NCBI GenBank assembly: GCA_026418625.1
Contig: JAOABA010000055.1
Location: 1 to 64,000 of the forward strand
Source of the DNA: Candidatus Kapaibacterium sp.
Lineage (GTDB): Bacteria > Bacteroidota > Ignavibacteria > Kapaibacteriales > UBA2268
Length of the DNA: 64,000 nucleotides
Reading direction: 5' to 3'
Part shown: positions 1-64,000 of the stretch, piece after piece
Layout of the letters: each line of letters starts with the position of its first letter
How positions within the stretch are numbered: the first letter of the stretch is position 1
Notes under the pieces: generated by a model
Seen by the model: the letters and a program-made list of their open reading frames with translations, nothing else
What the model was told of the DNA's origin: nothing
Database searches by the model: none
Program-made: the position numbers and the translations under genes

Positions 1-357
1 GGGTGGGTCATTATCAATTGAACCAAAATTTCCCTGACCATCTATAAGAGGATAACGCATAGACCATTCTTGAGCCATTCTGACCATTGCATCATAGACA
101 GCGCTATCGCCGTGAGGATGATATTTTCCAAGAACTTCACCTACAATACGAGCGGACTTTTTGTATGGGCGATTTGGCGCCATACCAAGTTCTTGCATTG
201 CGTATAAAATTCTTCTGTGAACAGGCTTTAAACCATCACGGACATCAGGCAAAGCTCTTGAAACTATTACCGACATTGAGTAATCTAAATAAGAGCTTTT
301 TATTTCATCTTCTAATACTGTTGGGATTATTTGCTCTTTAAAATTAAATAGTGACAT
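1..357 (-). CDS. gyrA: DNA gyrase subunit A, N-terminal 119 codons (partial)
   Basis: Reading leftward from the ATG at 355-357, the translation carries classic type IIA topoisomerase A-subunit blocks: [19 protein letters not shown], then [12 protein letters not shown], then [19 protein letters not shown], then [12 protein letters not shown]. The window edge cuts the gene just before the AAMRYTE block that holds the catalytic tyrosine, so the active site itself is not visible. The family makes negative supercoils with GyrB using ATP. The [12 protein letters not shown] block favours GyrA over ParC. The gene is divergent from the TonB receptor to its right, and the 217 bp between them must hold both promoters. 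It is an ordinary housekeeping gene and marks chromosomal backbone. Confidence 0.95.
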
Positions 358-574
358 TTTTGATTTCTGATGTTATTTAAACTTACAAAATTAATCATTT
401 TTGAGGAGATTTTTAATTTTATTTTAGGTAAAAACTAACTCACAATTTGTTATATTCATTGATTATTTCTTGTTAGAAAATAATTCTAACTGAAAATTTT
501 TAATAAATCATAAAAATATTAGTCAAATAAAAAAAATATATTAACGTTAATTCATATTATTTTTTGTATAATTT

Positions 575-2899
575 ATGTGTTTGATGGAAAAGATTAGAAT
601 AATATTTGCAGTTACTTTATTTTTTATAACAACTTTCATTCTCTCAGCACAAGAGCAAGGTTCAGGGAGAACTGGAGAGATTTTTGGAAGAGTAGTATCA
701 GCTATGGGACAAAAACCTATTCCCGGAATTACGGTTCAAATCGAGAATACTACTTTGGGAACTTTCACGAATAGCTTAGGTGAATTTCGTATAAAAAATA
801 TTCCTGTTGGTGTCTATTCGGTAAGATTTTCTGGGGTGGGATATCAGACCTATATACAATCTGATGTAAATATAACTACTGTAAAACCAATTCAACTTGA
901 AATTGACCTTGTTGAAAGAATCATAGAATTAGGAGATGTCGAGGTTCGTAGCAGCTTTTTCCTGAAAAAAGCTGAAAGTGTTACAAGCACTCAAACTTTT
1001 AGTTCTGAGGATATCAGAAGAGCGCCCGGAGTGCAAGAAGATGTTATTCGTGCATTAGCTCTTCTGCCGGGAGTTGGATTTACTCAAGCTGGACGAAATG
1101 ATTTGCTTGTTAGGGGTGGGGCTCCTTACGAAAATCTTTTTATTGTTGATAATATTGAGGTTCCAAATATTAATCATTTTGGAACACAAGGCACCTCCGG
1201 TGGTCCTTTATCTTTAATTAACATTGATTTTGTAAGAAATGTTTCTTTTTCTGCTGGTGGATTTGGAGCTCAATATGGCGATAAGCTTTCCTCAATAACA
1301 AATATAACTTTAAGGAACGGCAACGAAGACAAATTAGGCGGAAAAGCAATACTTTCAGCAACAGGATTTGGAGTTAGTCTCGAGGGTCCTGTTTCACAAA
1401 ATGGGTCATTAATTTTAAATGCACGAAGAAGTTATCTGGATTTGATTTTTAAAGCTGCTGGATTCGGTTTTATTCCTCAGTATTGGGATTTCACTGGAAA
1501 ATTGAATTATAGAATTAACCAGAATAATATACTAACATTTTTGACTATTGGTGCTTTAGATGATGTTATTTTAAATAATGATAATGAAGACAATCGTGCT
1601 TCAAATAGCAGAGTGGCAGTTCCGAATCAAAAGCAGTATTTTTCTGGCTTGAACTGGAAGCATCTTTTTGATAAAGGATTTCTTAACGTAACTTTGAGTG
1701 AAGTTCTTGTTGATTTTAATACTTTTCAAAACGATTCTAATTTGGTTACTGTATTTCGAAATAAGTCGAAAGAAGCAGAAACAGGATTAAAGACCGATCT
1801 TGATTTAATGCTGAGCGACAAATTTAATCTTGTAATAGGAAATCAAGTAAAATGGGCTACCTCATTAGATTATAATATTATTATACCGGGTTTTCTCAGA
1901 AGGGATAATCAAGGAATTCCTAGAGAATTGAGAGTAGATACATCTTTTTCGGCTATTAAAAATTCAACTTACACTGCTTTTACTACTAATTTTGGAATGC
2001 ATAAAGTTACTGTTGGTGGTAGATTAGACTATTTCAACTTTACAACTGACAAGCTGTTTTTCTCGCCAAGACTGTCTGTAATTTATCAATTAAACCCTGT
2101 TTCTGCTGCAATTTTTAGTGCTGGAAGATATTATCAATCACCATCATATATATGGTTAATTGGTGATAAAAATCAGCAATTGAATCCACTGAGAGCTGAT
2201 CAAATAGTTCTTGGCTACGAACATACTCCTCTTGAAGATGTAAAGGTTCAATTAGAAGTATTTTACAAGTGGTATGGCAGTTATCCCGCCAGAGTATTCA
2301 GACCTCAGGCAGTTCTATCACCTTCTGGATTCGACGATATAACAAGCGATATTCCCTTCGGACTTGAACCATTGATTAACGTTGGAGAAGGTTTTTCAAG
2401 GGGAGCCGAACTCTTTATTCAAAAGAAATATACAAATGAACTTCCTTTCTTTGGTCTACTTAGTGTAACTTATTCACAGACAAAATTCAAATCAATTGAT
2501 GGAATTGAAAGACTTGGGGCTTATGATACACCATTAATTTTCAATCTTTCTTTGGGCTATAAGCCATCAATGGAATGGGAGTTCAGCTTTAAGTATCGTG
2601 CTGCTGTTGGAATACCAACAACACCTTATATTACTGACTTGAATAATATTTTTTATGGTCAGAGGGACTTTTCCCGATATAACGAAGGCGATAGGCTTGA
2701 TATCTTTCGCTCAACCGATGTTAGAATTGATAAAAGATGGATGTTTTCCAATTTTTCTCTCATAACTTATTTGGATATACAAAACATCTTTTCAACAAAG
2801 AATCCTTCGGGAATTCGCTGGGATCAAAGAAAAAATGAACCAGTTATTCAGAGATCTTTTGGCATTTTGCCAAGCATTGGTGTGAGTTTCGAATTTTAG
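575..2899 (+). CDS. TonB-dependent outer-membrane receptor with carboxypeptidase-like regulatory domain
   Basis: Length 774 aa. A signal peptide (hydrophobic IIFAVTLFFITTFILSA) is followed by a CarboxypepD_reg-like beta-sandwich at about residues 33-95 (GEIFGRVV, NSLGEFRIKNIPVGVYSVRF), a TonB plug at about 130-260 (RALALLPGV, LLVRGGAPYENLFIVDNIE), and a long beta-barrel ending in the aromatic residue expected for barrel assembly (VSFEF). The family imports siderophores, vitamin B12, glycans or peptides using TonB energy; the substrate cannot be read here. No SusD partner is adjacent. A second ATG at 584 fits the signal peptide equally well, and neither start has a clear Shine-Dalgarno. The gene stands alone and is followed by a terminator. 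Confidence 0.9.
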   Translation: MCLMEKIRIIFAVTLFFITTFILSAQEQGSGRTGEIFGRVVSAMGQKPIPGITVQIENTTLGTFTNSLGEFRIKNIPVGVYSVRFSGVGYQTYIQSDVNITTVKPIQLEIDLVERIIELGDVEVRSSFFLKKAESVTSTQTFSSEDIRRAPGVQEDVIRALALLPGVGFTQAGRNDLLVRGGAPYENLFIVDNIEVPNINHFGTQGTSGGPLSLINIDFVRNVSFSAGGFGAQYGDKLSSITNITLRNGNEDKLGGKAILSATGFGVSLEGPVSQNGSLILNARRSYLDLIFKAAGFGFIPQYWDFTGKLNYRINQNNILTFLTIGALDDVILNNDNEDNRASNSRVAVPNQKQYFSGLNWKHLFDKGFLNVTLSEVLVDFNTFQNDSNLVTVFRNKSKEAETGLKTDLDLMLSDKFNLVIGNQVKWATSLDYNIIIPGFLRRDNQGIPRELRVDTSFSAIKNSTYTAFTTNFGMHKVTVGGRLDYFNFTTDKLFFSPRLSVIYQLNPVSAAIFSAGRYYQSPSYIWLIGDKNQQLNPLRADQIVLGYEHTPLEDVKVQLEVFYKWYGSYPARVFRPQAVLSPSGFDDITSDIPFGLEPLINVGEGFSRGAELFIQKKYTNELPFFGLLSVTYSQTKFKSIDGIERLGAYDTPLIFNLSLGYKPSMEWEFSFKYRAAVGIPTTPYITDLNNIFYGQRDFSRYNEGDRLDIFRSTDVRIDKRWMFSNFSLITYLDIQNIFSTKNPSGIRWDQRKNEPVIQRSFGILPSIGVSFEF

Positions 2900-2994
2900 A
2901 AGTAAGCAAAATTCTCGAATGGGATAAATCACGTTCAGAAACAGAAGAAATCGTTTTTAAAAAAACATCTCTTTCAGCTTTTCATAAAAAGTAG

Positions 2995-3017
2995 AAAAGC
3001 CCTTCGGGGAGGGTTTT
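2995..3017 (+). terminator. Factor-independent terminator after the TonB receptor
   Basis: AAAA(G)CCCT pairs with AGGGTTTT around a TCGGGG loop, giving eight pairs with one bulged G and ending in a short T run. It lies between the rightward receptor gene and the leftward toxin gene, so it may work in both directions. Confidence 0.55.
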
Positions 3018-3033
3018 GTGAATTAATTAAATT

Positions 3034-3300
3034 CTAAGGAAAAACTTTATAAATGTCCTTTCTGTGAACAATTCTTGCAAGTTCGATAGTGTCATTCTCA
3101 AAGAAAAAGCCAATTCTATAATCTCCTAATTTTATTCTATATGCGGCTTTAAATCCAGATAGCTTTTTAACATTAACCAGGTCAGATAGTTTTTTTGCTA
3201 GTTCAATTTCTTCAATTATTCTAATAACCTGCATTTTAATTTGGGTATCTGATATTTTATCCAAATCTTTATTAAACTTAGCAAGGAAGACTACTTCCAT
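3034..3300 (-). CDS. RelE/ParE-family toxin of a toxin-antitoxin pair
   Basis: Length 88 aa, the usual size of the RelE/ParE superfamily. It shows the family pattern: an N-terminal strand (VVFLAKFNKDLDKI), a helical hairpin, KKLSGFKAAYRIKLGDYRIGFFF and a C-terminal IVHRKDIYK. Members either cleave mRNA on the ribosome (RelE) or poison gyrase (ParE); GDYRIGFF with VHRKDIYK is typical of RelE-like mRNA interferases. The gene lies one base downstream of the antitoxin gene in the same operon, in the usual antitoxin-first order. Confidence 0.85.
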   Translation of the reverse strand: MEVVFLAKFNKDLDKISDTQIKMQVIRIIEEIELAKKLSDLVNVKKLSGFKAAYRIKLGDYRIGFFFENDTIELARIVHRKDIYKVFP

Positions 3301-3301
3301 A

Positions 3302-3499
3302 TTATGTCCTAAGTTTTTTCATTATTGTTTCTCTGCTGACTTTTTTTGTTCTATCTGCTTCTTTCATCAATTCACCAAAATATAAATCTTCTTTTTCCTC
3401 AGATGATAAAACTTTGATTTTTATTTTCATTTTTGAAAATAAATCAGAAATCAATTGAAATTCCTTATCATTTTTTGGGCTTACAAGTATTGTATTCAT
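3302..3499 (-). CDS. Antitoxin partner of the RelE/ParE-type toxin
   Basis: Length 65 aa, placed directly upstream of the toxin with a one-base gap. The sequence (KVLSSEEKEDLYFGELMKEA, then RTKKVSRETIMKKL) matches the small helical antitoxins that accompany RelE-like toxins: an N-terminal region of variable fold, then a helix that wraps the toxin. No full DNA-binding domain is evident, although such antitoxins often autoregulate the operon. The assignment rests mainly on context and general resemblance. Confidence 0.7.
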   Translation of the reverse strand: MNTILVSPKNDKEFQLISDLFSKMKIKIKVLSSEEKEDLYFGELMKEADRTKKVSRETIMKKLRT

Positions 3500-3565
3500 T
3501 ATTATTCCCTAAATAATCTTTAAGTTCCTAATTACTGACGGTAAATTGAAACATAAATTATTTAT

Positions 3566-3667
3566 TTATTTTATTACTACAAAACTCTTTGTTACTCTAT
3601 TTCCCTTAATGAAAATGTGCAATAGTATTCCTACTGGAGATTCTACAGTTGAAATATTTATTAAACC
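3566..3667 (-). pseudogene. Remnant of a T9SS C-terminal sorting domain
   Basis: No start codon is present. The leftward frame reads INISTVESPVGILLHIF followed by KGNRVTKSFVVIK and a stop at 3566-3568. This is the pattern of the last ~30 residues of T9SS type-A sorting domains (…L..G.Y.…..G.....KFVVIK). An in-frame TAG at 3668-3670 cuts the frame immediately upstream, and no body of a secreted protein remains. I infer the decayed 3' end of a secreted-protein gene. The stretch 3500-3946 otherwise holds only this fragment and one copy of a repeat. Confidence 0.6.
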
Positions 3668-3712
3668 CTAAATTGAATTTTATGAATAATCACCTAATAA
3701 GTTAAATTTTAT

Positions 3713-3886
3713 ATATATTTTCTGATTTCATAAAGTATATTTTCGTTTTGGATTATATGTTCGCAATAATTTCGTTGACAGAGGGGCGTAGTGGATGAAT
3801 TTCGAATAGTATTAATACGTTTTGCAGAAAATGTTTTAAACTGTCATATAATTTCAGATTATGGATGCGTTGTAGAGGCAGGTTCA
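3713..3886. repeat. Diverged ~175-bp direct repeat, copy 1
   Basis: The block runs from TTTTCTGATTTCATAAAG through to GGTTCA. It matches 4612-4787 in the same orientation, including a 27-nt identical core at 3798-3824 (4699-4725 in copy 2). The two copies flank the DUF2283/DUF4258 pair. There are no terminal inverted repeats or transposase, so it is not an obvious insertion sequence. It may be a decayed duplicated gene end, because a 58-codon GTG frame (3791-3967) runs through copy 1 and is broken in copy 2. Confidence 0.7.
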
Positions 3887-3946
3887 AAATTAAATTCACC
3901 AGTATTAAAAACTGATGTAGGAATACCACCGGAGGAATGGCAGAAA

Positions 3947-4147
3947 TTAAACAGTTTCAATCTGTAGAATGTTGTAATTAATGAATTCACTATGTTCACT
4001 TACATTTAAAACTTCAATACCAATTACTTTACCTGCTTCATTATAATCAAGAATAATACCTTTTCTTATTTCTTCGGATTCTACTATTTTGGAGTCATCG
4101 AAGCGAAAATATATTGCATCGTTTTCTTTGTCAACTTTTAATTTCAT
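3947..4147 (-). CDS. DUF2283 domain small protein (putative antitoxin-like partner)
   Basis: Length 66 aa. MKLKVDKENDAIYFRF, then GIILDYNEAGKVIGIEVL is the standard DUF2283 pattern of small beta-rich proteins. The family is repeatedly found next to DUF4258 genes, and the pair has features of a toxin-antitoxin locus; a biochemical role is not established by anything seen here. Its ATG overlaps the stop of the upstream DUF4258 gene by four bases, so translation is probably coupled. Confidence 0.75.
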   Translation of the reverse strand: MKLKVDKENDAIYFRFDDSKIVESEEIRKGIILDYNEAGKVIGIEVLNVSEHSEFINYNILQIETV

Positions 4148-4401
4148 TTTAATCTCCTATCAAAAAAAACAGTAACAATTTTATTTGGTCGTGTAATAAG
4201 ATTAACAACTACTCTCAAAAAACGATTTCCATTTTCTTTTATTTGTTTAATATAGTGAATTTCTTCATTTGACTTTATTTCAGTATAATCAGGATTTGTT
4301 ATTGTATCTTTAATCCAACTTTCAGAAATCTCTCTTTCTTTTATCATATCTAAAGCATGTTTTGTAAATATAATATTTTGCATTAAATCACCAAATTTCA
4401 T
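4144..4401 (-). CDS. DUF4258 domain small protein (putative toxin-like partner)
   Basis: Length 85 aa. The pattern FTKHALDMIKEREISESWIKD … RPNKIVTVFF is the DUF4258 signature (H-A-x-x-R/K near the start and a C-terminal T.Y/FF strand), which resembles RelE-fold proteins in size and layout. It is the first gene of a two-gene unit with DUF2283. An alternative start at 4383 removes six residues and leaves the domain intact. The activity is inferred from the family only. Confidence 0.75.
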   Translation of the reverse strand: MKFGDLMQNIIFTKHALDMIKEREISESWIKDTITNPDYTEIKSNEEIHYIKQIKENGNRFLRVVVNLITRPNKIVTVFFDRRLK

Positions 4402-5031
4402 TTACTAAGAAGCAAATTTAAAAAGAAATTTGTAAACTAATTTTTGTTCATAAAAAAGACTTGATAATGGAACAATATGCAAAAAATAAATTAAAAATGT
4501 TTAAGAATCAAAAACATCGGAAAGGTTAAAAATCTATTATTTTTAAAGATTTCGGGAGAAGGTTTAGAAATTGTATTCATCGTTAATCCAATTAATAGTA
4601 TTATATTCAATATATTTTCTGATTTCATAAAGTTTATTTTCGTTTCGGATTATTTATTCATAATATATTATTACATAGTCAGAGAGATGTAGCGAATTAA
4701 TTTCGAATAGTATTAATACGTTTTGAAGAAAATGTCTTAACTGTCTGACTATTTCTGACAATGGATATGTTGTCGGGGTGTGGGTTCTGAACCTAACTCA
4801 GCAGAAATTTAAAAACTGGTGCTGGTAAGCCCATAGGGGATAAGTTATAGTTATTAACACAGTCTATCCAAATTACTATAGACTAATTGAGACAAAGTTA
4901 AAAATACAGCTCCTTAATGAGTCTTAAAGCGATTAATTATTTATTATTATAATATCTTTAATACTTAACAAAATATTTAAATGATAAATTAAGATATATT
5001 AAAGTTTTTTTTGATATTAACTGCTATTTTA
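4402..5031. other. 630-bp non-coding stretch with repeat copy 2
   Basis: Very AT-rich. No frame with coding character was found apart from the decayed repeat at 4612-4787. The left part should hold the promoter of the DUF4258/DUF2283 unit, and the right part is the 3' flank of the protease gene. Confidence 0.5.
4612..4787. repeat. Diverged ~175-bp direct repeat, copy 2
   Basis: Same orientation as 3713-3886, with several small indels. The longest identical block is 4699-4725 (AATTTCGAATAGTATTAATA then CGTTTTG). The reading frame present in copy 1 is interrupted here by stop codons, so this copy cannot encode the same peptide. Confidence 0.7.
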
Positions 5032-6318
5032 TCAATAAACTCTAATTTGAACGATAAATGGGTTCAATTGATCAATCTGTTCCTCTAAAGTTCCTTGTTT
5101 CACAGTGTTTACTCTATTTAATATGTTGTTACTTTCAGGAAGCATACCTATTAAATTTTTCAAATAGGAGCCTTTTATAGCAAAATTCATATTTTGTGGT
5201 ATTATTCCTTGATTTTCATAAAAATACTTTGCATTTAAACCAGAAACACAGATGCCAACAAGTTCTCCTTTTTTATTAAATAATGCACCTCCACTATTAC
5301 CAGGTTGAATCGGATTGCTAATTTGATACAAACGAGGATCTTCTTCTATGCCGTATAAGCTATTTATTGTTCCAGTTGCTAAGCGAGGAGTTGTTCCCAT
5401 AATATCACCTAAAGGAAATCCTAAAGTGTATACTTCTTGTCCAACTTTGACACTCAAATTATCAGCAAAACTGTATGGAATTTCATAAGCTGATATTTCA
5501 TTTAAAGAGAAATTATCAATTTCGAGAATAGCTATATCATTTTGTATGTCTTTTATTTTGATTTTAGCAGTTTTAGTTATTCCCTTAATTGGAAATAATA
5601 TATCAAATCTTGAGCCTTCTGCAACAACATGATAATTAGTAACCAATAAACCACTATTGGAGATCAAAAAACCACTACCTGTTCCTTTTAAAGTAATATC
5701 TTTTGAAGATCCTCTAATATCAGATAATTTTGATGCATCAAATAAGGGAAAAATTCTTAATAGTATCGTCTCATTAATTATTTTAAAAGCTCTACCGAAA
5801 TCATTATATTCAGTACTTTCTTCTCTAGATGATAAAATGCCGTTTGTTTCTAGTATAAAATCCATTTTTGATGGATTGTAGTTTTGCATAAACCATTTAC
5901 ATTCATAAAAGTTTTGATAGGCTGTTTTCCTAAAATAGGCTTTAATTCTACCAGGGGTCCATTCTTTGTTATCTGATTCCAAGATTATAGCTATAAATTC
6001 ATATGAACTTTCATCATTAATAGAAAATTCTTTTCTATTTACTATTGCAATTCTATATTGGCTTATAGTTCTCTGTTGAACACCATCAACATAAAATGTT
6101 TGTCTATTGGTATAAATTCCTTCTATTGGATCAAGCTTATCTTTATTTTCATCGAAATATTTTCTTATATCATCTTCACTTTTTGTTATTGTTGGCCAAA
6201 TACTTGGAATCTTAATTTCTTCTTTGACAATTTGTTTACTTGGGCTGCTACCTATGGCAATAATTATATAAAAACAAATTGCTATTGCTGTCAATAAATA
6301 TTTAATTGAAAATTTCAT
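5032..6318 (-). CDS. Membrane-anchored trypsin-like (HtrA/S1C-type) serine protease
   Basis: Length 428 aa. One N-terminal hydrophobic segment (about residues 7-22) could be a signal anchor. Residues ~40-200 are an unrecognised domain. The protease domain follows, with a full triad: His230 in VTNYHVV, Asp261 in NDIAILEID and Ser342 in QPGNSGGALF. No PDZ domain follows, so it is shorter than DegP. It is likely periplasmic and cleaves or senses damaged proteins. It overlaps the end of the upstream VanZ-like gene by 17 bases, which suggests co-transcription. Confidence 0.85.
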   Translation of the reverse strand: MKFSIKYLLTAIAICFYIIIAIGSSPSKQIVKEEIKIPSIWPTITKSEDDIRKYFDENKDKLDPIEGIYTNRQTFYVDGVQQRTISQYRIAIVNRKEFSINDESSYEFIAIILESDNKEWTPGRIKAYFRKTAYQNFYECKWFMQNYNPSKMDFILETNGILSSREESTEYNDFGRAFKIINETILLRIFPLFDASKLSDIRGSSKDITLKGTGSGFLISNSGLLVTNYHVVAEGSRFDILFPIKGITKTAKIKIKDIQNDIAILEIDNFSLNEISAYEIPYSFADNLSVKVGQEVYTLGFPLGDIMGTTPRLATGTINSLYGIEEDPRLYQISNPIQPGNSGGALFNKKGELVGICVSGLNAKYFYENQGIIPQNMNFAIKGSYLKNLIGMLPESNNILNRVNTVKQGTLEEQIDQLNPFIVQIRVY

Positions 6319-6766
6319 TTTTTCCCCTTATGTATCTTAAAAAAATTAAATTTCCAAACAAAGAAAATATTAAATAAGTCAAGATGTCAAAAATATCAAA
6401 AACACCGGGTATGATTTTTATTAATTGAAAAATCTCATAAGTTACTGCTATTGCAAAAGTCAATAAAATAATCTTAATTGTATACTGAAAATCCCATATA
6501 TAAATAATGATTATTTGTAAACTAAAGAGCCAGAGACCATCTGATAAATTATTAAAAATTATTTTTGTTATAATAGTATTATTGAAAATTATAGGTGGAT
6601 CTGAAATCATTATTTTTCGTAAATTAAAAATGTAATGTCCCACAAAAGGAAATTTATAAAGTATTTCGAACATTATGTATTCAAACGGTTTAAACAAGTA
6701 AATAATGAAACCCGAGAGTAATGAGACTGTTCCTAATATTAATAAAAGGATTTTATTTTTTTTCAT
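6302..6766 (-). CDS. VanZ-like integral membrane protein
   Basis: Length 154 aa with about four hydrophobic segments. The second half has the VanZ-like pattern: NNLSDGLWLFSL, then YEIFQLIKIIPGVFDIFDIL, then a final membrane span. VanZ-family proteins are membrane proteins linked to teicoplanin resistance or of unknown role; the function here cannot be stated. It is the first gene of the unit with the serine protease. Confidence 0.6.
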   Translation of the reverse strand: MKKNKILLLILGTVSLLSGFIIYLFKPFEYIMFEILYKFPFVGHYIFNLRKIMISDPPIIFNNTIITKIIFNNLSDGLWLFSLQIIIIYIWDFQYTIKIILLTFAIAVTYEIFQLIKIIPGVFDIFDILTYLIFSLFGNLIFLRYIRGKNEIFN

Positions 6767-7070
6767 TTCTTTTATAAAATATATAATAATTATAAGGGCT
6801 TTTTTATAAACATAAACTAAAGCACTTAAGTATCATTTCTTAATGTAAACATTTCGTTCAACTTTTGCATATAATAAAACAATTGCAAAGAATTTGTTCG
6901 ATGCTCACATAGTTTTATATTCTTTTTAAAAACCTTTATTAACATAAAAAAACATCTTTTAAAAAATTTTATGCTGGTAATTTAAAAAAAATTAAAATTA
7001 AAACAAATTGGATTTTTGAAAAATTTAATAAATTACAAAACAGATGAAAAAGCGACGAAAATAAGGAAGT
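6767..7070. other. AT-rich intergenic stretch
   Basis: No coding frame, repeat or RNA gene seen. It should contain the promoter of the leftward VanZ-like/protease unit and lies on the chromosomal side of the tmRNA-end attachment site. Confidence 0.5.
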
Positions 7071-7095
7071 TAAAAAAACCCCGACACAGTCAGGG
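7071..7095 (-). terminator. Leftward terminator, probably the native ssrA terminator
   Basis: On the minus strand CCCTGAC-TGT-GTCGGGG folds into a seven-pair stem (one G-U pair) followed by a run of seven T. The U-G pair works only for RNA copied from the minus strand, so the terminator is directional. It lies 18 bases past the tmRNA-like 3' end at 7113-7135. Confidence 0.75.
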
Positions 7096-7112
7096 TTCCC
7101 AAGTTTAGTTTG

Positions 7113-7135
7113 TGGAGATGGCGGGAGAACATCCC
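7113..7135 (-). other. ssrA (tmRNA) 3'-end remnant = attachment site of the element
   Basis: On the minus strand the sequence reads TCCCGCCATCTCCA, which is the near-universal 3' acceptor and T-arm end of bacterial tmRNA, preceded by GGGATGTTC that could close a T-arm-like hairpin. The rest of tmRNA is absent; the integrase stop codon lies only 130 bp away. Known biology: many tyrosine integrases insert into the 3' end of ssrA and rebuild the gene at one junction, leaving a displaced 3' fragment at the other. The adjacent integrase and the terminator on the chromosomal side fit that displaced fragment. No intact ssrA was found in the window. Confidence 0.7.
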
Positions 7136-7263
7136 AACTTCTCCGTTAGTTGTAATTCAAGCTGTATCCTATTGTAATACAGCTACTTTCAAAATTTTGT
7201 TTGTGCCATTTTTCTTTATATTTTATCAAAGATTTCTAACTTATTTGGCACGTATTTGACACG

Positions 7264-8349
7264 CTACTTTTCCTTTTTATTTCTTCTTCTCATAATAATC
7301 TCTTCCATCCTTTTTGCTCCTAATACTTCCAAATAATGTTGCTCTTGAATTCTCCTTGAATGCCCAAGAATTTCAGCAACAATGTTAGAATCCAAATCTT
7401 CGTCATTTATTAGACGATTCTCAAACATTTTTCGTATAGCATGAAAATTGACATCTTTATTTATCTCAAGTTCAGCAATTGCATCACGAATCCATTTTTC
7501 TAACTTAGCATAGGAATTCCATTTAAACAATTTGCCGTTGTTGATTTCTTTAAATTCGATTAATTCGGATAATATCTCTGCAACTTCTGGAAAAGGTTTG
7601 ATTGGAAACTGCCTTTCACGGTTTCCTTTGCCATGAATAAGAATCATGTCGTCTTTTATATCTTTCCATTTTATACTAATTGCTTCAGCAATCCTAACAC
7701 CAGTATTTGCAATGAATCTTATCAGTAAAGAAAATTCTTTCTTTTCAGTCTTCTGGAAATAATGGATTAACTTCTCGACTTCATTAAAAGTAAATACAAC
7801 ATTTTTTGACTTTACTGGTTTAGGCAACATTTCTTTTATTACTGGATTTCGTGGCATATATCCACGAGAAATAGCATAATCAAAGAGCTGCTTTAAGTTC
7901 ATCAATAGTTTTCTTTTAGTATTATCGTGAAGATGACACCTATTCTTGTTATGGCTAATATGATCTTGGATATCATCAACTTGCAACAAGAAAAAGTCTT
8001 TTTTAATAAAAGTGCTACAAGCATAAGAATACTTTCTTTGGGCAGTTTTGGATAAGTTTTTTACGTGAATCTCTGAAAATTTCTTTATCAAAACGAATAC
8101 ACTCTGCACTTGATTATCGTTAGTAACATCCTTCTCATCATTAGGATTCATTAATGAAACAATTCTCTCCTCAAGTATTTTCAGAGCACTTTTCTTGTTT
8201 TCAGGCAACCAATTGAGTGGAGTTGCTTGCCTATAACGCTTGTTATCATAGGAAATGTTTGTATGAACCACGCCATCACGGTTAAAACAATAACCGATGT
8301 TATACAATGGGTGATCCCATCTTTGCTTTCGTGTTCGTGGTCTTGCCAT
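7264..8349 (-). CDS. int: Tyrosine-type site-specific integrase
   Basis: Length 361 aa. An N-terminal DNA-binding region is followed by the catalytic domain with the full tyrosine-recombinase set: Arg219 in NTGVRIAEA, Lys241 in GKGNRERQFPI, His303 and Arg306 in FHAIRKMF, His330 in ILGHSRR and the nucleophile Tyr339 in EQHYLEV. It should integrate and excise the element at the ssrA 3' end immediately downstream. It is the last gene of a long leftward run, next to its att site, as is usual. Confidence 0.93.
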   Translation of the reverse strand: MARPRTRKQRWDHPLYNIGYCFNRDGVVHTNISYDNKRYRQATPLNWLPENKKSALKILEERIVSLMNPNDEKDVTNDNQVQSVFVLIKKFSEIHVKNLSKTAQRKYSYACSTFIKKDFFLLQVDDIQDHISHNKNRCHLHDNTKRKLLMNLKQLFDYAISRGYMPRNPVIKEMLPKPVKSKNVVFTFNEVEKLIHYFQKTEKKEFSLLIRFIANTGVRIAEAISIKWKDIKDDMILIHGKGNRERQFPIKPFPEVAEILSELIEFKEINNGKLFKWNSYAKLEKWIRDAIAELEINKDVNFHAIRKMFENRLINDEDLDSNIVAEILGHSRRIQEQHYLEVLGAKRMEEIIMRRRNKKEK

Positions 8350-8355
8350 AAAGTA

Positions 8356-8805
8356 TTACCAAAAATCAGTTATATCAGGTTCGTTTTGAGAATCGTCAAA
8401 ACCATTTTCCAATAGTTCTGCTGACGATACAGTGCTTTCAGTATTACCATAAATAAGTTCAATAAGATGGCATTGAAACTTGAAGTGAGCTTTATGTAAA
8501 ACTCCTTCAGCTTCAATGAAATCTTTGGTATGCTCTTTATAAAGTTTTCCTATGTATGCAGGTGCTTCCATTAATCCATCAAAAGGATTGATTCTTTTAG
8601 TGGTTGCTTTAACAGAATCAACAAACCACCTTAGTAAGTCATCTTTTTTACTATCACTTTTGATTTCAACATTAAAATCTACTCCAAATGACTCACTTAA
8701 AGCTTTATATCTTTGGACATAGTAATCAAAGAAAGGGTCGCTATCCTTGTATAAAAGATAGTATTTATATGATTCTATCAAGTCTTTGTATGTATATGTT
8801 TTCAT
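8356..8805 (-). CDS. Hypothetical protein coupled to the integrase
   Basis: Length 149 aa, acidic C-terminus, mostly helical by composition, no signal peptide and no family I recognise. It ends six bases before the integrase start, so the two are probably co-translated. By position it could help recombination or be a small defence accessory; nothing in the sequence decides this. Confidence 0.6.
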   Translation of the reverse strand: MKTYTYKDLIESYKYYLLYKDSDPFFDYYVQRYKALSESFGVDFNVEIKSDSKKDDLLRWFVDSVKATTKRINPFDGLMEAPAYIGKLYKEHTKDFIEAEGVLHKAHFKFQCHLIELIYGNTESTVSSAELLENGFDDSQNEPDITDFW

Positions 8806-8837
8806 ATCAATAATCTAAATTGTTAATAATCCTATTG

Positions 8838-11492
8838 TTATTTAATCTGCCTATTAGAAAAAAAGCGATTTTTGATTGGAGTAGCAGGTTTAACATCTAC
8901 CCATTCTTTATAATCACAGCCAAATCTGAAGTTAGAACACCCCCAAAACGCCCAATCATTACCTGTTTTTGAAGTTCCTGATACAAATTTTAGTTTAGTT
9001 GTTTCACATTTTGGACACAGTTTTGTTTGTTGACCATTCAAATTGTTCTGGCTATTATCTATTTCATCAATAAATTTTGATGTTTCATATTCAGGTGCTA
9101 TCAGATATACATATTCTTTTGCTCTTGTTAATGCCACATAAAACAATCTCCTTTCTTCACTGTTTTCAAACTGATCTGCATCGCTCAATAATAGATTTAG
9201 TACTGGATCATCGCTTATCTGTGAGGGAAATCCATACTGACCTGATTTACAATTGATAAGTAGTATAATGTCAGCCTCCAATCCTTTAGCACTGTGAACC
9301 GTCATAAAATCAGCTTTTAATGTTTTACTTTTATGATTCTTTGAGTTGTAATATAAAGTATTGTCATTACTGAATTTAAATTCTTTTGAATCTTGTTTAA
9401 GCCTAATAAAATCAAATTTATATCTACCGAGCAAAATTATTTCTTTAGAACTTACATCGCTTATATTTTCAAGAATATCATCAAATGCTTTAATTAAACC
9501 TTTGTCCAAAAATTTATCTTGGATTATTTTGTAATTTGTTACTTTGCTTTTGTTGGAATTCATAAGTTGTTTTAAAGTTTGATTCGGATTCTTCATAATA
9601 AACTCATTTGACAATTTGAGCAATGGATTGCTAAATCTATATGTAGTTTCAATTTTCGATAAAGCAGTAAAGCCAAAATATTTACTAAAATCTCTGAACA
9701 GCCCAATATCACTGCCTGTGAATCTATATATCGATTGCCAATCATCACCAACACAAAACAATTTACAATCCGGATTATTATCTTTTAATGACTTTATTAA
9801 TCTATACCTGCTTAGAGAAATATCTTGGAACTCATCAATTATAATATATTTGAAACTTTGAGAATGTTTTCCTTCTGAAAAATAGGCAGTAGATATATTA
9901 ATCATATCGCTGAAATCGATTTGCTTATTTATCTTCAAAGATTTTTCATAATGCAAGTAAATTGGTTCTATTAGCTCTAAAAACAATAAACTCCTTTCTT
10001 TCAAACGAATATTATTGAGCATTGATGCCTTGACTTTAACATCGCTTATAGTCATATTGTTTGATTTCATTAGAACAATGAATGTTGCAATCAAATCATA
10101 AAAATTGTCAATATCCTTTGGGGTTGCTGTATTTATAATATTCCATATTTCTTCAGAAGACATAGGGTCAAGTTTTATTCCGATTTTTTGCAACTTTTTT
10201 GTAAGATTCTCAGAAATAGTTCTTTCGTCAAATTCATAACTAAAAGTTTCAATTAACTCAGTACGATTTCTTTTGTGTAATTTCCGAGCCCAATCAATTT
10301 TGTCTAAGTATTTCTTTTTGGCAAACTCATAGGGTTCTCCTGGCTCTGCAAAGAATTTTGGAACATTGTTCTGCCTATCAATGCCAAAATGCTCAAGAAA
10401 TACCAAGCTTGAATTTGGTTCTCTAATTTCATCACCTTCAATTTTTGTAATATCTTTTACAATCGTAAAATCTGGTCTGTACTGTGAGTGTTCACTGGTA
10501 GAAGTATCATAAGGGTAGGGACGCTCATAATAGTAAAACACCCTATTGAAGAAAAGAAAATTTGCAATTTTACATTCTTGAATGCTTTTAACTATTTCAT
10601 AATTATATGTTTGCTTACCTTTGTTAGGAACTGTAGATGGTATAAATGCTTTATAATCCATATCTTTCAAATATTGAAAGTGTTCGCCTTGATTCTTAAA
10701 GTCAAATAAAGATTTATCAATTTTTAAATGGTTTAGAAAATAGTCAACTACTTTCTCCAAATATATTTTCTGAGTTAAGTTTTGATTAAAGGACTCAATT
10801 ATTATTTTCTTGAAGTTTTTTTCATCAAACAATGATGGTTTAACCTTTTCAACTTCGGTGATTGTATCCAATCCAAACTTATGAAAAGTTAATGCTCTTA
10901 CCCCCGGAATATTAATTCTGTCAGCCAAGGTCTTACTTGATTTATTTGTAAATGATATTAGGAGAATTTCTTCAGGTTTAGCTTTATATCGGTCAATGAT
11001 ATAATTCATCTTTCCAACAATTGTAGTTGTTTTGCCAGACCCAGCACCAGCAACAACTAAATTATTATCTTCATCAGTTATTACCGCTTCTCTTTGTTGT
11101 TTATCAAGTTTTCTTCCTTCAACATTATCAAAGAAAGAATCGTAGACTTTTAGTTCATAATCTATAAATCTTCTATTGTAATCATTACGTATAGTTTCTG
11201 CATTTGAATTAATCTCCCAGATTCTATACAATTTTTGTTTAACAGAACTTTTAAAGAACAATGATTTCAACTTAAAGAATAGTTGTTTTCTCAATACTGA
11301 GTCATAATCTATTCTCCAAACAGTCAATTTATTCAAATTGAAATATCCATTTGGGAACTCAAGGTATGAAGATATTTTTTCTTCTGCTTGTTCTATCAAA
11401 GGAAAAAGTCTTTTTGATGAACGAACAGAGTACATATTGAAAATTATAGTTCCAATAATAATAATAATTCCTATGTAAATTGATTCAAGCAT
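8838..11492 (-). CDS. HelD-like SF1 DNA helicase IV with C-terminal topoisomerase-type zinc finger
   Basis: Length 884 aa. A hydrophobic N-terminal segment (about 5-22) is followed by UvrD/Rep-type motifs: Walker A GAGSGKTT near residue 150, Walker B IIIDEFQDIS, VGDDWQSIYRFTGSD, TVHSAKGLEADII and YVALTRAKEYVYL. The C-terminus carries a four-cysteine ribbon (CPKCETTKLKF … WGCSN … GCDYKEW) like those at the end of topoisomerase I. The N-terminal layout resembles DNA helicase IV. It should be an ATP-driven 3'-5' DNA translocase. The predicted membrane segment is unusual for a DNA helicase. It follows the DUF262 gene after 110 bp. Confidence 0.85.
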   Translation of the reverse strand: MLESIYIGIIIIIGTIIFNMYSVRSSKRLFPLIEQAEEKISSYLEFPNGYFNLNKLTVWRIDYDSVLRKQLFFKLKSLFFKSSVKQKLYRIWEINSNAETIRNDYNRRFIDYELKVYDSFFDNVEGRKLDKQQREAVITDEDNNLVVAGAGSGKTTTIVGKMNYIIDRYKAKPEEILLISFTNKSSKTLADRINIPGVRALTFHKFGLDTITEVEKVKPSLFDEKNFKKIIIESFNQNLTQKIYLEKVVDYFLNHLKIDKSLFDFKNQGEHFQYLKDMDYKAFIPSTVPNKGKQTYNYEIVKSIQECKIANFLFFNRVFYYYERPYPYDTSTSEHSQYRPDFTIVKDITKIEGDEIREPNSSLVFLEHFGIDRQNNVPKFFAEPGEPYEFAKKKYLDKIDWARKLHKRNRTELIETFSYEFDERTISENLTKKLQKIGIKLDPMSSEEIWNIINTATPKDIDNFYDLIATFIVLMKSNNMTISDVKVKASMLNNIRLKERSLLFLELIEPIYLHYEKSLKINKQIDFSDMINISTAYFSEGKHSQSFKYIIIDEFQDISLSRYRLIKSLKDNNPDCKLFCVGDDWQSIYRFTGSDIGLFRDFSKYFGFTALSKIETTYRFSNPLLKLSNEFIMKNPNQTLKQLMNSNKSKVTNYKIIQDKFLDKGLIKAFDDILENISDVSSKEIILLGRYKFDFIRLKQDSKEFKFSNDNTLYYNSKNHKSKTLKADFMTVHSAKGLEADIILLINCKSGQYGFPSQISDDPVLNLLLSDADQFENSEERRLFYVALTRAKEYVYLIAPEYETSKFIDEIDNSQNNLNGQQTKLCPKCETTKLKFVSGTSKTGNDWAFWGCSNFRFGCDYKEWVDVKPATPIKNRFFSNRQIK

Positions 11493-11602
11493 ATAGTTTT
11501 ACATTTAATCCTATCAATTAGTTCCTTTACTTATACGATTCATTCATCTCTTCCAATTAATAGCATAAAGGATGAGAAAAGTATGTTTCTTTATTTTAAT
11601 CG

Positions 11603-13492
11603 TTAATTACTTTCAATGTTTTCTACTGTTTGAGTATTAAGATTTTCTGTATATTCATTATATATTTCAGAATAAGTAATACTCTTCCCTTCGCACAATT
11701 TGCGTGCAGCAATATGAATCAGATTTGCTCTTGCCAATATAAAGTATGAAAAATCATCTTTAATTTTTTGTTTTTTATCATCATCGGAAATATTTTCATA
11801 ACCTCCATTTGCAAGTTCTTTAATCGGTATAAGGTGACTATGCAATCTTTGATTAACTATTTCTTCACTTGTCCAAGAATATCTATCCTTTAAATATTGC
11901 AAAGGATCTTTTCTTCCTATAGATTTATTTGTAGAATTGGTTATCAATGCACAATTTAATGCTAAAAAGCTATCAATCTTAGCTTCTTTTAACAAAGCAT
12001 CGGGATATATATGGTGGTAATCCCGAGAATTTATATTTTCTCTTATTGGTTTTGCATCAGCAAAATCTAGTGCTCCTAACAAAGTTGATACAGCTAAAAT
12101 ACCCCTACCTCTAATATTTTCACCTTTAGGCCACTTTACAGACATAAGTTCTTGCACATCGGCAATTGGATATTCTTTTTCATTAAATATTGGTACATCG
12201 TCAATTGTAAAAATTGAATTGGTATCTTTATCTTTGATTTCTTCATTAAGATAGCCTTTTAAAGCTTTAAAATCTGCATATGCTCTTGATGCCGCAGAGT
12301 TTTCATATCTATCAGTAAAGAATGAACGCCAGATATATTTTTTTAGTAAAGTATTGATTTGCCCTTTTTTATCGGGTTTCAAATTTTGATTTGCCAAAAT
12401 TCCTGCAACTACAGCTAATATCGCATTGGTTGGCAACCTTTGTCTATCATAAATGCCTTGGGATTCTAATAAGTTAGACATTTCATTTAAACTAAATTCA
12501 ACCAAGTCCCAATTGTTAACTAATATCTTTTTGTCCATATCAATTATTCCACGCTGATTAGGAAGTTTATCTTGGAGCAAAGCAGATGTATAAAGTGTTA
12601 AATATTCTAATTCAAAATAATTTTTAATCTTGGGAAACTTTAAATCAAGATTTTCTACTAAATCATGTAGGGACTGTCCTTTTACACTTTCAACTTCTGC
12701 AACTACAATATCATATACAGATAGTGGTTTTGAATTCGTATTCATATTAATGAAAACGTTTAAAGCAATATCTTTTCTTGTAGAAGCGTCAAGTTGTAAA
12801 TAAGGTAAATTGTAATGATTTATGATTTCTCTCAAATCAGTAATCATTTTCTTGATACTTTCTCTTTGCTCAATTTTTTTCGTATATGCTACTAATTTGG
12901 GCAAGTAATCAGAGTCATTATCATCTGGTTTAATAGCGTTTAGTGCTTTATTAACCCAGTCATTGATTTCATTTTCAATATTTTCTGGTCTTAGCAATTG
13001 TGTAGGTAGTAATCCCTTATAAAAACAAGATTCGGGATCGTCAGCCCAAATAGGATATTTGCTTATTTTACCATTAACTTTCCTGTACCATCGTGGCTGG
13101 CAATAACCTAAAATAGAATCTTCATTTGGCGGTGTTGAATCTTTATCCCAATCGGGTATATAAAGAAAGTAGGTTTCATTTTCGTAATTGTTATTCATCA
13201 TTCTCCAAAACGCTGTAAGTCTTTGCTGACCATCTAACAATAATTCAGAAACGGAATCAAATTTTTCTGGTGCGGTCTCAATGAATCGTGAAATAAATTG
13301 AGGTTCTTTGTCAGTCTTTAAAATTAAAGTAATTCCTAAGGGCAGATTATTCGCTAAAACCTGCAATAAACTTGAGATACGTTTCCTGTCCCAAGCCTCA
13401 AATCTTTGAAACCTTGGCAACATTATTTCACCAAGCTTAATTTTTGAATACCACGTTGATAATTCTCTGTCTGATGCTTTAAATTTTTCCAT
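11603..13492 (-). CDS. DUF262/DUF1524 (GmrSD-like) HNH nuclease
   Basis: Length 629 aa. The N-terminal DUF262 domain shows LPRFQRFEAWDRKRI and the nucleotide-hydrolysis signature LLDGQQRLTAF (DGQQR near residues 87-91). The C-terminal domain shows the DUF1524 HNH-type pattern YHHIYPDALL, then NCALITNSTN and IGRKDP. Proteins with both domains include type IV modification-dependent restriction enzymes that attack DNA with modified cytosines, such as phage DNA. The target here is inferred only. It stands 147 bp from its upstream neighbour, so it could have its own promoter. Confidence 0.85.
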   Translation of the reverse strand: MEKFKASDRELSTWYSKIKLGEIMLPRFQRFEAWDRKRISSLLQVLANNLPLGITLILKTDKEPQFISRFIETAPEKFDSVSELLLDGQQRLTAFWRMMNNNYENETYFLYIPDWDKDSTPPNEDSILGYCQPRWYRKVNGKISKYPIWADDPESCFYKGLLPTQLLRPENIENEINDWVNKALNAIKPDDNDSDYLPKLVAYTKKIEQRESIKKMITDLREIINHYNLPYLQLDASTRKDIALNVFINMNTNSKPLSVYDIVVAEVESVKGQSLHDLVENLDLKFPKIKNYFELEYLTLYTSALLQDKLPNQRGIIDMDKKILVNNWDLVEFSLNEMSNLLESQGIYDRQRLPTNAILAVVAGILANQNLKPDKKGQINTLLKKYIWRSFFTDRYENSAASRAYADFKALKGYLNEEIKDKDTNSIFTIDDVPIFNEKEYPIADVQELMSVKWPKGENIRGRGILAVSTLLGALDFADAKPIRENINSRDYHHIYPDALLKEAKIDSFLALNCALITNSTNKSIGRKDPLQYLKDRYSWTSEEIVNQRLHSHLIPIKELANGGYENISDDDKKQKIKDDFSYFILARANLIHIAARKLCEGKSITYSEIYNEYTENLNTQTVENIESN

Positions 13493-13639
13493 ACTTTAAA
13501 TCTACTTTGTTAAATATAATTTATTAAATTTGTGATTATTACATAAATAATGATTGTTTTTGATTCCAATAGTCTTAGTATCATTATTTTGATATAATTA
13601 ACTTCAATCATCGCAACGAAAGTTAGTTCAGATAAATTT

Positions 13640-14659
13640 TCAATAGTTTTCATATCTGACCTTTGAATGAAACAATGTGGTTAAGTATAACAAAATTAAT
13701 AGCAATTCTGTCGATAACTTTGCAGAAGAGTAATTTACCTTATTACCATGCATTATTGCGTTTCGTTCGCTAACAATAAAATTAGTAATACGATTGTAAA
13801 TATTCATTAGAAAGTCTTCTTTGTTTTCGATTCCAGTTTTTTTAATCTTCTTTTCCAACCCTTTCTTAGTTAATAAGTGATCATTCCTTTCACAGATTTT
13901 AGATAGTACCAAAAAATCAGCAACCATCCCTTCAATTTGTGCTAAAAATACTGGAATTGATAAATAGAACTCACCTCTGCAATGAGCATGATAACCTTGT
14001 AATATGACAGTTTTTCTTTTTTTTAATCTTTTATTGTCATCAAAAGAATTCAACATCATCTCACTGTATAGTTCTTTTTTGGTATTTGAGTATAATATTT
14101 TTGTTACCGTAGCATTTCTAATTTTTAATGGATAATTCCTAATTTTTAATAATTGCTCTGTTGATAAATCAAAAAACATAAAGCCATATTCTTTAATCAA
14201 TAAATCTTGCACTTCTTTTGCCTTCTCAACTTTATTAGAGTTATCAACTTCTTTTAGTATTTGAGATAAATATGAGTTCGAGTTATTCAGACTTTCAACT
14301 AAAGTATTTACATAACCTTGAAATATGTTGTTCATATTCAAATTTAAATTTGCAAATGATGTTGAAATCATTTCTTGAAAATGATTTACACCTGAGAAGT
14401 CTATACTTTTAATAGCACTATCAATATTTAAATGTAAAGAAGATAAAAAAGTCTTGTTGAAGATTTCAGATTGCTGTTGTTGAAAATATTTAAGATTTTC
14501 TGTTAATCCATCTAAAACATTTTTATTAAAATTTTGAGCAATAATATTAGCAGAATTAATCACCAATTCCATTTGTTGCCTGATGGAATTAGTTATATCA
14601 GGTGATATGTCAGTTATGTCCCTAACTGATTTTAGACTATCCAATATGCTTTGATTCAT
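13640..14659 (-). CDS. HEPN-like domain protein with long helical N-terminus
   Basis: Length 339 aa. Residues ~1-130 are helical and rich in Asn/Gln/Ser. The C-terminal half ends in a helical domain with FYLSIPVFLAQIEGMVADF and the motif SERNAIMHG, an R-x4-H arrangement as in HEPN ribonucleases. HEPN proteins act as toxin RNases in abortive infection, Cas13 and toxin-antitoxin systems. The motif is short, so the fold is an inference. It lies 41 bp downstream of the metallophosphoesterase-STAND gene and could be its effector or a separate abortive-infection gene. Confidence 0.55.
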   Translation of the reverse strand: MNQSILDSLKSVRDITDISPDITNSIRQQMELVINSANIIAQNFNKNVLDGLTENLKYFQQQQSEIFNKTFLSSLHLNIDSAIKSIDFSGVNHFQEMISTSFANLNLNMNNIFQGYVNTLVESLNNSNSYLSQILKEVDNSNKVEKAKEVQDLLIKEYGFMFFDLSTEQLLKIRNYPLKIRNATVTKILYSNTKKELYSEMMLNSFDDNKRLKKRKTVILQGYHAHCRGEFYLSIPVFLAQIEGMVADFLVLSKICERNDHLLTKKGLEKKIKKTGIENKEDFLMNIYNRITNFIVSERNAIMHGNKVNYSSAKLSTELLLILLYLTTLFHSKVRYENY

Positions 14660-14700
14660 AGTATTTTTAACCCATCTGTGATATTATATCGATTACAAAT

Positions 14701-17700
14701 TTAAAAATCATTGAATAACTGGTCGCCAAGCTCTTTTTTCTTGGATAAAGCTTTCAACTTCAAATCATTTCTTGTTTGATTCAATTTATCCTTCCCAATA
14801 CCTTTAGCGTGCGAAATAATTCTGCTTAATATATCTAATATTTCTGAGTCGGTTTTCGAGTTATGAGATTTGAAAAAATAGTTGACTACAAATTTTGCAA
14901 TAATAGAATCATAAAATATGGGTTTTCTAAATTCTTCAATATGTTTCGTAATAAATTTATAAGAATCCTCGCCATTAATATCGTAATATAAAAGCATTAT
15001 TAAAAACTTTGTATATTCAAGACTCTTCTTATTTTTGAAAGTATCATCAGCAATTTCTTTCAGCACATCATTTAATCTTTTTGTTCCTAAAAAATCGTAA
15101 AGCATCGACTCGATTATGTAGGGCAAGAAATGATATATCATATAGAGTTCTCTGATATACTTGTCATTAGAATTGATGTTTCTCTCAATATCTTTTAGAA
15201 TGTATATCTGATTTAAAAATGAAAAGGACAAACTACATCTTAAAATTGAATTTAATACTTCTGCTTTTGTCTGTTTGTTTGCGGAAATAGTATTTTTGAG
15301 AACCTTCGCAGTAATCTTTAAAGTTCTCAATAAATACCTTATATTATCCATTTCTAAGTCTTCTTTTAATTCAATCTTTGAATTAATCTTTTTTATCTCA
15401 TATATTTCATCTTCTAATTTATCCAGTTCATCTTGATTGGATTTCACAATTTGCAATTGTTGTTGAAATTTATTCTCGTCCAGTGATTTAGAAAATTGGG
15501 TTATAGGGATTAGTAAATTATCAAACTCCTTTCCAATTTTGTCAATAACTGTATTGATGGACAAATATGATTCATCAAGTCTTTCTTTAAGTTCAATCAA
15601 AATATCCGTATCTTCATTTAAAGCTGTAAAATAATCTATTTCATTTATGTATTTGTAATAGTTGTCTTTATCAAAAACAGTTTCTTTGAAAGTTTTATCA
15701 AAAACCATTTTCTTCATTAAGAAAAACTCAAAAAAGCAAGCAAATCTAAATGAAACACGACTATTTTTCTTAACTAATATGCCAGAATTTATTAGCTGGT
15801 TTAGTATTTCCTCTGAATTAAAAATAGTTTGACCAGTATCGTTTAAATAGCTTGTAATGAATTCGTGTATTTTACCTAACTGAATACTGTAATTTTCTTC
15901 TGAATGTTCCAGCATTAATTTTGCAATGCTTGACAACGTTTTAATAATATCAGAATAATTCCATTCATTTGAATATACTATTGATTTCTCTGACTTCTGA
16001 AACAAATTTTCAATATAATTTTCCAGCATATCCGCCATATTTTTAGGTTTCTTCTTTTGTTCCTTCTCAATTAAATAAAGTAACAGGGAAATTGAGAGTG
16101 GAGTATTAGGTATATCAATAAGTTTAAGTATATCAGATAAATCTGTTAAATACTTTGGAAGTAAACTGTTATCTTCAATACCAAACCACATTTTAGTAAG
16201 TTCTCGAATTTGCTTAGTTTTAAATTGTTCAATTTTAAAAGTATTGAAATGCATCTTATTAAAATGCTCAATAACATCAAAGGGAATATCTCCCTCAAAA
16301 TCTTGGTTGATTGTTGCGATAAGTATCGTTTGGGGATGATTCGTCAAATACTTAAATAATGTTGATTTATGAATATCGTCAATATTTTTATAGTTTAAAT
16401 TATCTACCAACAAAAGGATGTTTTCTTGATTGCAAAATGAACTTGAAACGGTTGTATCCAACCTCAAAAACTCTGAAATATTTTTATTTAGATTATATTT
16501 GATTTCGTTGAAATCAATCAAAATAGGGATATATTTCGATTCATAATAATTCTCAATACTATCCATTAATAATTTATCTAATATAAGAGTTTTTCCAGAT
16601 TCCTTTATACCAAAGATTAAGCAATGTTCTTTTGACTTCAGAATATCATCAATGGTTACTAAATCACTATTATGAGTTTTTACATCTAAGTCCTCTTTTT
16701 TATAAAATAGCTTTTTATTCAAAAGTGGTTGAACAAATATATCTTTAATAGTTTTTGGAGCATTACTATCAGTGTTATAAGAAAGTAGGTGTGTATCAAT
16801 TTCTGGAAAGTAGTTTTCTTTTATGGATTTAATTATTGTTGTTGGGCTATAATCACTAATATTTTTTGATGGGAAAATATGCTCTACATTATCTTCCTTA
16901 TGATAAGTATAAAAGTTATTATTTGTATTATCATATAACTTCATCGAATATATGACTTTATTAGGTACTTCAGTGATGAAATCAAGTATAGCATACCCAA
17001 ATATAAAATCAATGTTTTTTTCATAGAATTCAAAATCGCCTCTAATTGTAGAATAAAAAACAGACTTTTCGCCATGATTTATTAAACGTGCTAGGGACTT
17101 ATGTTTATGTCCAAAACAAGCAATATCAAATTCATTTAATATTCTTTCTTGAAATGAAGTATTTTCAAAATCCTGCAAAGAATCTTCTGAATAATGAGAT
17201 AGTAGAATCTTATGAGAACACTCTTGGAGATCTTGTATTGATGCCAGAACTTGATTAGAGCCAATAATTATTTTTTCATTTTCAGAACCACTGCACCTCC
17301 ATGAACTATTTATGCAGGCAAATCCTATTTTATTGCACCCATCGTCAAAGATATGTGTACTTTGAAAGTTTGTTATTGCATCTTTTTTTGATGGATACTT
17401 ATTTCTGTATTCTCTTTCAAAATCTTTAAATGATTTGATTCTTATTGTCAAATCAGAATCATCATTGATAATTGCATCATTCACAGATTTATCATTAATA
17501 AGTAAGTTTGCTATTCCTACCTCAGAGAAATGTTTAATTGTTTTTCTATCAATATCGTGATTTCCGGGAACAAAAAGCACTCTACTTTTATCTAAGGCAA
17601 TACTTTCAGTTATTGGATTAATAAATTCTGTTTCAAAAGCTTGAAAAGCAGAATTGATGTTATCGTATCCTAAACCGCCTTTATCAATTAAATCTCCAGT

Positions 17701-17838
17701 TATCAAGATGAAATCAATTTGTTTACTCTTATTAAGGGTACTTAAATCTTTAATTAGAGATTCCGTCATCGAATCAAAGTAATGCTTCTTTTTATCAATA
17801 TTGAAATGAATATCTGATAGATGCAAAATTCTATACAT
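14701..17838 (-). CDS. Calcineurin-like phosphoesterase fused to a STAND-type P-loop NTPase
   Basis: Length 1045 aa. The N-terminal ~250 residues hold a full metallophosphoesterase set: LHLSDIHFN (Asp9, His11), LITGDLID (Asp49), VPGNHDIDR (92-95), LLSHYSED (His215) and CFGHKHKS (243-246). A second domain has Walker A FGIKESGKT (about 409-417) and Walker B LLLVDNLN (about 475-482), then a long helical C-terminal half with a coiled coil near 780-860. The layout (effector, NTPase switch, large sensor-like helical region) is that of STAND conflict proteins. The start abuts the res stop with no spacer, so it is translated with the type III restriction operon. The role in phage defence is inferred. 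Confidence 0.8.
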   Translation of the reverse strand: MYRILHLSDIHFNIDKKKHYFDSMTESLIKDLSTLNKSKQIDFILITGDLIDKGGLGYDNINSAFQAFETEFINPITESIALDKSRVLFVPGNHDIDRKTIKHFSEVGIANLLINDKSVNDAIINDDSDLTIRIKSFKDFEREYRNKYPSKKDAITNFQSTHIFDDGCNKIGFACINSSWRCSGSENEKIIIGSNQVLASIQDLQECSHKILLSHYSEDSLQDFENTSFQERILNEFDIACFGHKHKSLARLINHGEKSVFYSTIRGDFEFYEKNIDFIFGYAILDFITEVPNKVIYSMKLYDNTNNNFYTYHKEDNVEHIFPSKNISDYSPTTIIKSIKENYFPEIDTHLLSYNTDSNAPKTIKDIFVQPLLNKKLFYKKEDLDVKTHNSDLVTIDDILKSKEHCLIFGIKESGKTLILDKLLMDSIENYYESKYIPILIDFNEIKYNLNKNISEFLRLDTTVSSSFCNQENILLLVDNLNYKNIDDIHKSTLFKYLTNHPQTILIATINQDFEGDIPFDVIEHFNKMHFNTFKIEQFKTKQIRELTKMWFGIEDNSLLPKYLTDLSDILKLIDIPNTPLSISLLLYLIEKEQKKKPKNMADMLENYIENLFQKSEKSIVYSNEWNYSDIIKTLSSIAKLMLEHSEENYSIQLGKIHEFITSYLNDTGQTIFNSEEILNQLINSGILVKKNSRVSFRFACFFEFFLMKKMVFDKTFKETVFDKDNYYKYINEIDYFTALNEDTDILIELKERLDESYLSINTVIDKIGKEFDNLLIPITQFSKSLDENKFQQQLQIVKSNQDELDKLEDEIYEIKKINSKIELKEDLEMDNIRYLLRTLKITAKVLKNTISANKQTKAEVLNSILRCSLSFSFLNQIYILKDIERNINSNDKYIRELYMIYHFLPYIIESMLYDFLGTKRLNDVLKEIADDTFKNKKSLEYTKFLIMLLYYDINGEDSYKFITKHIEEFRKPIFYDSIIAKFVVNYFFKSHNSKTDSEILDILSRIISHAKGIGKDKLNQTRNDLKLKALSKKKELGDQLFNDF

Positions 17839-20457
17839 TTATGCCTCCGATTTAGTCAATTGAAAAAATGATGAAGTTTTGCTACTTGGCATCATAATGT
17901 AAGACATTCCGCTTGCGGTAGCTATTTTATTTGCATAGTCAGTCTTTGCTCTGACAATACTTGTATCAATATCAACATCTGCTTTTACTTCAATAATTAC
18001 ATAAGAGCCGTCATTTCTAACAATCAGAAAATCCGGATAATAATTCTTCAAAGTATGTGATTCAGGGTCAATATAACTTACGCAGAAATCTGATTGACCA
18101 TGGGTAAGCATTCCTGTAAAATAGACCTTGTCTAAATTATTGTCATTTAAAGCGTTTTTGAAGAAACTTAACTCAGGTATAGAATCAAAGCAATAATTAT
18201 CTAAGTGAAAACTTTTACTTATTAATTCTGTAAGTTTGTAATCCTCACTTTTAATAAGAAGTTCAGGCTTAACTCTAAACATATAGGCATCGCTTCCATT
18301 TGCGGGTGGCCACTTCACCAATTCAATTTCTCTTTCTTCAATATGCTCGAACTCCTTAATCTCAAAGATAGTGTTGAATAGTTTAGGAATGATGATATCG
18401 TATATTATATCGTTAAATTCGTTGACACTTTTTAAAAGCAAATCATATTCATCTATTGAGTTAGTTAGTAGTTTATCAATCGTTATCGGATTAATATTTA
18501 AATATCTTGCTATTTCAGCATTTAATGTAATTCTACTAAATATTCTATTTTCTCTATATTTACTCAAATCTTCAGGGATACCAATTTTTTTCTCAAAATT
18601 TGTTATACTCCTTTGAGTTTTAATGATTTTGTATTTTTCTTTATCCAAGCTTGCCATTCCAAAATCTACTTTATCAGAATAATTTATGGACTTTTCTTTC
18701 AAAGTATGAAGTTTTTTAATTGACTTCAAAGGTACTTTAACACGTGGTTCTAAAAGCTTGACTTGAACAGTTACTTTATTATCGGTATTTACATCAAGAT
18801 CGCCAACTGCCATTCTGAAGTTTTCTTCTAATTCATTATCCAGAATTTGACGATTATCATCAGACAAATATACCCTTGCAGTTTCTTGTATTTCTGTGAT
18901 TTGTCTCAAGCACCTCATAGTTGCTTGAAGAACAAAAATCTTAGACTTGGGTTGTCTATGCAAAGCAACAGCAAAAAGGGAGCGACAGTTCCAACCTTCT
19001 TTTCCCTTGTTTACTAATAGAATAAATTGTTTATCAGAACTCGGTTTATCGAGATTATTAAATTCTCTAATATCGTCATTAGAAGTAATTTTTTCATCGC
19101 CTACATTAACAAGGATTTTATCCATTGGGATATTTTTTTCACTCAATATACCTTCAATGTTGGGTTTAAGTTCTTTCTCCAATTCTTCAATCGAGGAAGC
19201 AAAAAATGCGATTTTGGGTAATAAACCTTCATATCTGTTTTCTGAATAATAATTCCAAAAATCATCGATTACTATTTTGAGAAATTCTTTAGATTTGGAA
19301 TTAGTATAACCATTAACAACAGCCCTTTTTAAGTAACCCTTTTGAATTGCATCTTTTAATCCATAAGCATAAACAACTTCGGGTAATAATCTATTTTTGA
19401 CATAAGGTGTGCCTGTATAATTAAAGCAAGCAACAACCTGAGTATTAGCTTTTTCTAAACTTAAACTTAATTCATTGATTGTTTGTCTTAAACTTGTAAG
19501 ACTTCTTTCAAGTGTGTTGCCAAAAGCGTGGTGTGCTTCATCAACATAAATGCCCAATTGGTTGACTCTTAGTAGCTTTTGAAATCTTTGATTAGTTAAT
19601 AATTCCCTTTCTTCTTCAGGTTCAAAATCATATAAATCATCAAATTCTTTATTGGCTTCAATAGCTTGATGTAACTCTTTGTTGTCTGAAAACAGCTTAC
19701 TTACAACATTTCCTTTTTTATGTTGTTTTTTAAGAATTATCTTTTGAGTATTTGAAATAATGATATTAAAATCTGACTGTTCGAGAATATTGAGTGATGA
19801 ACCTGAATCATCTAAAAAATGAAACTTTAAATTAGTTTCAATCCAATTAACGTATTCTGGAGGCACGACTTTGCTTTTATCAAAAGTCATAATTTCTTTT
19901 AGTGATTGTAATACAGTTCTGTCAGGAGCAAATACTAAAGCATTATGACAATACTTGTTGTCTTTCGGATATTTATTCGCTAGTAGAAATTCGTAAAAAA
20001 TCGAAGTTGCCATTAAAATAGTTTTACCTATACCCATAGTCAAGGCAAAAATAAAATTGGGATAGGGCAATTCTTTTGATTTTAAGTCATCAAAAGCTTG
20101 TTTGAATAAATCAGCATCAATCTGGTTAAACAAACCTACAGTATCGCCTTTTATATGAACTAACTCACGACCTTCAAACTTATTTTTTCCGTTATACCAA
20201 TCATCGAAAATGTTATGAAGTTTTTGATTATCCAAAAATTCTTTGAGAAATACATATATTTCAAGAGCTTCAAATTGAGGCGGTCTTAGGAAAGCTCCAG
20301 ATTTTTCTTTCGGGTCATTAAAGTCCAGAAACTTTTTTGTGAGTAGCTTATATTCCTTTTTTATTCTTTTCTTATTGCTATGATAGAAGAAAAGGAGATA
20401 TTCATAGAAGTTTATCTCATCTTTCTTCAAAGCAACAACTTTTTTACGTTTAGCCAT
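17839..20457 (-). CDS. res: Type III restriction enzyme, Res subunit (SF2 helicase + PD-(D/E)XK nuclease)
   Basis: Length 872 aa. The SF2 helicase has motif I FALTMGIGKTILMA (about 138-150), motif II VDEAHHAFG and a later helicase C lobe with QATMRCLRQITE. The C-terminus shows a nuclease core: YYPDFLIVRNDGSYVIIEVK. Res with Mod forms a type III restriction complex that translocates or slides between sites and cuts unmodified DNA. It starts inside the end of mod (8-base overlap) and is followed without a gap by the phosphoesterase-STAND gene. It is slightly shorter than most Res proteins, but all key motifs are visible. Confidence 0.92.
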   Translation of the reverse strand: MAKRKKVVALKKDEINFYEYLLFFYHSNKKRIKKEYKLLTKKFLDFNDPKEKSGAFLRPPQFEALEIYVFLKEFLDNQKLHNIFDDWYNGKNKFEGRELVHIKGDTVGLFNQIDADLFKQAFDDLKSKELPYPNFIFALTMGIGKTILMATSIFYEFLLANKYPKDNKYCHNALVFAPDRTVLQSLKEIMTFDKSKVVPPEYVNWIETNLKFHFLDDSGSSLNILEQSDFNIIISNTQKIILKKQHKKGNVVSKLFSDNKELHQAIEANKEFDDLYDFEPEEERELLTNQRFQKLLRVNQLGIYVDEAHHAFGNTLERSLTSLRQTINELSLSLEKANTQVVACFNYTGTPYVKNRLLPEVVYAYGLKDAIQKGYLKRAVVNGYTNSKSKEFLKIVIDDFWNYYSENRYEGLLPKIAFFASSIEELEKELKPNIEGILSEKNIPMDKILVNVGDEKITSNDDIREFNNLDKPSSDKQFILLVNKGKEGWNCRSLFAVALHRQPKSKIFVLQATMRCLRQITEIQETARVYLSDDNRQILDNELEENFRMAVGDLDVNTDNKVTVQVKLLEPRVKVPLKSIKKLHTLKEKSINYSDKVDFGMASLDKEKYKIIKTQRSITNFEKKIGIPEDLSKYRENRIFSRITLNAEIARYLNINPITIDKLLTNSIDEYDLLLKSVNEFNDIIYDIIIPKLFNTIFEIKEFEHIEEREIELVKWPPANGSDAYMFRVKPELLIKSEDYKLTELISKSFHLDNYCFDSIPELSFFKNALNDNNLDKVYFTGMLTHGQSDFCVSYIDPESHTLKNYYPDFLIVRNDGSYVIIEVKADVDIDTSIVRAKTDYANKIATASGMSYIMMPSSKTSSFFQLTKSEA

Positions 20458-22201
20458 TATCTACCTCCAATTCAAGAGATTCTGATAATAAATCAGTAAT
20501 TTTGATTTTGATTTTACCAGCATCTTCAGGGATTTTATAGTTTCCTTTCACTAATCCATCGTCAGGCACATCAATGATTTTTGGTTCTAAAACAGACCCA
20601 TCATAATTGAAGTCAATCATTATTGATTCAACAAGTTCTCGCCAATCTTCGATATTTTCTTTTTCAATACTTAGTTTTTGGAGAAGATTCATTGGATAGA
20701 AAGATTTTACAACAAGTTCATGGTTTTCGATAACAACTTCAGCAAAAGAATCACGTTTAAATTCGAGGTTTTCTTTATCTCTAAGAATATCTACAACTTG
20801 AACATCCACAATATATGGCTTTAGCTCTTGTTTTAGCTGTGCGGCTAAATCAGGTTCGTGTCCCATACAAACTAATATTAAGCTAATAACAGGTTTATTC
20901 GGACTTTTCTTGTTTTCAATTTCTGCTGATTTATAATCAAAGTTTGATATTATTTCAGTGAGGTCAGCTCTTGTTGCTATTCTGTTAATAGGCATAATTT
21001 TAACGAACCTACCGTCCTTTTCTCCGTCATAAACGTTGTTACCGGGCAAAGGTTGTATTTCAAGTGCTTCAATTAATAGTTCTTTAGCTTGGACTGGGTT
21101 TCGGAATACATCGTAGTGATTAACGGTGTAAACATTGAAACCAGTATAATATTTAGATTCTATAGTATTAGGTAATTCTTTTGATACATTTAGCAATCGT
21201 TTTGTAGTAGTTTGAATTGCCCCTAAATTTATATCCGCACCGATAAATTTTCTACCAAGCTTCATTGCAACAGCTTGGGTTGTTCCTGAGCCCATAAAAC
21301 AGTCGAAAACTAAATCACCGGGATTTGATGATGCTAACATTATTCTTTCAAGTAATGCTTCCGGTTTTTGAGTTGGATAACCTAACCTTTCTATTGCAAC
21401 AGGATTAATCATAGAAATCTCCCAAGTATCAGGCATAGGGACACCTTTTGTTTCTTCATCAGTCATAATTGAACGTCTTATTCCAGTTTCATCAAATACA
21501 CTCTTCCAAGTTTTCCCTTGAGCACTCGATTTTTCTGATTTTGGTATATAAAGCTGATTGTAACAATGTTGCCCCTTAGTTTTTGTATATACAAGAAGAT
21601 TATCATGGTTAGTTGAAAAATTATTGCTTGCAATATTCCATCTTCGATAATACCAAATTATTTCATTAAGGAAATTGTTAGCACCAAATATTTCATCAAG
21701 GATGCATCTAATCAAATGAACTTTATGCCAATCGCAATGTAAATAAAGAGTACCAGAATCAGATAGCAATTCTCTCATTAGGATTATTCTCTCATACATA
21801 TATTGTAAATATTCATCATTTGTCCATATATCAGTATATTGCTTTTCCTCAAAAGTAGTGTAATCTCCTCTTAACTCTTTACCTTTCAAGCTAATTTTTC
21901 TTTTGTAATCTGCTTTGGAATCATAAGGCGGATCAATATAAATTAAATCAACTTTACCGCGGTATTTCTTCAGGAGATGGCTCATAACCTGAAGATTATC
22001 TCCCCAATAGATTTCATTCATCCAACCATCCATAGACTCTCCATAAGTTTCTTTGAGCTGTGCTGGATAGTATTGAGTTGACTTAAAAGGTCTTTTGCCT
22101 TTCCAATGTAACATTGGATACCCCTTAATAGGTTCAAATTCATATTTGTCAACAGTATTTAACTTTTTTTCTTCTTTTAAACCTAAATTTTCTTGATTCA
22201 T
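20450..22201 (-). CDS. mod: Type III DNA methyltransferase, Mod subunit
   Basis: Length 583 aa. Motif IV DLIYIDPPYDSKADYKRK (DPPY at 90-93) comes before motif I FDCFMGSGTTQAVAMKLG, the beta-class order of type III Mod proteins that make N6-methyladenine. The central region between these motifs is where target recognition lies in the family, and it cannot be read for specificity. Mod protects host DNA and directs Res. No homopolymer or short tandem repeat in the 5' part suggests phase variation. It begins 24 bp after the UvrD-Cas4-like helicase gene. Confidence 0.92.
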   Translation of the reverse strand: MNQENLGLKEEKKLNTVDKYEFEPIKGYPMLHWKGKRPFKSTQYYPAQLKETYGESMDGWMNEIYWGDNLQVMSHLLKKYRGKVDLIYIDPPYDSKADYKRKISLKGKELRGDYTTFEEKQYTDIWTNDEYLQYMYERIILMRELLSDSGTLYLHCDWHKVHLIRCILDEIFGANNFLNEIIWYYRRWNIASNNFSTNHDNLLVYTKTKGQHCYNQLYIPKSEKSSAQGKTWKSVFDETGIRRSIMTDEETKGVPMPDTWEISMINPVAIERLGYPTQKPEALLERIMLASSNPGDLVFDCFMGSGTTQAVAMKLGRKFIGADINLGAIQTTTKRLLNVSKELPNTIESKYYTGFNVYTVNHYDVFRNPVQAKELLIEALEIQPLPGNNVYDGEKDGRFVKIMPINRIATRADLTEIISNFDYKSAEIENKKSPNKPVISLILVCMGHEPDLAAQLKQELKPYIVDVQVVDILRDKENLEFKRDSFAEVVIENHELVVKSFYPMNLLQKLSIEKENIEDWRELVESIMIDFNYDGSVLEPKIIDVPDDGLVKGNYKIPEDAGKIKIKITDLLSESLELEVDNG

Positions 22202-22225
22202 TTTAATCTCGCCTATATTTATTAA

Positions 22226-25132
22226 TTACTTCATTCTACAATAAAAACGCATATCACAATCGCCACAAAGCTTTTCACACATTCTTTCAACAGGTCTTTT
22301 GAATGACTTTGCTTCAATTTCAGAAACAATCTTATCGAAAGTGGCAATTGTATTATTAATATTTACCTTGTCATTACCGTAGGTTATGTATGGATTTCCA
22401 GATTCCTCGCCAGTGTAGTATAAATGCATCTTACTGACTTTAAGCCCAATTCTTCCTTCAACAATATGAGCATAAACCTCTAATTGACGCCTATAACGGT
22501 TTAGCTTTTCCCTGTCAATAGAGTTATTAACATCGGGTTTCTTCTTCTCTGATTTGAAATCAATAATTTCAACAGAATCATTTTCACCTCTTATCAAATC
22601 AATTTTACCATTTAAAATATAGTCTTCTTTTACAAGAGAAACATCTACTTCGGCTTCCTTAATTCTGTCCCAATCATTTTTATGCTTTTCTTTATAATTC
22701 AATACTTGCTTTTTAGCAGCTTCAATTTGACCTTCTCCAAGATATGTTTTCAGACTTTTCGATAAACTATTATAATTGTGGTTAAACCAATCCTTAATAT
22801 TATCATCAGAAATAAGTTCACGTTCACCTCTCAAAACTGCTTTATGAATATCTTCAATTGTTTGATGAACCAAGGTTCCAAACATCGTACCTTGAATTCT
22901 AACAGGTGAATAGTCTAACTCTTTGTAGAATTTATATTGATAAGGACAGTTCTCATATAAAAGGATGTCAGATGTAAATGCATATTGTTTCTTAATGTTA
23001 ACAGGTTTCAATCTCTCAAGTTCCAAATTACACAAATTGCTATTTTCATCATTCCAATCTGGTAGTTGATTGAATAATTTCTCAAAATACTTAGAAGGGG
23101 ACTTGCCACGTCCTTCCTTAATATTTGCACTTAGAACTAATAGATTTTGAGGTCTTGAAAATGCTGTGTAGAATAAACGATAAAAATCGAAGAACTTTGT
23201 TTGCTCAATTGGTTCAAACGCTTCTTTCCTGTAATATTTACTTTGAAGTACAACATCTATTTCATCGTACTGTTTTCTTGGAGTAAGATTTAAAGAACCA
23301 ACTACAACAATCGGAAACTCTAATCCTTTCGATTGATGGATAGTCATAAAAGAAACACAACCAGATGGAGCATACTCTTCAAAATCCTCGAATTCTTCTA
23401 TACCTCCTTCCTTCAGAAATCTTAAGTATTGATTAAAGAACTTTTGAAGTACTTTTTTGTAGTTCTTAACAGTAAATATAGTAATGTTATTCAAATATTC
23501 AAATTTTGTCAATAACTTTGAAAGAAGTCCCAAATTATAGATTGCACGTAGATTGTAAGCCTTGTCGTTCAATTCGACGTCTAAATAATTGGAGAATAGA
23601 GTAAATTTTAACAATTGATAGAACAATGTAGAAAAAGAATAGTCAGTATTCGATAATAATGGAGTATGTTCCTTTGCTTTTGAATTGCACCATTTCAATA
23701 ACTCCGTATGTAATCCCTTGTTCTTTCTAACCTCATTAGCAAAAAACATTTTACATTCTTGATAGTACTCCCAAATCTCAAGATTTGCGTTTTCATTCCA
23801 CTTCAGATCATCAAATAAATTTGGGAAAATAAAGATTAAAGCTCCCAACATTAATTTAATTTCTGGTCTTTCAAAGAATAATGCAGACCTCGGAGAGAAG
23901 ACATTAATTCCATTTTGCTCAAGATATTCTGCTAAAGCTATGACTTTGTCATTTTTAACAGATTTAAACAAGAATGCGATTTGATTATAGTCATTTAACA
24001 ATTCATTATCTTTAAGATAATTGATAAATGTTAGAGTGTTATTCTGCCACTCTTCAAATGAATCGTCTGAAGAAATCTTAACAACAGAAGAATAGGAATC
24101 AAACTCATAATCTTTTGGTTTAATTTTCTTGTCATACCTAAAGACTTTACTATCAATTTCCCACTTACATTCATTTATCCATTGGCTATAGAAATCAATG
24201 ATTTGGGGGTGTGAACGATAATTAGTTGTAAGTGTTACCAACTTACATTCTCCTTTCTTGAAGTTTTTTGGGAACTCAAGAATATTCCTTATACTTGCCC
24301 CTCTAAATCTGTATAGTCCTTGGTCATCGTCTCCAACAACACAAATGTTATTAGTAGCAGGATTCAAAATTTTGAAAATGATCATTTCTTGAACTGTATT
24401 TGTATCCTGATATTCATCTATCATCATATATTTGATTTTTTCTTGAATCTTATTAAGTACTGCAGGGTGTGATTTTAACAGCTCATAAGTTTCAGTTTGA
24501 ATAGTAGTAAAATCGAGACAATTTTCAGAAGCTAATAATTCCTGATATTTCTTAGTTAACTCTCCTATCACTTTAATTTCAATAATTTCAGATGAAATTA
24601 GTTCTTGAATGTCTATCATTTCCTCTGAGACTTTACTAACATATTTCAATATTATTTGTGCTTTATCCCAAGATGAAATAAAACCTTCTTTTAATAATTC
24701 TGAAAAGTTCTCAATTTTTTCAAACTCTTTTATATGTTCATATATAAAATAAATAAGTTCAAAATCATCCAGAAGTCTATAATTCTTTGAAAGCCTTGTG
24801 AATTCTCTGTTTTCTTCAAGAATCCTTAAGAATATTGAATGCAATGTTCCAATATAAACTTCATTTAGATTAACTTTAATACCTAAATCGAGTATTCGAT
24901 TTGAAATTCGAGTTATAAGTTCATTAGCAGCCTTCTGAGTAAATGTTGCTATTAATATATTTTCTGGTTGAACATCTTTAACAGTAATCAAATAAACAAC
25001 TTTTTCCACTAATGTTTTTGTCTTTCCTGAACCGGGACCTGCAATGATTAACAATGCACCATCGGTGTGTTCTATTGCTTCAATTTTAGCAGGATCTAAA
25101 CCTTCCTCAAATATGTATTTTTTTTCTTTCAA
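22226..25132 (-). CDS. UvrD-family helicase fused to an AddB/Cas4-like Fe-S nuclease
   Basis: Length 968 aa. SF1A helicase motifs: IIAGPGSGKTKT (about 29-40), MMIDEYQDTN, VVGDDDQGLYRFRGAS, MTIHQSKGLEFPIVVV and LFYTAFSRPQNLLVL. A RecB-type nuclease follows with GTLVHQTIEDIH, NGKIDLI, VEIIDFKSE and RRQLEVYA. Cysteines bracket it as in AddB/Cas4 Fe-S nucleases: ENCPYQYKFY before and CGDCDMRFYC (C-x2-C-x5-C) at the end. It should unwind and degrade DNA ends. Its start overlaps the upstream HEPN-like gene by four bases, and mod follows 24 bp later. It resembles AddA/RecB but has no AddB/RecC partner here. Confidence 0.9.
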   Translation of the reverse strand: MKEKKYIFEEGLDPAKIEAIEHTDGALLIIAGPGSGKTKTLVEKVVYLITVKDVQPENILIATFTQKAANELITRISNRILDLGIKVNLNEVYIGTLHSIFLRILEENREFTRLSKNYRLLDDFELIYFIYEHIKEFEKIENFSELLKEGFISSWDKAQIILKYVSKVSEEMIDIQELISSEIIEIKVIGELTKKYQELLASENCLDFTTIQTETYELLKSHPAVLNKIQEKIKYMMIDEYQDTNTVQEMIIFKILNPATNNICVVGDDDQGLYRFRGASIRNILEFPKNFKKGECKLVTLTTNYRSHPQIIDFYSQWINECKWEIDSKVFRYDKKIKPKDYEFDSYSSVVKISSDDSFEEWQNNTLTFINYLKDNELLNDYNQIAFLFKSVKNDKVIALAEYLEQNGINVFSPRSALFFERPEIKLMLGALIFIFPNLFDDLKWNENANLEIWEYYQECKMFFANEVRKNKGLHTELLKWCNSKAKEHTPLLSNTDYSFSTLFYQLLKFTLFSNYLDVELNDKAYNLRAIYNLGLLSKLLTKFEYLNNITIFTVKNYKKVLQKFFNQYLRFLKEGGIEEFEDFEEYAPSGCVSFMTIHQSKGLEFPIVVVGSLNLTPRKQYDEIDVVLQSKYYRKEAFEPIEQTKFFDFYRLFYTAFSRPQNLLVLSANIKEGRGKSPSKYFEKLFNQLPDWNDENSNLCNLELERLKPVNIKKQYAFTSDILLYENCPYQYKFYKELDYSPVRIQGTMFGTLVHQTIEDIHKAVLRGERELISDDNIKDWFNHNYNSLSKSLKTYLGEGQIEAAKKQVLNYKEKHKNDWDRIKEAEVDVSLVKEDYILNGKIDLIRGENDSVEIIDFKSEKKKPDVNNSIDREKLNRYRRQLEVYAHIVEGRIGLKVSKMHLYYTGEESGNPYITYGNDKVNINNTIATFDKIVSEIEAKSFKRPVERMCEKLCGDCDMRFYCRMK

Positions 25133-26013
25133 TTGGTTAACTCCGTTAATTGAAGTTTTTCATTGATTTGTTTTTTAAGTATGTTCTTTACTTCGTCAGG
25201 TAGTAAAGTGCAAGAACTGTAATTTGTATATTCGAGAATATAGATTACACATAAGAAAGACACATATGCTGGACAAAGATATGTAGTTGTACCTGCAATA
25301 CCAACAAATGTAATAGTATCAACTTTGATAATATTATTCTTCGTTTCATAAGTTATAATTTCATTTTCTCTATCATTCCATATTTTACTATGAGCAATAG
25401 CATTTCTCAAATCCGGATTTGCTATATTAGAAATGACTGGGAAAACAGCATTCAGATAATTCTTATTAAAAGAATCAATCTTGGACTTATACGAACCAGA
25501 TAATAAGTTTTTATTCTCTTTATTGTTCAAAATAAAATTAATAATAAAATTGATATAGCCAATAAGAATATTCAGAAATTCGTTAGCAGATAATAATTGC
25601 TTTTTTATTAACTCCCAAACCATTAGATAATTACTTGTATTGATTCCATTTTTATAGGCACTTGAGGTTTCTATCAAAGTTATGAATTGATTAAACAATT
25701 TTGTATTATTCGTTCCAGGATAGTCCTTAATAAATGCATTAAAGAAATTCCTTGCAATTTTTGGATTCTTCGTCTTGACATCACGATATAAAATTATCAG
25801 ATTTTCACATATTGATTTGCCAATATTGTGTAAATCTTTGTCAGCAGGGTTCTTAGGAAAGTATAATGAATTAATCACTTCAAAATAATAAGCATCTTTG
25901 TTATTATAAGATTGCATCTTAGCGAAATCTGTTTGAGCTTCCTGCCCAAAAATTCCACTTATCGTATCAATAGCCATTTGCTTTAATCTTTTTTCAATTT
26001 CCGAATCCATCAT
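25129..26013 (-). CDS. HEPN-like helical protein between two helicase genes
   Basis: Length 294 aa, almost all helical, no signal peptide. Near residue 210 it carries NPDLRNAIAHSKIW, an R-x4-H motif placed as in HEPN ribonucleases, followed by a short strand region (ENEIITYETKNNIIKVDTI) and a final hydrophobic helix. I do not recognise a closer family. It overlaps the upstream NERD-helicase by 20 bases and the downstream UvrD-Cas4-like gene by four, so the three products are probably made together. It may be the toxic arm of a helicase-based defence system. Confidence 0.55.
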   Translation of the reverse strand: MMDSEIEKRLKQMAIDTISGIFGQEAQTDFAKMQSYNNKDAYYFEVINSLYFPKNPADKDLHNIGKSICENLIILYRDVKTKNPKIARNFFNAFIKDYPGTNNTKLFNQFITLIETSSAYKNGINTSNYLMVWELIKKQLLSANEFLNILIGYINFIINFILNNKENKNLLSGSYKSKIDSFNKNYLNAVFPVISNIANPDLRNAIAHSKIWNDRENEIITYETKNNIIKVDTITFVGIAGTTTYLCPAYVSFLCVIYILEYTNYSSCTLLPDEVKNILKKQINEKLQLTELTN

Positions 26014-28312
26014 AAACTCTCATTGATTGATTGAAAAAATGATGATATTTTATCATACCCAAGTTTAATATTATTAAATTGAACCTTGCTCTTGTAATTG
26101 CAGTATAGACAAGTTCATCAGTTAAAAACTTCTGGTCTTCTTCCTGCCCATCAAGAATCAAAAATAAGGTGTGAATTTCCCAACCTTTGAAACTATGTAT
26201 AGTTGATAGTTTCATAGTTCCGTCAGTATTCATTCTAAAATTCAATTTCTTACTTCGCCTCAATGTTTCAAGTTGTTCTGTAAGATAATTATATGAATCA
26301 AGCAGATTTTTTAAATTTTGAAGTTGTTGGCTATACTTCTTTTTGATATTATAAGGAATTAACTTAACAACTTTATTAAATTCAAAAATTGTTGATTGAG
26401 GAGTCAATTTCTTTAACGCACTTAAATTGTCTGGCTTCAAGTTTTCTTTTATAAGACTTTCATTTAATTGTTGCCATTTAGGGTAAAAATGTTCCAGAGT
26501 TATTTTACCTTGTGCAATCAAGTGTTCAGTAACCTCAAAATCCTCAATGCTTTTTCTAAAATCATCGGAACTATCTTCACTATTAGTTTCGTTTTTTCTT
26601 GATTCCCTTAAATAATGTTCTTTCAACTTTTCATATAAATCGTTTTCATTTCGAGCAAATGATTTTAATTTGGTTAAAGTGGGACAAAATGAAACCATAG
26701 GTTTAAAGAACTTTTCAGGTCTATTCTCAAGTGGAACTATAGGAATTTCCGAAAACAACAGTCTCCACCAATCCTCTTTAGTTTCAGACATCAATGTTGT
26801 TTTTTCTCCGTCAATGTTATCAAATAAAAAGGATAAATCTCTAACATATTCAACCCTTGAACCCAATATCCCAATATCGTGCGGGTTAATATTCATTTCC
26901 CTTACTTTATTATGTATATACTTATGCAAATGAAAGGCACTGTTAGAACCATTCAATAATAGTTCATAATTGATAGTATTAGTTATTGTACCGTATGAAT
27001 TTGAAAAATCAAGTGGTATAGAGGTTTGTTTAATCAAGTCTTTCTTATATTTATTGCCTAAGAATGATTCTTGAAATTGTTGAGCTAATTCTCTTATTGA
27101 GTTTGAAAGCCTTGCTGTTTCTTCTAATACGTTCCAATACTTACCCGGAACTCCAGTGTAGGGTCTTTTATCGTCTTCTTCATTCAAAGGTCTTTCATAA
27201 ATATTTTGCTTTTCATCTCCAAAAACAGTGTAAGAACCGCCTTCTGCCAGAAAGTATTTCTTGATGATTTCAAGCCAAGATTCCCTATAGTCTTGGATTT
27301 CATCGATGAATATTGATTGGTATCTCTCAATCTTTCCCTTACTTCTTTCAAAAAAATACTTGTTTTCAAAATCTGTTAAGAATTTGATAGGAATATTTGA
27401 TTCCATTGCTTTAGATTTAAAGAATTCGTGATAATTCTTAATCTCAAATCCATCCCAAGAAAAATCAGCGGGAATACGGTTAATCTGCTCGGATATATAA
27501 TTTCTCAATGCTAAATTGAAGGTAAGTATCAAAACCTTACCTTTCGTTCTAACATATTCATCAACAGCCATTTTTGCCAATAAAAGAGTTTTTCCTGAAC
27601 CAGCAACCCCTCTTATTTTCCTTAACTTTGCATTGTTTGGGTTACGTAGTATCTTAATTTGTTCTTCAGAAAAGTTAATAAAAATTCCATCGTCAATTCT
27701 ATGAAAGGAAGGCTTGAGGTATCTAAATAAATTGTTGTATAGGTCTTCATCAAAATATTTACTTTTTGTTTGGAAACCACTAATATGGAACATCCTATCG
27801 AATCTTTCTTTTGTTAATGTATCTTTAGTAACAATCTGTGTATCAAATAATTTCCATGATTGGTTTTGTGATAGTTGAGATTGATACCAAGATTCAAATT
27901 CATCAGAAGTAGTATTGTGTAAATAAACCACACTATTGATAATCTTTCTATAATGGTAGTCCCTTAATAACTTCTCGAAAAGTTCTTTGAAATGTAAATT
28001 TATGAAATGAGTTTTCAAAGTATCTACTTTAGCAAATGGAGAGAGAACTTCAATTCTTTCATCTTTGTTTTTTTTGATTAAATATCTATTGTCGATCTCA
28101 AAATTTTTAAGATTGTCAGCAAATACTTCTATAATGAAAATTCCAAAAGATTTCTTAACTAAAACAAAATTTGGAATATCACCGTTAAGAAAAGGTTTAT
28201 AAAACAATTCGTAGGAATCGTCAAAGTCCTTAAACAGTTCTATAACTTTCAATTCTGCTTCTGATGGGTTCTCCTTCAGTATTTGGAGATATTCTGGATA
28301 ATATTTTGCCAT
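25994..28312 (-). CDS. UvrD-like helicase with N-terminal NERD-type nuclease-like domain
   Basis: Length 772 aa. The N-terminal ~65 residues have the NERD/restriction-fold look (GDIPNFVLVKKSFGIFIIEV). Helicase motifs follow: GVAGSGKTLLL (about 235-245), IFIDEIQDYRESW, TVFGDEKQNIYERP, LSTIHSFKGWEIHTLF and YTAITRARFNLIIL. Such NERD-UvrD proteins are common in defence loci. The NERD-like catalytic residues are only partly recognisable. It begins one base after the NucA-type nuclease gene and overlaps the HEPN-like gene. Confidence 0.85.
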   Translation of the reverse strand: MAKYYPEYLQILKENPSEAELKVIELFKDFDDSYELFYKPFLNGDIPNFVLVKKSFGIFIIEVFADNLKNFEIDNRYLIKKNKDERIEVLSPFAKVDTLKTHFINLHFKELFEKLLRDYHYRKIINSVVYLHNTTSDEFESWYQSQLSQNQSWKLFDTQIVTKDTLTKERFDRMFHISGFQTKSKYFDEDLYNNLFRYLKPSFHRIDDGIFINFSEEQIKILRNPNNAKLRKIRGVAGSGKTLLLAKMAVDEYVRTKGKVLILTFNLALRNYISEQINRIPADFSWDGFEIKNYHEFFKSKAMESNIPIKFLTDFENKYFFERSKGKIERYQSIFIDEIQDYRESWLEIIKKYFLAEGGSYTVFGDEKQNIYERPLNEEDDKRPYTGVPGKYWNVLEETARLSNSIRELAQQFQESFLGNKYKKDLIKQTSIPLDFSNSYGTITNTINYELLLNGSNSAFHLHKYIHNKVREMNINPHDIGILGSRVEYVRDLSFLFDNIDGEKTTLMSETKEDWWRLLFSEIPIVPLENRPEKFFKPMVSFCPTLTKLKSFARNENDLYEKLKEHYLRESRKNETNSEDSSDDFRKSIEDFEVTEHLIAQGKITLEHFYPKWQQLNESLIKENLKPDNLSALKKLTPQSTIFEFNKVVKLIPYNIKKKYSQQLQNLKNLLDSYNYLTEQLETLRRSKKLNFRMNTDGTMKLSTIHSFKGWEIHTLFLILDGQEEDQKFLTDELVYTAITRARFNLIILNLGMIKYHHFFNQSMRVYDGFGN

Positions 28313-28313
28313 A

Positions 28314-29141
28314 TCAATTAACCCGTTGCTCTATAATATTTTGAATGTTAATAGGTAATTTATCAAGAAAATTATAACCAGTAGAATTTTCAATAGCACG
28401 AATGGAAGTTCTATATTTTTCCCATTTATCTGATCTTACACCTTCAATATTAGGCATAACAACCGAGATGATTTGTGTGCTTTCATTCACATCCAATAGT
28501 GTTTGTCCTTTTTCTAAAACAACAACTATTTTGAAGCAACTATCAGGAACAACAATTTGATTACCAATGGTGTTTTTTGTTCTATTTATGCCACCAGCAA
28601 TTACATAAAGTAACTTATTATCTTTCTTACATAAGTCTTCACAATGATATTCAAGGTTTAACCAAACCCCACGATTAAGGTCTGGTGTTTGAGGAATAAT
28701 ATTTGTTAATATGAAGGTAGATTTATTGTCTTCAATCGTTTTAGTTCTTTCTTCTGACCTTACTAAATGCCCTCTATCGTATCCTGAATTAGTATAGTCT
28801 GAATGCTTCACCCTATAAAATCCAATTGGCAATGTTGTATCGGTAATAAAATTCCCAGAATATCTATCAACATCTCCGAACCAATCAGAATTTAATTCCC
28901 AAGAAACCCAATTTGGAATATTTAAAACTTTGTTATAACTTAATACATATTGACTTCTTACTATTAAATAATCATCGGTAGTATCAGTATCAAACGGAAC
29001 TCCAAGACTTACGTGTGTGCTTTGAATATTATAAGGATTAGTATTATTGTCTGTTGGATTATTTGAGCTGTCAACAGGTGAAGCACAAGAAATCATTGTT
29101 ATTAATAATACTGTCAGTGTTGTTAGTTTGATTATTCTCAT
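28314..29141 (-). CDS. DNA/RNA non-specific endonuclease (NucA type), lipoprotein
   Basis: Length 275 aa. A lipoprotein signal (LLITMISCAS, lipid on Cys ~19) is followed by the beta-beta-alpha metal nuclease domain: GYDRGHLVRSEE (the DRGH active site), then TFILTNIIPQTPDLNRGVW with the Asn-containing magnesium site. This family cuts DNA and RNA without sequence preference, outside the cytoplasm. An exported nuclease inside an otherwise cytoplasmic defence operon is unusual; it could degrade incoming DNA in the periplasm. Its start overlaps the upstream gene by four bases. Confidence 0.9.
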   Translation of the reverse strand: MRIIKLTTLTVLLITMISCASPVDSSNNPTDNNTNPYNIQSTHVSLGVPFDTDTTDDYLIVRSQYVLSYNKVLNIPNWVSWELNSDWFGDVDRYSGNFITDTTLPIGFYRVKHSDYTNSGYDRGHLVRSEERTKTIEDNKSTFILTNIIPQTPDLNRGVWLNLEYHCEDLCKKDNKLLYVIAGGINRTKNTIGNQIVVPDSCFKIVVVLEKGQTLLDVNESTQIISVVMPNIEGVRSDKWEKYRTSIRAIENSTGYNFLDKLPINIQNIIEQRVN

Positions 29142-29782
29142 CCTTTTATCTCCTTAACTACTTGAGTTACAACTCCTAATATTTTAAATTCACCTTCTTG
29201 AACTTCAACTTTGTTGGAATTGTCTTTACCAGACATCAACCAGACCTTGCCATTTTTTTTGTAGAACTTCTTTACTTGGATTTTAGATTGATAATTGACA
29301 ACAACGTTTTGCCCATTCAAAGGATTACTTTTCTTCCTAACAATAATACCAAAAGTATCGCCATTAACATCATCAAACAGATCATTTCCCTTAACTTTAC
29401 AAAAGAAGTATTCACTTTCTGATTCAAAGCAACTTTCTATAAATGTTGGTTCTTGATCTTGGAGACCATTCTTTCTGCTTAAAACTGCAGGGTGATTTAG
29501 TATTTTATGAATGTCGCCATTTAACCTGTTGTGATTAAATGGTAAAGTAGTCAAGTGTTCGCTGAAAACATTTTGAAAATCCTCGTTTGCTTGAATATAT
29601 AGAGCTATTTCATTTAAAGCATCGCTCACAAATGATGCGTTCCTACGGGATGCTTCCTTTTGCAACAAGTCTAATATTTTGCTTGATTTAACATAACCTT
29701 GATGCTCCTTGATTAGAAGGTTCTTGGTTAAGTAATACAAATCATTATCATCTGCTATCTTTATATATTCATCATAAGTCAT
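29138..29782 (-). CDS. Protein with degenerate S24/LexA-like C-terminal domain
   Basis: Length 214 aa. Residues ~1-115 are helical and unrecognised. The C-terminal ~95 residues follow the S24 peptidase layout (FFCKVKGNDLFDDVNGD, then NPLNGQNVVVNY, KIQVKKFYKKNGKVWLMS, FKILGVVTQVV), but the position of the catalytic serine in G-(D/N)-S-M reads GNDL, so the serine appears lost while a lysine-rich strand remains. I infer a non-cleaving partner of the UmuD-like protein encoded three bases upstream. It occupies the place where umuC would normally follow umuD. Confidence 0.55.
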   Translation of the reverse strand: MTYDEYIKIADDNDLYYLTKNLLIKEHQGYVKSSKILDLLQKEASRRNASFVSDALNEIALYIQANEDFQNVFSEHLTTLPFNHNRLNGDIHKILNHPAVLSRKNGLQDQEPTFIESCFESESEYFFCKVKGNDLFDDVNGDTFGIIVRKKSNPLNGQNVVVNYQSKIQVKKFYKKNGKVWLMSGKDNSNKVEVQEGEFKILGVVTQVVKEIKG

Positions 29783-29785
29783 CTT

Positions 29786-30217
29786 TTAACTTCTACCATT
29801 TATTTTCTTTAAGTTATAAATTACAACACCCAGAACTTGAAAGTTATCTTCAGGATTAACAACAATCGGGTCATAATCCATATTTTGAGAAAGCAGAATA
29901 GTTTGACCTTTAACAGGCTTATAAGTCTTGATTAGAAAATCACCATTAAGGTATGCAACGATAATATCACCCTTCTTAGGTGGCAAATCGTGGTCAATTA
30001 AAAGTTTGTCTCCTTCGGTAATGACAGGTTCCATACTTTTACCTGTGGCTTCAATAACATATCCATCTTTTGCTTTCTTGGCAACAGATTCAGGAACATC
30101 GTGGAATTCATATCCATCTTCATAAGGACTACCAAATCCACAAGAAAAAGCAGAAATAAGTGAAGGCAATTTCACAAAATTTTCAATAGGTTCTGCATAA
30201 ACTACTAAAGTTTCCAT
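29786..30217 (-). CDS. umuD: UmuD-like S24 self-cleaving peptidase
   Basis: Length 143 aa, typical for UmuD. A possible self-cleavage site is seen in AFSCGFGSPYEDGY (Cys-Gly, as in UmuD). The catalytic serine is in EATGKSMEPVITEGD and the catalytic lysine in NGDFLIKTYKP. UmuD cleaves itself when RecA filaments form and then normally joins UmuC as a mutagenic polymerase; no umuC lies here. It sits directly downstream of the XRE repressor, so it may instead provide the SOS-responsive half of a split repressor. That role is inference. Confidence 0.85.
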   Translation of the reverse strand: METLVVYAEPIENFVKLPSLISAFSCGFGSPYEDGYEFHDVPESVAKKAKDGYVIEATGKSMEPVITEGDKLLIDHDLPPKKGDIIVAYLNGDFLIKTYKPVKGQTILLSQNMDYDPIVVNPEDNFQVLGVVIYNLKKINGRS

Positions 30218-30243
30218 TTATTCTCCATTTCTGATATTTTACA

Positions 30244-30642
30244 TTATTTGATTTTTTGACCTGCAAGAGCTTGTTGCAGTAGTTCCTTAATGTCTTCACG
30301 CAGAAGTACACGAAGGTCTTTAACGAAAGGCACTTGAACCATTTTCTCATAGGTAATAGAATGGATTTCTTCTTGTTCGGAATCCGGCATATTAAGTTTT
30401 TCACGGATTTTCTTGCCCGATTCATTCATAGCAAGCATTTCTCCGTTCCCGCTTATTAGCCAATCAATTGAGCAACCAGCATTATAAATCTTTTCTACAG
30501 ATTCCGCACCGGGTACTTTTTTGCTTGCAAACCACATAGAGACAGTGCTTGGACTAACGCCACAATCAGCAGCGAAATCTCTTATTTCATCGTAGGCAGC
30601 TACAACGAAAGTCTTTAACCGTTTCCCAAATTCCATTTCCAT
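30244..30642 (-). CDS. XRE-family HTH repressor of the element
   Basis: Length 132 aa. The N-terminal ~65 residues form a Cro/CI-type helix-turn-helix (IRDFAADCGVSPSTVSMWFA, then YNAGCSIDWLISGNGEM), the style used by Bacteroidota prophage repressors. The C-terminal part is a short helix and lacks an S24 domain. It is transcribed divergently from the replication arm, with 84 bp to the first ATG on the other side, so it probably represses that arm and controls its own long operon. An ATG at 30636 is an alternative start. Confidence 0.85.
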   Translation of the reverse strand: MEMEFGKRLKTFVVAAYDEIRDFAADCGVSPSTVSMWFASKKVPGAESVEKIYNAGCSIDWLISGNGEMLAMNESGKKIREKLNMPDSEQEEIHSITYEKMVQVPFVKDLRVLLREDIKELLQQALAGQKIK

Positions 30643-30726
30643 TTTGTCTTAAACCTAATTAATTCAAAAAAAGTTCAAAAAAAATTGAAAATTTTGGAAC
30701 TATTACAAGAACAAAATGAGGTTGAT
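30643..30726. promoter_or_regulatory. Divergent regulatory region between repressor and replication arm
   Basis: The region holds both divergent promoters. An imperfect inverted repeat, GTTCAAAA (30673-30680) with TTTTGGAAC (30692-30700), and nearby TTCAAAAAAA runs are candidate repressor sites. On the minus strand TTTG, 18 bases, then TAGGTTTA resembles the Bacteroidota -33/-7 promoter (TTTG / TAnnTTTG) for the repressor operon. Position-based inference; no footprint can be read. Confidence 0.4.
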
Positions 30727-30927
30727 ATGAAAAATAATATTGGAAGACCCAAAGGTGAGAAAAAATATCACGTTATGCTCTCTATGAACAAGAAAGAGCA
30801 TGACATGCTTGTTGCCTTTGCAGAGCTTGAGAAACGCCCCAAGGCAAATGCGGCTGTAATGCTAATAAGGGATTCTTTGCAATCCTTGTTTACTGGTCAT
30901 AACAAAACAACTTTGAAGAATTGTTAA
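30727..30927 (+). CDS. Small ribbon-helix-helix-like protein, first gene of the replication arm
   Basis: Length 66 aa from the ATG at 30727, chosen because GAGG lies just upstream; a TTG at 30685 would add 14 residues and is less likely. The pattern GRPKGEKKYHVMLSMNKKEH (a strand) followed by two helices (MLVAFAELEKRPKANAAVML) suggests an Arc-like DNA-binding protein. Its position, divergent to the repressor, is that of a Cro- or antirepressor-like early regulator. Confidence 0.55.
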   Translation: MKNNIGRPKGEKKYHVMLSMNKKEHDMLVAFAELEKRPKANAAVMLIRDSLQSLFTGHNKTTLKNC

Positions 30928-30954
30928 TTTGTCTATACTTTAATCGATTAAATA

Positions 30955-31284
30955 ATGAAACAACTAAGACATATAGAATCCGAAACAGAGCTTGGACCTT
31001 CTGAAGTAGCCAAAGTCTTAGAAGTAGCATATTCAAAAGCTAAAAAACTTATGGAGACAAATGAAATCCGCTCGTGGGTTGATACAAATGCAAGCGATGG
31101 CAGGAAGTATCTAAAAACCCTATATCGTGAAGTTTTAGCTTACCATGATAGGAAACTTGAAATGCGTGATTTGGAAATCAAGAAACCTAAGCAAAAGAAA
31201 TTGGTAAGAAGCAGACAAGAATCTGCAGTATTGTCAAATAAATCAATTGAAGAATTTTTCAGAACTGAAATTTTTGCCTCATAG
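30955..31284 (+). CDS. Small HTH (MerR/excisionase-like) protein
   Basis: Length 109 aa. ELGPSEVAKVLEVAYSKAKKLM is a winged-helix-type helix-turn-helix as in excisionases and MerR-like regulators, followed by WVDTNASDGRKYLKTLYRE (wing) and a Lys-rich tail. It could be the excisionase that works with the integrase, or an early regulator. Confidence 0.5.
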   Translation: MKQLRHIESETELGPSEVAKVLEVAYSKAKKLMETNEIRSWVDTNASDGRKYLKTLYREVLAYHDRKLEMRDLEIKKPKQKKLVRSRQESAVLSNKSIEEFFRTEIFAS

Positions 31285-31325
31285 AATAACTATGAGCTAT
31301 TTATAAATAATATAAGGATAAACTT

Positions 31326-31562
31326 ATGCAAAATGCAGAAGCAATCGACAGGCTTACCGAGATTAAAGAGCAAATGCTTGAATTACTCGAAGAAGCTAAA
31401 GACCTTTTACCTGAAGGTATGACAAAAGAACGTGCTAAATGTTATTGGTACGCTCATATCAAAACAGCTCTTCTTAAAGAACACGAATTTTTAGGTGGTT
31501 CTTTGGTAACTGTAGATGATACAATTTCAGAACTTGGAGAAGATTCTGAGGAGGATGAATAA
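31326..31562 (+). CDS. Small acidic hypothetical phage-like protein
   Basis: Length 78 aa: a helical, Glu-rich N-terminal half, then KCYWYAHIKTALLKEHEFLGG and a very acidic tail. No family recognised. It has a good ribosome site (AAGGATAAACTT) and overlaps the next gene by one base, so it is a real early gene. Confidence 0.6.
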   Translation: MQNAEAIDRLTEIKEQMLELLEEAKDLLPEGMTKERAKCYWYAHIKTALLKEHEFLGGSLVTVDDTISELGEDSEEDE

Positions 31563-31780
31563 TGCAACTAATCTTCACTAGCAACTCGAATGAAGACTTT
31601 GACAAGATGAAACTTATTATCAGTAAATCAAAGTTCAATGCAGATGCCTTGAATTATGAATTTCGTTCTTTATATTTCCAATGCCGAGACAGGCAGGATG
31701 CAAATGCGTTGGAATTGAACCTTCTCCAAATAGTAAGCGAGAATGATATTTCAGGTTACTTTGAGTTGGAGGAAAAATGA
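31562..31780 (+). CDS. Small hypothetical protein of the early operon
   Basis: Length 72 aa, no family recognised. GAGGATGAATAATG provides a ribosome site inside the previous gene's end, and its stop overlaps the next start (ATGA). Confidence 0.6.
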   Translation: MQLIFTSNSNEDFDKMKLIISKSKFNADALNYEFRSLYFQCRDRQDANALELNLLQIVSENDISGYFELEEK

Positions 31781-32193
31781 GAAGGTTATTTAGTCAAACC
31801 GATGAACCATCAACTTGGTTTTCAGAAGAAGCAGATTGGAATACTCCAGACGGTAAAGTAATAGCAGTATGGGAAGGATGTATTTTAAAAGAAGAAGAAT
31901 ACTCCGATTTTATTAGCTTTGTCAAAAATGAAATTGATTCAGATGTTGAGCCAATTGGAAGTTTCAAGACAGCAGAAGATAGGTCAGTTTTTGTTTTCTT
32001 GGTCAAAACCAATGTAGCACGATTCTCCACTTGGCGATTCAGATTACCGGGTATGCGTTGGTGGTTCGATATGTTTTGGGATGTAAACGGCGGCAGGAGT
32101 GTTTCCGAAATGGAAATAGTCCCTATCATAGCAAAATTAGGTTTAAAAATCAATGGAGTAACCCAAGATGTATATGATGAAGTTGAATCCTGA
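31777..32193 (+). CDS. Hypothetical phage-like protein
   Basis: Length 138 aa, Trp-rich centre (FSTWRFRLPGMRWWFDMFWD). No family recognised and no signal peptide. ATGA coupling to the previous gene and GGAGG upstream of the start support translation. Confidence 0.6.
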   Translation: MRRLFSQTDEPSTWFSEEADWNTPDGKVIAVWEGCILKEEEYSDFISFVKNEIDSDVEPIGSFKTAEDRSVFVFLVKTNVARFSTWRFRLPGMRWWFDMFWDVNGGRSVSEMEIVPIIAKLGLKINGVTQDVYDEVES

Positions 32194-32377
32194 ACAAGTA
32201 TCAGATATGTACGAAATCCGTGAGAACCTGCGTGAAAAAGGTATCAGAAAACCTATCACTTGGCAGGTAAGAGAAGCAATCGCAGATTACATTTGCAAGA
32301 ATAAAAATGAAAAAATCCCTTTGACTGGTACTCAAAAGGATTTTAAAAATATAAACTATTTTCAACTACAAAAATAA
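32168..32377 (+). CDS. Small basic helical protein
   Basis: Length 69 aa. It overlaps the previous gene by 26 bases in another frame and has GGAG nine bases upstream of the ATG. SDMYEIRENLREKGIRKPITW then VREAIADYICK suggests a short DNA-binding helix pair, but no family can be named. Confidence 0.5.
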   Translation: MYMMKLNPEQVSDMYEIRENLREKGIRKPITWQVREAIADYICKNKNEKIPLTGTQKDFKNINYFQLQK

Positions 32378-32390
32378 GGAGAATTTTCCT

Positions 32391-33581
32391 ATGGAACAAA
32401 CAAATTTTTCTAAAATTGACTTGGGTTCTTTGGTAAAAGAGCTTGAGAGTCAAAAGCTAAGAAAGAAGGACTTAATAGTTCCTTCTACCTCAATCAAAAT
32501 GATAGAAGGGAAACTTGCTTTGACAGATTCAAAACCAGACAAAGAGTTATTCAACCTTTTGTCAAATTCGGGAATCACAATATCGAATGATTCGCAAACC
32601 GACTATTTCGATATTACAGATTCCTGCCACGCTCAAATATCAGACAAACTTGGTATTCCTGGCAGATATTATGAAAGACTTCGTAAAGAAGCTGTTGATA
32701 TGCTCGACTATAATGTTACTGAGTGGCTAAACCGAAAACCTGCTAACTACTTCCTAAGAAGCTTTGTGGATAACAACGGAGGTAGTGGTATAGCAAGAGC
32801 TTTCTTATCTGACAGATTCAAAGTGATTGACCATTTAGACATATTAATAACAGCTCTTGAAGCTATAAGACAATCCGACCAGAAAGTAATTATTGATAGT
32901 GCAGATTTGACAGAACAAAGAATGTATGTTAGGTTTATAGCACCGGACATAGTTAAGTCAGCACCGGAACTACTTAGGAAATATAAAGTTCCTTACGGTA
33001 CAAACAACGATAGTGGTTTTGGGGTTTGTTCAGGTTTTATCCTCTCAAATTCTGAAACAGGGCACGCAACATTCACAATAGCACCACGATTAATGGTATT
33101 AGCTTGCCGAAATGGAATGATTCTCCAAAAGGATAAAATTGCCGAAAGACATCTTGGAACTAAAATGGAAATCGGCAGTTTTGATTGGAGTGAAAACACG
33201 AGGCAGAAAGAACTTGAACTAATTCAATTCCAAGTAAAAGATGCCGTGAATGCTTATCTCTCAGAAAACTACCTTGGAAATGTTCTTGATGAAATGTCAT
33301 TGAAAGGATCAAAAGTATTGGAACATCCCGTAGATGCTATTCAAAATATCAGTCTATCATTGAACTTTTCAGAAGAACGTAAGAATGAACTTTTGAACTA
33401 CTTTATTCAAGGTGGTGATACAACGGGTTTCGGTGCAGTTCAAAGTATTACCTATCTTGCTCAAAAAGTTCAACCTGATATCAGATATGAACTTGAGACT
33501 GCTTCGGTAAGTATTCTAAACAATATAGAAAACTATGACAGACCAGCAGTTAAGCATTATCAACAACTAACCATGAATTAG
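32391..33581 (+). CDS. DUF932 domain phage/plasmid-like protein
   Basis: Length 396 aa. It has the DUF932 pattern: FDITDSCHAQISDKLGIPGR, YYERLRKEAVDMLDYNVTEW, SDRFKVIDHLDIL and AFLSDRF, with later FTIAPRLMVLACRNGM. The family is widespread in phages and plasmids, lies near replication and recombination genes, and its biochemical role is unsettled. It opens the main replication block. A clear AAGGAGAATTTTCCT precedes the ATG. Confidence 0.8.
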   Translation: MEQTNFSKIDLGSLVKELESQKLRKKDLIVPSTSIKMIEGKLALTDSKPDKELFNLLSNSGITISNDSQTDYFDITDSCHAQISDKLGIPGRYYERLRKEAVDMLDYNVTEWLNRKPANYFLRSFVDNNGGSGIARAFLSDRFKVIDHLDILITALEAIRQSDQKVIIDSADLTEQRMYVRFIAPDIVKSAPELLRKYKVPYGTNNDSGFGVCSGFILSNSETGHATFTIAPRLMVLACRNGMILQKDKIAERHLGTKMEIGSFDWSENTRQKELELIQFQVKDAVNAYLSENYLGNVLDEMSLKGSKVLEHPVDAIQNISLSLNFSEERKNELLNYFIQGGDTTGFGAVQSITYLAQKVQPDIRYELETASVSILNNIENYDRPAVKHYQQLTMN

Positions 33582-33590
33582 GAGATTGAG

Positions 33591-33734
33591 ATGAAACCTT
33601 TGAAATTAAAGAAATTCAATTACTTATCTCCATTTGAGAAAAGAACATTCGACAAATTAGCCATAACAGGCTTATATATAGCAATAGCATTGCTTTTAAT
33701 TTCAGTTTTTTTAATAAAATCAGGAGTAAATTAA
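33591..33734 (+). CDS. 47-aa single-span membrane protein
   Basis: Frame MKPLKLKKFNYLSPFEKR followed by a hydrophobic segment (about residues 23-42) and a short tail, ending TAA at 33732-33734. AGGAG stands seven bases before the ATG, and it fits exactly between the DUF932 stop and the next start. Too short for a family call; small membrane proteins of phages can act in lysis, exclusion or membrane anchoring. Confidence 0.6.
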   Translation: MKPLKLKKFNYLSPFEKRTFDKLAITGLYIAIALLLISVFLIKSGVN

Positions 33735-33735
33735 T

Positions 33736-34728
33736 ATGTTTAAAATAGTTAAATCAGACGAACCCTTAATCGTTGAAACAGTCAACATTCTTATTTACGG
33801 AGAACCTGGTTCAGGCAAAACCAGCTTAGTAAATACAGCTGAAAGCCCTTTGACATTGGATTTTGACAAAGGCGTTCACAGAAGTGATTTCAGGAAAGAT
33901 GTTCTTGTTATCGAGAGCTGGAAGCAGATAAACGATAATATTGGAGAATTAATAAAGACATTCGGCAGTTACAATACAGTAATCCTTGACACCATTGACA
34001 CACTATTAGACTATATGGGTGCTTGGATAATTGACCAAGAGCCGAAACTTGCTCGTAACAAATTGCAATTTTATGGCAAACTGAAAGATGAGTTTTCACT
34101 GTTTGTTGGCAAACTCAAAACTCTTGGCAAAGACGTTGTTATGATAGCTCACGTAAGAGAAAAGGAAGAAGGTGATTTGAGAATCAAGCGTCCCGCAATC
34201 ACAGGCGGTAGCTATGATAGAGTTCTTCAAACAGCTGATTTTGTAGGGTATCTATTCATTAAGGATAATAAGAGAACGATAGATTTCAATCCTACTGACT
34301 ATTGGATTGGCAAAAATTCTGCTAAATTCAGTGCAATGACTATCCCTGATTTCAACAACAATCCGGATTTCTTTGCAGGATTAGTTAAAGATATGAAATC
34401 TGCAATTAACGGTCAAACTCAATCACAAGCAGACACGATAAAACTGATAAAAGAATTATCTTCAAAAGTTCAAGGTATGAGCAGTTTGACAGATATAAAC
34501 ACTTTTTTACCAGAGCTTGCAAGTATGAAGAACGGAGTTAAAAAACAGGTTTGGGACAAAATCCAACTCCGTGCTAAAGAACTGAACTTTGAGTTCAATA
34601 AAGATGAAAAGAAGTTCTATCAAGTTCAAACTGAAGCACCAACAGTTGTAGAAAAAGCAAAGACAATCAAATCAACATCTAAAAAGGAATCTATTGAAAT
34701 CGAAGAACCAGACTTTAATTTCGGATAG
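33736..34728 (+). CDS. Sak4-like / phage nucleotide-binding AAA ATPase
   Basis: Length 330 aa. Walker A YGEPGSGKTSLVNTA near residue 25, a Walker B-like NTVILDTIDTLLDY and the sensor-like KDVVMIAHVREK give a RecA-fold single-domain ATPase of the type annotated as phage nucleotide-binding protein (Sak4 group), used for single-strand annealing and recombination. A C-terminal ~90-residue tail is charged and variable. It sits in the recombination block, just before the nuclease-ATPase fusion. Confidence 0.75.
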   Translation: MFKIVKSDEPLIVETVNILIYGEPGSGKTSLVNTAESPLTLDFDKGVHRSDFRKDVLVIESWKQINDNIGELIKTFGSYNTVILDTIDTLLDYMGAWIIDQEPKLARNKLQFYGKLKDEFSLFVGKLKTLGKDVVMIAHVREKEEGDLRIKRPAITGGSYDRVLQTADFVGYLFIKDNKRTIDFNPTDYWIGKNSAKFSAMTIPDFNNNPDFFAGLVKDMKSAINGQTQSQADTIKLIKELSSKVQGMSSLTDINTFLPELASMKNGVKKQVWDKIQLRAKELNFEFNKDEKKFYQVQTEAPTVVEKAKTIKSTSKKESIEIEEPDFNFG

Positions 34729-34736
34729 GAGGATTT

Positions 34737-35054
34737 ATGATACAAATTGATTTCAGAAAGCAATTGCCTCAATGGTCAGGCAAGTCAAGATTGAATACTT
34801 TAATTTCAGTGTTTACCCGTGAGATAATCTATTATATTCATTCTAAGCATAAGGTAAGTAATCCATTGTTGAAACAATCTTATAAGATTTTCTTTGACGA
34901 AGAAAAGATGACTGAGTATATAAGTATCCTCTGGTTTGTAGATGACAAGGATTCTGTTAGCAAAACCAAAGTTATTTGGCTTAATACTGTTAATCCTAAA
35001 CCAATGGTGAAAAGGTATCTTGGAAATAAGAAACGGAGGTATTGTTATGCTTAA
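34737..35054 (+). CDS. Hypothetical protein of the recombination block
   Basis: Length 105 aa, basic, no family recognised. A strong GGAGGATTT precedes the ATG. Its 3' end overlaps the start of the next gene by eight bases, so translation is coupled. Confidence 0.6.
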   Translation: MIQIDFRKQLPQWSGKSRLNTLISVFTREIIYYIHSKHKVSNPLLKQSYKIFFDEEKMTEYISILWFVDDKDSVSKTKVIWLNTVNPKPMVKRYLGNKKRRYCYA

Positions 35055-37059
35055 AGTTGCAGTAACTACGATTGAATCATTTAGGAACTACTTAAACGGT
35101 TCAATTGAATTTGAAGACCTTCTCAAAAGAGTACGTGGAGAATTTACTCCGTCAAGGTATATGGATCTTGGTAGTGCCTTTCACGATATTCTCGAAAAAG
35201 CAGAAGAAAGATTTATTCCGGACAGAAATGTTTTCAAAGCTAAAAATGGTATTGAGTTTGATTTCGATGTAATATCTCCTTGTTATGACAGAATCATTCA
35301 AGACGCCCCGTTTGAAGTTAAGATAACAAAAGTCTATAATATTGGAGATGAAGAAGTTGAAGTAGTAGCCAAAGTTGACCAACTTTTTGGAAATTATATC
35401 ATTGAAAATAAAACCTGTTGGGGTATGTTTGATTTTGAAAGATACTTCAACTCTTGTCAATGGAAATACTATCTTGACATATTTGAGGCAGAACGAGTTT
35501 ATTACAATGTTTTCTGTTTGTCGGATAAAGCAGGTGGAATTGAACTAAGAAATATAGAACAGTTTTCATTTAATGCTTATCCAGACTTGCATGATGACCT
35601 AAATGAACTCTTAACAGATTTTGTTAAGTTTATTCATAGCCAAAAGCTCGAAGAATATTTCACTCCGGACTATAAGAGTGAGCCAAAACAACTAAAAGTT
35701 ATTCAATCATCAAATCAAATTGATTCTACAAATAATCAAAGGGACTTAGATATGAAAATCCAGAAAATCAAAATAGCAAATCTTCTTGGAATAGAAGAAT
35801 TAGAATTTGACCCCGGTAAATTTACTTTAATAGAGGGCAGAAATGGTTCGGGTAAAACATCAATCCTTGAATCTATTAAACACGCCTTAAACGGTGGTCA
35901 TGATGCAAAGCTCCTCCGAAACGGAACAGATAAAGGTGAAATTGTTCTTATTCTCGATGATGGAGTTCAACTAACCAAGACTGTTACACAAAGTAAGTCT
36001 GATGTTAAAATATTAGACAAAGATGGGAACAGAATCAATAAGCCACAAACCTATATTGACAAACTTATTGATATGTTATCAGTAAATCCTGTGCAATTTC
36101 TAACAGCAGATAAAAAGAATAGAGTTAATTATCTGCTTGAAGCGATTCCAATGAAATTAACAAAAGACCATCTTGAGAGTTCTTTAAACGGTATGAGTGG
36201 CAGGGTTCGGGATGATTTAAACGGACACGCTCTTGAAGTAATCGGCAGGATATACAAACAATTCTATGATGAAAGAACAGGTGTAAACAGAGCATTAAAA
36301 GAGAAATCTGCTACTATGACACAACTTAAAGAATCAATAGCAGAACTGAATTATTCTCCGAATGAATTGCTTGAAAAGATTAAATCTTTGGAAAATAAAA
36401 AAGGTGAAATGGAAGGTAAAAAAAGTATGTTCTTAGACCAAGCTGTTAATATCAGAATTAAGAAACTTGACAACGAAGAAGAAAGATTTCAAGATGAAAT
36501 GAACAGGCTTCGGCTCGAACACGAGAGCAGTAAACAAGAAATCTATGATTGGTTTGAAAGCCAAAAGACAGAGATTCATTCAAAGTTTGAGGATAAGTAT
36601 TTACCGCTTATTACAGAATTGTCTATGCTTCAGGAGCAACACAAACAATATCAAAACCAAGAGAAAACACGTGAATTAGTAGAGCAGTTTCACAATGAAT
36701 GTTTAATGCTTAAAGAAGAAACCGATAAGTTAAGCAGTGCTTTAACAGGATTAGATAAGCTCAAAGAAAATCTCTTAAAAGAATTACCAATTAAAGACCT
36801 TGAAATCAAAGAAGGCGAAATCTATTGCAAAGACATTGTATTCGATAAACTGAATACTGCCGAACAAGTAAAAATTGCAGTTGAAGTAGCAAAAATAAGA
36901 GCAAGCGAACTTGGAATTATTTGTGTGGACGGAATTGAACGACTTGACAAAGATACTTTTAACGAATTCAAGACAAAAGCAATTGATTCTGGATTACAGA
37001 TGATAGTTACAAAAGTAGGTGATTCTGACTTAAATATTCATACAGAACTTGTTGCATAA
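35047..37059 (+). CDS. RecB-like nuclease fused to an SbcC/RecF-like coiled-coil ATPase
   Basis: Length 670 aa from the ATG at 35047, chosen for its GGAGG seven bases upstream. Residues ~1-215 are a PD-(D/E)XK nuclease: RYMDLGSAFHDILE, VVAKVDQLFGNYIIENKT and CQWKYYLDIF. The rest is an SMC/RecF-type ATPase: IKIANLLGIEELEF, LIEGRNGSGKTSILESI, a coiled coil at about 440-590 and the end VKIAVEVAKIRASELGIICV. An internal ATG near 35751 after AAAGGGA could give the ATPase alone. It likely processes DNA ends for element recombination. Such nuclease and ATPase units are more often separate proteins. Confidence 0.8.
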   Translation: MLKVAVTTIESFRNYLNGSIEFEDLLKRVRGEFTPSRYMDLGSAFHDILEKAEERFIPDRNVFKAKNGIEFDFDVISPCYDRIIQDAPFEVKITKVYNIGDEEVEVVAKVDQLFGNYIIENKTCWGMFDFERYFNSCQWKYYLDIFEAERVYYNVFCLSDKAGGIELRNIEQFSFNAYPDLHDDLNELLTDFVKFIHSQKLEEYFTPDYKSEPKQLKVIQSSNQIDSTNNQRDLDMKIQKIKIANLLGIEELEFDPGKFTLIEGRNGSGKTSILESIKHALNGGHDAKLLRNGTDKGEIVLILDDGVQLTKTVTQSKSDVKILDKDGNRINKPQTYIDKLIDMLSVNPVQFLTADKKNRVNYLLEAIPMKLTKDHLESSLNGMSGRVRDDLNGHALEVIGRIYKQFYDERTGVNRALKEKSATMTQLKESIAELNYSPNELLEKIKSLENKKGEMEGKKSMFLDQAVNIRIKKLDNEEERFQDEMNRLRLEHESSKQEIYDWFESQKTEIHSKFEDKYLPLITELSMLQEQHKQYQNQEKTRELVEQFHNECLMLKEETDKLSSALTGLDKLKENLLKELPIKDLEIKEGEIYCKDIVFDKLNTAEQVKIAVEVAKIRASELGIICVDGIERLDKDTFNEFKTKAIDSGLQMIVTKVGDSDLNIHTELVA

Positions 37060-37068
37060 TGAATGATT

Positions 37069-37126
37069 GCCCGGCTATTTTAGGTATATTCTTCCTCTTA
37101 TATGCCATTCCCCCAAATAGTCGGGC
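37069..37126 (+). terminator. Hairpin after the nuclease-ATPase gene
   Basis: GCCCGGCTATTT (37069-37080) pairs with AAATAGTCGGGC (37115-37126), 12 pairs with one G-U, a 34-base loop and TGTTATTT after. It lies between two operon segments and may lower downstream expression. Confidence 0.55.
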
Positions 37127-37150
37127 TGTTATTTAATAATGGAGAAAACT

Positions 37151-37756
37151 ATGGAAAATATAGAATCATTAAAAATTAAACTAAGCATCAATAAGAATAT
37201 GCTTAACAAGGCAAATCCTTCAACTTATGGTTGGAGAAACATAGAATATACAGGTCAAGAACTCGCAAGCCATATTCAAAAGGGCTTAGCATTTTCTCCA
37301 GGTATATTAAGAGCAAATGCTAATGGTAGGAAACCTTCAATAAAGGACATTGATTCGGCACAAATTCTTGCTATCGACATTGATAATGATATAAAATCTT
37401 ATAACAATGTTACTAAGAAATATGATAAAAGAATTAAGTCCAAAGAAGAAGGATATATAACATATGAAGAAGCTCTTATAGACCAATTTGTGATGGAGAA
37501 TGCACTTTTTGTTTATACCACACCAAGCCATCAAGAACTGTTTAATAGGTTTAGAATTGTCTTCATAATAGAACAGTTTATCAATAATGCAGAAGTTTAC
37601 AGAAATGCAATAACACCACTGATAGAGAGATTTGGTGGCGATAAATCTTGTTCTAATATTGACAGACTATTTTACGGTAATAGTAATTGCCGTTTAGAAT
37701 ATTTTGGCAATATCTTAAATCAAGATTTTGTAATAAATAACCAGTTAATGTTATGA
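37151..37756 (+). CDS. AEP-like (primase-polymerase) domain protein
   Basis: Length 201 aa from the ATG at 37151, chosen because GGAG lies seven bases before it; an ATG at 37139 adds four residues. The acidic pair in AQILAIDIDND, then ALFVYTTPSHQELFNRFRIV and GGDKSCSNIDRLFYGN follow the N-terminal pattern of archaeo-eukaryotic primase-polymerase proteins of mobile elements. The family makes primers or extends DNA. At 201 aa it lacks a helicase part, which a later gene supplies. The call rests on short motifs. Confidence 0.5.
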   Translation: MENIESLKIKLSINKNMLNKANPSTYGWRNIEYTGQELASHIQKGLAFSPGILRANANGRKPSIKDIDSAQILAIDIDNDIKSYNNVTKKYDKRIKSKEEGYITYEEALIDQFVMENALFVYTTPSHQELFNRFRIVFIIEQFINNAEVYRNAITPLIERFGGDKSCSNIDRLFYGNSNCRLEYFGNILNQDFVINNQLML

Positions 37757-38712
37757 AAGAAGCATATTATTTTTCTCACGACACAAATGCAAGGAATGAT
37801 GAAAAGATCCTATGCCTTAGAGCTGACTACGGTATCACCGGTTATGGTGCTTTTTGGATATTGATTGAAATGATGTTTGAAAATCAGGACACTCAATTAA
37901 GCCATAAGCACGTAAAAGGTATTGCCTATAGTTTGAATATGGAAGTAGAACTTCTTACCAATATCATCAATTCTTGCGTTGAATACGGTCTGTTTGTTAG
38001 TGATGGAGATAATTTCTGGAGTGAATCACTTCGCACAAGGAAAGGCACATACATTAACAAACGGGAAAAGAAAGTTGAAGCAGGTCTCAAAAGTGCTGAA
38101 GCAAGAAGACTGAAAGCATTAGAAAACTCAGAACAAACTTCCAATTTTGCAGAACAAGATAGTAATCTTGCTCAAACAAACGGCAATTATGCTAAAGCAT
38201 TGTTAGAGCAAAATAGTAACACTTCTGATGTTATGTTTGAACAAAACTTGAACAGTGTTTCAACAGAACTTAACAGCGAGCCAACAAAAAGCAACAAATT
38301 AAAGGAAATTAAAGTAAAAGAAAAAGAAATATTTAATTCTTCTCCTCCGAAATCGGAGATTTCGGAAGAAGGAAAGGAATATGCAAACTTTTTCAAGGGG
38401 CTTTTGCCACCCACTCAAAAGGTTACTGAAGCAGATTTGAAAAATTGGGCGGATACTTTCGACAAACTTGTGAGGATTGACAAGCGTTCAATGGATGAAG
38501 TCTATCAAGTAACCGAATGGGCAAGGAAAGATTCTTTCTGGGGTGAACAAGGTAATTTTCTTTCTGCTTGCAAGTTACGAAATAAGTCGAAAGATGGGGT
38601 TCTTTACTATGACATATTTCTACAAAAATTTAATCAAGAAAGGAGTAGGAATAATGGCACAAACTCAGGACAACAAATCCAAAGGCCTGATTGGATTAAA
38701 GCAAAAGAATGA
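37753..38712 (+). CDS. DUF4373 (Lin1244/Lin1753-like) replication protein
   Basis: Length 319 aa. The N-terminal ~100 residues (YYFSHDTNARNDEKILCLRA, GYGAFWILIEMMFEN, VEYGLFVSDGDNFWSE) match DUF4373, a winged-helix domain found at the start of phage replication initiators. A basic linker and a low-complexity Asn/Gln/Ser-rich middle follow, then a C-terminal helical part (WADTFDKLVRIDKRSMDEVY) like DnaD-type loader domains. ATGA coupling to the previous gene. It probably loads the primase-helicase at the element's origin. Confidence 0.75.
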   Translation: MKEAYYFSHDTNARNDEKILCLRADYGITGYGAFWILIEMMFENQDTQLSHKHVKGIAYSLNMEVELLTNIINSCVEYGLFVSDGDNFWSESLRTRKGTYINKREKKVEAGLKSAEARRLKALENSEQTSNFAEQDSNLAQTNGNYAKALLEQNSNTSDVMFEQNLNSVSTELNSEPTKSNKLKEIKVKEKEIFNSSPPKSEISEEGKEYANFFKGLLPPTQKVTEADLKNWADTFDKLVRIDKRSMDEVYQVTEWARKDSFWGEQGNFLSACKLRNKSKDGVLYYDIFLQKFNQERSRNNGTNSGQQIQRPDWIKAKE

Positions 38713-38950
38713 ATTCTTGGCAATTATGGATTCACTTTTCCCAGACCAAGATTTGCTTAACGTGAGCAGTAAGTTTCGGAAAAAGGCAGATTTCACTTTT
38801 GAACTTATGCAAAAACAAAATTGGACTCAAGAAGAATTTGAAAAAACTATGCTTGAATTTTCAATGAAATGGGCTTATAATTCTTGGATGCCTGCTAATG
38901 TTCTTGAATTCAAAAAGAAGTTGTTCGCTGATAATGATATGGTGATTTGA
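38654..38950 (+). CDS. Hypothetical protein overlapping the replication gene end
   Basis: Length 98 aa from the ATG at 38654, chosen because AAAGGAGTAGGA lies just before it. It overlaps the end of the DUF4373 gene by 59 bases in another frame. Helical sequence (NWTQEEFEKTMLEFSMKWAY) with no recognised family. It may be a helicase-loader partner by position. Confidence 0.6.
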   Translation: MAQTQDNKSKGLIGLKQKNEFLAIMDSLFPDQDLLNVSSKFRKKADFTFELMQKQNWTQEEFEKTMLEFSMKWAYNSWMPANVLEFKKKLFADNDMVI

Positions 38951-39159
38951 TGAAAGCTGTTCAAACAAAAGCACAAAAGTATATCGAAATTGATGGTCTT
39001 TACCAGGGCAAACTGTTCTTTGGTATTGACTTCTATGAATATGAAGAGCGTGCGGCTATACTTGAATTTGATTTCGGAGTTGAATTCAAAGAAGCCGCAA
39101 GGCTCTCTTTTAACGAATTAATTAAAAAATATGCATATTTGAAAGGAAAAATAAAATGA
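38950..39159 (+). CDS. Small hypothetical protein
   Basis: Length 69 aa from the ATG at 38950, which overlaps the previous stop. Contains KYIEIDGLYQGKLFFGIDF and a helical end. No family recognised; its start and stop are both coupled to its neighbours. Confidence 0.6.
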   Translation: MKAVQTKAQKYIEIDGLYQGKLFFGIDFYEYEERAAILEFDFGVEFKEAARLSFNELIKKYAYLKGKIK

Positions 39160-39395
39160 TTAAGATAACTGGATTATATAAATCAATATCTAAAAAGGGC
39201 GATACTTTCTTATCAGGTAAAACAATTGACGGAGTTAAATACTTTGTTTTCAAGAATAACAAGAAGAAAGATAACCACCCTGATTATAACTTGTATATGG
39301 AAGACAATGACACAAATCCGCCAAAACCTAAAATCGAAACAACTGATGATTTTCTAAATCAACAAGTAGATTCTGATGATGACTTACCCTTTTAG
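39156..39395 (+). CDS. Small DUF736-like protein with an SSB-type acidic C-terminal tail
   Basis: Length 79 aa. The front (ITGLYKSISKKGDTFLSG, then VFKNNKKKDNHPDYNLYM) resembles small phage/plasmid beta-barrel proteins. The last residues, DSDDDLPF, reproduce the acidic tip of single-stranded DNA-binding proteins (DDDIPF), which docks SSB partners such as primase and exonucleases. It sits directly before the primase-helicase gene. I infer an SSB-like or SSB-mimic role; a complete OB-fold is not evident in so short a protein. Confidence 0.6.
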   Translation: MIKITGLYKSISKKGDTFLSGKTIDGVKYFVFKNNKKKDNHPDYNLYMEDNDTNPPKPKIETTDDFLNQQVDSDDDLPF

Positions 39396-39406
39396 GAGAA
39401 AACACT

Positions 39407-41215
39407 ATGTCGGCTAAATTTGAAGATTTTGGTGTATATGGAATAGACAAAAACAGATTTGGAGAGCAAAGAACAACCTGTCCTAAATGTTCTTCAACTC
39501 GAAAAGCTACTCATAAGAATATTAAGTGCCTTTCGGTAAATCCCGACAAAGGAACTTGGTTCTGTCATCATTGCGGTTATTCGGGTGGTTTATTTGAAAA
39601 GAAAGAAGTAAAGTATTTCTTACCTAAACCTGTTTCAACTAATGCCATATCTCCAACAGATAAGGTCTATGATTGGTTTACTTCTCGAAAAATAACTAAA
39701 GAAGTTATCAATAGAAATAAAATCACTATTGAAAAAGTATTCTTATCTCAATTAGGCAAAGAAGATTGGTGTATATGTTTCAATTACTATGTTGGTGAAA
39801 TTCTTACTAACATCAAATACAGAAATTCTCAAAAAGTATTTCAACAAGTAAAAGGTGGCTCGAAGGTTTTCTACAAGCTAAATGACTTGGAGAATCAAAC
39901 CGACTGTATTATAACCGAAGGAGAAATTGATGCTCTATCATTTGAAGTTGCAGGATTTCATAATGCAGTTTCAGTTCCAGATGGAGGTATCAATCCTGAA
40001 GTAAAACAAATTCAGACAAAACTTGATTATTTGGACAATTGTTCTGAATATTTCAAGAATATGCACAGAATATATTTGGCTACTGATTCTGATGCTCCTG
40101 GAATAAGACTTCGTGAAGAGTTGGCAAGAAGGCTTGGAAAGTCAAGATGTTGGATTGTTCGCTATCCTAATGGTTGCAAAGATGCAAATGATGTTTTAGT
40201 GAAGTATGGTTCTAATAAGCTCAAAGATTGCATAAATAATGCAGAACTTTATCCAATTGAAGGCATTCATTATGCAAATGACCGCCGTGATGAACTCAAA
40301 GACTTATACGATAATGGATTTCCAAATGGTGCGAAGTCAGGATATTCAAACCTTGATGAACTTATTACTTTCTACGGTTCTCAATTGACTATTATTACAG
40401 GAATTCCATCACACGGAAAAAGTAATTTTATGGATCAGTTGATGATTAAACTGGCAATTAACCATAATTGGCGTTGGGGCATTTTTTCACCTGAAAACTC
40501 TACCATTGAAATTCATTTATTACGGCTAATTGAGATTTTGGTTGGCAAACCATTTCTAAAAGATTATAACAACCGAATGACCTTTGATGAAGTGGAAACT
40601 GCACGTGATTTTATCAATGACCATACTTATTTCATTTTGCCTGATAATGAAGAATATCGTTTGGAGAGGATTCTTGAAGCTGCAAGTGGTTTAGTTTTGA
40701 AACATGGTATCAAAGGTTTAATACTCGACCCTTGGAACACTCTTGAGCATCAATACGGCAGTGATTCTGAAACTATATACACAGGCAAGGTACTGAATCA
40801 ATTGAAGTATTTTGCAAGGATTCACGATATTCATCTATTCTTGGTGGCACACCCACGTAAAATGGCACGCAAGAAAGACAGCAAACTTTTTGAAGTACCA
40901 ACTCTTTATGATATTTCTGGGTCTGCTAATTGGTTCAATATTGCCGATAATGGTATGGTAGTTTATCGGCAGTTCTCCGAAGATTTTACTGAAAGCTATC
41001 CAATTGTTTATGTGCAAAAAGTAAAACATAAGTTTATCGGTAAGACTGGATTTGCTAAGTTTGATTTCGATGTTTCCTGCCAAAGATATATTGAAAAGGA
41101 CAGGCACAACATTAAAAATGAACTTGATGCTTATGTTGATATATGTCCAGGAGGATATCCAAGTTCTTGGATGAATGACTGGGAAAATAAGAATGATGAT
41201 GATGTTGGGTTCTAA
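39407..41215 (+). CDS. T7 gp4-like primase-helicase (zinc finger + TOPRIM + DnaB-type helicase)
   Basis: Length 602 aa. A zinc ribbon (CPKC at about 25-28, CHHCGYSGG near 53-59), a TOPRIM domain (CIITEGEIDALSFE, IYLATDSDAPGI) and a DnaB-like RecA-fold helicase (ITGIPSHGKSNFMDQL, GLILDPWNTLEHQ, FLVAHPRKM) in the order of phage T7 gp4 and Twinkle. It should unwind and prime the element's DNA. AGGAGAAAACACT precedes the ATG. It is the last large replication gene and is followed by a hairpin. Confidence 0.9.
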   Translation: MSAKFEDFGVYGIDKNRFGEQRTTCPKCSSTRKATHKNIKCLSVNPDKGTWFCHHCGYSGGLFEKKEVKYFLPKPVSTNAISPTDKVYDWFTSRKITKEVINRNKITIEKVFLSQLGKEDWCICFNYYVGEILTNIKYRNSQKVFQQVKGGSKVFYKLNDLENQTDCIITEGEIDALSFEVAGFHNAVSVPDGGINPEVKQIQTKLDYLDNCSEYFKNMHRIYLATDSDAPGIRLREELARRLGKSRCWIVRYPNGCKDANDVLVKYGSNKLKDCINNAELYPIEGIHYANDRRDELKDLYDNGFPNGAKSGYSNLDELITFYGSQLTIITGIPSHGKSNFMDQLMIKLAINHNWRWGIFSPENSTIEIHLLRLIEILVGKPFLKDYNNRMTFDEVETARDFINDHTYFILPDNEEYRLERILEAASGLVLKHGIKGLILDPWNTLEHQYGSDSETIYTGKVLNQLKYFARIHDIHLFLVAHPRKMARKKDSKLFEVPTLYDISGSANWFNIADNGMVVYRQFSEDFTESYPIVYVQKVKHKFIGKTGFAKFDFDVSCQRYIEKDRHNIKNELDAYVDICPGGYPSSWMNDWENKNDDDVGF

Positions 41216-41237
41216 TTTGAACTCTTCTCAAATCAGT

Positions 41238-41265
41238 GACTGGCAGACCTAAAGTTCTGTCAGTC
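41238..41265 (+). terminator. Hairpin after the primase-helicase gene
   Basis: GACTGGCAGA (41238-41247) pairs with TCTGTCAGTC (41256-41265), ten pairs with one G-U, loop of eight. No long T run follows, so it may be a weak terminator or an RNA-stability element. Confidence 0.45.
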
Positions 41266-41307
41266 TTAGTATGGAATAATCTTTAATAAAATAAATGGAA
41301 TTAAATT

Positions 41308-41607
41308 ATGAGAAATGAAGATATTATAGAATTGCTTGAAGAACAGGATTTGCCTGAGCATTTCCAAATTGTTGCCGAAACTTGTGGAATTGAAACTGCA
41401 AGAATTCTTATCAAAGAACTGGGTGGAATTACTGTTAGTATTCCAATGGTGAATTCTTTACGCTCTTTGATTGAACGTTATATAAAAGAAAACATAAAAG
41501 AGATACCAATTAAGAAAATCGCAAGGGAACTTGGAATGAATGAAAGAGCTGTAGCAAATATAATGAGAAAGAAAAGCTTAAAAATAGACAACGGAAAAAA
41601 GTTTTAA
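41308..41607 (+). CDS. Mor-like transcription activator
   Basis: Length 99 aa. DLPEHFQIVAETCGIETARI, ELGGITVSIP and a C-terminal helix-turn-helix (IPIKKIARELGMNERAVANI) follow the Mor/C activator family of Mu-like phages, where Mor switches on middle transcription. Here no Mu-like middle or late genes follow; the next genes are metal-efflux genes. A decayed copy of the same domain lies at 56645-56850. Confidence 0.8.
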   Translation: MRNEDIIELLEEQDLPEHFQIVAETCGIETARILIKELGGITVSIPMVNSLRSLIERYIKENIKEIPIKKIARELGMNERAVANIMRKKSLKIDNGKKF

Positions 41608-41647
41608 CTTCTGAAATATTTATTTTTTTGGTTCGTCTTTATAAACT

Positions 41648-41965
41648 ATGAAAAAAGTAGCCTTTATATTGCTTTTAATTATAGGATTCTTGTTTTTGCA
41701 CTCAGAAACTGGAATCTTGAAAGATTGTGCAGACCATCATGAAGGACATGATGTTTGCTCTATTTTTCAAAATTCAGATAATATAAGGACATCATCATTC
41801 GGAGCATTTCATAACATAGAAAAAATACTATCTACTGCATTTTTAGAACCTTTAATTAGTAAATGCAATCATGATATTATCCACATAGAAAAAAATTCTG
41901 ATTTATCCCCCCATAGACTAAAGAAAAAAAAGTTAATACACTTTCTAAACTCACTCATTATTTAG
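41648..41965 (+). CDS. Small exported His/Cys-containing protein upstream of the RND pump
   Basis: Length 105 aa with an N-terminal signal (AFILLLIIGFLFLHS). Several potential metal ligands follow (DCADHHEGHDVC, then KCNHDIIHIE) and a Lys-rich C-terminus. It is the first gene of the efflux cluster. The pattern suggests a periplasmic metal-binding or sensing accessory; no named family is recognised. Confidence 0.6.
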   Translation: MKKVAFILLLIIGFLFLHSETGILKDCADHHEGHDVCSIFQNSDNIRTSSFGAFHNIEKILSTAFLEPLISKCNHDIIHIEKNSDLSPHRLKKKKLIHFLNSLII

Positions 41966-42017
41966 TAGTTTTTCCACTTTTAAACTTTAATAATTTTTAA
42001 AATTTACAGGAGAAAAA

Positions 42018-43268
42018 ATGAGATATCTTTTTGTCTTGTTCTTAATTTGCTTTACGTTAAGCAATACATTAGGACAAGAAAATAAAAATAAGAGTTTAAC
42101 TCTAAAAGAAGCTATTGAAATTGGTTTAAAGAACCATCCTGACATAAAGGCAGCAATAGCAAATATAACAGCTTCAAAAGGACGTTATTGGAGTGGAATT
42201 TCCTTACCTCAACCGGAGATTGTTTACGACAATCAATTTATCTCAGCAAATAAGGGTTTAGGAAATGAAAGAACTCTATCAATTTCACAATCTTTTGAGT
42301 TCCCTTCAATTTACTTTTTAAAAGGGAGTAAATACTCTAAAGCTGAAGAGATTACTTATTTTCAGCTCAAACTTATTGAGAGAAATCTCACTACTAAAAT
42401 AAAGACTGCATACTATAAAGTACTTGCAAAACAAAATCAATTAAAAATAGCCGAAGAAAATCTATTAATAACAGAAGACTTCTTAAAAAAATCAGAAATA
42501 AGACAAAATGTCGGTGAAGGTACCAACTTAGAAAGACTTACTGCAAAAGTTCAATTTTCTGAAGCACAAAACAACTTAGAAATTTCAAAAAATGAACTAA
42601 AAACTGCATTTGCAGAATTGAATTATACTCTTGGATTTGGAAATCAAACAATAGATTCCGTATATTCTTTGCAAGATTCTTTACATTTTGTTGACTACTC
42701 ATTAAATACGAGTCAATTCAATAAAATATTTGAAATAAATAATCCACAAATTAAGATTGCCGAGATTAATTATGATATATCAAACGTAGAAAAAAGTCTT
42801 GCTGTATCTTCTTATTTACCAAAAATAAATCTTGCATATTTATCTCAAACACTTGACAATAAAAGTGGATTCCATGGCTTTAATGTTGGTGTATCTGTTC
42901 CACTTTGGTTTATGTTTGAACAGAATGGCAAAATTCAAGAAGCAAGTGCAAATCAGTCAATTTCTGAAAATATTCTTCAATTAACTAAGAACGATATTTC
43001 AATAAATTTGAAAAATTCAATAACTGACTACGAGAACAACCTCAGACAAGTTAAACTTTATTTGGAGGACATTCTGCCACAATCGGAAGAAATTTTCAGA
43101 ACTGCTTCAAAAAGTTACGAGGTAGGTGAATTAACCTATCTTGAATATTTGCAAGCTAAGCAAACTTTGAATATTTCAAAGAATAACTACAATAATGCCA
43201 TCTTTAATTACTATCAATCCATATTTAAGATTGAAGAAATTGTTGGACAAAATATAACAAATAAATAA
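42018..43268 (+). CDS. CusC-type outer-membrane efflux protein (TolC family)
   Basis: Length 416 aa. A signal peptide (LFVLFLICFTLSNTLG) then a TolC-type protein: SLTLKEAIEIGLKNHPDI, long helices, and a repeated second half with SKSYEVGELTYLEYLQAKQT. It forms the outer-membrane channel of the tripartite pump encoded with the next two genes. CAGGAGAAAAA precedes the ATG. Confidence 0.85.
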   Translation: MRYLFVLFLICFTLSNTLGQENKNKSLTLKEAIEIGLKNHPDIKAAIANITASKGRYWSGISLPQPEIVYDNQFISANKGLGNERTLSISQSFEFPSIYFLKGSKYSKAEEITYFQLKLIERNLTTKIKTAYYKVLAKQNQLKIAEENLLITEDFLKKSEIRQNVGEGTNLERLTAKVQFSEAQNNLEISKNELKTAFAELNYTLGFGNQTIDSVYSLQDSLHFVDYSLNTSQFNKIFEINNPQIKIAEINYDISNVEKSLAVSSYLPKINLAYLSQTLDNKSGFHGFNVGVSVPLWFMFEQNGKIQEASANQSISENILQLTKNDISINLKNSITDYENNLRQVKLYLEDILPQSEEIFRTASKSYEVGELTYLEYLQAKQTLNISKNNYNNAIFNYYQSIFKIEEIVGQNITNK

Positions 43269-43283
43269 GTAAAGGAGAAATAA

Positions 43284-44501
43284 ATGAAATTAAATATCAA
43301 ATTTTTATTGGTTGTTATTTTTCAGGTATTCATTCTCATAGGATGCAGCGAAAAAGAAAACCACAAAAACGAAGGAAAACATGAAGATGAACATGAAAGC
43401 CATAAAAGCGAAGGTAAAAACGATGAAGATCACGAAAAGCATTCGAAATTGGTAAAACTTAGTCAAGAATCGCTAAAATTGATAAATATTCAAACAGAGA
43501 CTGTTTCTTTGCAAACTATGACCGGATTTATCACAATTCCAGCAACAATAGTACATAATCAAGATAATGAAGCACAAGTTGGATCATTAGTACAAGGAAG
43601 GGTGCAGAAAGTTTTTGTTAAAATAGGAGATTACGTAAAGGCTGGGCAAGTTCTTATGACAGTTGAAGGATTGGACATAGGAACAATTAAAGCTGGTTTC
43701 CTCAAGGCAAAAGCAAACTTAGATTTTACCAAATCAACTTATGAAAGACAAAAGAAATTATTTGAAGAAAAAATAGGTTCACAAAAAAGTTTATTAGAAA
43801 GTCAAGCTGAGTATGAAAAAGCATCAGCTGAATTTAAAGCAGAAGATAAGAGAATTCATTCAATCGGGCTATCTGATGAAGATATATTAAATGGCAAATC
43901 ACACGATGAGCATACTTCTGGAACTCTTCCTATCAAGTCACCTATAAGTGGAATTGTAGTTGAAAGAAACATAGTAGTAGGTCAATTAATCGAAACTAAT
44001 ACTAATGCATTCAAAGTTGTTAATACAAGCTCGGTTTGGATTGATGGACAAGTATTTGAAAAGGATTTAAACAAATTTACTCAAAAAACATCTGCTATTT
44101 TTACTTCTACCGTTTTTCCTAATGAAAAATTTACAGGCAATGTAATTTACATTGGTCAATCAATCGATGAAAAAACAAGAACCTTATTAATTAGGACTGA
44201 GTTTTCAAACAATAAGAATAAATTGAAGCCACAAATGTTTGGAGAACTAAAATTACCGGTCGGCGATAATACGCATGCTATCATGGTACCTGAAGAATCG
44301 GTCGTTAAAGAAGGTGAAAAATATTTTGTGTTTATTAGGACATCTGATACAACTTTCGAGCAACGATTTGTTTCAATCGGTTTAACTTCAAATAATAGAA
44401 TTGAAATTACAGATGGACTAAAAGAAGGCGAAATCGTTGTCTCAAAGGGAGTTTTCTTTTTGAAAAGCGAACTTAAAAAAGAAGAATTGGAAGGAGATTA
44501 A
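43284..44501 (+). CDS. CusB/CzcB-type RND periplasmic adaptor, lipoprotein
   Basis: Length 405 aa. Lipoprotein signal (QVFILIGCSEK), then a His/Glu/Lys-rich metal-binding stretch (residues ~25-52, e.g. HKNEGKHEDEHESHKSEGK), then the membrane-fusion core: lipoyl-like GRVQKVFVKIGDYVKAGQVL and PIKSPISGIVVERNIVVGQL, and the C-terminal VKEGEKYFVFI domain. It links the inner-membrane pump to the outer channel and may hand over metal. The three pump genes are tightly spaced (15 and 5 bp). Confidence 0.87.
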   Translation: MKLNIKFLLVVIFQVFILIGCSEKENHKNEGKHEDEHESHKSEGKNDEDHEKHSKLVKLSQESLKLINIQTETVSLQTMTGFITIPATIVHNQDNEAQVGSLVQGRVQKVFVKIGDYVKAGQVLMTVEGLDIGTIKAGFLKAKANLDFTKSTYERQKKLFEEKIGSQKSLLESQAEYEKASAEFKAEDKRIHSIGLSDEDILNGKSHDEHTSGTLPIKSPISGIVVERNIVVGQLIETNTNAFKVVNTSSVWIDGQVFEKDLNKFTQKTSAIFTSTVFPNEKFTGNVIYIGQSIDEKTRTLLIRTEFSNNKNKLKPQMFGELKLPVGDNTHAIMVPEESVVKEGEKYFVFIRTSDTTFEQRFVSIGLTSNNRIEITDGLKEGEIVVSKGVFFLKSELKKEELEGD

Positions 44502-44506
44502 CACTG

Positions 44507-47500
44507 ATGTTAGAAAAATTAATAACCTTGACACTAACAAGAAAAGGAATGATATTATTCCTTGCTTTACTGATTGTTGCATTTGGAGTTTACTCGGCTT
44601 ATAATATCTCCATTGATGCATTCCCTGATGTAACAAATATTCAGGTCGAAATAATCAGCCATGCCGACGGGCTTTCTGCAATTGAAATTGAAAGGAATGT
44701 AACTTATCCTATTGAAATGGCAATGCGTGGAATACCGGATGTTGTGCAAATGCGTTCTGTTACAAAATTTGGACTTTCAATTGTAACTTTAGTTTTTAAA
44801 GATAATGTTGACATATATTTCGCAAGACAATTAGTATTTGAACGATTAGGTGAAGCCAGGGAAAAGGTTCCTCAAGGCGTTGAGATAGCTATGGGTCCTA
44901 TAGCAACAGTTATGGGGGAAATCTACCAATATACACTTGAAGGAAAAATGCCCGATGACTCACTTGCTAAAATAAAGTATTTGACTGATTTAAGAACACT
45001 GCAAGAATGGGTTATAACTCCTCAATTAAAGAATGTTGCAGGAGTAAATGAGATTAATTCATTTGGTGGTTATTTTAAACAATATCAAGTTATCATTTCA
45101 CCAGAGAAACTGTTAAAATACAACATTACAGCAGATGAAGTTTATTCAGCAGTTGGGAATAATAACCAGAATGTCGGCGGAAATATTCTCGAAAGAAGTT
45201 CAGACCAGTTTATCATACGTAGCATTGGTCTGATAAAAAATATTAGCGATATTGAAAATATTGTTTTAAAATCACATGAAGGTACACCGGTATTCATTAA
45301 AGATGTCGCACAAGTAAAGATTGGAGAAGCTGTTCGAATGGGAGCCGCATTAAAGAGCGGTCAGAATGAAACTGTAGGCGGTATTGTAATGATGCTTAGA
45401 GGGGAAAATGGTCGGGAAGTTGTTCACCGAGTTAAAGAAAAAGTCAAAGAGATAAATGAAAGTAACATGCTTCCTGAAGGTATCAAAATTGTTCCTTATT
45501 ATGATAGAACCGATATAGTTGATGATAGTATCTTTACAATTATCAGAGCTCTTTTAGAAGGCTCAATACTTGTATTAATTATTACTTTTATTTTATTAAG
45601 AAGTTTTAGAGGTTCTGCAGTAATATTAATAGCTCTTCCAATATCTCTTTTGCTGACTTTTGTTTTTATGAAATTGCTTGGTATCAGTGCCAATCTAATG
45701 TCTATTGGAGGCCTTGTTATATCAACCGGAATGAAATTCGATGCCTCCATCATTCAAGTTGAAAACGTTCAAAGAATGTTAAACGAAGGCAAAGGTATTA
45801 TGAATAGGATGTCTCTTGTTTTAAAAGCAATTCTCGATGTCAGGAAGCCAAGTATTTACGGAGAACTTATCATTGCAATAACATTTATACCAATTCTTGC
45901 ATTGGAAGGCATTGAAGGTAAAATGTTTGCACCATTAGCTATAACAGTGGGTTTAGCCATAATTGCATCTCTTCTAATGTCAATATTTATTATACCTCAA
46001 TTATGTGCTATATTTCTTAAACCTCAAGCTGAAAAAGAAAGTCCTGTAATGAGGTTTTTCTCTAAAAAATACCTTCCTCTTCTTAGGTATAGCATAAGAA
46101 GGAAATATGTTATTCTAATTACATCCGTTATCGCTTTAATTGGTTCATTGCTTCTTTTTACCCGCTTAGGTACAGAATTTATACCAATTATGGATGAAGG
46201 TGCTTTTGATATGGATATTGCATTATTACCTGGTGTTTCACTACCAAAATCGATAGAAGTTCAAAAAATGGCTATTTCAAAACTTGAGAAGTTCGAGGAA
46301 TTAGACGAAGTTGTGGGTAGAATTGGACAAACAGGAGTTGCCCTCGATACCAGAGGAGTAGATAAAACTGGATATGTTGGTGTTTTAAAACCAAAAAGCC
46401 AATGGAAAAGAAATATTTCAAGAGAAGAACTAAATAATGAAATGAGAGAATCACTTGAATCGATACCGGGAATTGCTTTTGGATTCAGTCAACCAATACA
46501 GTGCCGAATTGATGAGATTGTTGCAGGTACAAGAGCTCAACTGATCTTAAAACTGTTTGGTGATGATATAGAAATATTAAAAGAAAAAGCTGATGAAATT
46601 GCAAAAGTTCTGTCTTCAATAAAGGGAGGAACAGATATAATGACTGAAAAAGTTGCCGGACAGCCATATTTAACAATCTCAATAGACAGGAATAAAATCG
46701 CGAGATATGGTTTGAATATAAGCGATGTTCAAAATGTGGTTGAAATAGCAATTGCAGGTAAATCAGCTTCAAAATTCTATGAGGAAAATAAGAGCTTCGA
46801 TATTGCAGTGCGAATTCCGGAAGATAAAAGAAATTCGATAGAAACTATAGGTAATATTTTTGTTCCGACAAAAGAAGGAATGAATATCCCGTTATCACAA
46901 ATAGCTGACATTAACATGATTGAAGGGCCAGTTCAGATTAGCCGTCAAGACGGCATAAGAAGAATAGGTATTGAAATGAATATTAGTGGTAGGGATATTG
47001 GTAGTTTTGTTAAAGAAGCAAAAGAAAAAATTAAGCAACAAGTCCACCTACCTTCAGGTTACTATTTATCATGGGGCGGACAGTTTGAAAATCAGCAGAG
47101 AGCAATGAACAAGCTAATAATTATTGCTCCAATTGCTCTTGGATTAATAATTTTATTGTTATTCGTAACGTTTCATTCTATGAGATTAACAATGTTAGTC
47201 ATATCAAATTTACCATTTGCCTTGATTGGAGGTATCATTGCACTTTATTTTTCAGGTCTTTATTTATCAGTACCTGCATCAGTTGGCTTTATTGTCCTTT
47301 TCGGTGTGGCTGTATTAAATGGTGTTGTTTTAGTAACACATATTAATCAGCTAAGAGAAGAAGGACTACCATTAAGTGAAGCAATTGAAAAAGGCAGTAT
47401 GGACAGATTAAGACCAGTGCTAATGACAGCTTTCATAACTATTTTTAGCTTGGTACCTACATTAGTTGCTACAGGTACTGGTTCGGAAATTCAAAAGCCA

Positions 47501-47611
47501 CTTGCGGTTGTAGTTGTTGGTGGATTAATAACATCAACAATTCTTACTTTATTGATTATTCCTTCGATTTATAGTTGGTTTGAAAAAAGGAAAGTCGAAG
47601 CTGAAATGTAA
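44507..47611 (+). CDS. cusA: Heavy-metal RND efflux pump (CusA/CzcA family)
   Basis: Length 1034 aa with 12 predicted membrane spans and two large periplasmic loops. Family blocks: FPDVTNIQVEI, GIPDVVQMRSVTKFGLS, DVYFARQ-like DIYFARQLVFERLG, and GVAVLNGVVLVTHI. In TM4 it reads GGLVISTGMKFDASIIQVEN, which resembles the CusA (Cu+/Ag+) pattern with one Asp rather than the two of Zn/Co/Ni CzcA pumps, so monovalent copper or silver export is the better guess. It is the motor of the tripartite system and is followed by a strong terminator. Confidence 0.87.
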   Translation: MLEKLITLTLTRKGMILFLALLIVAFGVYSAYNISIDAFPDVTNIQVEIISHADGLSAIEIERNVTYPIEMAMRGIPDVVQMRSVTKFGLSIVTLVFKDNVDIYFARQLVFERLGEAREKVPQGVEIAMGPIATVMGEIYQYTLEGKMPDDSLAKIKYLTDLRTLQEWVITPQLKNVAGVNEINSFGGYFKQYQVIISPEKLLKYNITADEVYSAVGNNNQNVGGNILERSSDQFIIRSIGLIKNISDIENIVLKSHEGTPVFIKDVAQVKIGEAVRMGAALKSGQNETVGGIVMMLRGENGREVVHRVKEKVKEINESNMLPEGIKIVPYYDRTDIVDDSIFTIIRALLEGSILVLIITFILLRSFRGSAVILIALPISLLLTFVFMKLLGISANLMSIGGLVISTGMKFDASIIQVENVQRMLNEGKGIMNRMSLVLKAILDVRKPSIYGELIIAITFIPILALEGIEGKMFAPLAITVGLAIIASLLMSIFIIPQLCAIFLKPQAEKESPVMRFFSKKYLPLLRYSIRRKYVILITSVIALIGSLLLFTRLGTEFIPIMDEGAFDMDIALLPGVSLPKSIEVQKMAISKLEKFEELDEVVGRIGQTGVALDTRGVDKTGYVGVLKPKSQWKRNISREELNNEMRESLESIPGIAFGFSQPIQCRIDEIVAGTRAQLILKLFGDDIEILKEKADEIAKVLSSIKGGTDIMTEKVAGQPYLTISIDRNKIARYGLNISDVQNVVEIAIAGKSASKFYEENKSFDIAVRIPEDKRNSIETIGNIFVPTKEGMNIPLSQIADINMIEGPVQISRQDGIRRIGIEMNISGRDIGSFVKEAKEKIKQQVHLPSGYYLSWGGQFENQQRAMNKLIIIAPIALGLIILLLFVTFHSMRLTMLVISNLPFALIGGIIALYFSGLYLSVPASVGFIVLFGVAVLNGVVLVTHINQLREEGLPLSEAIEKGSMDRLRPVLMTAFITIFSLVPTLVATGTGSEIQKPLAVVVVGGLITSTILTLLIIPSIYSWFEKRKVEAEM

Positions 47612-47618
47612 ATAATAT

Positions 47619-47649
47619 CCGGCTTGTCATCAAAAACAAGCCGGAATTT
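47619..47649 (+). terminator. Terminator after the RND pump gene
   Basis: CCGGCTTGT (47619-47627) and ACAAGCCGG (47636-47644) form a perfect nine-pair stem with an eight-base loop, followed by AATTTTCTT. Confidence 0.75.
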
Positions 47650-47673
47650 TCTTAAATAATAAAGGATATAAAT

Positions 47674-48015
47674 ATGAAAGAAATAAAAGCAATTATAAGA
47701 CCTTTTAAACTTTTAGAAGTTATTGATGAGCTGTCAAAAATTGAAGGATTGCCAGGAGTTACAGTTTCAGATATTAAGGGTTTTGGTAAAAGCAGGGCAA
47801 AAAATGCTCCTGATAAAATAGTTTATGATTTGGTTGAGTTCATTCCAAGAATAAAACTTGAAGTTGTCGTAACTGATGAAATGGTGGAAGAAGTGGTTAA
47901 TGTTTTACAGAAATTTGCACATACAGGAAATACCGGCGATGGCAAGATTTTTGTTTACAATGTAGAAGAGGTTATCAAAATCAGGACTAATGAAAGAGGA
48001 GAAGGGGCAATATGA
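47674..48015 (+). CDS. PII-like protein of the metal-efflux type (PII-NG-like)
   Basis: Length 113 aa. It has the PII ferredoxin-like core (MKEIKAIIRPFKLLEVIDEL, GVTVSDIKGFGKSRA, KLEVVVTDEMVEEVV, TGNTGDGKIFVYNVEEVIKI). The T-loop lacks the uridylylated tyrosine region of GlnB/GlnK and reads KNAPDKIVYDLVEF. PII proteins of this kind are known beside heavy-metal RND pumps, not with amtB or glnA. It likely binds nucleotide and regulates the neighbouring pump, but the partner is unknown. AAAGGATATAAAT precedes the ATG. Confidence 0.85.
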   Translation: MKEIKAIIRPFKLLEVIDELSKIEGLPGVTVSDIKGFGKSRAKNAPDKIVYDLVEFIPRIKLEVVVTDEMVEEVVNVLQKFAHTGNTGDGKIFVYNVEEVIKIRTNERGEGAI

Positions 48016-48099
48016 AAATAAAATCGTATCGGGGTGATTTTCCTTGAAATTTAAGTAATTTTGCATATAAATAATTTTGTCGATTTTAGGAGGTTTTCA

Positions 48100-48660
48100 A
48101 TGATTATTAAAAATTTAATTCGTTGTTTACTCACCTGCATCATTTTATTAGGATTCAGGTTGAGTTTATCTGCTCAGGAAAATCCTCAGATTGAAACCCG
48201 AATAATAAGGGATACAATTCATAAGGAGATCTTCGTAAATTACACAAAACGCAGCGTTCCTTCTCAAGAAGGAAATTCTAATGATTTAGTCAAAGACGGC
48301 AATAATTTTTATGGAATAGGATTGAACCACCATATCTTTTCTTTTTTCAATAATTACTCTTTAAAATTATTATCTGGTGTCCAAGTTGGGAATATATCGG
48401 GAATTTTCGCATTTGATATTTTTTTCAAGCCTTCCCTGGTTATGGAAAGAAAATTTTACGATATTCAAATTAGTACAGGAGTTATATTTCTTTCTACAAA
48501 AAGTAGTTTTTATAAGTATGGAGGATTTGGAGTGAATCCTGAATTGGCTTTTAATATTAAGCCATTTCAATTGATTAAATTCAAATTTAATATTGGTACT
48601 GAAATATACCCTAATGCAAGTTACTTTACTGTAGGAACTGGAATCGGTATTACGATATGA
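48100..48660 (+). CDS. Exported beta-barrel-like hypothetical protein
   Basis: Length 186 aa from the ATG at 48100, chosen for AGGAGG six bases upstream. A signal peptide (LLTCIILLGFRLSLSA) is followed by a short linker and then alternating strands (LKLLSGVQVGNISGIFAFDI, IQISTGVIFLS, FKFNIGTEIY, YFTVGTGIGITI), as in small outer-membrane barrels. No named family. Confidence 0.6.
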   Translation: MIIKNLIRCLLTCIILLGFRLSLSAQENPQIETRIIRDTIHKEIFVNYTKRSVPSQEGNSNDLVKDGNNFYGIGLNHHIFSFFNNYSLKLLSGVQVGNISGIFAFDIFFKPSLVMERKFYDIQISTGVIFLSTKSSFYKYGGFGVNPELAFNIKPFQLIKFKFNIGTEIYPNASYFTVGTGIGITI

Positions 48661-48714
48661 AAATAATGTTAAGAATAAGGAATTGCTTGGAATAATGTTA
48701 TTAGGAGTGTTATA

Positions 48715-48852
48715 ATGAAAATATTAGCTTTTTTATATATTAAAGTGTATAGATTTCTTGGGGGATTAATCTCCAAGTCTATTAATAATTACACATTTTT
48801 TTATTTAAAATCAATTATTATCCTAGCTCAACGCAGAATAAAATTTATTTGA
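48715..48852 (+). CDS. Possible 45-aa small protein
   Basis: Frame MKILAFLYIKVYRFLGG … AQRRIKFI, ATG at 48715 with AGGAG nine bases upstream, TGA at 48850-48852. Hydrophobic with basic residues. It ends five bases before a strong hairpin. Too short to assign and it may be chance. Confidence 0.3.
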   Translation: MKILAFLYIKVYRFLGGLISKSINNYTFFYLKSIIILAQRRIKFI

Positions 48853-48856
48853 TTAA

Positions 48857-48911
48857 GGGGCTATATAAATATTACAGACGGTTTAAAAGTTGTGTCGGTT
48901 TATATAGTCCC
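48857..48911 (+). other. Strong 13-pair hairpin in a 380-bp gap
   Basis: GGGGCTATATAAA (48857-48869) pairs with TTTATATAGTCCC (48899-48911), 13 pairs with one G-U and a 29-base loop. No T run follows (CAGAATG…), so it is not a standard terminator. The rest of 48661-49049 shows nothing else apart from the small frame at 48715 and the ribosome site of the next gene. Confidence 0.55.
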
Positions 48912-49049
48912 AGAATGTATTGACGCAAACTGCAGCATTAAATAAAAACATATTTGTAAAGGTTAATCACATGATAAATTTCATGGCGAATTTTTATTTT
49001 TGCAATAGAAAGTTAAGAAAAAATTTTTAAATTATATTTGGAGAAGAAT

Positions 49050-49457
49050 ATGGATGCATTCAGTGAATTAGCTGTTAATAATTATTTATTATCAATAGCG
49101 AATAATCAGAGCGAAATACAGTCATTTGCAAATGATCTTGAAACAGATTTTATTCATGCTTTCGAGACAAGATTTATAATGGATCCAGCTTCGTTAGCAA
49201 GTTTGCAAAGTTGGCCACAAGCAACTAAAGATGTATTGATACAAACAGCAAAAACTACTGCTTTATTGCATGGTTTATATAACACAAATCCTGCAATAAT
49301 GACCACAATTGGTTTTGAAGCTCCAACTGGGAAAATGTCTGCTTCTGCGGCTGCAGGATCAGTTGAAGTAACTGGTTCTGTAACTACCAAAACTGACATA
49401 GCAACTGGACATACCGTTGTTGAAGCAAAAGTCGAAGCTAAATGGACTATTTGTTGA
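49050..49457 (+). CDS. Small protein of the duplicated peptide/protease module, copy 1
   Basis: Length 135 aa from the ATG at 49050, chosen for GGAGAAGAAT before it. No signal peptide. It shares with the protein at 60655 the blocks YLxSIAN, QSFANDL/QAFANDM, RFIMxP, SWPxA, LHG, GFE, TKTD..TG.T..EA and a terminal Ile-Cys. The only cysteine is the last residue. The protein is unknown to me. A conserved C-terminal tail with a last-residue Cys beside a protease gene suggests a processed or anchored product, which is inference. A hairpin separates it from the protease gene. Confidence 0.65.
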   Translation: MDAFSELAVNNYLLSIANNQSEIQSFANDLETDFIHAFETRFIMDPASLASLQSWPQATKDVLIQTAKTTALLHGLYNTNPAIMTTIGFEAPTGKMSASAAAGSVEVTGSVTTKTDIATGHTVVEAKVEAKWTIC

Positions 49458-49474
49458 TAATTGCTTTTTCTTGG

Positions 49475-49505
49475 GGAACTGTCTCAATACAATTGAGATA
49501 GTTCC
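49475..49505 (+). terminator. Attenuator-like hairpin inside the module, copy 1
   Basis: GGAACTGTCTCAA (49475-49487) pairs with TTGAGATAGTTCC (49493-49505), 13 pairs with one G-U, followed by TTTGATT. It lies between the small-protein and protease genes, as does a hairpin of different sequence in copy 2, so the position is conserved. Confidence 0.65.
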
Positions 49506-49533
49506 TTTGATTATGAAAGGAGATTAGAATCAA

Positions 49534-50799
49534 ATGATAAAATTATTTTTATATACTTCTATTGCAATTTTAATATTTATTAGTTGTAGTACTCAAAAAG
49601 TAACTGTAACTAAATCCCAAAAAAGTTTAATTTCTGATACATTGAATTATTCAACTTATTGGACTGCAATGCGTTGTGGTTTTCCGGAATTAGCCAATAA
49701 ATACACAACTGAACCTGATAAATTGGAATTTGCAAAAGGATTGATTAATATATTAGAAAATAATTTTTCAATTTCCGAAACAATTTTTAAGAAAATAATA
49801 GAATCAACCAGAAACGACACTGTAAGAGACAATTCAAAAATTTTATTAGAGCAAGTTTTTATTTATCAGTCCAAATGGAAAGATTATTTCGATTTTTTCA
49901 GAAATAATAATAAAGTAGATTCAACAGAAATCAGGAGGCTTCTTTATCCGGCTTTTGTCAATAATTCTGAGAGAATTAATTATTCTAAATTAATTGACAC
50001 AATTCCAATTTGTGTAAAAAATGGATTAATTTTTATTCCTGTCAATGTAAATGGTCGAGATTACAATTTTCTCTTTGATTCAGGCTCACAATTAACTTTA
50101 TTATCAACCGATGTTAGTTCGGAAACAGGAATCAATTCATTATTTAAGCATCCAGCTTCCCTAATTGCTTCCACTGGGAAATTATCTGATGTAGAAACCG
50201 GTATTATTAAAAGTTTTAAAGTTGGAAATTACGAATCCAATAACAAACCATGCTTGATTTCAGAATCAGCAAATCTTAAATTCAAATTTTGGTTTTATAC
50301 TTTTTTAAGTTTCGATGGAGTTATTGGTTGGGATGTTATTAAAAATTTAGATATTTTGATAGATTGTAAAAATAAAAAGATGATTATAAGTAAACCACAG
50401 TTAAGAAATGTAACAGAAAAGAATTTATTTTGGTTAAACCACCCAATTGTAAGATTAAAAAGCACAAGTGGTATTGAATTACTATTTTTCTTTGATTCCG
50501 GTGCTCAGAACAGCAAATTTTATGATTTTCTTTTAGTAAAACTGAAACCTGAAGATTTAAAAGATGACAAAGAACTTATATATGGGATTGGCGGTTCATA
50601 TACAAGGAATTTGAAGAAAATTCCAAATATATCATTCTTGTTGAAATCCAATAAACTTGATTTCGAGAATTTGGTATCTGGTTATGAGCCAGAAGATCAG
50701 TTTATCAAGTTGGATGGTGTTTTAGGGAATGATATTGGCTTAGAAGATAAAATTCATATTGATGCTATAAATGGAGTTTTTGAAATAATTAAGGATTGA
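49534..50799 (+). CDS. Two-lobed retropepsin-like aspartic protease, lipoprotein, copy 1
   Basis: Length 421 aa. Lipoprotein signal (AILIFISCST, Cys18). Residues ~35-140 are helical, TPR-like. Two aspartic-protease lobes follow, each with a catalytic triplet and a later LDGxxG block: FLFDSGSQLTLLS (Asp182) with FDGVIGWDVIKNLDI, and FFFDSGAQNSKF (Asp321) with LDGVLGNDIGL. It should act at the outer or periplasmic membrane face. The downstream partner position to the small protein and the matching pair at 60655-62379 imply that the two work together. Confidence 0.8.
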   Translation: MIKLFLYTSIAILIFISCSTQKVTVTKSQKSLISDTLNYSTYWTAMRCGFPELANKYTTEPDKLEFAKGLINILENNFSISETIFKKIIESTRNDTVRDNSKILLEQVFIYQSKWKDYFDFFRNNNKVDSTEIRRLLYPAFVNNSERINYSKLIDTIPICVKNGLIFIPVNVNGRDYNFLFDSGSQLTLLSTDVSSETGINSLFKHPASLIASTGKLSDVETGIIKSFKVGNYESNNKPCLISESANLKFKFWFYTFLSFDGVIGWDVIKNLDILIDCKNKKMIISKPQLRNVTEKNLFWLNHPIVRLKSTSGIELLFFFDSGAQNSKFYDFLLVKLKPEDLKDDKELIYGIGGSYTRNLKKIPNISFLLKSNKLDFENLVSGYEPEDQFIKLDGVLGNDIGLEDKIHIDAINGVFEIIKD

Positions 50800-50835
50800 A
50801 AAAAATTTGAATTCTACCTTATTTAAATATCTAAA

Positions 50836-50868
50836 TTTCTCAAGATTCTTCCTTAGTATCTTGAGAAA
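50836..50868 (+). terminator. Terminator after the protease gene, copy 1
   Basis: TTTCTCAAGAT (50836-50846) and ATCTTGAGAAA (50858-50868) form a perfect 11-pair stem. A second small stem with a TTCG loop follows at 50927-50944 (GAAACC-TTCG-GGTTTTC). Confidence 0.6.
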
Positions 50869-51012
50869 AATTGAAATTTTCTTTAGATATATGTTTTAAT
50901 TCTTTGGAGAAATCGTGATTTTGCTGAGAAACCTTCGGGTTTTCTTAAGAAACTTGAAATTTTTATTTTGAAATAATATCTTTTTCTTGAATAAATTTAG
51001 GAGATTTTTGAT

Positions 51013-51633
51013 ATGGCTAATTATTTTCCTTCAAAAGATGCCGACTTCATTGCGTGGCTTGCAAATTTCGTTACAATTGCTACTGCAAATACTGCGGCGC
51101 TTGGTCTTGTTGCCGGTGATTTAACACCGATTTCAACTCTTCAGCCGACTTATTCCACAAATCTGAACGATGTGGAAGCGAAAAAAGCCGCTCTTGCATC
51201 TGCTGTCGATACAAAAGACGCTACAAAGGATGCTATTATCCAAAAATTACGAATAGTAGTTAATAAAATTCAGGCAAATCCCGCAGTAGCTCCTGCATTG
51301 AAATCGCAATTAGGAATTTCAACGCATGAGGGCGGTCATTATCCACAGCATCCTATTCCACCAAGTGAATTAGTTGCAGAATTGCTTCCAGACGGCAGCA
51401 TAGAACTCGATTGGAGCAGAAACGGCAATGCCCCGGGAACTCAATTTGTTATTGAATATAGTATTCCACCGTATTCGCAGTGGATTTTATTGAATGTAAT
51501 TTCAAAAACAAGTTATGTTCACAGCGGACACCCACTTGGATTACCGATTCAATATATCGTAAAAGCCAGAAAAGGCAGTGAAACCAGCGGAGCAAGCAAT
51601 ATAGCTGTAGTAAATGCGGTTGGAACAGTTTAA
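51013..51633 (+). CDS. Fibronectin-type-III-like domain protein with helical N-terminus
   Basis: Length 206 aa. The start MANYFPSKDADFIAWLANFV and an Ala-rich helical first half (~110 residues) are followed by a C-terminal beta-sandwich resembling Fn3 (ELLPDGSIELDWSRNG, TQFVIEYS, PLGLPIQYIVKARKG). No Sec signal. Proteins of this layout recur in FCB genomes, but their role is not known to me. AGGAG precedes the ATG. The base composition is richer in GC than its neighbours. It ends directly at the next start. Confidence 0.65.
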   Translation: MANYFPSKDADFIAWLANFVTIATANTAALGLVAGDLTPISTLQPTYSTNLNDVEAKKAALASAVDTKDATKDAIIQKLRIVVNKIQANPAVAPALKSQLGISTHEGGHYPQHPIPPSELVAELLPDGSIELDWSRNGNAPGTQFVIEYSIPPYSQWILLNVISKTSYVHSGHPLGLPIQYIVKARKGSETSGASNIAVVNAVGTV

Positions 51634-52683
51634 ATGATTATTGGGAAAATGATAATTAGGTTGATTTTACTGTTATTAGGTGTTGAAATATTGGTTGCAG
51701 AAAATACAATAGCTGATAATTCTCAAAAGGATATAAATGGAAAAACCGATAACAACAAAGTTAATGAATACGAGAGAATTGATAGTATGGAACTGAAGTT
51801 TGCCGATTATAAAAGAGCAACGATTTCAGGCGAATTACCGTTTAAGGAAACTCATCTGAAATTATTTCCAAGTCTTGCTTTAGTTGGCGGGACTGCCGGA
51901 CTGTTTATTTTACAACATAATTACCAATTGAATTCAATTTGGAAAGATAAAACAAATTTCCGGATTATAGAGAGTTGGGATTATGCCTTATATACAGATA
52001 AATTTGGGCATTTCTGGTCAGGTAACTTTATAAGTTATTTATATCGAGATTTATATCAAGAAGTAGGAATAAGTAAAGAGAGTTCGATTTGGTTAGGTGG
52101 TTTAACCTGCTTGACCTATTTAACTTATATTGAGATAATGGATGGATACGGAAAGGATTGGGGTTTTGAACCATCAGATTTCTATTTTGATATGTTAGGC
52201 AGTTTGTTTTTTGTATCTCAGCATTACCTGCCAATATTACAAAATATAACACCAAAAGCCATGTACTTCAAACCTGAATGGCATGGTGAATTGTCAAGAA
52301 ATCCCTCGAATAATTTTATTGATAATTATTCAGGACAAACTTTTTTCCTTTCTTTTAATGTATATAATTTATTGCCTAAAGATTTGAAGAAATACTGGGT
52401 AGATTGGCTTGAAATAAGTATAGGATATTCGGCACGAAACCTTTCTTATTCAAAACCAATAGCAATAAATGAGAACATTAATTCTTATGAAGTTCTTCCG
52501 GGAGTATGGGGAAGCCCACGATTCATTGTAGCCTTGGATTATAATCTTGTAAAAATGCTTCCGGACGGTCCCCCTTTCTGGAATTGGTTTAAGCAGACAC
52601 TAAACTATATTAAATTGCCTTCTCCTGCTTTGGAAGTTGGTCCCGGAATAAAACCAAGATTTAAATTATTGTATCCTTTTTGA
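51634..52683 (+). CDS. DUF2279 (YfiM-like) exported protein
   Basis: Length 349 aa with an N-terminal signal (LILLLLGVEILVA). The central part matches DUF2279: ALYTDKFGHFWSGNFISYLY, TYLTYIEIMDGYGKDWGFEP and DFYFDMLGSLFF, membrane-associated helices that often serve in the envelope. The rest (PPFWNWFKQTLNYIKLPSPA) is not recognised. It starts immediately after the Fn3-like gene with no ribosome site of its own, so coupling is likely. Confidence 0.75.
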   Translation: MIIGKMIIRLILLLLGVEILVAENTIADNSQKDINGKTDNNKVNEYERIDSMELKFADYKRATISGELPFKETHLKLFPSLALVGGTAGLFILQHNYQLNSIWKDKTNFRIIESWDYALYTDKFGHFWSGNFISYLYRDLYQEVGISKESSIWLGGLTCLTYLTYIEIMDGYGKDWGFEPSDFYFDMLGSLFFVSQHYLPILQNITPKAMYFKPEWHGELSRNPSNNFIDNYSGQTFFLSFNVYNLLPKDLKKYWVDWLEISIGYSARNLSYSKPIAINENINSYEVLPGVWGSPRFIVALDYNLVKMLPDGPPFWNWFKQTLNYIKLPSPALEVGPGIKPRFKLLYPF

Positions 52684-52725
52684 AGTAATAGTTATAATTT
52701 TTTTAAAAATATAAGGAATTTTAAA

Positions 52726-53238
52726 ATGAAAAGGTTTTTTGAAATTATCGCTATCACAGCTTTTGTCTCAATGTTTTTAATAGCTGTCGGCTATGCACAA
52801 ACATCTGAGAAAGTGATAGGAACTATCGGCAAAGAAAAAATTGGCAGCGACGCAATTGTAATTTGTGTTTATGGAACCGCCGCATGTATGCCTGTCAAAA
52901 TTGATTCAACGATGACGGTAGTTTATCAAGGCAAGAAAACCAAATTAACCGGCTTGCCATTCGGACTTTATTTGGAAGCAAATATTGCTTTGGACCAAAA
53001 CAAGGAAAGCATTATTAAAAGCCTCAATATTGATGAAACCAAGACAGTAATTTGCTTTACCGAACTTGAAAAAAAACAGCGAACCATACTTAAAACGCTA
53101 TTAAAAAAGATTCAGGGCGTGAAAGACTTTAAAATAATTTCAAAGTCGAAGCAGGCTTATATAAAATTCGAGCCTCGAATAATTTCTTACAATGAATTAG
53201 AAAACAAAATAAAAAATGTAGGTTTTAGTTTAGAATAA
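52726..53238 (+). CDS. Exported protein with HMA-like C-terminal fold
   Basis: Length 170 aa. Signal peptide (ITAFVSMFLIAVGYA), then a middle domain with VICVYGTAACMPVKI and a C-terminal ~65 residues with the ferredoxin-like pattern (VKDFKIISKSKQAYIKFEP, YNELENKIKNVGF) of heavy-metal-associated domains but without the CxxC metal motif. It stands before DUF302 and the P-type ATPase, so a role in metal handling is likely. Function not proven by sequence. Confidence 0.55.
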   Translation: MKRFFEIIAITAFVSMFLIAVGYAQTSEKVIGTIGKEKIGSDAIVICVYGTAACMPVKIDSTMTVVYQGKKTKLTGLPFGLYLEANIALDQNKESIIKSLNIDETKTVICFTELEKKQRTILKTLLKKIQGVKDFKIISKSKQAYIKFEPRIISYNELENKIKNVGFSLE

Positions 53239-53253
53239 TAAAGGAGAAAAAAA

Positions 53254-53649
53254 ATGGAACAGACAAATTATGGCTTCTCGACAAAAGTGGAACTCGGTTA
53301 CGAAGAAGCTATTGCAAAAGTAACCGAAGAATTAAAGAAAGAAGGTTTCGGAGTGCTGACCGAAATTGATGTTAAAGCAACGCTCAAGAAAAAGCTCGAT
53401 GTGGATTTCAAGCCCTATAAAATACTCGGCGCTTGTAATCCTCCTTTTGCATACAAATCGCTTCAATCCGAAGAACAAATCGGTTTAATGCTGCCATGCA
53501 ATGTTATAGTTTATGTTAATGATAAAAATGAAACAATAGTTGCTGCAATAGATCCGATTGCTTCAATGCAGGCAGTAAGAAATGAACAGCTTGAAGAAGT
53601 TGCTGAAACAATACAAGGCAAATTGAAAAAAGTTATTGGTAATCTATAA
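53254..53649 (+). CDS. DUF302 protein
   Basis: Length 131 aa. GYEEAIAKVTEELKKEGFGV, then LTEIDVKATLKKKLDVDF and ILGACNPPFAYKSLQ and IGLMLPCNVIVYV give the complete DUF302 pattern. The family is frequent in metal and redox-stress neighbourhoods, with unknown biochemistry. The Cys of GACNPPFA and the Cys of LPCNV are the usual conserved positions. AAAGGAGAAAAA precedes the start. Confidence 0.88.
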   Translation: MEQTNYGFSTKVELGYEEAIAKVTEELKKEGFGVLTEIDVKATLKKKLDVDFKPYKILGACNPPFAYKSLQSEEQIGLMLPCNVIVYVNDKNETIVAAIDPIASMQAVRNEQLEEVAETIQGKLKKVIGNL

Positions 53650-53718
53650 ACTTTACATAATCTTTATAATGATTGATTTGAGTTGTTATTAATTTTTTAT
53701 AAATCAAAGGCATTGATT

Positions 53719-55818
53719 ATGGAAAAATACATTTTAAAAAACCTTGACTGCGCTTCTTGTGCAGCTAAAATAGAAGATGGTCTTTCGAAGATGGAGAATG
53801 TAAAATTTGTATCCGTAAATTTTGCCAATTCAACTCTTCAGATTGATGCCACTGACATGGAAAAAGTGAAGAAAAAAATAAAGGAGATTGAACCCGAAGT
53901 TGAAGTGGTCGAACAAATTGAGAGACCTGAGGGTTCATCTAAAATTTCAACTTATAAGGAAGAATTATTGGAAAACAAAACAGTACTACTCAGAATTGCT
54001 GTTGTTGTAATTCTTCTGATTTTTGGAATGGTGTTTCAAAAATTAGTTCACAACACTCCGTTCAAGTGGGCTGAATTTTTAGTTTTCGGATTGGCTTACA
54101 TAATTAGCGGCTGGGATGTATTAAAGGGAGCTTTTAGAAATATAGTCAGAGGTAAAATATTTAATGAGCAATTTCTTATGACTATTGCGACGCTTGGAGC
54201 TTTCGCAATCGATGAGATGCCTGAAGCAGTAGCCGTCATGTTATTTTATGTAGTTGGAGAATTATTCCAGGATTTAGCTGTTAACCGCTCCCGCAGGTCT
54301 GTCAAAGCACTTTTGGAGATAAGACCTGATTATGCAAATCTTAAATTGAATGGAGAAGTAGAAAAAGTTTCACCAAGTGATGTTCATCCGGGTCAGATAA
54401 TAATTGTCAAACCCGGTGAGAAAATACCATTAGACGGAAGAATAACCGATGGCAGTTCTTTTGTAGATACTTCAGCATTAACAGGTGAATCAGTACCGAG
54501 AGCAGTAAAAATAAGCGATTTGGTTTTATCGGGAATGATTAATCAATCCGGAGTGTTAACTATAGAAGTTACTAAAGAATTTGGTGAATCCTCAATATCA
54601 AAAATTCTTGAATTGGTTGAAAATGCAAGCAGTAAAAAAGCCGAAACAGAAAAATTCATTACAACTTTTGCCAGGTATTATACTCCTGTTGTTGTATTTG
54701 GAGCTTTATTGCTGGCAATTATTCCTCCATTGTTTGTCTCTGGTGCTACTTTCACAGATTGGATTTACAGAGCTTTGGTTGTTCTTGTCATTTCCTGCCC
54801 TTGTGCTCTCGTCATTAGTATTCCGCTTGGTTATTTTGGAGGAATCGGTGGTGCATCACGAAAAGGAATTCTCATAAAAGGCTCAAATTATTTAGATGCC
54901 TTGACAAAAGTTAAAACTGTCGTATTTGATAAAACGGGAACGTTAACCAAAGGCGAATTCAAAGTAACTGAAATCGTTACAGAAAACGGATTCTCAAAAG
55001 AAGAAATCATTAAATATGCAGCTTATGCTGAAGCAAATTCAAGCCATCCCATTGCAAAATCAATTATTGAGTCTTACAATCATCCAATTCAACTGAATGA
55101 TATAAATGAAGTAAAGGAAATTTCAGGTCATGGTATCGTTGCTAAGATAAATGGAACAGAAGTTTTAGTAGGAAATGATAAAATTCTTCATCTTTATAAA
55201 ATTGAACATGGAAAATGTGAAGTTGAAGGGACTGTTGTTCATGTAGTATTAAATAGCAAATATGCAGGTTATATTATTATATCAGATGTATTAAAAGATA
55301 AAGCAATTGATACAATAAGCGAACTGAATAAAAGAAATATTAAAACTGTGATGCTTACAGGAGACAATAAGAGTGCGGCACAGTCTTTTGCAAAAAAATT
55401 AGGCATTAAAGATTTTTATTACGAACTTTTACCTGAACAAAAAGTTGAACATATCGAAAATCTTCTTTCCGAAAACAAAGAAGGTAAAGTGGCATTTGTC
55501 GGAGATGGTATTAATGACGCCCCGGTGATTGCACGTGCAGACGTTGGAATTGCGATGGGTGCTATGGGCTCGGATGCCGCTGTTGAGACTGCTGATATTG
55601 TTTTAATGGCTGATTCTCCGATGCAGGTTGTCGAATCAATTGATATCGCTAAAAGAACAAGAAAAATTGTCTGGCAAAATATTCTTTTTGCAATGGGAGT
55701 AAAATTGTTTTTTATTATTCTTGGTACATTAGGAATAGCAACAATGTGGGAAGCGGTCTTCGGCGATATGGGAGTTGCTATTATAGCAATTTTAAATGCA
55801 ATGAGAGTTATGAAATAA
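53719..55818 (+). CDS. Heavy-metal P-type ATPase (Cd/Zn/Co, CadA/ZntA class)
   Basis: Length 699 aa from the ATG at 53719; an earlier ATG at 53683 would put an atypical tail before the metal domain. An N-terminal HMA domain has NLDCASCAAKIEDG (Cys11, Cys14). TM6 shows SCPCALVISIPLGYFGGIGG (CPC at about 360-362), the class of Zn/Cd/Pb exporters. The phosphorylation site DKTGTLTKG (Asp404), SSHPIAKSI and VGDGINDAPVIARADVGIAMG are all present. It exports divalent toxic metals. It is encoded between DUF302 and the CueP-like gene. Confidence 0.92.
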   Translation: MEKYILKNLDCASCAAKIEDGLSKMENVKFVSVNFANSTLQIDATDMEKVKKKIKEIEPEVEVVEQIERPEGSSKISTYKEELLENKTVLLRIAVVVILLIFGMVFQKLVHNTPFKWAEFLVFGLAYIISGWDVLKGAFRNIVRGKIFNEQFLMTIATLGAFAIDEMPEAVAVMLFYVVGELFQDLAVNRSRRSVKALLEIRPDYANLKLNGEVEKVSPSDVHPGQIIIVKPGEKIPLDGRITDGSSFVDTSALTGESVPRAVKISDLVLSGMINQSGVLTIEVTKEFGESSISKILELVENASSKKAETEKFITTFARYYTPVVVFGALLLAIIPPLFVSGATFTDWIYRALVVLVISCPCALVISIPLGYFGGIGGASRKGILIKGSNYLDALTKVKTVVFDKTGTLTKGEFKVTEIVTENGFSKEEIIKYAAYAEANSSHPIAKSIIESYNHPIQLNDINEVKEISGHGIVAKINGTEVLVGNDKILHLYKIEHGKCEVEGTVVHVVLNSKYAGYIIISDVLKDKAIDTISELNKRNIKTVMLTGDNKSAAQSFAKKLGIKDFYYELLPEQKVEHIENLLSENKEGKVAFVGDGINDAPVIARADVGIAMGAMGSDAAVETADIVLMADSPMQVVESIDIAKRTRKIVWQNILFAMGVKLFFIILGTLGIATMWEAVFGDMGVAIIAILNAMRVMK

Positions 55819-55852
55819 TTGATAATATTTTAAAGAATTTTAAGGAAATACA

Positions 55853-56395
55853 ATGTTTAAACTAAATATCCTAACAATATTTTTAGTATCTTTACTAATA
55901 GGATGTTCCAATTCAACTGACCCTGATTACAACCAATACTATGATTCATTAGCAGGGTTAGATGTAAAACAATCTATAGCTTTAGGCAACGAATGGAAGT
56001 TTACTGCACCAAAAATTAAAACACACGTTACCTCTCAAGAAGCTATATTTGAGTTTCCCGATGGAAGAGTAATTAAAAAGACAATACCAATTGACTCAGT
56101 TTATGTAGCGATTGCTCCATATATCAATACAACACATACTTGCGAAATTCATTACCCATCGAGTTGTGATGGTGAAATAAAAGAAAAAACTCTTAAAGTA
56201 ATTGTTACTGATGAAAGCACCAATATATTATTTAATGGAAATATTAAAACTCTTAAAAATGGTTTCTTTGAACTTTGGCTACCAAGAAATCAAACCATTA
56301 AGATAGATATTCAGTATAATTCATCAATTGGTACAGAAATCATTCCAACAAAAGATGATAGTAGAACATGCATAACAACAATTAAGTTGAAATAA
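55853..56395 (+). CDS. cueP: CueP-like copper-binding lipoprotein
   Basis: Length 180 aa. Lipoprotein signal (VSLLIGCSNS). The C-terminal two thirds follow the CueP family: VAIAPYINTTHTCEIHYPSS, then SCDGEIKEKTLKVIV, LKNGFFELWLPRNQ and the final DSRTCITTIKL, with cysteines at HTC, SCDGE and RTC as in the copper site. CueP stores or delivers copper in the periplasm. It fits the copper-type RND cluster and the metal P-ATPase just upstream. Confidence 0.82.
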   Translation: MFKLNILTIFLVSLLIGCSNSTDPDYNQYYDSLAGLDVKQSIALGNEWKFTAPKIKTHVTSQEAIFEFPDGRVIKKTIPIDSVYVAIAPYINTTHTCEIHYPSSCDGEIKEKTLKVIVTDESTNILFNGNIKTLKNGFFELWLPRNQTIKIDIQYNSSIGTEIIPTKDDSRTCITTIKLK

Positions 56396-56397
56396 TG

Positions 56398-56649
56398 TTA
56401 AAGTAAATTGTTTAGTAAAGAAATAATTTCTTCCAAATCATCTTTTGTCAAAGTAATATAAGGTCGAGCTGGAATTCTAATAGTGGGTTTCAGCTCTTTC
56501 TTTTTTGTGAGAGCCATTGCTTTCCAATTGACCAATCCTGTATTGTAATACTTTGCCCAGAAGAACTTTCGCATTTTGGATGTAATTGGTATATATAGCG
56601 TTATATTTCCACCATATTGATGAATAGCAGCATAAGTCAACTTTAATCA
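56398..56649 (-). pseudogene. Fragment of a Mu-like phage virion morphogenesis (gpG-type) protein
   Basis: The leftward frame reads TYAAIHQYGGNITLYIPITS … KPTIRIPARPYITLTKDDLE and ends at 56398. IHQ.GG and IPARP(F/Y) with a following D-helix are the C-terminal signature of the phage virion morphogenesis / tail-completion family. The N-terminal half is missing: an in-frame stop lies just upstream, and the sequence there switches to a Mor-like fragment on the other strand. It begins with TTG only by chance of the break. A prophage relic. Confidence 0.6.
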
Positions 56650-56850
56650 AACAGACAATGGCGTCTATTCTAGTAAATCATTGATTGACCGTTATTTAAA
56701 GTAAAACATAAAAGAAATACCAATTAATAAAATTGCAAGTGAATTGTGTATTAATGAAAAAGTTGTGTTGAGAATCATGAAGAAAATTTCTATACAAATA
56801 AATATTTTTGCTTATGAAAAATTATTTTTCAAAAACTTTGTCACCTTTTT
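56645..56850 (+). pseudogene. Decayed Mor-like activator fragment
   Basis: The rightward frame reads KSLIDRYLK, a TAA stop, then NIKEIPINKIASELCINEKV and VLRIMKKISIQIN. This aligns with the end of the intact protein at 41308 (RSLIERYIKENIKEIP, IARELGMNERAVANIMRKK); one Glu codon has become TAA. No ribosome site and no N-terminal half. It lies back-to-back with the gpG fragment, so a rearrangement joined two pieces of a Mu-like element here. Confidence 0.7.
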
Positions 56851-57086
56851 CTTGAAAAAGTACATATATATGTTAGAGTTGTTACAATTTTATAAAAAAT
56901 ATGGAGGTAAGGTAAGATGTCTGAAATTTAATATTAAAAAGCCGAAGAAAACTGAAGTGGTTTCGACTCCGGCTTTTTATTTTTTTCTGAAAGGAAACCA
57001 CAGTTCCCATTCAATATTTTTCGTATGGTAGAAGTATATAACTTTCTACCAAGCACAGCAATGCAAAAAAACGAGAAAATGTTGAA
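56839..57086 (+). repeat. Intergenic repeat, copy 1 (248 bp)
   Basis: Almost identical to 60353-60600 over 248 bp, with five or so substitutions, and to 62392-62536 over its first ~110 bp. Order: TGTCACCTTTTTCTTGAAAA, an AT-rich promoter-like stretch, a strong Shine-Dalgarno GGAGG (56903-56907), mini-ORF Met-Ser-Glu-Ile-stop (56917-56931) and a terminator. It precedes the secreted Cys-rich gene at 57146. No transposase or terminal inverted repeats. Confidence 0.9.
56936..56978 (+). terminator. Terminator inside intergenic repeat copy 1
   Basis: AAAAAGCCG (56936-56944) pairs with CGGCTTTTT (56970-56978), with an inner GAAAAC/GGTTTC helix, followed by ATTTTTTT. It begins five bases after the mini-ORF stop. 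Confidence 0.75.
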
Positions 57087-57145
57087 AAATAATGGCTTGA
57101 ATTTATTAACTAACAGTTTTTTAAAAAATAAAGGAAATTTTTAAA

Positions 57146-57826
57146 ATGATAAAATATTATATTTTAGTCGTAATAACATTATTATTTGGAATAATTAGTT
57201 ATGATATTAATGCACAAGAATATTTTTGTCCTGAACCTTATGGTAATATCGTTGAAATTGATGCAAATTACATTTATGGTGCTAATATGGTGTGTCATAT
57301 CCATATTGTATATTGTTGCTGGTGGGATAATACAAATAAGACTTTGTGGAAAAATATATTAAGTTTTGAAACTGAAGGATATGCAGGAACAACTGGTAGC
57401 AATTGTTTAGCCGCAATTCCTGATTGGGACAATTTTCTGCAATGGTTAAATTTAACAGTAGCAACACATGCTAATTTTAATTGTCAGCCTGATGCACCAC
57501 CTTGCGATGAACAAACCGAACCAAATTATACGAAAGTTGTACAATCGGCTTGCGTTTATGCACAAAATGTTCTATTGTACAGTGGGGATGATGTTTATTC
57601 ATTGAAATTTAAACCTTGTACTAACGGTACGGCTACTTGTACCTCAGAATATATCATTTGTTATGATTATAATTACTCACCACCAATATTAAGAACTATT
57701 TTTGTAAGACGCTATTTAACTGGAACAGTAAATTGTAATCCTACTCGCCCACAAATGCCACCAATTGGTAAAACCTGGAGCGAGCCATGGACTACAGAAT
57801 GCTATATGAATTCAAGTTGTAATTAA
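57146..57826 (+). CDS. Secreted Cys-rich protein, copy 1
   Basis: Length 226 aa. Signal peptide (VVITLLFGIISYDINA-QE) then a mature domain with about 18 cysteines (CHIHIVYCCWW, CQPDAPPC, VVQSACVYAQN, PCTNGTATC, YIICYDY). Cys spacing and the order of blocks resemble the protein at 62680, though that one carries an extra T9SS tail; here the protein ends in NSSCN without a sorting domain. It is an exported disulfide-rich protein of unknown role. The next gene encodes a T9SS BNR-like protein. Confidence 0.6.
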   Translation: MIKYYILVVITLLFGIISYDINAQEYFCPEPYGNIVEIDANYIYGANMVCHIHIVYCCWWDNTNKTLWKNILSFETEGYAGTTGSNCLAAIPDWDNFLQWLNLTVATHANFNCQPDAPPCDEQTEPNYTKVVQSACVYAQNVLLYSGDDVYSLKFKPCTNGTATCTSEYIICYDYNYSPPILRTIFVRRYLTGTVNCNPTRPQMPPIGKTWSEPWTTECYMNSSCN

Positions 57827-57903
57827 TTGAAATAAAACTTGCAAGTATTTATTTAATTATACTTATTTGCAAATGTTTTTTGAAAATCGAAATTGAGGCT
57901 AAT

Positions 57904-60234
57904 ATGTTTAAAATTGCTATTGTTTTATTGATAATTTTTTGTACTTACATAGGTAATGCCTTACCTGATACTTTTAACAAAATTGATTTCTATAGAATCA
58001 ATTCTGATTTCAATGGTTCTGTTTATAATGGTAGTATTTTGTTAGTATATGGTAATGGTGGAGTGATATTAAAATCATCAGATATTGGGAATAATTGGGA
58101 ACAAATAAATTTAAACGATAATCTAAATATCATTAATATGATTTATACCGATAATCAGTTTGTTGGATTAAGCGACAGAAATGAATTTATTTTTTCTAAA
58201 GATAACGGCATATCATGGGAAAGTAAATCAACAAATCCAGGTTTTCAGATTTATAAAATGATATTTTATAATGATAATTACTACTGTATGGGCTCTGACA
58301 AGATTTTAGTTTATGATAAAAAATATCAAAAAATCGAAGAATATCAGATTAAAGTTGATACAAACTATTATAGTTTTGCATTATTTAAGAATAAAATTTT
58401 ATATACTGCAAAAAAAGGGTTAATTAAATCAATAGACCTAAATAATAAACAGGAATCCTTTATTGATTTAAAAAATTATGGAATATGTGTTGATTGCAGT
58501 TTACCGATTGAATTGCAAGCTGATAATCAATTTGCTTATTTCCGTCATAATTTAATATTGTATGGATATGATGGTAATTCGATAAATCATATTCATAGTC
58601 CTAATGCTAAAGGAATTTATTGCTTAAAAAATAATGAAATCTATCAAATATACAATGTCAATTTTTCAGATTATAAATTGGATTCATTGTATTTTGTAAA
58701 AGTTAATAAACAAACTAAGGGTAGTATATCAATTAAATCAAAAATAAATGACAGATATATATCCGGCTTAGTATTTACGGACGTTAAATTTATTAACGAT
58801 AAAACAATTGTTGCAGTAGGAAAAGATAAATTGATATATATGTCTTATAATTCTGGTGCAGATTGGGAACTTAAATCTCATTTAAATAATCTGAATTATA
58901 TAACTCGTTTTGATGCTCAAAGTTCGACACAAATTCAACCATATTTAAAATTCAACAAATCAAATGACGGTGGAGTAACTTGGCTATCACAAAAGAACTA
59001 TAACAAATATTTTTCAAATGCATTATTTGGGTATTTATATAGTTATGGTATTGGATACTTTTTAAATAAAAACAATGGTTTTTATTTTTTAAGTAGTTCC
59101 ACTGAAAACTTCAATATTGCTTATACAAATGATAATTGCGAGAATGTTAGTCTTCAACAAAATGAATCAATGGGTTACGATAAATCTAAAGATTTAAGAT
59201 GTATTTCTTATAAGGATACAGCTTTAATTATGCTACCTGGTATTTTCAAGTCAAATTGCTATTCAATTTTATTTCGATTAGGAAATGAATTTAATGAAAT
59301 TAACAGAACAGTTTTAGATTCTACTTGGTTATTGTTTATTGATAAATTGGAGAATAATTCAATAATAGCAATTTCAACGAATTATAAATACCCGTATAAA
59401 AAGGGTTCTCGGACATACTTTGATAGTATATTTTCAAGTGTCATTATATCAAAGGATGGAGGTTATACCTGGGAAAAAGAATTCGATTTTAATATGAACG
59501 GATTTGAAAGTAAAATACGCCACTATACAATTTCGAGAATCAATAATGATTTATTCTTCCATTATGTTGAATTGAATGAGGATAGTGTTATGAAGGCGAG
59601 TATATATAGATATAAAATTTCAGAAAAAACCTTAGAAAAAATCTTTTCTGATGATTATTATGACCCACCAATGCCAGGTGTAGTAAAAATAGGTGAATAT
59701 TATTATTTTATTACAATGAGGGTATTATCCAACGGCACTGAATTTAATGTTTATGAAAATAGAGATTTTAATAATAATCCGAAAAACTGGACAAAGATAT
59801 CTCCTTTTGACAGATATTCCATACAAAATATGGAATCCTTTAATGACAGTTTGTACAAGATAATAGCTTATGATTCCCTTTTCAAAAAGATGGTGGTTTG
59901 GTTTAATAAACCTGATATACAAACTGACGTTGATAATCAGATAAATAATGAATATAATTCAATTTATATATCAAATCCAATACCCAATCCTGCTAATCAA
60001 TATGTCAGATTTAAAATATATTGGGATAGTGCCTTGGAGCCATCACTATTTAGATTTGAAGCATTAAATCTAGTCGGTGCAGTCATATCAGAAAATGAAA
60101 AGTTCGATTTCCATATAATAAACAATCATTCTGGTGAATTAATTTGGTATCCTGGACAGTTAACATCAGGTATTTATTTTTTAAATGTCAAATTGGGATC
60201 ATCCAATAAATATATTAAAGTAGTTTTAAATTGA
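57904..60234 (+). CDS. BNR/Ycf48-like repeat protein with T9SS sorting domain, copy 1
   Basis: Length 776 aa from the ATG at 57904 (GAGG before it; a TTG eight codons earlier is less likely). Signal peptide (IAIVLLIIFCTYIGNA) and repeated blades with asp-box-like turns (SSDIGNNWEQI, SKDNGISWESK, SYNSGADWELK, SKDGGYTWEKE) as in Ycf48/sialidase-type propellers. The C-terminus is a T9SS type-A domain (ISNPIPNPANQYVRFKIY, SGIYFLNVKLG, YIKVVL). Exported to the surface or medium. Directly after its stop, in frame, lies another sorting-domain tail. Confidence 0.8.
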   Translation: MFKIAIVLLIIFCTYIGNALPDTFNKIDFYRINSDFNGSVYNGSILLVYGNGGVILKSSDIGNNWEQINLNDNLNIINMIYTDNQFVGLSDRNEFIFSKDNGISWESKSTNPGFQIYKMIFYNDNYYCMGSDKILVYDKKYQKIEEYQIKVDTNYYSFALFKNKILYTAKKGLIKSIDLNNKQESFIDLKNYGICVDCSLPIELQADNQFAYFRHNLILYGYDGNSINHIHSPNAKGIYCLKNNEIYQIYNVNFSDYKLDSLYFVKVNKQTKGSISIKSKINDRYISGLVFTDVKFINDKTIVAVGKDKLIYMSYNSGADWELKSHLNNLNYITRFDAQSSTQIQPYLKFNKSNDGGVTWLSQKNYNKYFSNALFGYLYSYGIGYFLNKNNGFYFLSSSTENFNIAYTNDNCENVSLQQNESMGYDKSKDLRCISYKDTALIMLPGIFKSNCYSILFRLGNEFNEINRTVLDSTWLLFIDKLENNSIIAISTNYKYPYKKGSRTYFDSIFSSVIISKDGGYTWEKEFDFNMNGFESKIRHYTISRINNDLFFHYVELNEDSVMKASIYRYKISEKTLEKIFSDDYYDPPMPGVVKIGEYYYFITMRVLSNGTEFNVYENRDFNNNPKNWTKISPFDRYSIQNMESFNDSLYKIIAYDSLFKKMVVWFNKPDIQTDVDNQINNEYNSIYISNPIPNPANQYVRFKIYWDSALEPSLFRFEALNLVGAVISENEKFDFHIINNHSGELIWYPGQLTSGIYFLNVKLGSSNKYIKVVLN

Positions 60235-60330
60235 TGTTGTTATATACCTAAAGGTGTTTATTTTGTGAAGGCAGGAAATAGTATTGAGAAGTTTGTAAAA
60301 AATAAACATAAGGAATATAAAAATAATTAA
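60235..60330 (+). pseudogene. In-frame leftover T9SS sorting-domain tail
   Basis: Immediately after the stop of the BNR-like gene the same frame continues as CCYIPKGVYFVKAGN then SIEKFVKNKHKEYKNN and stops at 60328-60330. P-x-GVYFV..G....EKFVK is the end of a T9SS type-A domain. The upstream gene already has its own sorting domain, so this is a second, displaced tail, perhaps left when the gene's 3' end was exchanged. No start codon of its own. Confidence 0.65.
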
Positions 60331-60352
60331 ATTTTAAATATTGAAAAAAATA

Positions 60353-60600
60353 TGTCACCTTTTTCTTGAAAAAGTACATATATATGTTAGAGTTGTTACA
60401 ATTTTATAAAAAATATGGAGGTAAGATAAAATGTCTGAAATTTAATATTAAAAAGCCGAAGAAAACTGAAGTGGTTTCGACTCCGGCTTTTTATTTTTTT
60501 CTGAAAGGAAACCACAGTTCCCATTCAATATTTTTCGTATGGTAGAAGTATATAACTTTCTGCCAAGCACAGCAATGCAAAAAAACGAAAAATTGTTGAA
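60353..60600 (+). repeat. Intergenic repeat, copy 2 (248 bp)
   Basis: Full-length match to 56839-57086. The Shine-Dalgarno GGAGG, the mini-ORF Met-Ser-Glu-Ile-stop (60431-60445) and the terminator are all kept. An overlapping frame, ATG GAG GTA AGR TAA, differs only by a synonymous change (AGG/AGA). It precedes the small-protein gene at 60655. Confidence 0.9.
60450..60492 (+). terminator. Terminator inside intergenic repeat copy 2
   Basis: Same hairpin as copy 1, AAAAAGCCG with CGGCTTTTT, followed by ATTTTTTT. Confidence 0.75.
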
Positions 60601-60654
60601 TATTTGTGTCTTTAATTATTTAACTTTTTTTGTACTTAATAAAGGATTTTTAAG

Positions 60655-61053
60655 ATGTTAAACTTTAATGAAGCTAATGTTAATATTTATTTACAAAGCA
60701 TAGCTAATGATCAAAATGCTATTCAAGCATTTGCTAATGATATGTCGAATAATTTTGTGAATTGTTTCCAAGTACGGTTTATTATGACCCCAACAGATGT
60801 TAATTCATTGAATAGTTGGCCTGATGCTGTAAAGCTTCAAATTTCTTCCATGTCACAAACTGTTGCTACACTTCATGGAATATTTGGAAGTGATCCATTG
60901 TTATGGAGCATAAATGGATTCGAGAGTCAAGGTGGCATACCAGCTACTACGAATTCTGTTGAAGTGGAGGTTGAAATTAAAACCAAAACAGATACAACAA
61001 CTGGTAACACTATAATTGAAGCTAGAGCAACTGCAAAATTTGCTATTTGCTAA
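60655..61053 (+). CDS. Small protein of the duplicated peptide/protease module, copy 2
   Basis: Length 132 aa, homologue of the protein at 49050: YLQSIANDQNAIQAFANDM, RFIMTPTDV, LNSWPDAVKLQ, LHGIFGSDP, GFESQG, TKTDTTTGNTIIEARATAK and terminal Ile-Cys. No signal peptide. Apart from one cysteine near residue 36, only the final Cys is present. AAAGGATTTTTAAG precedes the ATG. Unknown function; the best-conserved part is the last ~30 residues, as expected if that end is the active, processed or anchored part. Confidence 0.65.
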   Translation: MLNFNEANVNIYLQSIANDQNAIQAFANDMSNNFVNCFQVRFIMTPTDVNSLNSWPDAVKLQISSMSQTVATLHGIFGSDPLLWSINGFESQGGIPATTNSVEVEVEIKTKTDTTTGNTIIEARATAKFAIC

Positions 61054-61059
61054 ACTAAG

Positions 61060-61094
61060 GGTAGTATTAATATTTTTTTGATATTAATACTACC
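61060..61094 (+). terminator. Attenuator-like hairpin inside the module, copy 2
   Basis: GGTAGTATTAATAT (61060-61073) and ATATTAATACTACC (61081-61094) form a perfect 14-pair stem with a seven-base T-rich loop. Different sequence but same place as the hairpin at 49475 in copy 1. Confidence 0.65.
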
Positions 61095-61116
61095 TATAAT
61101 TCCTCCGGGGGAGTTT

Positions 61117-62379
61117 ATGAAAACTTTGATATTAATATTTTTTCTTATTTTTATTATTGGTTGTTCCAATAAAAATGTTTCAATTACAAAAATAAGTAGT
61201 GATTCAAAGCAATTTGATACATTAAGTTATTCAAATTTTTGGACTGCTATGAGATGTGGTATTCCTGAAATGGCACCAAAATTTACAAATGATAAAGAAA
61301 AATTAGAGTTTGCTGATGCCTTGAGTGATATAATAAAAGGGAACTTTGCAAGTGCTGAAAGTAAATATTACGACTTGATTAATAAATCCCAAAATGATAC
61401 TATAATATATTATTCAAGAATGATTCTTGAACAAACATTGATTTATCAATCAAAATGGGAAAAATATTTTGAAGAATTTAAGAATAAAGATATCTCTGAT
61501 TCATTAGAAAAAATACGATTACTTTTTCCAGCTTTCATTGGCAATAATGAACATTTATCGTATGAACGAAATATTGATACTATTCCATTCAAATTAAAAA
61601 AAGATTTAATTTTTGTTATACTTAGAATTAATGATAAAGAAGTTGAGTTCCTTTTTGACACGGGCACTCAATTTACAACCTTGTCAGATGAACTTGCCGA
61701 TGAATTGGGATTAATCCCATTATCTATTAATAAATCAGCAATGCAATCATCCACTAACTCATATAGCGATATTAGTACAAGTATTATTAAAAAGTTAAAT
61801 TTTGGAAATATTACTTATGAAAATAAACCATGTTTTATAACAAGTAGCAGTAATTTCAAATTCAAATTTTTATTTTATACTTTTTTGAGTATGGATGGAG
61901 TATTGGGTTGGGATATGATTAAAAATTTAGATATTACAATTGATTATAAAGCAAGAAAACTGTATGTTAGAAAACCAGTACTAAACCAAAATACAAATAG
62001 AAATATGTTTTGGTTAAATCAACCTATAGTTAAGTTAAAATCAAGTGCTGGAATTGATTTATTATTCAATTTTGATTCAGGTGCTCAGGAAAGTGCATTT
62101 TATGATTTTCTTTTAGTTAAAATAAAGCCTACTGATTTGAAAGATGATAGTGAAAGTATTTATGGATTTGGTGGTTCGGTAAAAAAAGATATACAAATAA
62201 TTCCTGAAATTTCATTTCGATTAGGTGAGCATCAACTTAATTTTAAAGAAATTAAATCCAGCTTTGAGATAGATGGACACTTTATTAAATTAGATGGTGT
62301 TTTGGGTAACGATATTGGATTAAAATCAGGTAAGTTACATTTAGATGCTAAAAATGGTATTTTTGAGATTTTGGAATAA
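61117..62379 (+). CDS. Two-lobed retropepsin-like aspartic protease, lipoprotein, copy 2
   Basis: Length 420 aa from the ATG at 61117, chosen because GGGGGAG precedes it and the lipoprotein signal (FFLIFIIGCSNK, Cys16) then starts correctly; an ATA-rich upstream extension runs through the hairpin. Homologue of the protein at 49534: FLFDTGTQFTTLS with MDGVLGWDMIKNLDI, and FNFDSGAQESAF with LDGVLGNDIGL. Both catalytic triplets are intact. Helical N-terminal half. Membrane-attached outside the cytoplasm, while its small-protein partner has no signal, so how they meet is unclear. Confidence 0.8.
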   Translation: MKTLILIFFLIFIIGCSNKNVSITKISSDSKQFDTLSYSNFWTAMRCGIPEMAPKFTNDKEKLEFADALSDIIKGNFASAESKYYDLINKSQNDTIIYYSRMILEQTLIYQSKWEKYFEEFKNKDISDSLEKIRLLFPAFIGNNEHLSYERNIDTIPFKLKKDLIFVILRINDKEVEFLFDTGTQFTTLSDELADELGLIPLSINKSAMQSSTNSYSDISTSIIKKLNFGNITYENKPCFITSSSNFKFKFLFYTFLSMDGVLGWDMIKNLDITIDYKARKLYVRKPVLNQNTNRNMFWLNQPIVKLKSSAGIDLLFNFDSGAQESAFYDFLLVKIKPTDLKDDSESIYGFGGSVKKDIQIIPEISFRLGEHQLNFKEIKSSFEIDGHFIKLDGVLGNDIGLKSGKLHLDAKNGIFEILE

Positions 62380-62391
62380 AATTAAAAAATA

Positions 62392-62536
62392 TGTCACCTT
62401 TTTCTTGAAAAAGTACATATATATGTTAGAGTTGTTACAATTTTATAAAAAATATGGAGGTAAGGTAAGATGTCTGAAATTTAATATTAAAAAGCCGAAA
62501 ATTTATAGCTGATTTTACCACGGCTTTTTTAGTTTT
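62392..62536 (+). repeat. Intergenic repeat, copy 3 (shortened)
   Basis: Matches the first ~110 bp of copies 1 and 2, including GGAGG and the mini-ORF Met-Ser-Glu-Ile-stop. Inside the terminator the loop differs completely (AAAATTTATAGCTGATTTT instead of the shared one), while both arms of the stem are kept. The ~110-bp 3' part of the long copies is missing. It precedes the Cys-rich gene at 62680. Confidence 0.88.
62489..62529 (+). terminator. Terminator inside intergenic repeat copy 3
   Basis: AAAAAGCCG (62489-62497) and CGGCTTTTT (62521-62529), followed by TAGTTTTTTT. The stem is conserved with a replaced loop. Confidence 0.75.
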
Positions 62537-62575
62537 TTTGAGGTAAATTATTTGGTTAATCTCAATATTAAATTT

Positions 62576-62598
62576 AAAGTAAAATATTTACTTTTTTT
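62576..62598 (+). terminator. Second hairpin with T run before the Cys-rich gene
   Basis: AAAGTAAA (62576-62583), loop ATA, TTTACTTT (62587-62594) then TTTT. Eight AT-rich pairs; weak. Confidence 0.4.
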
Positions 62599-62679
62599 AT
62601 CCAAAAAGTAAAATCGCTAAATTATGTTGAGAACAAAATATTTTTTGGTTTATTTGTTAAATTAAATAAGGTTTTCAGA

Positions 62680-63570
62680 ATGAAAAAGTACCCTCTAAGT
62701 TTCTTCTTAGTGCTGATATTTTCAGCATTCGTAGTTAGTAATAACGTTAATGCACAGGATACAATTCCACCTTGTGAAATGGATTGTTTACCACAAAGCC
62801 CTTGGATACCTGCTCAGTTAGGTCCATACACTGTTCCAGGTTGTCCCGGTTGTTCTTTAAGTTTCAATTATTGGTACCGTTATCCTGCTTGTGGGATTTA
62901 CAAGGATTTACAAATTGGTGAGATTACTTTATCTTTAGCTTGCTTGTCTTGTCCTTTATCAATCAAAGATTTTGTTGATTTTGCTATTGACAAAATGATT
63001 TTAAATAATCCAATACCAAAACCTGATACAGGAAGGTGTGAAACATATTGGCGAGCAATAAATGCATCTTGTTGGAAATTTTTTGCAAGTTATGATACAG
63101 TATTAGTTCCTTGTGAACCATCTGAGTGCTATTGGAGAACTTTAACTATGTGTACGGATAGTTCTGGTAATGTAACGTATTCCCAACATCCTCCATTTAC
63201 AACTCCCGATATTTGTTACATCTACCCATATCCATGCACTTTCGTTTGTGATGAAATGCCTCAACCAGCTCCAACTCCATCAGGACTCGAAGAAACGACT
63301 AATTTACTAAATGGGTTCAGTGCTTTGGTTTATCCAAATCCAGGCACTGATTGGTTCAATATTAAGTTCCATTCAGAATCTGAAGGTCAGCATAGTATTG
63401 AAGTATTTGATGAATCAGGTAATTTAATTACTGTCAAAGACTTTGTAAAAGTACAGGGTGAAATAATCATACAGATAAATATGAGTAGTTTAACAAGTGG
63501 TATTTATCGTTATGTCATAAAGCATAATGATAAACCTGGGATAAGTGGCTCATTTAATGTCGTTAAATAA
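62680..63570 (+). CDS. Secreted Cys-rich protein with T9SS sorting domain, copy 2
   Basis: Length 296 aa. Signal peptide (FFLVLIFSAFVVSNNVNA-QD), a mature domain with about 20 cysteines (CEMDCLPQSPW, GCPGCSLSFNYWYR, LACLSCPLS, NASCWKFF, CEPSECYW, PYPCTFVCDEMPQ), then a T9SS type-A sorting domain (LVYPNPGTDWFNIKF, LTSGIYRYVIKHND, GSFNVVK). It is like the protein at 57146 in its N-terminal layout. A BNR-like gene follows, repeating the gene order of 57146-60234. Confidence 0.75.
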   Translation: MKKYPLSFFLVLIFSAFVVSNNVNAQDTIPPCEMDCLPQSPWIPAQLGPYTVPGCPGCSLSFNYWYRYPACGIYKDLQIGEITLSLACLSCPLSIKDFVDFAIDKMILNNPIPKPDTGRCETYWRAINASCWKFFASYDTVLVPCEPSECYWRTLTMCTDSSGNVTYSQHPPFTTPDICYIYPYPCTFVCDEMPQPAPTPSGLEETTNLLNGFSALVYPNPGTDWFNIKFHSESEGQHSIEVFDESGNLITVKDFVKVQGEIIIQINMSSLTSGIYRYVIKHNDKPGISGSFNVVK

Positions 63571-63579
63571 TTGTTTTAT

Positions 63580-63616
63580 AGAGCCTAATATTTGAATAAT
63601 TTCGATAGTAGGCTCT
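63580..63616 (+). terminator. Hairpin between Cys-rich and BNR-like genes
   Basis: AGAGCCTA (63580-63587) pairs with TAGGCTCT (63609-63616), eight pairs, loop of 21, then TCTTATTT. Confidence 0.5.
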
Positions 63617-63641
63617 TCTTATTTAAATAAAAGAGGGAATT

Positions 63642-64000
63642 ATGAATTTATTTTACGTTATTCTTTTAGTTTTAATTTTCGATTTTGTAAATACGAATAG
63701 TGAATGGAAGAAAGTATATCAACATGAAAAGTCTGTTCAACAATGGGATTTTGATTGTGCTGATAGCTTGAATTGTATATCTTTGGCAAGTCCAGGAGCC
63801 ACTGGTTCAATGTATATAAAAACCACTGATGGAGGTTATAATTGGTTTGTACCATTCGCAGATTCAACAATAATGATTTATAACGAACAGGGACAATGGA
63901 TAGATACAAAATCCCCAAAATTTAAAGCTGCACGATGTATTGATTTTGTTACACAATATCTTGTTGTTGTAGGTCATAAAGAAGGTCAAATAACTATTTC
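63642..64000 (+). CDS. BNR/Ycf48-like repeat protein, copy 2 (partial)
   Basis: The first 119 codons are visible. AGAGGG precedes the ATG at 63642. A signal peptide (FYVILLVLIFDFVNT) is followed by WDFDCADSLNCISLASPGAT and the asp-box-like KTTDGGYNWFVPF, the pattern of propeller repeats in the protein at 57904. The window edge cuts the gene, so the C-terminus and any sorting domain are not seen. Confidence 0.7.
   Translation, partial: MNLFYVILLVLIFDFVNTNSEWKKVYQHEKSVQQWDFDCADSLNCISLASPGATGSMYIKTTDGGYNWFVPFADSTIMIYNEQGQWIDTKSPKFKAARCIDFVTQYLVVVGHKEGQITI

Follow-up and report, generated by a model that had tools for sequence, protein, structure and literature searches.

Bacteroides species possess lipoproteins of the C10 protease family whose genes are co-transcribed with those of small proteins resembling staphostatins, and a part of the latter are lipoproteins as well (PMC3462683). 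Another protein of interest is BfUbb, which carries a C-terminal Cys and forms a covalent complex with a target enzyme under non-reducing conditions (PMC3352274). A C-terminal Cys is also acted upon by TglH, and some of the RiPPs made by MNIO enzymes carry lipoprotein signals (PMC12636315). The locus considered here recalls each of these systems in part; it encodes a small, usually Cys-ended protein together with an envelope hydrolase.

The window, i.e., the whole 64,000-nt stretch of DNA analyzed (genome G000 in our comparison), harbors two divergent copies of a module consisting of a small gene, an intergenic hairpin and a gene for a two-lobed aspartic-protease lipoprotein, as a first-pass annotation had proposed. 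In copy 1, the small gene (49050–49457, +) encodes a protein of 135 aa ending in ...EAKWTIC, the hairpin (49473–49507, +) features a 16-bp stem, and the protease gene (49534–50799, +; 421 aa) carries the triplets FDSGS and FDSGA. Copy 2 comprises a small gene (60655–61053, +; 132 aa, ending in ...ATAKFAIC), a hairpin also with a 16-bp stem (61059–61095, +) and a protease gene (61117–62379, +; 420 aa) with the triplets FDTGT and FDSGA; it is immediately preceded by a direct repeat (60338–60625, +) and immediately followed by a partial one (62384–62499, +; 98% identical over 116 nt). Both small proteins terminate in Ile-Cys and lack a signal peptide, their frames being extendable by at most 4 codons in copy 2 and 11 codons in copy 1. 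As annotated, the proteases are predicted lipoproteins with two triplets: a lipobox is present in both, along with two D[S/T]G triplets, and each half contains a DG[V/I][L/I]G-type motif. The copies are only 45% (small proteins) and 53% (proteases) identical, which points to a duplication long ago or to independent acquisition of the two. Codon comparison of the copies returned dN/dS of ~0.33–0.37 for both genes, a rough estimate given dS >1.2.

The small protein defines a family not described before, with ten members found, all in one class; no above-chance match was obtained in Pfam, NCBIfam, PHROGs or PDB sequences. Whole-genome profile searches of collections comprising one genome per species, mostly draft assemblies, were positive in 7 of 123 genomes of the order, in 9 of 391 genomes sampled from the class and in 6 of 395 genomes sampled from the phylum, every one of the latter belonging to the same class. 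The ten members in total represent a small and partly related sample (G020 is related to G048, and copy 1 to copy 2). The N-terminal part of the protein, the head (roughly residues 1–86), is recognizable in all pairs of members (shuffle Z 3–43) and features a constant RF, whereas the tail is hardly alignable beyond close relatives (Z mostly 0–5). The conservation of the last ~30 residues, noticed on first reading, thus holds between the window copies (last 32 residues, ~59% identical) but not family-wide, where the tail diverges except for the Cys. This terminal Cys is present in seven members; the others end in -SCTF (G153), -ITLW (G028) and -FELK (G131). The tails are nonetheless amphipathic, with a beta-type alternation (p 0.001–0.09 per tail). 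In nine of the ten members, nothing precedes the head and a signal peptide is lacking; the tenth, from G017, possesses an N-terminal lipoprotein signal (MQYNKIKKAILLLSTAGMTVAGTSC), and this predicted form indicates that the family can be exported to the location of the enzyme. An AlphaFold2 model built from a two-sequence alignment is of low confidence (mean pLDDT 65.6); it depicts five helices in residues 6–77 (pLDDT ~60–83) followed by a three-stranded tail, again of low confidence. When this model was compared with the PDB, Foldseek returned nothing informative (best E 1.2) and the VIA-align 2 Z was at most 4, which says nothing on the novelty of the fold.

Eight of the ten small-protein genes are situated directly upstream of, and co-directional with, a gene for an envelope hydrolase, and these hydrolases are of two unrelated kinds. 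The partner is an aspartic protease in the window genome (two copies) and in G017, but the expectation that it is always a protease did not hold, since an unrelated alpha/beta hydrolase takes this place in five genomes (G009, G020, G048, G153 and G028, the last with two in tandem). There is no enzyme gene beside the small-protein gene in G024 and G131. The heads are alike across both partner types (e.g., copy 1 vs. G153, Z 15) and the tails are not; a correlation between tail and enzyme type was looked for among the members and was not found.

In the proteases, ~150 mostly helical residues come after the lipobox, and the two lobes that follow contain one D[S/T]G triplet apiece; the protease of G017 and many solo relatives have DFG or DLG as their second triplet. 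The first half matches PF13650 (E ~1e-12; 48 and 47.4 bits vs. the cut-off of 24.3), and the second lobe is unrecognized by Pfam. By sequence and triplets, the window proteases are assigned to the retropepsin-like family (PF13650/PF13975), with predicted activity. Structure prediction did not give a usable model of the protease (pLDDT 37.9). A PADLOC match, PDC-M08B, was dismissed as evidence of a defense function, since it covers the retropepsin domain only. The alpha/beta hydrolases, either lipoproteins or signal-bearing proteins, make up one homologous family with 22–28% identity across genera; they are nearest to Peptidase_S9/S33 (PF00326, and PF12146, Hydrolase_4), with weak matches exceeding the PF00326 cut-off, and their Ser, Asp, His triad is invariant (S175, D253, H285). 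In the order, all close members of this family are paired with the small protein and two distant ones (G046, G047) are unpaired. A profile scan of the flanks of full-length protease relatives in the same order revealed the small protein at 3 of 11 and its absence at 8. Homologues standing mostly alone, which the first-pass annotation had named as a refutation for either gene, are the rule for the protease but not for the small gene, which is enzyme-adjacent in eight of ten cases. This distribution suggests that the small protein is usually accompanied by an enzyme, and that the enzyme lineages were drawn from wider envelope families. The closest full-length protease relative (G052, L062 1492–3620) overlaps by a few bases the gene of a different, 288-residue exported protein, a possible alternative client of the protease.

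The small gene and its partner behave as a real unit, as initially supposed: the pair recurs in other genera and families without another common neighbor, except for a sigma-factor gene at three loci. This gene, of the ECF type, is adjacent and co-oriented: it precedes the module in G153, follows it in G028 and also stands at a remnant in G000. Apart from matches between copies inside a single genome and between the near relatives G020 and G048, the all-against-all comparison of neighbors revealed only generic proteins with T9SS tails, BNR proteins and one gene of G000 common with G020/G048 as common between loci. The BNR/Ycf48-like secreted proteins near the module in G000 (57904–60231) and G009 (L021 1–2235) are related (E 2e-7). 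The Cys-rich secreted proteins beside the module or BNR genes in the same two genomes were considered as a common family and rejected, for there was no detectable homology. An 80-residue ORF at 56401–56640 (−; MTYAAIHQYGG...) has close copies at L005 13183–13845 and L009 7006–7245.

The folding of the intergenic stretch was compared with that of dinucleotide shuffles and expressed as z. A strong hairpin separates the genes in five of nine loci (copy 1, z −4.5; copy 2, −4.2; G009, −6.5; G020, −3.3; G048, −4.3). The annotated constancy of hairpin placement thus extends from the window copies to G009, G020 and G048; it does not extend to three paired loci where the folding is weak (G017, −0.8; G153, 0.4; G028, 0.6). 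The corresponding stretch in G024, which has no partner enzyme, gave −2.1. A chance origin of the window hairpins was ruled out by their z values and by the rarity of equally strong windows in a folding scan of the 64 kb, namely 7 of 4262 at 76 nt (two of them being the module hairpins) and 1 of 4263 at 60 nt. The scan tool's terminator pattern does not fit the hairpin of copy 1, and neither window hairpin is followed by a long T run, so the word "terminator" overstates them; the G009 hairpin, followed by TTTTT, is terminator-like. A search of the hairpins against Rfam returned no element. A natural reading is that the hairpin would bring about partial termination or stabilize the mRNA of the first gene. 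The stem ends roughly 20–35 nt before the enzyme start, leaving no room for a promoter; it is therefore plausible that read-through supplies the enzyme in lower amounts.

Several features are indicative of mobility. Between G020 and G048, the module has a dS of 0.29–0.34 vs. 0.54–1.70 for five flanking genes, and its GC3 is lower, which argues that the module was exchanged horizontally between them after the species split. Both module genes are under purifying selection (dN/dS ~0.22–0.26). In G048, the module is flanked by rny on one side and by a 197-nt duplicate of the 3′ end of that gene on the other (L023 3838–4034 and 6056–6252); in G020, it is followed by a decayed rny fragment with an in-frame TGA (L022, about 1882–2141), and the whole picture looks like insertion of the module at the end of rny. 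The repeats bracketing copy 2 have a third counterpart at 56831–57111 (95–98% identical), and no further copies were found genome-wide. These repeats bracket a secreted Cys-rich/BNR gene pair as well as module copy 2, and the first gene of each has the same upstream sequence. Truncated protease remnants occur just beyond the window (C58:65014) and in G052. To the right of the window on C58, the remnant of a protease N-terminus (L005 3018–3185) has behind it the genes of an ECF sigma factor and of a protein that is probably its anti-sigma counterpart (3200–3784). In the related MAG Reactor_maxbin.046 (L009 5965–6339, L072 1498–1872), a protease gene 89% identical to that of copy 2 ends after ~112 query residues, a break corresponding in place to the remnant right of the window. 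Carriage by viruses or plasmids was rejected, as no homologue was found in viral contigs or plasmids.

Our tentative preference is to regard the pair as an exchangeable envelope module, in which an abundant small client is trimmed or matured by a less abundant hydrolase. The first gene would give rise to an abundant small protein whose conserved head of ~80 residues, predicted to be helical, would contact a common cell component, and whose variable tail, likely an amphipathic beta-strand, is usually Cys-ended. The second gene, reached in most loci only by read-through past the hairpin, would yield a scarcer hydrolase anchored in the envelope as a lipoprotein, which may have the small protein as its substrate and would, most likely, trim or mature it after its crossing of the inner membrane. 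If the reaction alone matters, the enzyme could be swapped between two unrelated hydrolase families with the head unchanged. A head that does not vary with the enzyme most likely has a role unconnected with it, be it traffic, folding or a target. The enzyme varies but is always an envelope-directed hydrolase; therefore, the loci probably have in common the hydrolysis of a substrate connected with the small protein, most simply the small protein itself. Unlikely, in our opinion, is the more specific possibility that a constant Cys-ended protein is served by interchangeable hydrolases of unrelated folds that release or expose its Cys, e.g., for a disulfide or thioester with a target. The processing of a client by the hydrolase is supported by the pairing of eight members out of ten, the swap of enzymes, the contrast between head and tail, the Cys of seven members, the recurrent hairpins and the lipoprotein signal in G017. 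Against it stand the lack of an export signal in nine small proteins with a lipoprotein as the partner, the coupling of the closest protease relative to a different exported protein while most relatives are solo, the enzyme-less members in G024 and G131, and the three loci without a strong hairpin. We infer the expression levels as well as the export and the cleavage of the small protein, and likewise the processing of a precursor; readings in terms of inhibition and immunity fit much of the same evidence.

The strongest rival to processing, in itself rather doubtful, is that the small protein specifically inhibits or guards the envelope hydrolase, comparable to the staphostatin/staphopain or Bti/Btp pairs: produced in excess from the same operon, it would block any prematurely folded enzyme. 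The proposed site of action of staphostatins is the cytoplasm, and both the excess of the first product suggested by the hairpin and the lack of a signal would suit such a cytoplasmic guard, just as the lipoprotein form in G017 resembles the exported Bti proteins; gene order and presumed excess are equally compatible with inhibition and with processing. The inhibitor would, however, have to be a single family acting on two unrelated enzyme folds, with heads that are not sorted by enzyme type, and it is difficult to reconcile with two enzyme-less members and with eight of 11 proteases doing without the small protein. No papain-like cysteine protease was encountered among the partner enzymes examined by Pfam, and the check for a staphostatin-like fold, made on the low-confidence two-sequence model, revealed a helical head and no informative fold match.

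It appears quite unlikely that the pair is a conflict module, with the small protein as a secreted antibacterial toxin (the head for traffic, the tail with the reactive Cys) and the hydrolase as an immunity or activating factor. The patchy spread (9 of 391 genomes of the class), the G020/G048 exchange, the bracketing repeats and truncated remnants, the layout of constant head and variable tail, and the precedent of BfUbb as a secreted Bacteroidota protein with a C-terminal Cys (PMC3352274) would all accord with it. Nevertheless, neither a toxin family nor a structural match (for the low-confidence model) was found, nine of the ten members lack an export signal, purifying selection operates on both genes and no plasmid or viral-contig homologue was detected. 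Even less probable is that the two genes have envelope or stress functions which are regulated together, without mutual action: the adjacent sigma genes at three loci and the occurrence of the proteases with other partners speak for it, yet the hydrolase directly follows eight of the ten small-protein genes, with one hydrolase family replaced by another, and almost nothing else is common between the loci. Least probable of all is a RiPP-like system, in which the hydrolase removes the head as a leader, and enzymes from other loci modify the terminal Cys of the tail, which would be the core. Its appeal lies in the conserved N-terminal and divergent C-terminal parts, and in the action of TglH on a C-terminal Cys along with the lipoprotein signals of some MNIO-made RiPPs (PMC12636315). 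The search for MNIO (DUF692, PF05114) was negative in all nine genomes and positive in two known control genomes, which ruled out an MNIO-type RiPP for these nine; besides, no modification enzyme was recognized near any module, and in place of a short core there is a tail with an extended amphipathic beta region. The putative leader is of no known family, as the NCBIfam RiPP leader models (Nif11, NHLP and others) had no match near any cut-off; a ChrA-related match in one of the ten members (E 0.089) is at chance level for ten proteins and was not taken as evidence.

The replacement of a partner by an unrelated enzyme represents strong natural evidence that two gene products are linked by a client common to both. 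Should the small protein be matured by the hydrolase, the module would represent an undescribed system of secreted or surface proteins of Bacteroidota, in which a reactive terminus is conserved; should it be an inhibitor instead, a single fold would inhibit two enzyme classes, which would itself be unusual.

We know of no partner hydrolase of BfUbb, which, unlike the small protein of the module, is a ubiquitin homologue with a signal peptide. The two are alike in being small Bacteroidota proteins with a C-terminal Cys and a patchy distribution, that of BfUbb being among strains of Bacteroides fragilis (PMC3352274). With the MNIO RiPPs, the module has in common the terminal Cys (as in TglA) and the existence of a form with a lipoprotein signal (as in DAG-RiPPs) (PMC12636315); it differs from TglA and ChrA/DybA in the lack of MNIO in nine genomes and of the CPxCGxG motif, as well as in a much larger, folded-looking precursor. 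The Btp/Bfp and Bti/Bfi pairs of Bacteroides, also Bacteroidota, likewise consist of two co-directional genes, one for a hydrolase that is a lipoprotein and one for a small protein that can be a lipoprotein too (PMC3462683). In the module, the enzyme is an aspartic protease or an alpha/beta hydrolase instead of a C10 cysteine protease, and the small proteins, in contrast to the exported Bti, are mostly signal-less and end in Cys. The partners in five genomes resemble the envelope alpha/beta hydrolases of Peptidase_S9/S33 (PF00326, PF12146) in exceeding the PF00326 cut-off and keeping the triad, although the matches are weak and the substrate class could be peptide or ester. Finally, the module protease resembles the retropepsin-like aspartic proteases (PF13650, Asp_protease_2; PF13975) in its first-half match and D[S/T]G triplet, and is distinguished from them by a second lobe outside the reach of Pfam, a ~150-residue helical N-terminal region and the union of two lobes in one lipoprotein chain.
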